The translations under genes were made by a program, and so were the position numbers. This document shows, in pieces, positions 1 to 33,887 of a stretch of DNA of 33,887 bases (the stretch's first letter is position 1; every line of letters starts with the position of its first letter). The notes beneath the pieces are model-generated. The model was not told the DNA's origin. It saw only the letters and a program-made list of their open reading frames with translations, and ran no database searches. The DNA is taken from NCBI GenBank assembly GCA_009920665.1, contig RFZL01000024.1, positions 1 to 33,887 on the forward strand. Direction: 5' to 3'. Source of the DNA: Alphaproteobacteria bacterium. GTDB taxonomy: Bacteria > Pseudomonadota > Alphaproteobacteria > Puniceispirillales > Puniceispirillaceae.

Positions 1-596
1 CGGCCAATCCGCTCCAGCGTCGCCGCCAGCGCCGGCTGCGCATGCCGCGCCCCGAGCGGTATCGGGCCACCATCGCGCGCAAAGACGATGCGCGCATCCG
101 CATCAAGCCATTCGAACGCGGCGGCAAAGTCGCGCGCCACCCGCTGCGTGATCGGGTAGCCGTCCCGTGCATAGGCAATGGCCGGTGCCAGCAACCGGTC
201 AAGATCCATGATGCCGTGATCCCGGTTCAGCTGTATCCAGGCATCGACCGCGCCGGGAATGGTTACCGCATGGGGGGATTGCCGCTCGATCCGTGAGAAG
301 CCTTTTTCCAGCAACCCGTCAGAACTCAGCGCCATCGGCGCCCGGCCGGACCCGTTGAAGGCGATGATGTCGTCGCATCCGGCGGGTGCGTACAGGCAGA
401 AACAGTCGCCACCGATACCGGTCGATTCCGGCTCAACAACACATTGCACGGCGCAGGCGGCGATGGCCGCATCCATTGCGTTACCGCCACCCTGCAGGAT
501 CGTGATCGCCGTCTGGGTGGAAAGCGGATGTGAGGTGCTTGCCATGCCGTTTGGCGCGGCGACAGGTGATCTGCCGGGATATTCAAGATGACGCAT
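1..596 (-). CDS. ggt: Gamma-glutamyltranspeptidase, N-terminal part (runs off the left edge)
   Basis: This is the first 198 residues of a gamma-glutamyltransferase-family (Ntn-hydrolase) proenzyme, which cleaves gamma-glutamyl bonds such as that of glutathione and is normally exported or periplasmic. I translated it directly from the minus strand. Family hallmarks are visible: SHPLSTQ near residue 22, GGGNAMDAAIAA near 37, VVEPESTGIGGD near 54 and FNGSGRAP near 80. The ATG at 596 follows only a weak purine stretch (GCGAGACAG). The autocleavage Thr and the small subunit lie outside the window, so activity cannot be judged. No clear signal peptide is seen, which fits the cytoplasmic-type members of this family. 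A terminator-like hairpin separates it from the upstream glycine cleavage operon. The family call is firm; the substrate is unknown. Confidence 0.9.
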   Translation of the reverse strand, partial: MRHLEYPGRSPVAAPNGMASTSHPLSTQTAITILQGGGNAMDAAIAACAVQCVVEPESTGIGGDCFCLYAPAGCDDIIAFNGSGRAPMALSSDGLLEKGFSRIERQSPHAVTIPGAVDAWIQLNRDHGIMDLDRLLAPAIAYARDGYPITQRVARDFAAAFEWLDADARIVFARDGGPIPLGARHAQPALAATLERIG

Positions 597-651
597 GATG
601 CTGTCTCGCTGTGCGGTCGGGGCGAATGATGAAATCACATTGACGCATAAA

Positions 652-681
652 CCGGAAGGGCCACCCACCGGCGGCCCCCGG
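652..681 (-). terminator. Probable terminator of the glycine cleavage operon
   Basis: On the minus strand, downstream of the gcvP stop, CCGG-GGGCC pairs with GGCCC-(TT)-CCGG around a 10-nt loop, followed by TTTAT. The stem is GC-rich with a two-base bulge and the T tract is short, so the call is moderate. Its position between gcvP and ggt fits transcript separation. Confidence 0.5.
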
Positions 682-701
682 ATAAATCTCTGTGGACTTG
701 T

Positions 702-740
702 CCGCCAGTCTGTTCCGCCAGTCTATTCCGCCGCTGATTC
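702..740. repeat. 13-bp tandem repeat across the gcvP stop codon
   Basis: Plus-strand units CCGCCAGTCTGTT (702-714) and CCGCCAGTCTATT (715-727) differ at one base. A third degenerate unit (728-740) lies inside the coding sequence. The gcvP stop TAG (723-725, minus strand) falls in the second unit; the matching triplet in the first unit is CAG. Confidence 0.75.
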
Positions 741-3590
741 CCATTCATCGATGCTCGGGCAGGAACAGATCAGGTTGCGGTCGCCCCAGGCATTGTCGAT
801 GCGGCTCACCGGTGGCCAGTATTTGTTCGCCTGCCGGTTCAAATCCGGACTGGCGGCCTCCTCGCGGCTATAGGGATGGCTCCACACAGCGGTCAACAGA
901 TCGGCCGCCGTGTGCGGCGCGTTGACAAGCGGGTTGTCATCACGGGGCCATTCACCCGCTTCGACCTTGCCGATCTCGCCGGCGATCGACAGCATCGCAT
1001 CGCAGAAGCGGTCGATCTCGGTGATCGATTCCGACTCCGTCGGCTCGATCATCAGGGTGCCGGCAACCGGGAATGACATGGTCGGTGCGTGGAAGCCGAA
1101 ATCGACAAGCCGCTTGGCGATATCCTCGTTGCTGATGCCACTGCGCTCCTGGATGCCGCGAATGTCGATGATGCATTCATGGGCCACCCGGTCGTTCGCG
1201 CCGGTATAAAGAACCGGATAATGCGGTGACAGCCGCGACGCCATATAGTTGGCGGCCAGGATCGCCGTTCCCGTTGCCGCCTTCAGACCCTTGCTCCCCA
1301 TCATGCGGATATAGGCATAGGTGATCGGCAATATGCCGGCGGACCCGAACGGCGCGGCGCTTACCGCGCCTTCGCCGGCCAGCGGCGAGCTGGGAAGGAA
1401 TGGCACCAGATGCGCCGCGACACCGATTGGCCCGACACCCGGACCACCCCCGCCATGCGGGATACAGAAGGTCTTGTGAAGGTTCAGATGGCTGACATCG
1501 GCGCCGAATTCCGGCAGCGAGCAATGCCCAACAAGGGCGTTCAGATTGGCCCCGTCGACATAGACCTGACCACCGGCCTCATGCACGATGGCGCACAGCT
1601 CGACGATCGATTCCTCGAACACGCCATGCGTTGAGGGGTAGGTGACCATGATCGCCGCCAGCGCATCCCGGTGCGTCTCGGTTTTCGCCTTCAGATCCTC
1701 GATATCGACATTGCCGTCATCATCGCATTTCACGACGACGACCTTCATGCCGGCCATCGCGGCCGAGGCCGGGTTGGTGCCATGCGCCGATTGCGGGATC
1801 AGGCAGATATTGCGATGTCCCTCACCGCGCGATTCATGGTAGCGCGAGATCGCCAACAGGCCGGCAAATTCGCCCTGCGAGCCGGCATTCGGCTGCAGTG
1901 ACACGCCAGTATAGCCGGTGGATTCAGCCAGCATAGCCTCCAGCCGCGCGATCATCGCGGCATAGCCCGCGGCCTGGTCGGCCGGCGCATAGGGATGGAT
2001 GTTGGCGAATTCAGGCCAGGTCACCGGGATCATCTCGGCGGTGGCATTCAGTTTCATCGTGCAGGAGCCAAGCGGGATCATGCAGCGGTCAAGCGCCAGG
2101 TCGCGATCGGCAAGGCTGCGCATGTAGCGCAGCATCTCGGTCTCGGTGCGATAGCGATGGAACACCGGCTGGCGCATGAAACCGTCGGCCCGCCGCAACG
2201 CGTCGGGAATCGCCGTGGCCGGCGCTGTGGCACCGGCAGCGGACGCTCCCAGCGCCTGAAGAAGCCGGTCCAGCATCCCGGCCGATCCTGTCTCGTCGAA
2301 ACTGGCGGCAATGGCGCCATCCATGATCCGCAGATTGATCCCGGCATCGCATGCCGCGGCGATCAGTTCATCACGATCCTCCGGTGCCTCGATGACGACG
2401 GTATCGAAGAAATCATCATGCCTGACCGTACGACCGGCGGCACGCATGGCGGCGGCAAAGCGGCAGGCCAGCGCGTGCGCGTGACCGGCGATCCGGGTCA
2501 GCCCTTCCGGCCCGTGCCATAGCCCGTAGAAGCCGGCCATCACCGCCAGCAGGACCTGTGCGGTGCAGATGTTCGAGGTTGCCTTTTCACGGCGGATATG
2601 CTGTTCGCGGGTCTGTAGTGCCAGCCGGTAGGCCATGCGCCCGCCACTATCCTGGCTGACCCCGACAAGCCGCCCCGGAATGGCGCGCTGATGTGCCGTG
2701 CGGCAGGCAAAGAAGGCAGCATGCGGACCGCCATATCCGAATGGCACGCCAAAACGCTGCGCCGAGCCCAGAACGATATCGGCACCAAGATTGCCGGGCG
2801 CCTCGAGAAGCGTCAGCGCCAGCAGGTCCGAGGCTATGATGGCAAGGCCGCCGGCATCATGGATGGCGGTGATCGCCGGCCTGATATCGCGTACCGCGCC
2901 GCTGCTTCCCGGATAGCTGATCAACACGCCAAAGCACCCCTCTCCATAGGGTGCTGCGGGTGATTGCAGCTCAATCTCGATCCCGATCGGCCGTGCCCTT
3001 GTGCGCAGGACAGCCAGCGTCTGTGGATGGGTATCGGGGTCGACCCGGAAGATGGTGGCCTTGCCACGATGCGCGCGGAACGCCATCGCCATGCCCTCGG
3101 CGGCGGCCGTCGCCTCGTCGAGAAGCGAGCCGTTGGCGATGTCCATGCCGGTCAGCTCGGTGATCATCGTCTGGAAATTCAGTATCGCCTCGAGGCGGCC
3201 TTGCGAGATTTCGGGCTGATAGGGCGTGTAGGCGGTATACCAGGCCGGATTTTCCAGCACGTTACGAAGCACCACCGGCGGCGTGTGGCAGCCATAATAG
3301 CCCATGCCGATCAGCGAGGTGACCACCTTGTTCTGCGCCGCCAGCGCACGCATTTCGGAAAGGATGTCGGCTTCGGACAATGCTTCTGGCAGATTCATCT
3401 CGTCATGCCGGCGGATGCCGGCCGGGATTACCTCGTCAATTAGCGCCTCCAGCGACGGGACATCGAGGCTGGCAAGCATGGTCGTGATGTCATGCGAATT
3501 CAGCCCGATATGACGGGTCTCGAATGCGGCCTGCGGCGTGTCCTGCGGGACGCCATTCACGTCGTTCGGTGATGACTCAAGTGGTGACAT
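723..3590 (-). CDS. gcvP: Glycine dehydrogenase (aminomethyl-transferring), P-protein of the glycine cleavage system
   Basis: This is the PLP-dependent P-protein, which decarboxylates glycine and loads the aminomethyl group onto the lipoyl arm of GcvH. It is a single 955-residue chain, the full homodimeric form rather than split gcvPA/gcvPB. The N-terminal ETRHIGL motif is typical. The PLP lysine is K706 in [17 protein letters not shown], and the C-terminal half carries the SCTMKLNA and GANLNALVG family motifs. I chose the ATG at 3590 because AAGGAGA sits 5-8 nt upstream; an in-frame ATG at 3656 has no such site and would add 22 unlike residues. It is the last gene of the riboswitch-led gcvT-gcvH-gcvP operon, 101 nt after gcvH. 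A 13-bp tandem repeat crosses its stop codon. Confidence 0.97.
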
Positions 3591-3691
3591 GCTGGTCTCC
3601 TTTGCTTTTCTTTTCAGCCGGTGGCACCCGGCCCCATCATATGTCTGCGGCAACACCGTGCGGGTGGGGGCCCGCCGGCGCGGCCTGTCTG

Positions 3692-4054
3692 TCAGGCAAT
3701 CATCGCGCTGTAGGCGGCGTCATCCATCAGCCCGTCAAGTTCGCCGGCATCGGCCACCTTGATCTTGAACAGCCAGCATTCATGCGCCCGGTCGGGCGTG
3801 ATGCTGGCCAGATCATCCAGCAGCGCCTGATTGACCTCGGTGATTTCGCCACTGGCCGGGCTGTAGATATCGGAGGCGGCCTTTACCGATTCGAACACCG
3901 CGACCGAATCGCCCTTGCCGACCGTGGTACCGGCCTCGGGAAGCTCGACAAAGACGATGTCGCCAAGCTGTTCAATGGCGTGGGGCGAAATGCCGACTGC
4001 CCCGGTATCACCGTCAAGATTGATCCATTCATGGTCCTCTGTGTAACGCAACAT
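3692..4054 (-). CDS. gcvH: Glycine cleavage system H protein (lipoyl carrier)
   Basis: This 120-residue lipoyl-domain protein shuttles the aminomethyl intermediate from GcvP to GcvT and dihydrolipoyl groups to the L-protein. The lipoylation lysine is K58 in the [13 protein letters not shown] motif, and the N-terminal YTEDHEWI motif is canonical. The start at 4054 follows a good ribosome binding site (GGAAGGAGACTGAC). An upstream in-frame extension to 4351 overlaps gcvT and is spurious. It lies 25 nt after gcvT and 101 nt before gcvP, so the three genes form one unit. No L-protein gene is adjacent; the flavin oxidoreductase at 24.5 kb is not a convincing L-protein because its C-terminal active-site motif is altered. 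Confidence 0.97.
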
Positions 4055-4079
4055 GTCAGTCTCCTTCCCGGTTGTTTGT

Positions 4080-5219
4080 TCATCCGCGGATATAGCGATG
4101 TGGCACCAGCGGCAGCGCCGCAACGGTAACCGGCACCTCGCGCCCGCGAACCAGTGCGTTGATTTCTGTTCCCGGCGTGGCCAGCGCTGTGTCGACAAAA
4201 CCGAGTGCGGCCGGCGCATCAAGGCTGGGGGCGAACCCGCCTGATGTGACAATGCCGATGATGGCCCCGTTGAGCGCAAGTTCGGCCCCGTCGCGTACCG
4301 GACGGCCACCCTGCGGCAGCAATCCGACAAGCCGCCGTCTGGGCCCGTCATGCCAGTCGGTCATGATGGCGGCGGCACCGGGAAAATCGCCTGCCTCGCG
4401 GCGGCGCCTCGACAGTGCGAAACGCAGCCCGGCGGCCACCGGGTTGATCGCCTCGTCAAGTTCATGCCCCCACAGCGGCAGGCCGGCCTCAAGCCGAAGC
4501 GTGTCGCGCGCGCCAAGCCCGGCAAGGCTGACCGCCTCGTCGGCGCACAGACGCTCGGCAAGCTGAGCTGCGTTTTCGGCCGGCATCGAAATTTCGAACC
4601 CGTCCTCGCCGGTATAGCCTGAACGGGTGACGATGCAGTCAATGCCATCGATCCTGAAATGCCCGATCTGCATGAAGAAGAAGTTGTCCAGATCGACACC
4701 AAGCCGGTGCAATATCTGAGGTGACTGCGGGCCCTGAAGCGCCAGCAGCGCGCGGTCATCTCGCACCTGCATCGTCACATCAGCATGAAGATTGGCATCC
4801 TGAAGATTGGCACCATTTAGATTGGCACCATGCAGATTGGCGCGAAGATGCGCGATGTCATGGTCGGCGCGGCCGGCATTGACGACAAGCTGCAAGCCCC
4901 CATCGAGCCGCGCAATCATCAGATCGTCGAGAACACCGCCATTTGTGTCGAGGAACAGTGAATAGCGAACGCGCCCCTCGGCGATGGCACCGATATCGGT
5001 CGGGGTGAGGCGTTCGAGCGCCGCATCGGCATCCGCGCCGCCGATCCAGATTTGGGCCATGTGCGATACGTCGAACAGGCCGGCCGAGTCGCGGGTCGCC
5101 AGATGCTCGGCCTTGATGCCGTCAGCATATTGCACCGGCATGTCCCAGCCGGCGAACGGCACCATCCGCGCGCCATTGGCGAGGTGGAAATCGTAAAGTG
5201 GGGTCCGGCGGGTCTCCAC
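4080..5219 (-). CDS. gcvT: Aminomethyltransferase, T-protein of the glycine cleavage system, with a repeat insertion
   Basis: This 379-residue tetrahydrofolate-dependent T-protein releases ammonia and forms 5,10-methylene-THF from aminomethyl-GcvH. Visible motifs are RTPLYDFH, MVPFAGWDMPVQY, LFDVSHMAQ, RDDRALLALQGP, SGYTGEDGFE and the C-terminal R/G-rich barrel. I chose the GTG at 5219: it follows AGGAG with 7-nt spacing, while an in-frame TTG at 5255 lies inside the leader terminator hairpin. Residues about 127-145 are an unusual insertion of four A-N-L-x-x units encoded by 15-bp tandem repeats, placed between the ADHDIAHLR and DVTMQVRDD segments, where family members normally have a short loop. 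The reading frame is kept, so the protein is probably functional. It is the first gene of the riboswitch-controlled operon. Confidence 0.96.
   Translation of the reverse strand: METRRTPLYDFHLANGARMVPFAGWDMPVQYADGIKAEHLATRDSAGLFDVSHMAQIWIGGADADAALERLTPTDIGAIAEGRVRYSLFLDTNGGVLDDLMIARLDGGLQLVVNAGRADHDIAHLRANLHGANLNGANLQDANLHADVTMQVRDDRALLALQGPQSPQILHRLGVDLDNFFFMQIGHFRIDGIDCIVTRSGYTGEDGFEISMPAENAAQLAERLCADEAVSLAGLGARDTLRLEAGLPLWGHELDEAINPVAAGLRFALSRRRREAGDFPGAAAIMTDWHDGPRRRLVGLLPQGGRPVRDGAELALNGAIIGIVTSGGFAPSLDAPAALGFVDTALATPGTEINALVRGREVPVTVAALPLVPHRYIRG
4787..4846. repeat. 15-bp tandem repeat (4 units) inside gcvT
   Basis: The four units start at 4787, 4802, 4817 and 4832. The core AGATTGGCA is shared by the first three, and the fourth reads AGATTGGCG. 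On the coding strand they give A-N-L-x-x repeats, the motif of pentapeptide-repeat proteins. The units differ at a few bases, so the array is not brand new. Confidence 0.9.
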
Positions 5220-5241
5220 GGGGTCACTCCTGTTACGACGC

Positions 5242-5274
5242 AAAAAGAAACGCAATTCGACAAAGTCGAATGCG
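5242..5274 (-). terminator. Intrinsic terminator in the gcvT leader (riboswitch expression platform)
   Basis: On the minus strand, CGC-ATTCGAC pairs with GTCGAAT-(T)-GCG around a TTT loop, a ten-pair stem with one bulged T, followed directly by TTTCTTTTT. It sits between the second glycine aptamer and the gcvT ribosome binding site. Its left arm abuts the AGAGAGGG that closes aptamer 2, which suits ligand-dependent antitermination. Confidence 0.75.
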
Positions 5275-5515
5275 CCCTCTCTGTCGTCGAACCTGAGAGA
5301 TTTCCCGCCTGATCATCCATTATCGGGACAGAAGCCCCGAATAGGGGCCTGGGGTCCCGGATGATATGACGGCGGCTTTCCCCGTCGGTGGGCACTGCCG
5401 TGCCGCTTTCCAGAGTGCTCACAGAATAGAGAGTACGGGCACCTGAGAGTTTCCTGGGCCTTTGCTCCTTCGGTGGCCGCATCGGACAATGCCGCCGCGA
5501 CTCTCTCCCCTCCAC
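5275..5515 (-). promoter_or_regulatory. Tandem glycine riboswitch controlling gcvT-gcvH-gcvP
   Basis: The minus strand shows two glycine-aptamer cores in a row. Aptamer 1 (about 5515-5431) has GGGGAGAGAG, then GCCACCGAAGGAGCAA, then GGAAACTCTCAGGT. Aptamer 2 (about 5411-5275) has CACTCTGGAAAGCGGC, then CCACCGACGGGGAAAGCCGC, then GAAATCTCTCAGGTTC and a closing AGAGAGGG. These match the known glycine riboswitch consensus (GGAGAG, CCGAAGGGG-CAA, CTCTCAGG). In this family glycine binding normally turns gcv expression on; that is inferred here from the downstream terminator. Boundaries are approximate. Confidence 0.92.
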
Positions 5516-5701
5516 TGTATCGAGCCGGTGAATGCTATGCGTTCGGGTAACTTTAGGCAAGAGGTAAAGCGTCGTGAGCCACAAGCGGTGCGCAATGGTG
5601 CCGCGCCGCCAGCTTTCGCCTTGCGACCGGCTGCTGCCGCCCCCATATCCCGTTGGCGTGACGAGCATGGCGTCACATGGTCAGGATCAGCGAGACTTAA
5701 C

Positions 5702-7480
5702 ATGCCCGACAGCAGCCCTATCTGGGACCTTACGGATCTCTACAGCAATATCGAGGATACGGCGATTACCGCCGATATCGAGGCATCGCGCGCAGCGGCC
5801 ACATCGCTTGCCGCCGACTGGCGCGGCCGGCTTGGCGAGGCGGATGGCCCGCAGCTTGCCAGCCTGATCGCCGAATATGAGCGGATTCTCGAGACGCTTG
5901 GCAAGGCCGCAAGTCACGCGCAGCTGCAATTTGCCGCCAACACGACCGATGCCGGCATCGCGCGCCATCACCAGTCGATTCGCGAGGCTGGCGCCGAGAT
6001 CGGCGCCGAACTGCTGTTTGTCGAGCTTGAACTGGCGACGCTGCCGCAGGCGCGGATCGATGCGCTGTGCGAGACCGCTGCAGTGGCGGCCTGGATGCCG
6101 TGGCTTCGCCGCGTTCGGGCCATGGCCCCCTATCAGCTCGCCCCCGACATGGAACGCATGCTTGCCGAGCGCGCGCCAACCGGCCGTGGTGCCTGGGTAA
6201 GGCTGTTCGACGAAACCGCGGCGGGGATGCGCTTTCCCTTCAAGGGCGCCGAGGTTACCGAGGCCGAAATTCTGAATTCGCTGGCAAGCGCCGATGGTGA
6301 AGAACGGCGCGAGGCGGGTGCCTCGCTGTCGACAACGCTGAAATCCAATCAGCGTCTGCTGTCGCTTGTCCTCAATACCATTGCCAAGGACAAGGAGATC
6401 GAGGACCGGTGGCGTGGCTTCAAACGGCCGGTGGCGTCGCGCAATCTGGATAATGACGTTGATGACGAGGTGGTCGATGCGCTGGTCAGCGCCGTCGATT
6501 CACGCAATGCCGATCTGGCGCACCGCTATTACCGGCTGAAGGCTGGATGGATGGGGGGTGATACCATCGACTGGTGGGATCGCAACGCGCCGCTTCCCGA
6601 TGATGACGACAGCAGCTTCACCTGGGATGAGGCAGAGCAGCTGGTCATGGACTCATTCGCCGGGTTCGACCCGCAGATGGCTGATCTCGCCGCCCCGTTC
6701 TTCGAGCGCAACTGGATCGACGCCGCGCCGCGTGCCGGCAAGAGCTCCGGTGCTTTCTCGCACCCCGTTACACCCTCGGCGCATCCCTATATCCTGATGA
6801 ATTTTTCCGGCAAGTCGCGTGATGTGATGACGCTGGCGCACGAGATGGGGCACGGCATTCACCAGCGGCTTGCCGCCGATCGCGGCTATCTGATGTCCGA
6901 CACACCGCTGACTCTGGCGGAAACGGCGTCGGTCTTTGCCGAGATGCTGACCTTCCGACGGCTTGTCGACAGCACCGATGACAAGGGGGCCCGCCGCCGT
7001 CTTCTGGCCGGCAAGGTCGAGGACATGCTGAATACCGTGGTCAGGCAGGTGGCCTTTCATAATTTCGAGACGCGGATGCATGAGGCAAGGCGTCATGCCG
7101 AACTCACCGCCGACGAGATTTCCGACATCTGGATGGAGACACAGCGCGCGGCGCTGGGCCCGGCGGTACGCACCGGCGATGATTACCGGCCGATCTGGGG
7201 CTATATCCCGCATTTCGTTCATACACCATTCTATGTTTATGCCTATGCTTTCGGCGACTGTCTGGTGAACGCGCTGTGGCAGACCTATACGGCCGAGCGC
7301 GAAGCCGGCAAGGCGGCCGATTTCGTCAGCCGGTATCGCGACCTGTTATGTGCCGGCGGCACCGAACGTTATGACATCGCGCTGGGCCGGTTCGGGCTCG
7401 ATGCCCGCGACCCGGCCTTCTGGTCGATGGGGCTCGATATGATTTCCGGCATGATCGACGAGCTTGAGGGGCTGTCCTGA
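5702..7480 (+). CDS. pepF: Oligoendopeptidase F, M3 family zinc metallopeptidase
   Basis: This 592-residue cytoplasmic peptidase of the M3B (PepF) type degrades short peptides. The zinc motif HEMGH is at residues 380-384 within TLAHEMGHGIHQ, and a downstream E-rich helix (LAETASVFAEM) supplies the third ligand, as usual for M3. PepF-type sequence near the C-terminus includes the aromatic segment FVHTPFYVYAYAFGDCLVNALW. I chose the ATG at 5702: the open frame extends upstream to 5462 but would run antisense through the glycine riboswitch and lacks homology. The ribosome binding site is weak (GCGAGA). It diverges from the gcv leader and overlaps the following kinase-like gene by one base (TGATG), so the two are probably cotranslated. 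Confidence 0.93.
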   Translation: MPDSSPIWDLTDLYSNIEDTAITADIEASRAAATSLAADWRGRLGEADGPQLASLIAEYERILETLGKAASHAQLQFAANTTDAGIARHHQSIREAGAEIGAELLFVELELATLPQARIDALCETAAVAAWMPWLRRVRAMAPYQLAPDMERMLAERAPTGRGAWVRLFDETAAGMRFPFKGAEVTEAEILNSLASADGEERREAGASLSTTLKSNQRLLSLVLNTIAKDKEIEDRWRGFKRPVASRNLDNDVDDEVVDALVSAVDSRNADLAHRYYRLKAGWMGGDTIDWWDRNAPLPDDDDSSFTWDEAEQLVMDSFAGFDPQMADLAAPFFERNWIDAAPRAGKSSGAFSHPVTPSAHPYILMNFSGKSRDVMTLAHEMGHGIHQRLAADRGYLMSDTPLTLAETASVFAEMLTFRRLVDSTDDKGARRRLLAGKVEDMLNTVVRQVAFHNFETRMHEARRHAELTADEISDIWMETQRAALGPAVRTGDDYRPIWGYIPHFVHTPFYVYAYAFGDCLVNALWQTYTAEREAGKAADFVSRYRDLLCAGGTERYDIALGRFGLDARDPAFWSMGLDMISGMIDELEGLS

Positions 7481-8871
7481 TGGCGCCGAACGACTCCGGA
7501 CCCGACCGCGGTGATTCCAATGGCAATGTCGGCGGGCGTTTGCGCCGCTATGCCCGTGTGACCTCGACGATGACCGGGCTTGCCGCGCGGATGGCGGGTG
7601 AGCGCTATCTCGGCATGCAGATCGACCGCTCCAAACATGCCGCCGACCTACGAGAGGCGCTTGGCGGGCTGAAGGGCCCGATCATGAAGGTGGCGCAGAT
7701 CCTCTCGACGATCCCGGATGCGCTGCCGCCCGAATATGCCGATGAACTGGCCAGCCTGCAGGCCGACGCGCCGGCGATGGGGTGGCTGTTTACGCGCCGC
7801 CGCATGGCCGCCGAGCTTGGTCCCGACTGGCAACAGAAACTGCAATCCTTCTCGCGTGAGGCGGTGTCGGCGGCCTCGCTTGGTCAGGTCCACCGCGCGG
7901 TCGATCTCGATGGCAACCAGCTGGCGATGAAGCTGCAATATCCCGATATGGCGTCGGCCATCGACGCCGATCTGCGCCAGCTCCGTCTCGTGTTCCAGCT
8001 TTATGAGCGCTACGATTCGGCGATCTCGACCTCCGATATCTATGACGAGCTGTCGGAACGGCTTCGCGAGGAGCTCGATTACCGGCGAGAGTCGGCGAAT
8101 CTGGCGCTGTATCACCATATGCTTGCCGATGAGGAATCAGTGCGGCTTCCGGTCTACCGGCCGGAGCTGTCAACCGACCGGCTGATGACGATGAGCTGGC
8201 TCGACGGCACCCGGATCATGCCGTTTCTGGAGACCGATCCGTCGCAGGAAACCCGCAACCGGATCGCCCGCAACATGTTCCGGGTCTGGTATGTGCCGTT
8301 CTATTTCTATGGCGTGATCCATGGCGACCCGCATCTTGGCAATTACTCGCTCGATGCCGAGAACCGCGTCAATCTGATGGATTTCGGATCGATCAGGCTG
8401 TTCCGCCCGGCCTTTGTCGGCGGCGTGATCGACCTGTACAGGGCGCTGCGTGACAATGACCCCGATCTGGCGGTGCATGCCTATGAAAGCTGGGGCTTCC
8501 ACGGTCTCGACAAGGAGGCCATCGAGGTTCTCAACATGTGGGCTGAATTCATCTATTCACCGCTGCTTGAGGACAAGGTGCGGCCCATCCAGGAGCTTCG
8601 TAACGGCTCCGCCGGACGCGAGCTTGCCGGCAAGGTGCATGGCGAACTGAAGCGAATCGGCGGCATCCGCCCGCCGCGCGAGTTCGTGCTGATGGACCGG
8701 GCGGCGGTGGGGCTTGGCTCGGTGTTCATGCATCTCGGCGCCGAGGTGAACTGGCACAGCCTGTTCCACGACCTGATCGATGATTTCGACCGCGACAGGC
8801 TGGCCGCACGACAGCGCGAGGCCGCCGCCATTGCCGGCATTCCCGAAGAATTGGTGCATCAGGGCACCTGA
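7480..8871 (+). CDS. ABC1/UbiB/AarF-family atypical kinase-like protein
   Basis: This 463-residue protein belongs to the ABC1 (ADCK/COQ8/UbiB) family, whose members support ubiquinone synthesis and have weak ATPase rather than classical kinase activity. In order it shows the N-terminal LKGPIMKVAQ segment, the Ala/Gly loop SAASLGQVHRA, the ATP lysine in LAMKLQYPDM, the ExD motif in EELDYRRESAN, the catalytic loop HGDPHLGN and the metal motif MDFGS. The usual KxGQ signature reads KVAQ here. It lacks the C-terminal membrane helices of proteobacterial UbiB, so it is more like the soluble group often annotated AarF. It overlaps pepF. The family is certain, the role inferred; the COQ9-family gene in the window is a possible functional partner. 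Confidence 0.88.
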   Translation: MAPNDSGPDRGDSNGNVGGRLRRYARVTSTMTGLAARMAGERYLGMQIDRSKHAADLREALGGLKGPIMKVAQILSTIPDALPPEYADELASLQADAPAMGWLFTRRRMAAELGPDWQQKLQSFSREAVSAASLGQVHRAVDLDGNQLAMKLQYPDMASAIDADLRQLRLVFQLYERYDSAISTSDIYDELSERLREELDYRRESANLALYHHMLADEESVRLPVYRPELSTDRLMTMSWLDGTRIMPFLETDPSQETRNRIARNMFRVWYVPFYFYGVIHGDPHLGNYSLDAENRVNLMDFGSIRLFRPAFVGGVIDLYRALRDNDPDLAVHAYESWGFHGLDKEAIEVLNMWAEFIYSPLLEDKVRPIQELRNGSAGRELAGKVHGELKRIGGIRPPREFVLMDRAAVGLGSVFMHLGAEVNWHSLFHDLIDDFDRDRLAARQREAAAIAGIPEELVHQGT

Positions 8872-8889
8872 GCGCCCCGACGTCGGGTT

Positions 8890-10266
8890 TCAGCTGCCGA
8901 GGCTGGTCAGGATCTGGTCGAGAGACGCCTTGGCATCGCCATACAGCATCCGCGAATTGTCCTTGAAGAACAGCGGATTCTCGATCCCCGAATAGCCGCG
9001 GCCCTGGCCGCGCTTGGAAATGATCACTTGACGGGCCTTCCACACTTCGAGGACCGGCATGCCGGCGATCGGGCTGTTCGGATCATCCTGCGCCGCCGGA
9101 TTCACGATGTCGTTGGCGCCAAGAATGATTACCATGTCGGCACCCGGGAAATCCGGATTGATCTCGTCCATTTCCAGAACGATGTCATAGGGAACCTTGG
9201 CCTCGGCAAGCAGCACGTTCATATGGCCGGGGAGGCGTCCTGCCACCGGGTGGATGGCGAAACGCACCGATTTGCCCTGCGCGCGCAGACGGCGGGTGAT
9301 CTCGGATACTGCGCCCTGCGCCTGTGCCACCGCCATGCCGTAGCCTGGCACGATGATGATGTCCTGCGCGTCCTGCAGGTCGGCCGCGACGCTGGCAACG
9401 TCGGTCGCGATCATCTCGCCCTCGACCTCCTGGCTGCTGCTGACGGCCGTGCCCCAGCCGCCGAGGATGACCGACAGGAAGTTCCGGTTCATCGCCCGGC
9501 ACATGATGTAGGACAGGATGGCGCCCGATGCGCCGACCAGCGCGCCGGTAACGATCAGCAGGTCATTGCCAAGCAGGAACCCGGTCGCCGCCGCCGCCCA
9601 TCCGGAATAGGAATTCAGCATCGAGACGACAACCGGCATGTCGGCACCGCCGATGGCCAGCACCAGATGCGCCCCGAAGACAAGCGCGATGGCGGTCATC
9701 AGATACAGCGTCCATGGCCCGGCATGGTTCAGATACATTGCGCCAAGCCAGACACAGCCAAGCACGGCAATCAGGTTCAGGATGTTCCGCCCGGGCAGGG
9801 TCAGCGGCTTGCCATCGACCATGCCTGACAGCTTGCCGAAGGCCACCACCGAGCCGGTGGTTGTCACCGCGCCGATGAAGACACCGAGGAAGATCTCGAC
9901 CTCATGGATGATCTTTTCGGCCCCGACAAGCCCCTCCGGCGGGGCAAGGTCGGAATTGATGCCGATAAAGACGGCCGCCAGCCCGACAAAGGTATGAAGG
10001 GCGGCGACAAGCTGCGGCATGCCGGTCATCTCGACCCGCTGCGCGACAACCAGCCCGATCACCGAGCCGATGACAATCATCATCAGCAGCATGTTGGACA
10101 GCGCGACCTGCGGGCCGAAGATGGTGGCGCCGACGGCAAGTGCCATGCCGACGATCCCGTACCATACGGCACGCTTGGCGCTTTCCTGGTTGGACAGCCC
10201 GCCGAGCGAGAGGATGAAAAGAACGCTGGCCGCGATATAGACGGCCGTAACGATGTTAAAACTCAT
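8890..10266 (-). CDS. pntB: NAD(P) transhydrogenase subunit beta
   Basis: This 458-residue beta subunit of the proton-translocating transhydrogenase couples NADH-to-NADP+ hydride transfer to proton entry at the inner membrane. About nine hydrophobic helices fill the first 270 residues. The NADP-binding domain III follows, with [47 protein letters not shown] and [16 protein letters not shown]. The length is normal. It lies 21 nt after pntA on the same strand. It converges with the ABC1-family gene across 18 bp that hold a perfect 12-bp palindrome (8876-8887) without a T tract. Confidence 0.97.
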
Positions 10267-10287
10267 CTGGATTCACCCTTCCGCCAA

Positions 10288-11853
10288 TCAGCTTTTCTGG
10301 AACATCGCCAGCATGCGGCGCGTGACCATGAACCCGCCAACGATGTTGATGGTCGCGATCAGCACCGAAATGCTGGCAAGAATCATCACGATCTGGTTGC
10401 TCGAACCGATCTGCAGCAAGGCACCAAGAATGATGATCCCCGAAATGGCGTTGGTTACCGCCATCAGCGGTGTGTGGAGCGCGTGGCTGACATTCCAGAT
10501 CACCTGGAAGCCGACGAAACAGGCCAGCGCGAAGACAATGAAATGCTGCATGAAGCTGGCCGGGGCGTAGGCACCGACAAGCATCATGAAGGCGCCGCCG
10601 ATGGCCAGCATGCCGATCTGCTGGCGGCCCTTGCGGCGATGTTCGGCGATTTCCTGCGCCGCTTTTTCCTCGGGCGTCAGCTCGGGTGGCTTTTCGGCCG
10701 CCGGCGCCTTGCCAATGGCCTGCACCTTCGGGGCTGGCGGCGGATAGGTGATCTCGCCGCCCTTCACGGCGGTGGCGCCGCGGATCACGTCATCCTCCAT
10801 ATTGAGGGTGACCTGCCCATCCTTTTCCGGCGTCAGATCGTCCAGCATATGGCGGATATTGGTGGCGTAGAGTGTCGAGCTCTGCGCCGCCATGCGGCTC
10901 GGGAAATCGGTATAGCCGACAATGGTGACGCCGTTTTCCGACGTGACGATCTCGTCAGCCACGGTCAGGTCGCAATTGCCGCCCTGTTCGGCCGCCAGAT
11001 CGACGACAACCGATCCCGGCTTCATCAGACCGACCATTTCGGCAGGCCATAATTTCGGCGCCGGCCGGCCCGGAATCAGCGCGGTGGTGATGACGATATC
11101 GATCTCCGGCGCCTGCGCGCGGAACAGCTCCATCTCCTTCTCGATGAATTCCGGCGAGGCCGGCTTGGCATAGCCGCCTTCACCCGACCCATCTTCCTCG
11201 AATTCCAGCATCAGGAACTCGGCACCCATCGATTCGATCTGCTCGGCCACTTCCGGGCGCACATCGAAGGCCCGCACGATCGCGCCAAGCGAGGTGGCGG
11301 TGCCGATGGCGGCAAGCCCGGCCACACCGGCGCCGATGACCAGAACCCTCGCTGGCGGCACCTTGCCGGCGGCGGTGATCTGGCCGGTGAAGAAGCGCCC
11401 GAACCGGTTGCCGGCCTCGATGACGGCGCGATAGCCGGCGATGTTCGCCATCGAGGACAGGACGTCCATCTTCTGGGCGCGGCTGATGCGCGGCACCATG
11501 TCCATGGCGATGGCGTTGGCGCCGGCTTTGCGGAAGGTCTCCAGCAGCGCGGCGTTCTGGGCCGGCCAGAACAGGCTGATCACCGTCTGGTCGGCGCGCA
11601 GATGCTTTTCCTCCTTCGCCGCGACGCCGCGCACCTTGATCACGATATCGGACTGTTTCCACAGCGTCGCCGCGGTTTTCACCACCTCGGCGCCAGCCTC
11701 CTCATAGGCGGCATCGGCGAACCCGGCGGCCAGGCCGGCCCCCGATTCGATTGCGCAGTCATAACCGAGTTTCTGGATCTGGCGAACGCTGTCCGGCGTC
11801 ATCGCGACGCGCTTTTCGCCATCCAGAATTTCCCTTGGGCATCCTACCTTCAT
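10288..11853 (-). CDS. pntA: NAD(P) transhydrogenase subunit alpha (fused form)
   Basis: This 521-residue alpha subunit holds the NAD-binding domain I plus the membrane helices of domain II in one chain, as in E. coli, not split into PntAA/PntAB as in Rhodospirillum rubrum. The N-terminus shows the AlaDH/PNT pattern ([20 protein letters not shown]). The dinucleotide fold is at 172-179 (VIGAGVAG), followed by [19 protein letters not shown]. About four hydrophobic helices lie after residue 400. I chose the ATG at 11853, which begins at the conserved MKVGCPRE; the frame reaches 11913 but those residues are not family-like. The ribosome binding site GGAAAGACGAG is modest. The gene opens the pntA-pntB operon. 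Confidence 0.96.
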
Positions 11854-12059
11854 CTCGTCTTTCCATCTGTTGGGGCACCGTGGGGCCGGCACCCGTCTGT
11901 CCATCCTGCACATTGGCCGGAGATGTGACCTGAAAACAAGGTCTAAGGTGGTAATGGATTTTTGCGCTAAACGCTATAATGCAGTTGCCGCAATACCGAC
12001 AGATGGCAAATTCTGTGACTGTGGGTTGGGTGGGACCCATGTGCTGGTCGTGCCCACAA

Positions 12060-12097
12060 AAAAACAAAAAAGCCGCCATGGAGCTTCCAGGGCGGCC
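12060..12097 (-). terminator. Rho-independent terminator of rpsU
   Basis: On the minus strand, 27 nt past the rpsU stop, GCCGCC-CT-GGA pairs with TCC-AT-GGCGGC around AGC, then runs into TTTTTTGTTTTTTT. The stem is strong and the T tract long, so this is the clearest terminator in the window. Confidence 0.92.
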
Positions 12098-12123
12098 TTG
12101 CTTCGGTTGCTGTCGGTCAGGCT

Positions 12124-12327
12124 CTAATAGCCTTCGCGCTCCATCCGCTTGCGCATCAGCTTGCGGACGCGGCGGGTTGATTCGGCCGCTTCGCGGGCGC
12201 GGCGCTCGGACGGCTTTTCATAGGCACGGCGGTTCTTCATCTCGCGGAACACACCTTCACGCTGCAGCTTTTTCTTCAGCACGCGCAATGCCTGGTCAAC
12301 ATTGTTGTCTCGTACGGTTACGTACAC
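12124..12327 (-). CDS. rpsU: Small ribosomal subunit protein bS21
   Basis: This 67-residue, highly basic protein matches bS21, a small-subunit protein acting in translation initiation. The conserved segments are [21 protein letters not shown] and the Arg-rich tail from [14 protein letters not shown] onward. The likely start is the GTG at 12327; a GAAGGG stretch lies about 12 nt upstream. The gene is monocistronic with its own terminator. It diverges from the COQ9-family gene across about 245 bp that I searched without finding another gene. The rpsU/COQ9 neighbourhood recurs in alphaproteobacteria. Confidence 0.95.
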
Positions 12328-12572
12328 GGTCGATCACACCCTTCGTCAGGTTGGTTTGCGCGCCGGCATTGCATGCCTTCGCGATGAGGCCGGGTAACTA
12401 GCACAGAGTCGGGCTGTCTGTAAAGGCCGAAGCGTCAGGAAACCGGTGATCATCCGCCAGTGCGGCAATCGGTCTGTGGCAGTTTGTAACTGGAAAAATC
12501 TGCTGGATGGCCTATTCTGTCGGTGATGGGGGTTTTTGGATACAAGCTCTGGTCCAATTTCGGGGGACAGCC

Positions 12573-13253
12573 ATGACCAAAGCAGACGACCTTCATGGTG
12601 CCTATGACCATGTGGTACATCCTGATGCCGCCGCGATCATCGCGGCCGCCCTGGTTCACATTCCGTTCGACGGATGGACCAGCGAGGCGCTTGTTGCCGG
12701 CGCGGCGGAGGCCGGATTTACCGCTGATGATGTGGCACGCCTGTTCCCGGGGGGCGCTGTCGATGCTGTGGTGATGCATTCGGCGCTTGCCGACGCGGCC
12801 ATGATCGAGGCCTTTGAGGCGATGGCCGACAAGCCTGACCGGGTGCATCTTATGATTCGCGAAATGATTCTGATCAGGCTCGACCAGGTGGCGGCGCACA
12901 AGGAGGCGGTGCGCCGCGGACTGACCCTGCTTGCCGTGCCGGCGAACGCCCTTGCCTCGGCGCGGGCGCTCTATGCTACGGTCGATGCGATGTGGCGTGC
13001 CGCCGGGCAGCGCGATACCGACATCTCCTTCTATACGAAGCGGGCCACGCTTGCCGCCGTCTACAGCGCGACCTTGCTGGCCTGGATCGCCGACACAAGC
13101 GGCGAGCGCGCCGTCATCGAGGGTTTTCTCGATCGGCGGTTGCAGGATGTGGCGCGCATTCCCAAGGCCAGCGCACCGATTCGCAGTGCGCTCAATACCG
13201 GCCAGCGCCTTGCCGAGGGCATGTTCCAGATTGTCGGGCGCGTCCGTCGCTAG
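12573..13253 (+). CDS. COQ9-family protein (ubiquinone biosynthesis accessory factor)
   Basis: This 226-residue protein has the COQ9/TetR-like architecture. An N-terminal helical segment (IIAAALVHIPFDGWTSEALVAGAAEAGF) looks like a TetR-type helix bundle. The C-terminal part carries the COQ9 signature RATLAAVYSATLLAWIADTSG, a hydrophobic helix thought to bind lipid and membrane in the family. Eukaryotic COQ9 presents the intermediate to the COQ7 hydroxylase; a similar role here is inference. I chose the ATG at 12573 because GGGGGACA precedes it; the frame also opens at 12507 without support. It is followed 102 bp later by metA. Confidence 0.85.
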   Translation: MTKADDLHGAYDHVVHPDAAAIIAAALVHIPFDGWTSEALVAGAAEAGFTADDVARLFPGGAVDAVVMHSALADAAMIEAFEAMADKPDRVHLMIREMILIRLDQVAAHKEAVRRGLTLLAVPANALASARALYATVDAMWRAAGQRDTDISFYTKRATLAAVYSATLLAWIADTSGERAVIEGFLDRRLQDVARIPKASAPIRSALNTGQRLAEGMFQIVGRVRR

Positions 13254-13259
13254 TCAGGC

Positions 13260-13291
13260 TCCCGGTAAGCCCTGTTCGGGACTGGTCTTTT
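13260..13291 (+). terminator. Possible weak terminator after the COQ9-family gene
   Basis: TCCCG (13260-13264) can pair with CGGGA (13277-13281) around a 12-nt loop, followed after a short gap by TCTTTTG. The stem is only five pairs, so the call is tentative. Confidence 0.3.
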
Positions 13292-13355
13292 GTTCCGTTG
13301 TTGAGCTATAACCGCGGGCCTGACAGACAACACCGCCATCAACGGGATATCCTCC

Positions 13356-14309
13356 ATGCCGATCAAGGTCCCTGACAATCTGCCCGCGCTCGATGACCTG
13401 CTTGCCGAGCAGGTCGATGTGATGGCGCAGCAACAGGCGTTGCAGCAGGATATCCGGCCGTTGAAGCTGCTGCTTTTGAACCTGATGCCGAAGAAGCAGG
13501 ACACCGAGATCCAGTTTGCGCGGCTGCTTGGCAATTCACCGCTGCAGATCGAACTGATCCTGATGACGACGGCCAGCTATACACCGCGCCATACCGAGCC
13601 GGGCTATCTGCGCCGCTTTTACCGGCGGCTGGATGATGTGCGTGATGAATTCTTTGATGCGCTGATCGTCACCGGTGCGCCGGTCGAACGGCTTCCCTTT
13701 GAGGAGGTGGCCTATTGGCCGGAATTGACCGAGATCCTCGACTGGTCGCGGTTACATTGTTTCCGCCGCCTCGGCATCTGCTGGGGCGCGCAGACACTCC
13801 TCTATCATTTCCATGATGTGCCGAAATTCGATTGTGGTGACAAGCTGTTCGGCGTCTATCAGCACCGGCTGAACCATGTGAAGGGGCGCCTCATGCGCGG
13901 CTTCACGGACAGCTTTCCGATGCCGGTGTCGCGCTATACCGAGAACAGGAAACCGGACCTCGCCGCCGCCGGCATCGAGGTGCTTGGCGAGAGCGACGCC
14001 TGCGGCATCGGGCTGGCGCGCAACCCGTCAAACGGCGATCTGTTCGTTCTGAACCATCTTGAATATGACGCCGATACGCTTGGTGCCGAATATTGGCGCG
14101 ACCGCGAACAGGGTTTGTCGACGGCGCTCCCGCACGGCTATTTCCCGAACGATGACCCGCAGGAGGAACCGGTCAATTTCTGGCGCCCCTATGCATTCCT
14201 GCTGATGAATAACTGGATCAACGATCTGTACCAGTCGACGCCGTTCGATCTGTCATCGCTGGCGCAGGGTGAGAATGGCGGTCAGTCACCAAGGCGGCTT
14301 GTGACGTGA
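13356..14309 (+). CDS. metA: MetA-family homoserine O-acyltransferase, predicted acetyl-CoA dependent
   Basis: This 317-residue enzyme activates homoserine in methionine synthesis. The catalytic Cys is C142 in LGICWGAQTLLYH, and the His/Glu pair is H234/E236 in LNHLEYD. Residue 111 is Glu (GAPVERLPFEE). In characterised MetA enzymes Gly at 111 goes with succinyl-CoA and Glu with acetyl-CoA, so I predict a homoserine O-acetyltransferase despite the usual succinyltransferase label. The start is the ATG at 13356, with a weak AACGGGAT upstream. I found no SAM-II or other riboswitch pattern in the 102-bp leader. The 3' end overlaps the convergent purK by 28 bp. Confidence 0.94.
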   Translation: MPIKVPDNLPALDDLLAEQVDVMAQQQALQQDIRPLKLLLLNLMPKKQDTEIQFARLLGNSPLQIELILMTTASYTPRHTEPGYLRRFYRRLDDVRDEFFDALIVTGAPVERLPFEEVAYWPELTEILDWSRLHCFRRLGICWGAQTLLYHFHDVPKFDCGDKLFGVYQHRLNHVKGRLMRGFTDSFPMPVSRYTENRKPDLAAAGIEVLGESDACGIGLARNPSNGDLFVLNHLEYDADTLGAEYWRDREQGLSTALPHGYFPNDDPQEEPVNFWRPYAFLLMNNWINDLYQSTPFDLSSLAQGENGGQSPRRLVT

Positions 14310-15364
14310 CCCATCTTGCGGTCGGTCCGTGCCTCGGGCTTGCCGTAGAGATGAAGATGTGCGCCGGCGCTTGCCAGAAGTGACGGCACGCGCGCCATAT
14401 CCTGACCAAGAAGATTCTCCATCTGCCAGCTGCCATAGCTTGTCGTGGCGCCGAAACCCATGCCGGCCAGAACCCGCGCCAGCTGCGTGAACTGGCTGGT
14501 CGCACATCCCTCGATTGTCCAGTGGAAGGAATTGTGCGGCCGCGGGGCCATCTCGTTGAACAGCAGCCCGCCATCAGCGTCGACAAAGAACTCGACCGCC
14601 AGAAGGCCAACAAGATCAACCGCCCCGGCAAGCGCCGCCGCCGCCGTCTGCGCCGCTTCGGCAAGCGATGCGGATACCGGCGCCGGCGCGACGGAGGTGG
14701 CCAGAATGCCGTTCCGGTGATTGTTCAGGGTGACCGGAAAATGGCACATAGCGCCGTTGGCGTCGCGCGCCAGAAGGGCGCTGATTTCGCTGTCGAAGGC
14801 GATCATCTCCTCGAGAATCACATCGTCACTCGCCAGCTCGGTGAACGCCGCGGCAAGATCATCTCCCGGGGTGATGCGGCGCTGGCCCTTGCCGTCATAG
14901 CCAAGCCGGCAGGTCTTCAGGATCGCCGGCCCGTCAAGCATCTGCATGGCTGACGCCAGATCCTCGTCATTGCGAATATGCCAGAAGCGCGGCGTTGCAA
15001 TGCCGAGCTCGGCGGCAAGGGATTTTTCGGCAATCCTGTGCTGGGCGGCGCGAAGGGCAGCGGCGCCGGGGCTGGCAAGGCAGGAGGCGCCAATGACCTC
15101 CATCGTTGCTGCCGGCACATTCTCGAATTCGCTTGTCACGGCATCGACGCTGGCCGCGAAGTGGCGTAATGCCGTGACATCATCATAATCCGCCGTTGTG
15201 GCGAGTGTCGCCACCTGTCCGGCCGGGCTGGTCGCGGCATCTGGCGCGAAGACATGCGTTTGCAGGCCAAGCTGTGCTGCCGCGATGGCCAGCATGCGGC
15301 CAAGCTGCCCGCCGCCCAGAATGCCGATGCAGGCGGTGTGTGGAAAGGTGATGCCGCTGGTCAT
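14282..15364 (-). CDS. purK: 5-(Carboxyamino)imidazole ribonucleotide synthase
   Basis: This 360-residue ATP-grasp enzyme makes N5-CAIR from AIR, ATP and bicarbonate in purine synthesis. Motifs are the N-terminal [35 protein letters not shown] (ATP-grasp lysine region), [17 protein letters not shown] and the metal-site stretch [18 protein letters not shown]. It starts inside the purE stop (ATGA overlap, 15361-15364), so it is coupled to purE. Its last codons overlap the end of convergent metA. Confidence 0.97.
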
Positions 15365-15858
15365 GATGGTGCGTCGGCGACGGACTCGGTCTGCGCCTGA
15401 CGCCAGGCATCAAGACGTTTTGCCAGATCGGCGTCCGACAATGCCAGGATCTGGGCCGCCAGCAGGCCGGCATTGCGCGCGCCGGGCGCACCGATGGCCA
15501 GCGTGCCAACCGGCACGCCGCCCGGCATCTGCACGATCGACAGCAGCGAATCCATACCCTTCAGAGATTTTGACTCAACTGGTACGCCAAGAACCGGCAG
15601 GGTCGTGTGCGCGGCCAGCATGCCGGGAAGGTGCGCCGCGCCGCCGGCGCCGGCGATGATCACGGCAACCCCGGCCGCCGCCGCGCCGCGCGCGAACTCG
15701 GCCAGACGTTCCGGTGTGCGGTGCGCCGAGATGATGCGCACGTCATGCGGAATGGCCAGCGCCTTCAGGCTGTTCGCCGCTTCCTGCATTGTCTCCCAAT
15801 CGGACTGGCTTCCCATACAGACGACGACTTTGGGCTGGAATCTGACAGTTCTGGACAT
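15361..15858 (-). CDS. purE: N5-carboxyaminoimidazole ribonucleotide mutase
   Basis: This 165-residue class I PurE converts N5-CAIR to CAIR, the step after PurK. Diagnostic motifs are [31 protein letters not shown] and the C-terminal [18 protein letters not shown]. The length is normal. It lies 19 nt after the DUF465 gene and overlaps purK, so the three are probably one transcript. Confidence 0.97.
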
Positions 15859-15877
15859 GGGCGTGCCTCGTCTTGGA

Positions 15878-16093
15878 CTATGCGATGATGTCGGGAAGGA
15901 TCCGGCTGCGGACCAGGGTGATCTCGTCTTTCAGCACCAGTTTGCGTTTCTTCAGCCGCTGCAGCTGCAGTTGGTCGAACGGCGTGTCTTCAGCAAGCCG
16001 TTCGATGACATCGTCGAGATCGCGATGTTCGCTCTCCAGCGTGTGAAGGCGGGCGTGAAGCTGCTGCTGTTCCTCGATTTCGGCGTTACTCAC
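15878..16093 (-). CDS. DUF465 (YdcH-like) small coiled-coil protein
   Basis: This 71-residue charged protein is predicted to be mostly helix with heptad-like spacing ([25 protein letters not shown]). It ends in the family signature [30 protein letters not shown]465/YdcH proteins are widespread in proteobacteria and have no settled function. It lies upstream of purE on the same strand; that linkage may be only cotranscription. The start ATG at 16093 gives the usual family length. Confidence 0.85.
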
Positions 16094-16214
16094 CGGAATG
16101 GCTTCCCATTATAGCGGATCGCCTTGGCGGTGATCCGTCTTCCCTTGTGCCTGTCCCCCTCATTCACGTGCCGGCGACAGGCGAGTATGGCGCCTGCCCG
16201 GCGTGACGGAAGGG

Positions 16215-16778
16215 TCAGGGCAGTTCACTGATGTCCGATACCTGTTCCTCGACCTGCACCGTACCGCCGGCCTTCTCGATGGCCGCGTCAAGATCGGTCT
16301 GCTTGCACAGGCCGAGCATGGCCGGATGCTTTGCCGAGATGTTGCTGATATTCCAGTGCGTGCGCTCGCGGATCTTCGTGATCGTCTCCTTGGTGGTGCC
16401 GATCAGCTTGACGATCTGCGAATCCTTCAGTTCCGGATGATGCTTGACCAGCCAGGCAATGCCGTCCGGCTTGTCCCCGCGGCGGGCCACCGGCACATAG
16501 CGCGGTCCCTTGGTGCGCCGGCTTGGTGTCGGCAGGTCGGATTCAGCAAGGACAAGCCGCGCTGACGGGTCGGCCTCGCAGCGTTCGATCTCGGCGCTTG
16601 TCAACTGGCCATTCTGCACCGGGTCATAGCCCTGGATGCCGATACCTGTCTCGCCATCGGCGATCGACTGTACTTCCAGCGGATGAAGACTGCACAGATC
16701 GGCGATCTGGTCGAAGGAAAGACCGGTGTTGTCGATCAGCCATACGGCGGTTGCCTTAGGCATGAGCAATTGTGTCAT
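16215..16778 (-). CDS. TrcR-type (DUF1013) cell cycle transcriptional regulator
   Basis: This 187-residue protein matches the DUF1013 family, conserved in alphaproteobacteria and named TrcR after work on cell-cycle regulators in that class. Recognised segments are ATAVWLIDNTGLSFDQIADLCSLHPLEVQSIADGE, GPRYVPVARRGDKPDGIAWLVKHHPELKD and IGTTKETITKIRERTHWN. The N-terminal helix-turn-helix-like stretch and the later TTKETI helix suggest DNA binding, which is inference. I chose the ATG at 16778 (AGGTAGTT upstream), giving MTQLLMPKATAVW; the frame extends to 16823 without homology. It is followed by the DUF465 gene 121 bp downstream. Confidence 0.85.
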   Translation of the reverse strand: MTQLLMPKATAVWLIDNTGLSFDQIADLCSLHPLEVQSIADGETGIGIQGYDPVQNGQLTSAEIERCEADPSARLVLAESDLPTPSRRTKGPRYVPVARRGDKPDGIAWLVKHHPELKDSQIVKLIGTTKETITKIRERTHWNISNISAKHPAMLGLCKQTDLDAAIEKAGGTVQVEEQVSDISELP

Positions 16779-16956
16779 AACTACCTGCTTTCTGCGGCAC
16801 GTCCGGAAAACCGGCCGGCGCATGTTCGCGTTAAACTAGCGGGAGAGCCCTTATATACGCCTGAAGCACCTGTTTTGCAAAGGCCTTTCGGTACGGTATG
16901 AAAAAGCTGATATTGTTGTCGATACGGGTATGGCAGCAGGAAACAGGGAGGATGCC

Positions 16957-17142
16957 ATGGAGGATGAATTCGAGGCTCTCAAGCCGGCCGGTGTCGGCCC
17001 CGAGATGGAGCGCTGGAATGTCGAGGATTTGCAGGCCTATATCGACAATATGAAGGCTGAGATCGTGCGGGTGGAGGCAATTCTCGCCAGCAAGAGCTCG
17101 GTCAATGCGGCGGCGGCGGCGCTGTTCGGTGACAAGGGCTGA
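16957..17142 (+). CDS. DUF1192-family small protein
   Basis: This 61-residue acidic protein has the DUF1192 pattern ERWNVEDLQAYIDNMKAEIVRVEAILASK. It is a short helical protein of unknown function found in alphaproteobacteria. I chose the ATG at 16957, which follows GGGAGG with 5-nt spacing; an in-frame ATG at 16930 is less supported. It diverges from trcR and converges on the ygfZ-like gene with a 6-bp gap. Confidence 0.8.
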   Translation: MEDEFEALKPAGVGPEMERWNVEDLQAYIDNMKAEIVRVEAILASKSSVNAAAAALFGDKG

Positions 17143-17148
17143 CGCCGG

Positions 17149-18048
17149 TCATCCGGCATCGGTTCGTGCCGGTTGCGGCAGCGGCAGCATCCAGTCCGGA
17201 AGGGCAAGCCGCGCCGGTGCCGCGTCAATGCGCAGCGCGCTGTCATCCTGCATCAGGCGATGCAGGTCGGACAGTTTCATCGCCGCGAGACAGACCATGC
17301 CATCACCTGTGGCCGCATGGCTGAGAACATTTCCCAATGAGCTGTCGCCTTCGGTGATGGCCGATCCGGACTGGATCATGGCCATGCCGTCAACGCGCAG
17401 CGGCGCCAGCCGGCGTTTCACCAGTCCGCGATAATGGGTGCGGGCGGTGACCTCCTGGCCGACATAACATCCCTTCTCGAAATCAACGGCGCCAAGCCTG
17501 TCCAGGCCGGCTTCCAGCATCAACGCCCGTTCGGGAACGAGGTCGACAGGCCCCTGCGGCACGCCGGCGGCGATCCGGCGGGCATGCCACTGGTCAAGCG
17601 GTGCCATGTCATCGGCGTTGGCGGCTGGCGGCATCTTGCCCTTTGGTCCGATCCAGCGCCAGCCGAGATCGGCATGGCGCGGGTCGCTGCGGGCACCGTC
17701 CGGCGCATCACCGCCCCAGCCAACCCAGACGCATTCATCATCCTGCAGCACCAGATCGATCGGGCGGCGCAACCGGTAGCGGCGCAGCCTCGCAAAAAGG
17801 TCATCGGCGCGTGTGGCGTCACATTCCAGCAGGAACCCGTCGGCTGACCGATGGATCATCATGTCGGCAAGAATGCGTCCTTGCGGTGTCAGCAGCGCGC
17901 CCGGACGGCACGCTTCAACCGGCAAGGTCTCGACATTCGCCGTGACCAGCGACTGCAGGAAATCCTCGGCCTCGCTGCCGGCCACGCGGATCACGCGGCG
18001 CGTCTCGTCGAGGGCGATACAGGGTGCGGGTGTGGCGTTTCCGGTCAT
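17149..18048 (-). CDS. YgfZ/GcvT-fold folate-binding protein
   Basis: This 299-residue protein has the YgfZ (IbaG/CAF17-like) architecture, a T-protein fold used in iron-sulfur cluster maturation with tetrahydrofolate. The signature DFEKGCYVGQEVTARTHYRG contains the conserved Cys of the K-G-C-Y-x-G-Q-E motif. The N-terminal GSEAEDFLQSLVTANVETL and GALLTPQGRILADMMI match the family. It overlaps the upstream secreted-protein gene by four bases (ATGA). A function in Fe-S assembly is transferred from E. coli YgfZ and not shown here. It is a paralogue of gcvT but lacks the repeat insertion. Confidence 0.9.
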   Translation of the reverse strand: MTGNATPAPCIALDETRRVIRVAGSEAEDFLQSLVTANVETLPVEACRPGALLTPQGRILADMMIHRSADGFLLECDATRADDLFARLRRYRLRRPIDLVLQDDECVWVGWGGDAPDGARSDPRHADLGWRWIGPKGKMPPAANADDMAPLDQWHARRIAAGVPQGPVDLVPERALMLEAGLDRLGAVDFEKGCYVGQEVTARTHYRGLVKRRLAPLRVDGMAMIQSGSAITEGDSSLGNVLSHAATGDGMVCLAAMKLSDLHRLMQDDSALRIDAAPARLALPDWMLPLPQPARTDAG

Positions 18049-18539
18049 GGCGTTTCCGTGATCTCACCGTTATAGCGGGCTATATAGAAATGGCGCTTGC
18101 GGGCCCAGAAACAACGTTTCTCGTCCGGCCAGATTTCGCGGTAATGTTCGGTATCCCTGAAATAGAAGGTCTGTGTGCAGAAAAGATAATGCACCCTGAT
18201 CCTGTCCGGCCCCAAATCGAGCCTGCCGCGGTCGCTGGTGCGGATGCTGATGGCCGGCCGGTCGCGGCGAAAGCACTGGCCAACCTTTTCGCCGCGGCAG
18301 GCGGTTTCATCGGATTCGGTGATGCGAACATAGGTGAAACGCCCGTCCGAGAAGCGGAATCCCTCATCATCGAACATCAGGCAGGAATCATGCGGCGGTG
18401 TCCGGCTTTTGGCGAATTCGCAGGTGAACCAGGTGCCGCCCCATGAATCATCCGCCTGCGGCTGCACGGCGCCAACAAACATCATCAGAAACGCAGCCAG
18501 AATGCCCGTCGGAATGCCCATCAGATAGCGTATCGTCAT
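18045..18539 (-). CDS. Cysteine-containing secreted protein of unknown function
   Basis: This is a 164-residue protein I do not recognise. Residues 1-29 look like a signal peptide: a short basic start (MTIRYL), a hydrophobic core (GILAAFLMMFVGAV) and a likely cut after QPQA. The mature part has six cysteines (TCEF, DSCL, TACRG, GQCFRR, LFCT, RCFW), an even number that would suit disulfide bonds in the periplasm, and many aromatic residues. It is coupled by ATGA overlaps both to the MFS gene upstream and to the ygfZ-like gene downstream, so all three are made together. No catalytic motif is visible. Confidence 0.7.
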   Translation of the reverse strand: MTIRYLMGIPTGILAAFLMMFVGAVQPQADDSWGGTWFTCEFAKSRTPPHDSCLMFDDEGFRFSDGRFTYVRITESDETACRGEKVGQCFRRDRPAISIRTSDRGRLDLGPDRIRVHYLFCTQTFYFRDTEHYREIWPDEKRCFWARKRHFYIARYNGEITETP

Positions 18540-19867
18540 ATTCGTCCCGCGGGTGGTTTTGTCAGCATCAATGTCGCGCCGGTCTGGGCCAGCAATGCCA
18601 GCCCGATATTCAGCATCATCAGCGTCGCCATGCCATAACCGGCATCAATCAGCATGCCCATCACCATCGGCGACAGGGCAGAACTGAACACCCCAAGCGG
18701 CAGAAATATGGCCTTCACCTCGCCAAGATAACGGGTGCCGTACATCTCGGCCATGGTGGCGGCGACGGCGGTGTTCGGCATGCCCGAGGCAAGGCCGAAA
18801 AAAATGAAGAAGAGCAACACGCCAGCGCCGCCCTCGACAAGCCACAGCGACAGACAGGCAAGCGCGATGGGCAGCATCAGATGCGCCGCCACCCGCCGTC
18901 CGGTGAAGCGGTCGACAAGCTGGCCGGAAATCAGGGTGCCGGCGACAACACAGGCGGCGTAGATCACATAATTGGCGGCCCAGGTACCAAGCGTCACGCC
19001 GGCCAGTTCGGCAAGATAGATCTGGTGAAACAGCAGCCCGGTGACGCTGAAGCCCGGCACCATCGTCAGCCCGACAAGACCGAGCCAGAACCGGCGGTCA
19101 CGGATCACCGCACGCCGCCGCCAATGCGCCGCCCCGTCGATGGTCATGATATCGGCATCCTGCCGGTCATCAGGCCCGGCCGCAGCGGCGGCAGCCATGA
19201 TCCCCTCAAGGCCCGCGCCATCCTGATAGCGGGTACGCTGCGTCAGCCGCCGGATGAACGGAACAAGCATAACCAGTGGCAATAATGGCAGGCACAGCCA
19301 GAGCGTGCGCCAGTCATAAAAGGCGAGAAGCGCGACAATTGATGCCGGCCCGACGGATTCGGCAAAATTGATCCCGAGCTGGGCCAGCGACAGCGCCCGC
19401 CCGCGCGCCGCAACATAGCGCCGTGCCATCGCCGTTGTGTAGACATGCGATGTCATGCCCTGGCCAAACAGGCGCAGCAGATACAGCCCGATGACAAGGG
19501 TCACGACCGAAAAAACCTGGCTGAACAGCAGGGCGCTGGCGCACAGGCAACAGATGACAAGGCGCGCCAGCTTTTCGACCCGCATCGTGTCGGCAAGCTT
19601 GCCAAGCCACAGCAGGGTGATCGCGCTGGCGGTGGTGCCGATGGCGTAATAGGTACCGAAAGCGCCATGGCTGAGCCCCAGCTCGCCGCGAATCTCGGCC
19701 GAAAACAGCGAGATGAAAAAGGTCTGGCCAAGCGACGAGCAGAAGGCCATCGCCATGCCGAACAGCAGAAACCGCCACTCGACCCGCATGAAATCCAGCG
19801 TCGAGGTCGGCAAATCAAGGCGAGTGGGAGACCCGGGGGTGACGGGATCGGCGGAGGGATTGCTCAT
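18536..19867 (-). CDS. Major facilitator superfamily transporter
   Basis: This 443-residue inner-membrane protein shows about 12 hydrophobic helices in two halves, separated by a long cytoplasmic loop containing an Ala-rich stretch and GPDDRQDADIMTIDG. The MFS loop 2-3 signature appears as LGKLADTMRVEKLAR and its second-half equivalent as GQLVDRFTGRRVAAH. The substrate is unknown; the layout resembles monocarboxylate or oxalate/formate-like permeases but that is weak. I chose the ATG at 19867; the frame reaches 20251, but that extension runs across the clpB leader and start and is not membrane-protein-like. It overlaps the secreted-protein gene by four bases. Confidence 0.88.
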   Translation of the reverse strand: MSNPSADPVTPGSPTRLDLPTSTLDFMRVEWRFLLFGMAMAFCSSLGQTFFISLFSAEIRGELGLSHGAFGTYYAIGTTASAITLLWLGKLADTMRVEKLARLVICCLCASALLFSQVFSVVTLVIGLYLLRLFGQGMTSHVYTTAMARRYVAARGRALSLAQLGINFAESVGPASIVALLAFYDWRTLWLCLPLLPLVMLVPFIRRLTQRTRYQDGAGLEGIMAAAAAAGPDDRQDADIMTIDGAAHWRRRAVIRDRRFWLGLVGLTMVPGFSVTGLLFHQIYLAELAGVTLGTWAANYVIYAACVVAGTLISGQLVDRFTGRRVAAHLMLPIALACLSLWLVEGGAGVLLFFIFFGLASGMPNTAVAATMAEMYGTRYLGEVKAIFLPLGVFSSALSPMVMGMLIDAGYGMATLMMLNIGLALLAQTGATLMLTKPPAGRI

Positions 19868-19971
19868 GGCGGGGATTTCACCATGGTGCCGGGGCGTACG
19901 GCAAGCGGCGAATGTATCCAAGGCCGGCTTTTCGACCGTCGCCTGACCGCGGCAGGACTGGCGCGGCACCC

Positions 19972-20000
19972 CTTGAACCGGCGGTCGGTCGTTCATAAGT
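19972..20000 (+). promoter_or_regulatory. Possible heat-shock (RpoH-type) promoter for clpB
   Basis: CTTGAA (19972-19977) and CATAAGT (19994-20000) are 16 nt apart. CTTGAA is the -35 core of sigma-32 promoters and the second box partly fits alphaproteobacterial RpoH -10 elements. It lies about 150 bp before the clpB start. The match is by eye and the -10 is weak. Confidence 0.35.
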
Positions 20001-20112
20001 AAATCGCATACAACAAAGCCCTTCCATAAAAAATGTCGAAAGACGGTGCTGCCGGGAGGGCGAAGCGGCCATTTATGCCTAGACTGTGATGCGCGACATA
20101 TGTCGACGTCGT

Positions 20113-20140
20113 CATGGATGGCCGGGCATGGATGGCCGGG
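20113..20140. repeat. Perfect 14-bp tandem duplication before the clpB ribosome binding site
   Basis: CATGGATGGCCGGG occurs twice head to tail at 20113-20126 and 20127-20140, with no mismatch. It ends directly before AAGGAGA, the clpB ribosome binding site. A 10-bp palindrome, GACATATGTC, lies just upstream at 20095-20104. Confidence 0.9.
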
Positions 20141-20152
20141 AAGGAGAGTGCC

Positions 20153-22804
<2,652 letters not shown>

Positions 22805-22915
22805 GGACCCACCCCCGCTCACCCTTGCCCCGCCGGTTTCTGGTGGCGGCCGAACAAGCGGATTGATCTGTGCCCGGTCCTGTCGCACTCTCATGTCTTT
22901 GGGAGGGACAGAGAC

Positions 22916-24097
22916 GTGCTTGAGACATGGCGGTGGTTTGGGCCGGATGATCCGGTGACATGTTCGCATATCCGGCAGGCCGGTGCCGATGGCGTGGTGA
23001 CGGCGCTTCACGACATGGCGCCGGGTGAGGTCTGGCACCCCGCCGATATTGTGGCAAGAAAAGCCGCGATCGAGGATGCCGGTCTGGTCTGGTCGGTTGT
23101 CGAGAGCATTCCGGTCCATCCGGCGATCAAGCTCGGCGATGACCGCGCGCAGCTTTATATCGACGCCTGGATCGAAACGATGCGGAACCTCGCCGCTGCC
23201 GGCATATCCGTCATCTGCTATAATTTCATGCCGGTTGTCGACTGGACGCGCACCGAGCTTCGCCACCCGACGCATCGTGGCGGGCTGGCGCTGCGCTTCG
23301 ATCCGGTCGAATTCGCCGCCTATGATTTGTTCATCCTGCGACGGGCCGGTGCCGAGACGGAATATGCTGACGACATCACAGCCGCGGCCGAGGCGCGCTT
23401 TGCCAGCATGAACGAGGATGGCCGGCAGCGGCTTGAATCGACGATCATCGCCGGGCTTCCGGGATCGGACCTGTCGCATGGGCGCGAGGATATCCGCGCC
23501 GCCATCGCCGAATATGACGGGCTTGGCGCAGCCGGGCTGCGCGCGAATCTGATCGCCTTCCTTGAACAGGTCGCACCGGCGGCCGAGGCCTGCGGGGCAC
23601 GGGTCTGCCTGCATCCCGATGATCCGCCTTTCTCGATTTTCGGCCTGCCGCGCGTGGTCTCGACCGGGGCCGATTATGGCGCGGTCTTTGAGGCCGTGCC
23701 GTCGCTTGCCAACGGCATCACGCTGTGCGCCGGGTCGATGGGATCGCGCCCCGACAATGATGTGGTGGACATCGCCGGGACCTTTGCGCCGCGGATCCAT
23801 TTCGCGCATCTGCGCAATGTCACCATCGAGCCGTCCGGCGCGTTTTTCGAGGATGATCACCTTGAAGGCGGCGTTGACATGGTGGCGCTGATTTCGGTGC
23901 TGTTGAAAGAGGAGGCGCGCCGCCGCGCCGAGGGCCGCGCGGACCGGGTGATCCCGATGCGCCCCGACCACGGGCATCTGCTGCTCGATGATATCGGCAA
24001 ACAGACCAACCCGGGCTATTCGGCCATTGGCCGCCTGAAGGGGCTTGCCGAACTGCGCGGCGTGGCGCGTGCCGTGTCGTCACTGTCGGCGATGTAA
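22916..24097 (+). CDS. uxuA: Mannonate dehydratase
   Basis: This 393-residue TIM-barrel enzyme of the UxuA family converts D-mannonate to 2-keto-3-deoxygluconate in hexuronate breakdown. Family-specific stretches are WRWFGPDDPVTCSHIRQAGADGVVTALH, WSVVESIPVHPAIK, VICYNFMPVVDWTRTEL, VCLHPDDPPFSIFGLPRVVST, TLCAGSMGSRPDNDV, RIHFAHLRNV and MRPDHGHLLLDD. His and Cys residues in HPDD, CAGS and HFAHLR are the usual metal-site residues. The start is GTG at 22916 after GGGAGGGACAGAGAC. No other uronate gene is in the window, so it stands alone here. Confidence 0.95.
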   Translation: MLETWRWFGPDDPVTCSHIRQAGADGVVTALHDMAPGEVWHPADIVARKAAIEDAGLVWSVVESIPVHPAIKLGDDRAQLYIDAWIETMRNLAAAGISVICYNFMPVVDWTRTELRHPTHRGGLALRFDPVEFAAYDLFILRRAGAETEYADDITAAAEARFASMNEDGRQRLESTIIAGLPGSDLSHGREDIRAAIAEYDGLGAAGLRANLIAFLEQVAPAAEACGARVCLHPDDPPFSIFGLPRVVSTGADYGAVFEAVPSLANGITLCAGSMGSRPDNDVVDIAGTFAPRIHFAHLRNVTIEPSGAFFEDDHLEGGVDMVALISVLLKEEARRRAEGRADRVIPMRPDHGHLLLDDIGKQTNPGYSAIGRLKGLAELRGVARAVSSLSAM

Positions 24098-24242
24098 AGC
24101 AGATCCTCTCATGCAGATCGACTCCACCGGCAAGGCGGGGGCGATCACCGGCACCAGCGACATCGGGCTCGATGCCGGGCTGCATCTGCGCACCCGGCGT
24201 CGTTCAGCGTGGAATCTGCCTGTTCTGGAAGAAAAGCATCGA

Positions 24243-24318
24243 TGGTGCTGCCAGCGTGATTCGAACACGCGACCTCACCCTTACCAAGGGTGCGCTCTAC
24301 CGCTGGAGCTATGGCAGC
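24243..24318 (-). tRNA. tRNA-Thr (anticodon GGU)
   Basis: The minus strand folds into a 76-nt cloverleaf. The acceptor GCTGCCA pairs with TGGCAGC, then A73 and an encoded CCA. The D arm is GCTC/GAGC. The anticodon arm is CACCC-TTGGTAA-GGGTG with anticodon GGT. The T arm is GCGTG-TTCGAAT-CACGC. It reads ACC/ACU codons. Confidence 0.97.
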
Positions 24319-24338
24319 ATTGCCATCGACGCGCCTGA

Positions 24339-24366
24339 CTTACACGAGATCATGACGCCATTGCAA
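24339..24366 (-). promoter_or_regulatory. Possible promoter of tRNA-Thr
   Basis: On the minus strand, TTGCAA (24366-24361) and TGTAAG (24344-24339) are 16 nt apart, placing a start site roughly 14 nt before the tRNA. The -35 is fair and the -10 weak. Confidence 0.35.
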
Positions 24367-24409
24367 GTGCGTTTTTGGCCGGTTGCCCGGCTGCCCCGGG
24401 CCCTGCAAT

Positions 24410-24492
24410 CCATATGCCAGCCGGTATACCGGCAGGGCCATATGCCAGCCGGGATACCGACAGGGCCATATGCCAGCCGGGTCCCGCCGGTG
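24410..24492. repeat. 28-bp tandem repeat, almost three units
   Basis: Units start at 24410, 24438 and 24466, each opening with CCATATGCCAGCCGG. Units 1 and 2 are nearly identical, and unit 3 diverges in its second half. Unit 1 contains the perfect palindrome CCGGTATACCGG. The array lies between the oxidoreductase stop (24496) and tRNA-Thr and holds no gene. Confidence 0.9.
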
Positions 24493-24495
24493 TCT

Positions 24496-25911
24496 TCACA
24501 GTTTCAGCAGCCAGCGCACGATGGCGCGGGTGCGGCGGCTGAACAGGGTGGCGGTGAAGAATTGCCCGGCGGCGCGCTTGCCGGCATCACCATAGGTTGG
24601 ATAGGGCGCAATCACGCCGGCCATGCAGGCGATCTTGCGGCGTGTGCCGATGGCCAGCGACCAGGCAAGGATCATCTCGCCGGCCTGCGGTGCCAGGATG
24701 GTTGCGCCGAGGATGCGGCCATTGCGATGTGTCACGATCTTGACCATGCCCTCGGTACGGCGTTCGGCCACGGCGCGGTCATTATCCGCCAGCGAGACAC
24801 TCTGCGTGCGGATGTTGGCCGTTCCCCAGGCCGCCGCCGCAGCGTCCTCGCCAAGTCCGGCATGCGCCAGTTCAGGGTCGGTGTAGGTAACCCACGGGGT
24901 CAAGGCCTCGTCGATCCTCGCCGGCAGCCGGAACAGCATGTTGCGGATCACGATACCGGCATGATAGCCGGCGATATGGGTGAATTGCGGACGCCCGGTC
25001 ACATCGCCGATGGCAAAGACCCGCTTGTCGCTTGTTCGCAGCCGGTTGTCGGTGACGATGCCGGTGCGGCCGGTGGCGATGCCGCCGGCCTCCAGCCCGA
25101 GATCGGTGGTGGAGGGGCGGCGACCGGCCGCCACCAGAATATGACTTGCCTCGATCCGGCGCCCATCCTCCAGCGTCAGTGTCAGCGCGCCGGCAACGCC
25201 GCTCACGGCACTCACCCCGACCCCTTCGACAATCTCCACACCCTCTTCACGAATCCGCGCCATGAGGATGGATCGCATGTCGGAATCATCCCTTGCCATG
25301 ATTGTCGCGGCCTCGATCAGCGTCACCCGGCAGCCAAGGCGGCAATGCGCCTGCGCCATCTCAACCCCGACCGGCCCGCCGCCGATGATCGCAAGATGGC
25401 CCGGCTTTTCCCTGTCACCGAAGATCGTCTCATTTGTATGGAACGGTACTGTGTCAAGCCCCGGGATCGGCGGTACCATAGCGGTCGACCCGGCGGCGAT
25501 GACAAAGAACTTCGCCGTGACCTCCACACTGTCCGAGCGAACACATCGCGGCGCGACAAAGCGAGCACGCTCCTCGATCACGGTGACGCCAAGCCCGGTG
25601 AAGCGCTCGACCGAGTCATGCGGGGCGATCGTTGCGATGGTGGTGGCGACATGCGCCTTCACTGCCGCGAAATCGATGCTTGGCGGTGCGCCGGTGACAC
25701 CCATCGCCGGGTTGCCCTGCGCCTGGTGCGCCGCCTTCGCGGCGGCAAGCAGCGCCTTTGACGGGACGCAACCGCTGTTCAGGCAGTCGCCGCCCATCCT
25801 GTCGGCCTCGAACAGCACCACCCGCGCGCCCATCTGGGCCGCCCCGGCGGCAACGCTCAGGCCTCCCGACCCGGCGCCAATGATGCAGATATCGGTGGTG
25901 ATATGTTTCAT
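24496..25911 (-). CDS. FAD-dependent pyridine nucleotide-disulfide oxidoreductase (mercuric-reductase/Lpd-like)
   Basis: This 471-residue flavoprotein is of the class I disulfide oxidoreductase fold. FAD binding is by IIGAGSGG (10-17), the redox disulfide C43/C48 lies in GGDCLNSGCVPSK, NAD(P) binding is by IIGGGPVGVE (175-184), and the second FAD motif is RVFAIGDVTG. The C-terminal interface differs from true lipoamide dehydrogenase: the usual His-Pro-(Tyr)-Pro-Thr-x-Ser-Glu region reads APYPTYGD, so both the proton-transfer His and its Glu partner are replaced. I therefore do not call it the L-protein. It is coupled by a 4-base overlap to a TVP38/TMEM64 membrane protein, a pairing seen in many bacteria whose role is unclear. 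Confidence 0.87.
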   Translation of the reverse strand: MKHITTDICIIGAGSGGLSVAAGAAQMGARVVLFEADRMGGDCLNSGCVPSKALLAAAKAAHQAQGNPAMGVTGAPPSIDFAAVKAHVATTIATIAPHDSVERFTGLGVTVIEERARFVAPRCVRSDSVEVTAKFFVIAAGSTAMVPPIPGLDTVPFHTNETIFGDREKPGHLAIIGGGPVGVEMAQAHCRLGCRVTLIEAATIMARDDSDMRSILMARIREEGVEIVEGVGVSAVSGVAGALTLTLEDGRRIEASHILVAAGRRPSTTDLGLEAGGIATGRTGIVTDNRLRTSDKRVFAIGDVTGRPQFTHIAGYHAGIVIRNMLFRLPARIDEALTPWVTYTDPELAHAGLGEDAAAAAWGTANIRTQSVSLADNDRAVAERRTEGMVKIVTHRNGRILGATILAPQAGEMILAWSLAIGTRRKIACMAGVIAPYPTYGDAGKRAAGQFFTATLFSRRTRAIVRWLLKL

Positions 25912-26630
25912 CGGGATGTCTCATTCCGGCGCGCCCGGACCCGTCGCCATGCCACCGGTAGCAGCGCCAGTAGGCCAAGCGCCACAAGTGGCCCAAGTAT
26001 GGCCGGCGAGCTCAGCGCCTGCAGGTCCGGCACGCTGCCACTGCCAAGGATATGATCAAACCCGCGGCCGACAGACACAAAAACCGTGGTCCCCGGCGCA
26101 ATGCCGATGAATGTCGCCAGAACGAAGCTGCCGGGGCTCATGCGGGTCAGCGCCGGCACGATATTGACCACCCAGAATGGCGCCGCCGGGATCAGGCGCA
26201 ACGCCAGAAGATAGGAAAACGCATTGCGTGAGAATCCGTCCTCCAACCGTGACAGGAACGGGCCGGCACGTTCGCGCGCCAGATCGGCAAAGGCCGTCCG
26301 TGCGGCGATGAACACCACCGTCGCGCCAATCGTCGCACCAACCATCACAAGCCCGATGGCACCCCAGCCGAACAGCGCGCCACCGGTCAGTGTCAGCGGC
26401 AGGGCAACCGGCAGCGAGAAGGCGACGGCGATGATGTAGATGCCAAGAAAGGTGGTGGCGGCAAACACCAGATTGGTCTCGGTGGCGGTCGTCAGCGTGC
26501 CATAATGCAGCGCGATGGTCTGCCAGCTCAGAATTTGCCGCCCGCCAAGTGCCAGGAACAGCCCGAGCCCGCCAACCAGCAGGGCCGGCAGCCACAGCCG
26601 TTTCACCACGGCACGCGTCCTTGAAGTCAT
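25908..26630 (-). CDS. TVP38/TMEM64-family (VTT domain) membrane protein
   Basis: This 240-residue inner-membrane protein has about five to six hydrophobic helices. The VTT/SNARE-associated core is visible in SLPVALPLTLTGGALFGWGAIG, GATIGATVVFIAARTAF, LLALRLIPAAPFWVVNIVPAL and FIGIAPGTTVFVSVGRG. The family includes DedA-like proteins linked to lipid or small-molecule transport; the substrate here is unknown. I chose the ATG at 26630, which follows GAGGGGGACCGACGAA; an in-frame ATG at 26648 has no ribosome binding site. The open frame continues far upstream but only through repeats and antisense to murA. It overlaps the oxidoreductase gene by four bases. Confidence 0.88.
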   Translation of the reverse strand: MTSRTRAVVKRLWLPALLVGGLGLFLALGGRQILSWQTIALHYGTLTTATETNLVFAATTFLGIYIIAVAFSLPVALPLTLTGGALFGWGAIGLVMVGATIGATVVFIAARTAFADLARERAGPFLSRLEDGFSRNAFSYLLALRLIPAAPFWVVNIVPALTRMSPGSFVLATFIGIAPGTTVFVSVGRGFDHILGSGSVPDLQALSSPAILGPLVALGLLALLPVAWRRVRARRNETSR

Positions 26631-26665
26631 TTCGTCGGTCCCCCTCATGTCAAGGGCTGGTGCCA

Positions 26666-26725
26666 CAATGCCGTGACCCGCAATGCCGTGACCCGCAATG
26701 CCGTGACCCGCAATGCCATGACAGG
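26666..26725. repeat. 15-bp tandem repeat, four units, upstream of the TVP38 gene
   Basis: CAATGCCGTGACCCG is repeated perfectly at 26666, 26681 and 26696; a fourth copy at 26711 has three changes. It begins 36 bp upstream of the chosen start of the minus-strand membrane protein gene. Confidence 0.95.
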
Positions 26726-26770
26726 GGTCGAAGTTTACAGACGCCGACCGGCTGCCACAATATGTCCTTA

Positions 26771-26799
26771 ATGACAATCCAGTGTGATGCCGCGATATA
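26771..26799 (+). promoter_or_regulatory. Possible promoter of the murA cluster
   Basis: ATGACA (26771-26776) and GATATA (26794-26799) are 17 nt apart in the AT-richest part of the intergenic region, upstream of the small ORF and murA. It was judged by eye only. Confidence 0.3.
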
Positions 26800-26881
26800 T
26801 AGGACCGAATAGCGGCAACAACGAGGCCGGCCGCAGATACATTTGTCATTGCCGGTCTGTCGGCTTTGGGTGATACAGTCT

Positions 26882-26915
26882 GGATCGGAGCAAAGGCCGG
26901 ATCGGTGCAAATGTC
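26882..26915. repeat. Imperfect 17-bp tandem duplication in the murA leader
   Basis: GGATCGGAGCAAAGGCC (26882-26898) is followed by GGATCGGTGCAAATGTC (26899-26915), with three mismatches. It ends about 20 bp before the proposed GTG start of the small ORF. Confidence 0.65.
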
Positions 26916-26935
26916 TACAAGAGGAGCGTCGAACG

Positions 26936-27127
26936 GTGTCAAAACCGGGGACTGACAGGCAAGACAGGCTGGCGCAGGCGCTCCGTGCGAACCTGCATCG
27001 CCGCAAGGCGCAGTCACGGGCCAGGCAATCTGGCGCGGATGAGCGGGTGCCACAGGCTGGCAGCAAGCAGACAACCGCGAAACCATCGACAGGAACGGAA
27101 CAGGATCATGGACAGGCTGAAGATTGA
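26936..27127 (+). CDS. Small basic protein overlapping the murA start
   Basis: This is a 63-residue ORF with a GTG start at 26936 preceded by GAGGAGCG (10-nt spacing). The product begins VSKPGTDRQDRLAQALRANLHRRKAQSRARQ: an Arg/Lys/Gln-rich helix followed by a polar tail. Short proteins with an LRxNLxRRKxQxR pattern upstream of murA recur in alphaproteobacteria as far as I recall, which favours a real gene. Its stop lies 20 bp inside murA, in another frame, so translation of the two may be coupled. The function is unknown. The alternative is an untranslated murA leader. Confidence 0.55.
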   Translation: MSKPGTDRQDRLAQALRANLHRRKAQSRARQSGADERVPQAGSKQTTAKPSTGTEQDHGQAED

Positions 27128-28361
27128 TGGCGGGGTGCCGCTGACCGGCGAAATCGCCATCAGCGGGGCCAAGAACGCGGCACTGCCCCTGATGGCGGCA
27201 GGGCTTGTCACCGACGGGACGCTGCGCCTGACCAATGTGCCTGACCTTGTTGACACAAGGTCGATGGAAGTCCTTCTTTCCAATCACGGGCTGGCGGTCG
27301 AGCGCGATGATGACGTTGTAACCATGTCCGGCGATGTGACGAATGTCGACGCGCCCTATGATCTGGTGCGCAAGATGCGGGCCTCGATCCTCGTTCTCGG
27401 CCCGCTTCTGGCGCGCCATGGGCAGGCCCGTGTATCGCTTCCCGGCGGCTGTGCCATCGGCACCCGCCCGGTCGATCTGCATATTCGCGCCATGCAGGCG
27501 CTTGGCGCCATTGTCGAGCTTGCCGACGGCTATATCCAGGCACGCGCGCCGGATGGTCTGACCGGTGCCCGCGTGGTGTTCCCGATGGTGTCGGTCGGGG
27601 CCACCGAGAACGCCCTGATCGCGGCCAGCCTTGCAAAAGGCACCTCGGAGCTGGTGAATGTGGCCCGTGAGCCGGAAATCAGTGACCTCGCCGAATGTCT
27701 GATCGCCATGGGTGCGCGGATTTCCGGTCATGGCACCGACACCATTATCGTCGAAGGTGTCGACCGGCTTGGCGATGCCACGCATGCGGTCATTCCCGAC
27801 CGGATCGAGGCCGGCACCTTTGCCATCGCGGCGCTGATCACCGGCGGCGATCTGACGCTGACCCGCGCACAGCCGCGACATCTTGATTCACTTCTTGATA
27901 TTCTGCGCGACACCGGTGCCAGCATCACCGCCGGCGAGGACAATATGCGGGTGGTGGCGAATGGCGTGACAAAGGCGGCTGATATCACCACCGACCCGTT
28001 TCCCGGCTTTCCGACCGACCTGCAGGCCCAGTTCATGGCGCTGATGTGTCTGGCCGACGGCTCGTCACGTATTTCCGAGACCGTGTTCGAGAACAGGTTC
28101 ATGCATGTTCCCGAACTGACACGCATGGGGGCCGATATTCAGGTTGATGGCGGCGTGGCGATGGTGCGCGGGCGGCCCGCCCTGACTCCGGCGCCGGTGA
28201 TGGCCACCGACCTGCGCGCCTCGGTATCGCTGGTGCTGGCCGCGCTGGCCACCGAAGGCACGACCGAGGTCAGCCGCATCTACCATCTTGATCGTGGATA
28301 TGCCGACCTGGAGTTGAAGCTTGGCCAGTGCGGTGCGCGCATGGAACGGGTCGGAGGCTGA
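27108..28361 (+). CDS. murA: UDP-N-acetylglucosamine 1-carboxyvinyltransferase
   Basis: This 418-residue cytoplasmic enzyme transfers enolpyruvate to UDP-GlcNAc, the first committed step of peptidoglycan synthesis. The N-terminus [29 protein letters not shown] is canonical (catalytic K22 in GAKNAAL). The loop Cys is C115 in [15 protein letters not shown], the residue fosfomycin alkylates; Cys rather than Asp here predicts sensitivity at the target level. The segments [12 protein letters not shown] and [14 protein letters not shown] match the family. The ATG at 27108 follows an AGGA stretch. It heads the plus-strand gene series and is followed 2 bp later by the DUF2948 gene. Confidence 0.97.
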
Positions 28362-28363
28362 CG

Positions 28364-28852
28364 ATGCCGGCGAGGACACAGGACGGTTCTGCCGACAGGT
28401 TGCGGCTTCGCGCCGTATCCACCGAGGATGTCGAAATTCTCTCGACACTTCTCCAGGACGCGATCATCCCCGGCGAGGATATGAGTTTTGAGCGCGCCGG
28501 TCGGCGCTTCGTCATGGTGGCGAACCGCTTTTGCTGGGACCGGCCGGCGGTTGCCGGGGTGACAACCGATTCCGGCGCGCCTGTCTATGAACGCCAGCTT
28601 TGCGGCATCCAGATTCTCAACATCGACAAGGTCCGCACAACCGGCATGCCGGCATCCCGTCGTGGCGCGCTGTTCAACCTGCTGGCCATCACCGCCATGA
28701 CCACAGCTGATGGCGCGACAGTCGAATTGCTGTTTTCCGGCGGGGTTTCGCTGCGGCTTGATGCCGACAGCCTGCTGATCCTCGCCGAGGATCTGGAAGA
28801 GAGCCGCCCGACACCGAATCTGCCATCCCACAGCGACGACCAGTCGCCCTGA
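28364..28852 (+). CDS. DUF2948-family protein
   Basis: This 162-residue protein matches the DUF2948 family of alphaproteobacteria. The visible core is LRLRAVSTEDVEILSTLLQDAIIPGEDMSFERAGRRFVMVANRFCWD, then a repeated beta-rich part ending in VELLFSGGVSLRLDADSLLILAEDLEE. No catalytic motif is evident and the function is unknown. It starts 2 bp after murA with GGAGG in the murA tail, so the two are coupled. It precedes hisD by 140 bp, as in many alphaproteobacterial genomes. Confidence 0.82.
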   Translation: MPARTQDGSADRLRLRAVSTEDVEILSTLLQDAIIPGEDMSFERAGRRFVMVANRFCWDRPAVAGVTTDSGAPVYERQLCGIQILNIDKVRTTGMPASRRGALFNLLAITAMTTADGATVELLFSGGVSLRLDADSLLILAEDLEESRPTPNLPSHSDDQSP

Positions 28853-28868
28853 CCTGCCAGTGTGAAGA

Positions 28869-28897
28869 TTGATTTTGCCGTCTTTTTGGCGTTAAAC
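28869..28897 (+). promoter_or_regulatory. Possible hisD promoter
   Basis: TTGATT (28869-28874) and TTAAAC (28892-28897) are 17 nt apart in the AT-rich gap before hisD. A small hairpin (CTG-A-CCGG with CCGG-A-CAG, 28902-28925) follows. No his-leader peptide is apparent. Confidence 0.35.
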
Positions 28898-28992
28898 CTT
28901 CCTGACCGGAACTTTTCCCGGACAGAACTAGGTCTGGCCGGGTGGCGCTGGCCTGCCGGCATGTGTCCGGGGACGGACGAAAGGGATCAACA

Positions 28993-30294
28993 ATGGCTGT
29001 CAGACTCGACAATCGGCAGGATGATTTCGAGGGTGCGTTCACCGCACTTCTGGCATCGAAGCGCGAGGCGACTGTCGATGTCGCGGCCACGGTTGCGGAT
29101 ATCCTTGCCGATGTGAGATCGCGCGGTGATGCGGCCCTGCTGGAGTTGACAGCGCGGTTTGACGGCCTGGCAGCTGACAGCATGGCCGATCTTGCCGTGC
29201 CGCAGGCCGAGATCGACGCGGCGCTGGCCGGCCTGAGCGATGAATTGCGCGCGGCGCTTGACACCGCCGCCGCCCGCATCCGCAGCTTTCATGAACGCCA
29301 GATGCCGCAGGGCTTCGAGGTCACCGACGATGACGGGGTCGGGCTTGGCATGCGCTACTCGCCGGTTGACGCGGCAGGGCTCTATGTTCCCGGCGGCAAG
29401 GCGGCCTATCCGTCATCGGTCCTGATGAACGCCATCCCGGCCACCGTGGCGGGCGTGGAACGACGGGTGATCGTGGTGCCGGCGCCGGGCGGATTTGTCA
29501 GCCCGATGGTCCTTGCCGCCGCCGCCATTGCCGGCGTGACCGAAATCTGGCGTGTTGGCGGCGCGCAGGCCATCGGCGCGCTGGCCTATGGTACCGACAG
29601 CATTCGGCCGGTCGACAAGATTGTCGGCCCCGGCAATGCCTATGTCGCCGCCGCGAAGCGGCAGGTCTTTGGCACGGTCGGGATCGATTCCATTGCCGGA
29701 CCGTCGGAAATTCTGGTGATCGCCGACAATAGCAACGATCCGGCCTGGATTGCCGCCGATCTGCTGTCACAGGCCGAGCATGACGAGGCCGCGCAGGCGA
29801 TTCTGATTACCGATGATGCCGATTTCGCCGATGCCGTCGAGGCGGCCGTCACAGCCACGCTGAAGACGCTCGAGCGCGCCGCCGTCGCCGCCCGGTCCTG
29901 GCAGGATAACGGCGCCATCATCACGGTTGATTCGATGCAGAGCATGCCGCCGCTTGCGAACCGCATCGCCGCCGAGCATCTTGAACTGGCGGTCGAGGAG
30001 CCGCGCCGCTGGCTGTCCGAGATCCGGCATGCCGGGGCGGTCTTTCTTGGTCGTTACACGCCGGAGGCCATTGGCGATTATGTGGCAGGTCCCAATCATG
30101 TGCTGCCAACCGCCCGCACGGCGCGATTCTCGTCCGGACTGGGCGTGGCGGATTTCATGAAGCGCACCACGATGGTCGAATGTGATGCCGGTAGTTTCAG
30201 TCGGATCGCGCCGGCTGGCGTTGCGCTGGCGAATGCCGAGGGGCTTGGTGCCCACGCGCTGTCGATGACCATCAGGATGAACGCACGGGGCTAG
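28993..30294 (+). CDS. hisD: Histidinol dehydrogenase
   Basis: This 433-residue zinc enzyme oxidises L-histidinol to L-histidine in two NAD-dependent steps. Hallmarks are YVPGGKAAYPSSVLMNAIPA, GGAQAIGALAYGTDSI, DKIVGPGNAYVAAAKR, the zinc-ligand stretch LLSQAEHDEAAQAIL, the catalytic Glu-His in AAEHLEL, and GPNHVLPTARTARFSSGL near the C-terminus. The ATG at 28993 follows AAGGGATCAACA; an in-frame GTG at 28942 is less likely. The rest of the his pathway is not nearby, the usual arrangement when hisD sits with UPF0262 in this class. Confidence 0.97.
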   Translation: MAVRLDNRQDDFEGAFTALLASKREATVDVAATVADILADVRSRGDAALLELTARFDGLAADSMADLAVPQAEIDAALAGLSDELRAALDTAAARIRSFHERQMPQGFEVTDDDGVGLGMRYSPVDAAGLYVPGGKAAYPSSVLMNAIPATVAGVERRVIVVPAPGGFVSPMVLAAAAIAGVTEIWRVGGAQAIGALAYGTDSIRPVDKIVGPGNAYVAAAKRQVFGTVGIDSIAGPSEILVIADNSNDPAWIAADLLSQAEHDEAAQAILITDDADFADAVEAAVTATLKTLERAAVAARSWQDNGAIITVDSMQSMPPLANRIAAEHLELAVEEPRRWLSEIRHAGAVFLGRYTPEAIGDYVAGPNHVLPTARTARFSSGLGVADFMKRTTMVECDAGSFSRIAPAGVALANAEGLGAHALSMTIRMNARG

Positions 30295-30295
30295 C

Positions 30296-30814
30296 ATGGC
30301 GGATGACGAGCGCATGGGTGACAGCGGGGTTATGCAGCCCGCCCATCGCCTCGTCAGGATCGAACTTGACGAGGCTGGCACGCCGCGCCGCTCCGCCGAG
30401 GCCGAGCATGAGCGCGCCATCGCCATTTATGACATTCTCGAGGATAACAGCTTCGCTCTGGTCGATCAGGACGGCGCGCCGCTTGACGGGCCGTTCCATC
30501 TCTATCTTCGCGCCGAGGGGCGGCATATCCGCTTCGACATCCGCACCGATTCCGACAGCGAGCTGAGCCAGTTCTATATGGCGCTTGGTCCGCTGCGCCG
30601 CGTCATGCGCGATTATTTCCAGGTCTGCGACACCTATTACGAGGCGATCCGCACGAAGTCACCATCGCAGATTCAGGCCATCGATATGGGGCGGCGCGCG
30701 CTCCACAATGAGGGTGCCGATATTCTGCGAAGCCGCCTCGATGGGCGGGTCAGCACCGACGAGATGACCTCACGGCGGCTGTTCACACTGATCTGCGTGC
30801 TGCAGGCACGCTAG
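30296..30814 (+). CDS. UPF0262-family protein
   Basis: This 172-residue protein of the UPF0262 family is conserved next to hisD in alphaproteobacteria. Recognised segments are HRLVRIELDE, ERAIAIYDILEDNSFAL, GPFHLYLRAEGRHIRFDIR, LGPLRRVMRDYFQVCDTYYEAI, IDMGRRALHNEGADILRSRL and the C-terminal RRLFTLICVL. It starts one base after the hisD stop. The biochemical role is unknown. Confidence 0.88.
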   Translation: MADDERMGDSGVMQPAHRLVRIELDEAGTPRRSAEAEHERAIAIYDILEDNSFALVDQDGAPLDGPFHLYLRAEGRHIRFDIRTDSDSELSQFYMALGPLRRVMRDYFQVCDTYYEAIRTKSPSQIQAIDMGRRALHNEGADILRSRLDGRVSTDEMTSRRLFTLICVLQAR

Positions 30815-30839
30815 CCAAGACAACGGGGACTTGATCCGA

Positions 30840-31334
30840 ATGGGCCAGACAAACGACACCGACGGGACCGTCATAGCGCCGGCGCACAATGTCAGCTCGA
30901 TCCTGTTCGCCTGCAACATCAACGCGGTGCGGTCCGCCATGGCCGAGGCGATGATCAAGGCACGCTTTCCGGGCCGTATCTTCACCGATTCCTGCGGCGT
31001 CACACCGGGCCAGCAGGACGGTTTCGCCATCGCCGTCATGGCCGAGATCGAGCTTGACCTGACATCGCACCAGCCAAAGGGCTTTGCCGATCTGGACTGC
31101 GATTTCTATGACGTGATCATCTCCTTTTCACCGGAGGCGCACGCGCGCGCGCAGGAGATCACCCGCAATATTGACTGCGCGGCCCTGTACTGGCCGGTCG
31201 ACAATCTTGCCGGCCTGCAGGGGTCGCGTGAGGAAAGATTGCGCGCCTATCGCGCCGTTCGCGATGACATCGCCGCCAAGCTTGCGGCCTATCTCCCGGA
31301 CAACGGGGCTGACGGGAAATCCGGTGAGGCTTGA
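30840..31334 (+). CDS. Low-molecular-weight protein-tyrosine-phosphatase family protein
   Basis: This 164-residue protein has the LMW-PTP/arsenate-reductase fold. The phosphate loop is CNINAVRS (C25-x5-R31-S32) in ILFACNINAVRSAMAEAM, the NAVRS variant common for the copy in this hisD-infA cluster. A candidate general-acid Asp lies in WPVDNLAGLQGSREERLRAYRAVRDD, where the usual Asp-Pro is Asp-Asn. Substrate is unknown; protein tyrosine phosphate or arsenate are both possible. I chose the ATG at 30840 with GGGGA upstream; a TTG at 30831 is the alternative. The N-terminal 17 residues are polar and probably disordered. Confidence 0.87.
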   Translation: MGQTNDTDGTVIAPAHNVSSILFACNINAVRSAMAEAMIKARFPGRIFTDSCGVTPGQQDGFAIAVMAEIELDLTSHQPKGFADLDCDFYDVIISFSPEAHARAQEITRNIDCAALYWPVDNLAGLQGSREERLRAYRAVRDDIAAKLAAYLPDNGADGKSGEA

Positions 31335-31390
31335 CCTTTTGGTGATTTTTGGTCATCTCTAGGGCGCAAAACCAGCGCGGAAAGGTGATT

Positions 31391-31609
31391 ATGGCCAAGG
31401 AAGGCGTTATCGAATTCTCGGGGACAGTCGCAGAACTGCTCCCGAACGCAATGTTTCGGGTGAAGCTCGACAATGACCACGAGGTGCTGGCCCATACCAG
31501 CGGCAAGATGCGCAAGAACCGCATCCGCATCCTTGCCGGCGACCGGGTCAATGTCGAAATGACGCCCTATGATCTGACCAAGGGCCGGATCACGTTCCGC
31601 TTCAAATAG
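31391..31609 (+). CDS. infA: Translation initiation factor IF-1
   Basis: This 72-residue S1/OB-fold protein is IF-1, which occupies the ribosomal A site during initiation. The sequence [48 protein letters not shown] and [13 protein letters not shown] is canonical. The ATG at 31391 follows GGAAAGGTGATT. The last codons and stop form the first unit of a 19-bp tandem repeat. A TTGACC at 31331 might be part of its own promoter but no good -10 is seen. Confidence 0.98.
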
Positions 31610-31653
31610 CCCCGGCCGTTTCAAACAACCCCGGCCGTTTCAAACAGCCCTGG
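31597..31653. repeat. 19-bp tandem repeat, three units, across the infA stop codon
   Basis: CCGCTTCAAATAGCCCCGG (31597-31615, containing the infA stop TAG) is followed by CCGTTTCAAACAACCCCGG (31616-31634) and CCGTTTCAAACAGCCCTGG (31635-31653). The TAG is CAA or CAG in the downstream copies. Confidence 0.9.
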
Positions 31654-31694
31654 CTGATATCCGCCAGCCATGGATGCCAGCCGTGGAGGGCCGG

Positions 31695-32285
31695 ATGAAC
31701 AGCCGCAGACCAAAGCTGGTGCTCGCCTCGGCGTCGCCGCGCCGGCTCGATCTTCTGGCGCAGATCGGGATTGTCCCCGACCGGGTTCTTGCCACCGATA
31801 TCGACGAAACCCCGCGCCACGGCGAGCTGCCTGCCGATTACGCGCGCCGCATGGCGCATGAGAAGGCGACCGCCGCCGGTCAATTCGACCTGCCCCCCGG
31901 CGCGGTGGTGCTGGCCGGAGACACGGTGGTTGCGCGCGGGCGGATGATTCTGCCCAAGGCCGAGACCGAGGCCGAGGCCCGGCACTGCCTTGGCCTGCTG
32001 TCAGGACGCCGGCACCGGGTGCTTGGCGGGATCGCGCTTCGACTCGCCGATGGCCGCATTGTCAGCCGCCTGGTGACAAGCCGGGTGACGATGAAACGCC
32101 TGTCCGCCGACGAGACCGACAGCTATATCGCCACCGGCGACTGGCAGGGCAAGGCTGGCGGCTATGCCATTCAGGGGTCGGCGGCGGCGCTGATCCGGCA
32201 TATTGACGGTTCCTATTCCAACATTGTCGGCTTCAGCCTTTATGACATTGCGGCGATGCTGCGCGGCAATGGCCTTGTGGCGTGA
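31695..32285 (+). CDS. maf: Maf-family nucleoside triphosphate pyrophosphatase
   Basis: This 196-residue Maf/Ham1-like enzyme hydrolyses non-canonical or specific NTPs to NMP and pyrophosphate. Motifs are LVLASASPRRLDLLAQIG, ARRMAHEKA, VLAGDTVVARG (catalytic Asp), LLSGRRHRVLGGIAL, YIATGDWQGKAGGYAIQG and the C-terminal SNIVGFSLYD. I chose the ATG at 31695 after GGAGGGCCGG; the upstream ATG at 31674 lacks a site. Its stop overlaps the GTG preceding the RNase E/G-like gene (GTGA at 32282-32285). Confidence 0.94.
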   Translation: MNSRRPKLVLASASPRRLDLLAQIGIVPDRVLATDIDETPRHGELPADYARRMAHEKATAAGQFDLPPGAVVLAGDTVVARGRMILPKAETEAEARHCLGLLSGRRHRVLGGIALRLADGRIVSRLVTSRVTMKRLSADETDSYIATGDWQGKAGGYAIQGSAAALIRHIDGSYSNIVGFSLYDIAAMLRGNGLVA

Positions 32286-32287
32286 TC

Positions 32288-33517
32288 ATGAGTGGTGGGC
32301 CGCGGATTCTGATCGATAAATCACCCGGGCAGGCCCGTGCCCTGATGATGCAGGGTGATTCGGTGATCGAGGCGTGGCAGTGCCAGGCGCATGCGCCAGA
32401 CCTTGTCGGCAGCGTTCATCGGGTGCGCATCGATCGCCTGTTTCCGGCGCAGGGCCGGGCCACGGCGCGGCTTGCCGACGGCACGCCCGTCTCGGTGCGT
32501 GCTGGCAGGCGCGATGCGATGGTCGCAGGCCGCCCGGCGACCATCACCATCATGGCCGCACCGCGTGAGGACAAGCCCTGGCAGGGCGTCACCGGCGCGC
32601 GGCTTGTCGGACGTGATCTTGTCCTGTTGCCGGGGGATTCCGGCATTGCCATGTCGCGCCATCTTCAGGCCGGCCCGGATGACGGCGTGATGACCGAACT
32701 CGCAGCCTGCCTGGAGACGGCCGGTGATTTCGGTATCATTCTGCGCCGTGCCGCCACCCGCGATGATGATCTCTTGGACGCCTGCCGGGCCTTGATCGGG
32801 GAGTGGCGAGACCGTGCCGGCTCGCCGGATGCAACAGGCTGTCTTTTTGACGGCGGCGGGCTGGCGGCGCGGATCCGGCGTCAATATCCCGCAATACCGA
32901 TCATCGAAACCGGTCCGGAAAGCTGGGTGGTGTTCGATTCAGCATGGGACGGGATGATCGCCATGGCGGGCGCCCCGCAGGTGGCGCTTGCCGGCGGTGG
33001 CCGGATGTGGATCGAGCCCACCCGCGCGCTGACAGCCATCGATCTTGACAGTGGTGATGGCAGCTTTGAGGCGTTGTTTGCCGCCGCGCCCGCCGCCATC
33101 GCCGCGCAACTTCGCCTTCGTCAGACAGGCGGGTTGGTGGTCATCGATCTGCCGCGCATGAAACCGGCCACCCGCAAACAGGTCGATGCCGACCTTGCCG
33201 CCGCGCTGGCCGCCGACCCGCGCCATCCCGAATGGATCGGGCGCTCGCGGGCCGGCATGCTGGAACTCAGACTGCCGCATGGGCGGTCCGGTCCAGCCGG
33301 CTATGAGGCCGACAGGGTCGCCAGTTCGGTGCTGGCAGTGCTGCGGGCCATCGCACGCCGGCCGGCGCTGGCGGCACCTGTCATCGACCTGTCGCCTGAG
33401 ATGGCTGTCTGGCTGAAGGGGCCGGGGGCTGCGGCGCTAGCATTGCTTGACAGGCCGGTGACGCCTGTTGTTTCGTCTGGGGCCATGACCGCCACCCTGC
33501 GAGAGTCCGCGCGATGA
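32288..33517 (+). CDS. RNase E/G-like protein (short form, no zinc-link)
   Basis: This 409-residue protein aligns with the catalytic half of RNase E/G endoribonucleases. An N-terminal S1-like part (LVGSVHRVRIDRLFPAQGRATARLADG) is followed by ALTAIDLDSGDG, QLRLRQTGGLVVIDLPRM and a C-terminal GMLELRLP, matching E. coli ALTAIDINSARA, QLRLRDLGGLIVIDFIDM and GLLEMSR. The two metal-site Asp positions are kept, but the E. coli Asn305 position is Asp. The CPxC zinc-link of RNase E is absent. The start is ATG at 32288 or GTG at 32282; the latter overlaps the maf stop. It overlaps yacG by four bases. Such short forms recur in this maf-yacG context; activity is unproven. Confidence 0.85.
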   Translation: MSGGPRILIDKSPGQARALMMQGDSVIEAWQCQAHAPDLVGSVHRVRIDRLFPAQGRATARLADGTPVSVRAGRRDAMVAGRPATITIMAAPREDKPWQGVTGARLVGRDLVLLPGDSGIAMSRHLQAGPDDGVMTELAACLETAGDFGIILRRAATRDDDLLDACRALIGEWRDRAGSPDATGCLFDGGGLAARIRRQYPAIPIIETGPESWVVFDSAWDGMIAMAGAPQVALAGGGRMWIEPTRALTAIDLDSGDGSFEALFAAAPAAIAAQLRLRQTGGLVVIDLPRMKPATRKQVDADLAAALAADPRHPEWIGRSRAGMLELRLPHGRSGPAGYEADRVASSVLAVLRAIARRPALAAPVIDLSPEMAVWLKGPGAAALALLDRPVTPVVSSGAMTATLRESAR

Positions 33518-33744
33518 CTTCACCGGCTGACAGCCTGACCTGCCCGACCTGCGGCGCGCCGGCGGCGGCGCGTGCCGAGAAAGGTGGCCGCAGCCCCCGT
33601 CCGTTCTGTTCGCGGCGATGCGCGGATATCGATCTTGGCCGCTGGTTTCAGGAAAGCTATGCCATTCCGGCGGTGGAATCGGCCGACGACACAATCGTCG
33701 AATCGCTTGCCGCGGTGAAGGCCCATTCCGAGGAGGATATCTGA
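33514..33744 (+). CDS. yacG: YacG-family zinc-binding protein (DNA gyrase inhibitor)
   Basis: This 76-residue protein has the YacG zinc site C10, C13, C32, C36 (CPTCGAP and FCSRRCADIDLGRW). E. coli YacG binds GyrB and inhibits DNA gyrase; the same role here is inferred. The C-terminal tail is acidic (EEDI), and the AIPAVESADD segment follows the core. It overlaps the RNase E/G-like gene (ATGA), ends the plus-strand series, and is followed by tRNA-Phe. Confidence 0.93.
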   Translation: MTSPADSLTCPTCGAPAAARAEKGGRSPRPFCSRRCADIDLGRWFQESYAIPAVESADDTIVESLAAVKAHSEEDI

Positions 33745-33824
33745 CCCGGCCGGTGACGCCACGCCCCTGCTTTTCCCGCTGGACACGCAGGGGGCGGGCG
33801 GCTATACCGTTGCCTGCTGCCGGT

Positions 33825-33852
33825 TTGGCAGCCGCCGCGCGGGCGATATATG
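33825..33852 (+). promoter_or_regulatory. Possible promoter of tRNA-Phe
   Basis: TTGGCA (33825-33830) and TATATG (33847-33852) are 16 nt apart, placing a start just before the tRNA. A perfect hairpin, GCTGCC-GGTTT-GGCAGC (33816-33832), overlaps the -35. Confidence 0.35.
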
Positions 33853-33861
33853 CCTGCCGAA

Positions 33862-33887
33862 GCCCGGGTAGCTCAGTTGGTAGAGCA
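33862..33887 (+). tRNA. tRNA-Phe, 5' part (cut by the window end)
   Basis: GCCCGGGTAGCTCAGTTGG followed by TAGAGCA is a tRNA 5' half: acceptor strand plus a complete D arm (GCTC/GAGC). It matches the start of alphaproteobacterial tRNA-Phe(GAA), but the anticodon is outside the window, so the amino acid is an inference. Confidence 0.8.

Follow-up and report, generated by a model that had tools for sequence, protein, structure and literature searches.

An in-frame 15-bp tandem array at a loop of the glycine cleavage T-protein in a marine member of the Puniceispirillaceae

The gcvT locus and its repeat array

The window (the whole stretch of DNA analysed, 33,887 nucleotides of contig RFZL01000024.1) carries gcvT, the gene for the aminomethyltransferase or T-protein of the glycine cleavage system, on the minus strand at 4080..5255. 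The gene has 391 codons when read from the TTG at 5255, and a GTG at 5219-5217 (codon 13) is an alternative start. It is followed on the same strand by what we take to be gcvH, encoding the H-protein (3692..4054), and gcvP, encoding the P-protein glycine dehydrogenase (723..3656); both names come from reading the translations by eye rather than from a family scan. A glycine riboswitch aptamer (RF00504, 50.6 bits) lies upstream of gcvT at 5421..5520, also on the minus strand. This single aptamer precedes the gene, and a search of positions 5230-5620 down to an E value of 1 detected no second glycine aptamer.

The gcvT product matched the NCBIfam equivalog PRK13579.1 over its full length (476.8 bits vs a cut-off of 459) as well as TIGR00528 (311.2 bits, cut-off 235.85), and contains the Pfam domains PF01571 and PF08669. 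The T-protein fold was recovered in the comparison with the human structure 1wsr_A (E 4.8e-48, TM 0.90/0.95), and Bartonella 3gir also matched. The protein is thus like other members of the aminomethyltransferase family (PF01571 plus PF08669) in its full-length match, its fold, the riboswitch upstream and the presence of gcvH and gcvP downstream; the named relatives that were retrieved with it are SAR116 and Puniceispirillum records. There are 11 GcvT-like places in the genome, and as the other ten share 32% identity or less with this one, the genome has one close GcvT. Outside the array, comparison with the gene of a sister species (G007) gave a dN of 0.052 and a dS of 0.36 (dN/dS about 0.14), indicating purifying selection on the enzyme. 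Judged by its sequence, gcvT is therefore intact and under purifying selection, and aminomethyl transfer activity is predicted, for which the dN/dS ratio is indirect support.

Codon reading and Tandem Repeats Finder identified four 15-bp units within gcvT at 4782..4841 on the minus strand. They occupy codons 139-158 and encode ANLHG, ANLNG, ANLQD and ANLHA (GCC AAT CTG CAT GGT / GCC AAT CTA AAT GGT / GCC AAT CTT CAG GAT / GCC AAT CTT CAT GCT). The program reported the array at 4784-4841 with a period of 15, 3.9 copies, 83% matches and a score of 81. The four in-frame units described in an earlier note on this DNA are therefore real; that note placed them at about residues 127-145, which fits a count from the GTG at codon 13 but becomes codons 139-158 when counted from the TTG. 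When the codon order of this gcvT was shuffled 2000 times, the score never reached 81 (maximum 78), so chance within the gene does not account for the array. The changes between the units, of which there are at least six, are found only in unit columns 9, 10, 12 and 14, which correspond to the silent third base of the leucine codon and the two free codons, and A-N-L is kept in all four units.

Arrays of this kind are not confined to gcvT. Within 433,887 bases of this genome (the window plus twenty further stretches, 16% of the genome) 17 arrays had a Tandem Repeats Finder score of at least 80, ten of which have a period divisible by three, and short tandem growth is therefore common in the genome. 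One hundred dinucleotide shuffles of the window, amounting to 3.4 Mb, produced one array at or above 80, with a score of 84; across the genome, short tandem arrays are in excess (17 in 434 kb vs 1 in 3.4 Mb of shuffled window). Only one of the 17 scores lower than the gcvT array. Four of them are in the window, and the three besides gcvT are stronger and apparently intergenic, with open frames judged by eye: a 15-bp array of 3.8 copies (26666-26722), a 28-bp array of 2.6 copies (24410-24481) and a 19-bp array of 3.1 copies (31597-31654). A tRNA-Thr gene (GGT, minus strand, 24243-24318) lies about 90 bases from the 28-bp array. Elsewhere in the same genome (L139:1977-2047, C2) there is another 15-bp array, of 4.7 copies, which encodes ISAGV repeats in a 516-codon open frame.

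The loop in related genomes

The site was compared across a genus sample, in which 11 of 12 genomes matched GcvT at 1e-100 (the other, G003, matched only residues 205-390 and is uninformative at the site), and a family sample, in which 28 of 61 genomes matched at 1e-90, 16 of them from other genera; all 16 of these sites were read. The 86 GcvT rows used for the counts below are 98 loci, from this genome, the genus and the retrieved relatives, minus L004-L008 (paralogues in this genome with no tblastn match at 1e-20), L002 and L003 (paralogues in this genome with 30% and 28% identity) and L019-L023, whose compared stretches are identical to those of L009, L011, L015, L016 and L017. Three loci of the comparison were retained despite stops, namely L017 (G004), with one TGA in the match, and L125 and L130, with one stop each.

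Two of the 11 genus sites carry the array (this genome and G007), one has a 12-bp insert (G010) and eight have a short loop. The short loop is also present in 13 of the 16 genomes from other genera, and the remaining three (G031, G032 and G034) have five extra residues of other sequence there; the GcvT proteins of G032 and G034 (L118 and L119) are identical. Measured against G009, the closest array-free genome, segment length varies from -3 to +5 residues in 84 of the 86 rows, and the two arrays stand at +15 and +20. This bears out the proposal of the earlier note that the segment is an insertion relative to the family at a place where members have a short loop, and no aligned relative was found to have the same segment as fixed-length sequence without repeats.

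Reading the flanks of the site shows where the repeat began. Array-free G009 (L010) reads HLR-ANL-GDN-V, in which the end of the helix is followed by a 3-residue turn, this genome reads HLR-(ANLxx)3-ANL-HAD-V and G007 reads HLR-(A[NS]Lxx)4-ASL-HGD-V. As G009 ends the same helix in HLRANL with a 3-residue turn, the opening A-N-L of the array is the ancestral one, and the gain amounts to three units exactly. The earlier note was thus correct that four units are present, but only three were added: unit 1 (4827..4841, minus strand) holds the A-N-L seed at the end of the GcvT helix, and the net gain of 45 bp, or 15 residues, is placed at 4782..4826 on the minus strand, although the exact breakpoint is arbitrary. 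With one genome per species, G009, this genome and G007 differ by whole units (0, +3 and +4). Of the 86 rows, 14 read A-N-L when aligned at this place; 12 of these have no array, and the 14 comprise seven of 11 genus rows and seven of the 75 other rows.

In a maximum-likelihood tree of 27 rows, built from columns filled in at least 60% of rows with the sparser ones dropped, this genome and G007 are sisters (96/94) and G009 and G010 fall in the next clade (100/98); the order of G009 and G010 was left unresolved. A 40-residue probe comprising the insert and its flanks matched three of 136 genomes of the order at an E value of 0.001, namely this genome, G007 and G010, the last over probe residues 1-20 only. 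When 385 genomes sampled from the class were probed at 1e-4, the only match was this genome, and no other array was found, a result that applies to arrays with flanks of this genus, which the probe carries, as a distant GcvT with an unlike insert could escape it. Because the probe misses G009 it detects arrays rather than GcvT generally.

Other inserts at the same loop were compared with their neighbouring sequence. The 12-bp insert of G010 (L011) gives RANL-RANP and is like the neighbouring seed at 8 of 12 bases, a likeness reached in 4 of 372 in-frame neighbouring blocks of the G010 gcvT, shifted registers included; it is probably a 12-bp duplication of the seed, going by these base matches. 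The five-residue inserts of G031, G032 and G034 resemble their neighbours at 8-9 of 15 bases, and as 12 of 360 blocks reach 8 in L118 (G032) and 3 of 369 reach 9 in L121 (G031), such likeness is not rare in those genes and is no evidence of duplication. At the level of sequence these three inserts show only that the loop accepts length changes. Repeated duplication at the loop, which had been considered as support for the interpretation below, is weakened accordingly, and the odds given there are independent of it and unchanged.

The GcvT of the sister species (L009) is 90% identical to that studied here and has five units, ANLHD ANLHG ANLHG ASLHG ASLHG, of which units 2 and 3 are identical, units 4 and 5 are identical, and two carry serine in place of asparagine. 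The last base of the unit, position 15, is always T in this genome (four units) and always C in G007 (five units). Given this species-specific base and the two identical pairs in G007, replacement of unit copies has probably gone on since the two species diverged; the sequences indicate that copies are probably turning over. The earlier suggestion that base differences between units show long retention holds to the extent that the array is common to both sides of a species split (gcvT dS 0.36), but the species-specific bases suggest turnover of the copies.

These bases also bear on whether the two arrays share one ancestral origin or each grew separately out of the same seed. Independent gain would fit the array-wide species base at position 15, the smaller differences among G007 units (0-2 bases) than between those and the units of this genome (1-5 bases), and the occurrence in a third species, G010, of a different step (12 bp) at the same seed. 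We consider it unlikely, if still worth weighing, as the two are sister species in the tree with the same 15-bp register, unit 1 of this genome differs at one base from units 2 and 3 of G007 but at 2-3 bases from every other unit in its own array, and turnover of an inherited array yields the same species-specific base. A single gain in the ancestor of this genome and G007 is the simplest reading of the sequences.

Structure of the insert and its likeness to pentapeptide repeats

The AlphaFold model of GcvT (59 sequences) has a mean pLDDT of 92.9, falling below 50 at residues 144-155, and in it the insert is flanked by a helix (127-141) and a strand (161-164). The model of the G007 protein has a mean of 91.7, is below 50 at residues 144-162 and shows one isolated bridge residue, 160. 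Neither model contains a helix or strand of three or more residues inside the insert. Each alignment held just two array-bearing sequences and the low confidence may only mean that, so low pLDDT is no proof of flexibility; we infer from it that the insert may be flexible and at the surface. Compared with G009 the protein is 15 residues longer between the helix and the strand, and the solved T-proteins (human, Bartonella, B. subtilis, Thermotoga and E. coli) are without 9 to 15 of its residues at this place.

The units resemble those of pentapeptide-repeat proteins (PF00805) in being tandem A-N-L-x-x repeats whose score lies just above the gathering cut-off (21.5 vs 20.2 bits, in one stretch covering profile positions 6-23 of 40), and a genome-wide profile search scored the gcvT array at 24.5 bits. 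Members of that superfamily are right-handed square beta-helices with four repeats per coil, whereas the insert was modelled as coil with pLDDT below 50 in both species; although low confidence of this sort neither shows nor excludes a beta-helical coil, a beta-helix is not supported by models in which the insert is low-confidence coil in both species. According to the abstract of PMC8145042, eight or more repeats mark a member of the superfamily, whereas there are four units here, beginning with GcvT's own seed, and five in G007. The right-handed beta-helix proposed in the earlier note is accordingly not borne out by repeat number, and modelling, which that note had named as a way to see whether the units form a beta-helical turn, returned low-confidence coil instead.

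The array could nevertheless be read as a nascent pentapeptide element, in which four units close one square beta-helical coil on GcvT and are selected for stability or partner binding. The profile score above the gathering threshold, the retention of A-N-L in all four units with replacements confined to free positions, and the presence of a longer array in the sister species are what this reading would predict. It is improbable given the low-confidence coil in both models (with only the lone bridge residue in G007), the copy number of four vs five, the change from asparagine to serine in two G007 units, and the fact that it posits one coil without a stacking partner when at least eight repeats are the mark of the superfamily (PMC8145042).

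Descent of the segment from elsewhere, as a horizontally copied or mobile repeat or as a fragment of a pentapeptide gene inserted in gcvT, is barely credible. Beyond the match to PF00805 itself it draws on a degenerate repeat pattern that gave 17 matches in the genome at up to three mismatches vs two for the reversed control; three of these are the array itself, with 0-1 mismatches, and the others, two with two mismatches and 12 with three, are scattered, which led us to reject a mobile or dispersed repeat. No second PF00805 match was found in the genome at an E value of 0.1 or better, in a search that was positive in ten of 14 control genomes, and derivation from a pentapeptide-repeat gene was therefore also rejected. 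As for common descent with other pentapeptide arrays, the first unit proved to be the end of the GcvT helix, that is, ancestral GcvT sequence. On sequence grounds the A-N-L-x-x pattern is most likely coincidental, derived from the GcvT seed with no pentapeptide-repeat ancestor. Among the matches listed in open-licence literature on pentapeptide repeats and on SAR116 tandem repeats there was no report of this GcvT insert.

An assembly or sequencing artefact is just as hard to credit, for although the assembly comprises 214 contigs, of which the window is one, a relative of another species with its own record (JAAZUU010000120.1, G007/L019) has the array at the same codons with another copy number, which makes a one-off assembly error unlikely, and the array is short, in frame and made of units differing in sequence.

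Origin of the array and its implications

The array is best explained, with a probability of about 0.8, as an in-frame tandem expansion, recent, still changing and specific to this lineage, of a GcvT loop that tolerates added length. In the ancestor, helix 127-141 would have ended in HLRANL and been followed by a three-residue turn and then the strand V-T-M. Slippage or unequal exchange would have copied a 15-bp stretch starting at A-N-L (GCC AAT CTN NNN GNN), and growth in whole 15-bp steps would have left the reading frame and the fold on either side intact. Selection would have purged lengths that shift the frame and changes that damage the enzyme, leaving unit number free to drift, and the protein, the one close T-protein of the genome, presumably remains functional, with its 15 extra residues making a flexible detour from helix to strand. 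The earlier proposal of a segment growing by slippage inside a core enzyme is well supported as regards growth in exact 15-bp steps at a short loop; slippage as the mechanism, and near-neutrality, are what we infer. One observation runs counter to expansion of a tolerant loop, in that the changes between units spare A-N-L, as selection for A-N-L would, but their count is tiny, and two of the five G007 units have serine for asparagine.

Growth of this kind is known from the in-frame minisatellites of bacterial genes, which grow by slippage and typically lie in surface proteins or linkers. The gcvT array is like them in having whole-unit copy differences between species and a period that is a multiple of three, but is unlike them in that it sits in a core metabolic enzyme and its unit happens to encode a motif familiar from a structural repeat. 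In mechanism the array is ordinary; what sets it apart is the structural repeat that its unit reproduces.

A more far-reaching possibility, which we regard as doubtful, is that the array is a snapshot of the birth of a pentapeptide structure, in which a chance A-N-L at the end of a helix in a core enzyme was amplified by 15-bp steps, reaching four units, the length of one full coil, in this genome and five in G007. With A-N-L retained in the present array and change limited to the free positions, it may already be selected as a small folded element on GcvT.

Should the array be no more than a loop expansion, it illustrates clearly how chance can produce a repeat motif out of sequence that an enzyme already has, and it warns that a match to the Pfam Pentapeptide family barely over threshold need not imply common descent with its members. 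Should the units prove to fold, they would mark the starting stage in the origin of a beta-helical repeat within a functioning enzyme, for which array-free, 12-bp-insert, four-unit and five-unit relatives are available to compare.
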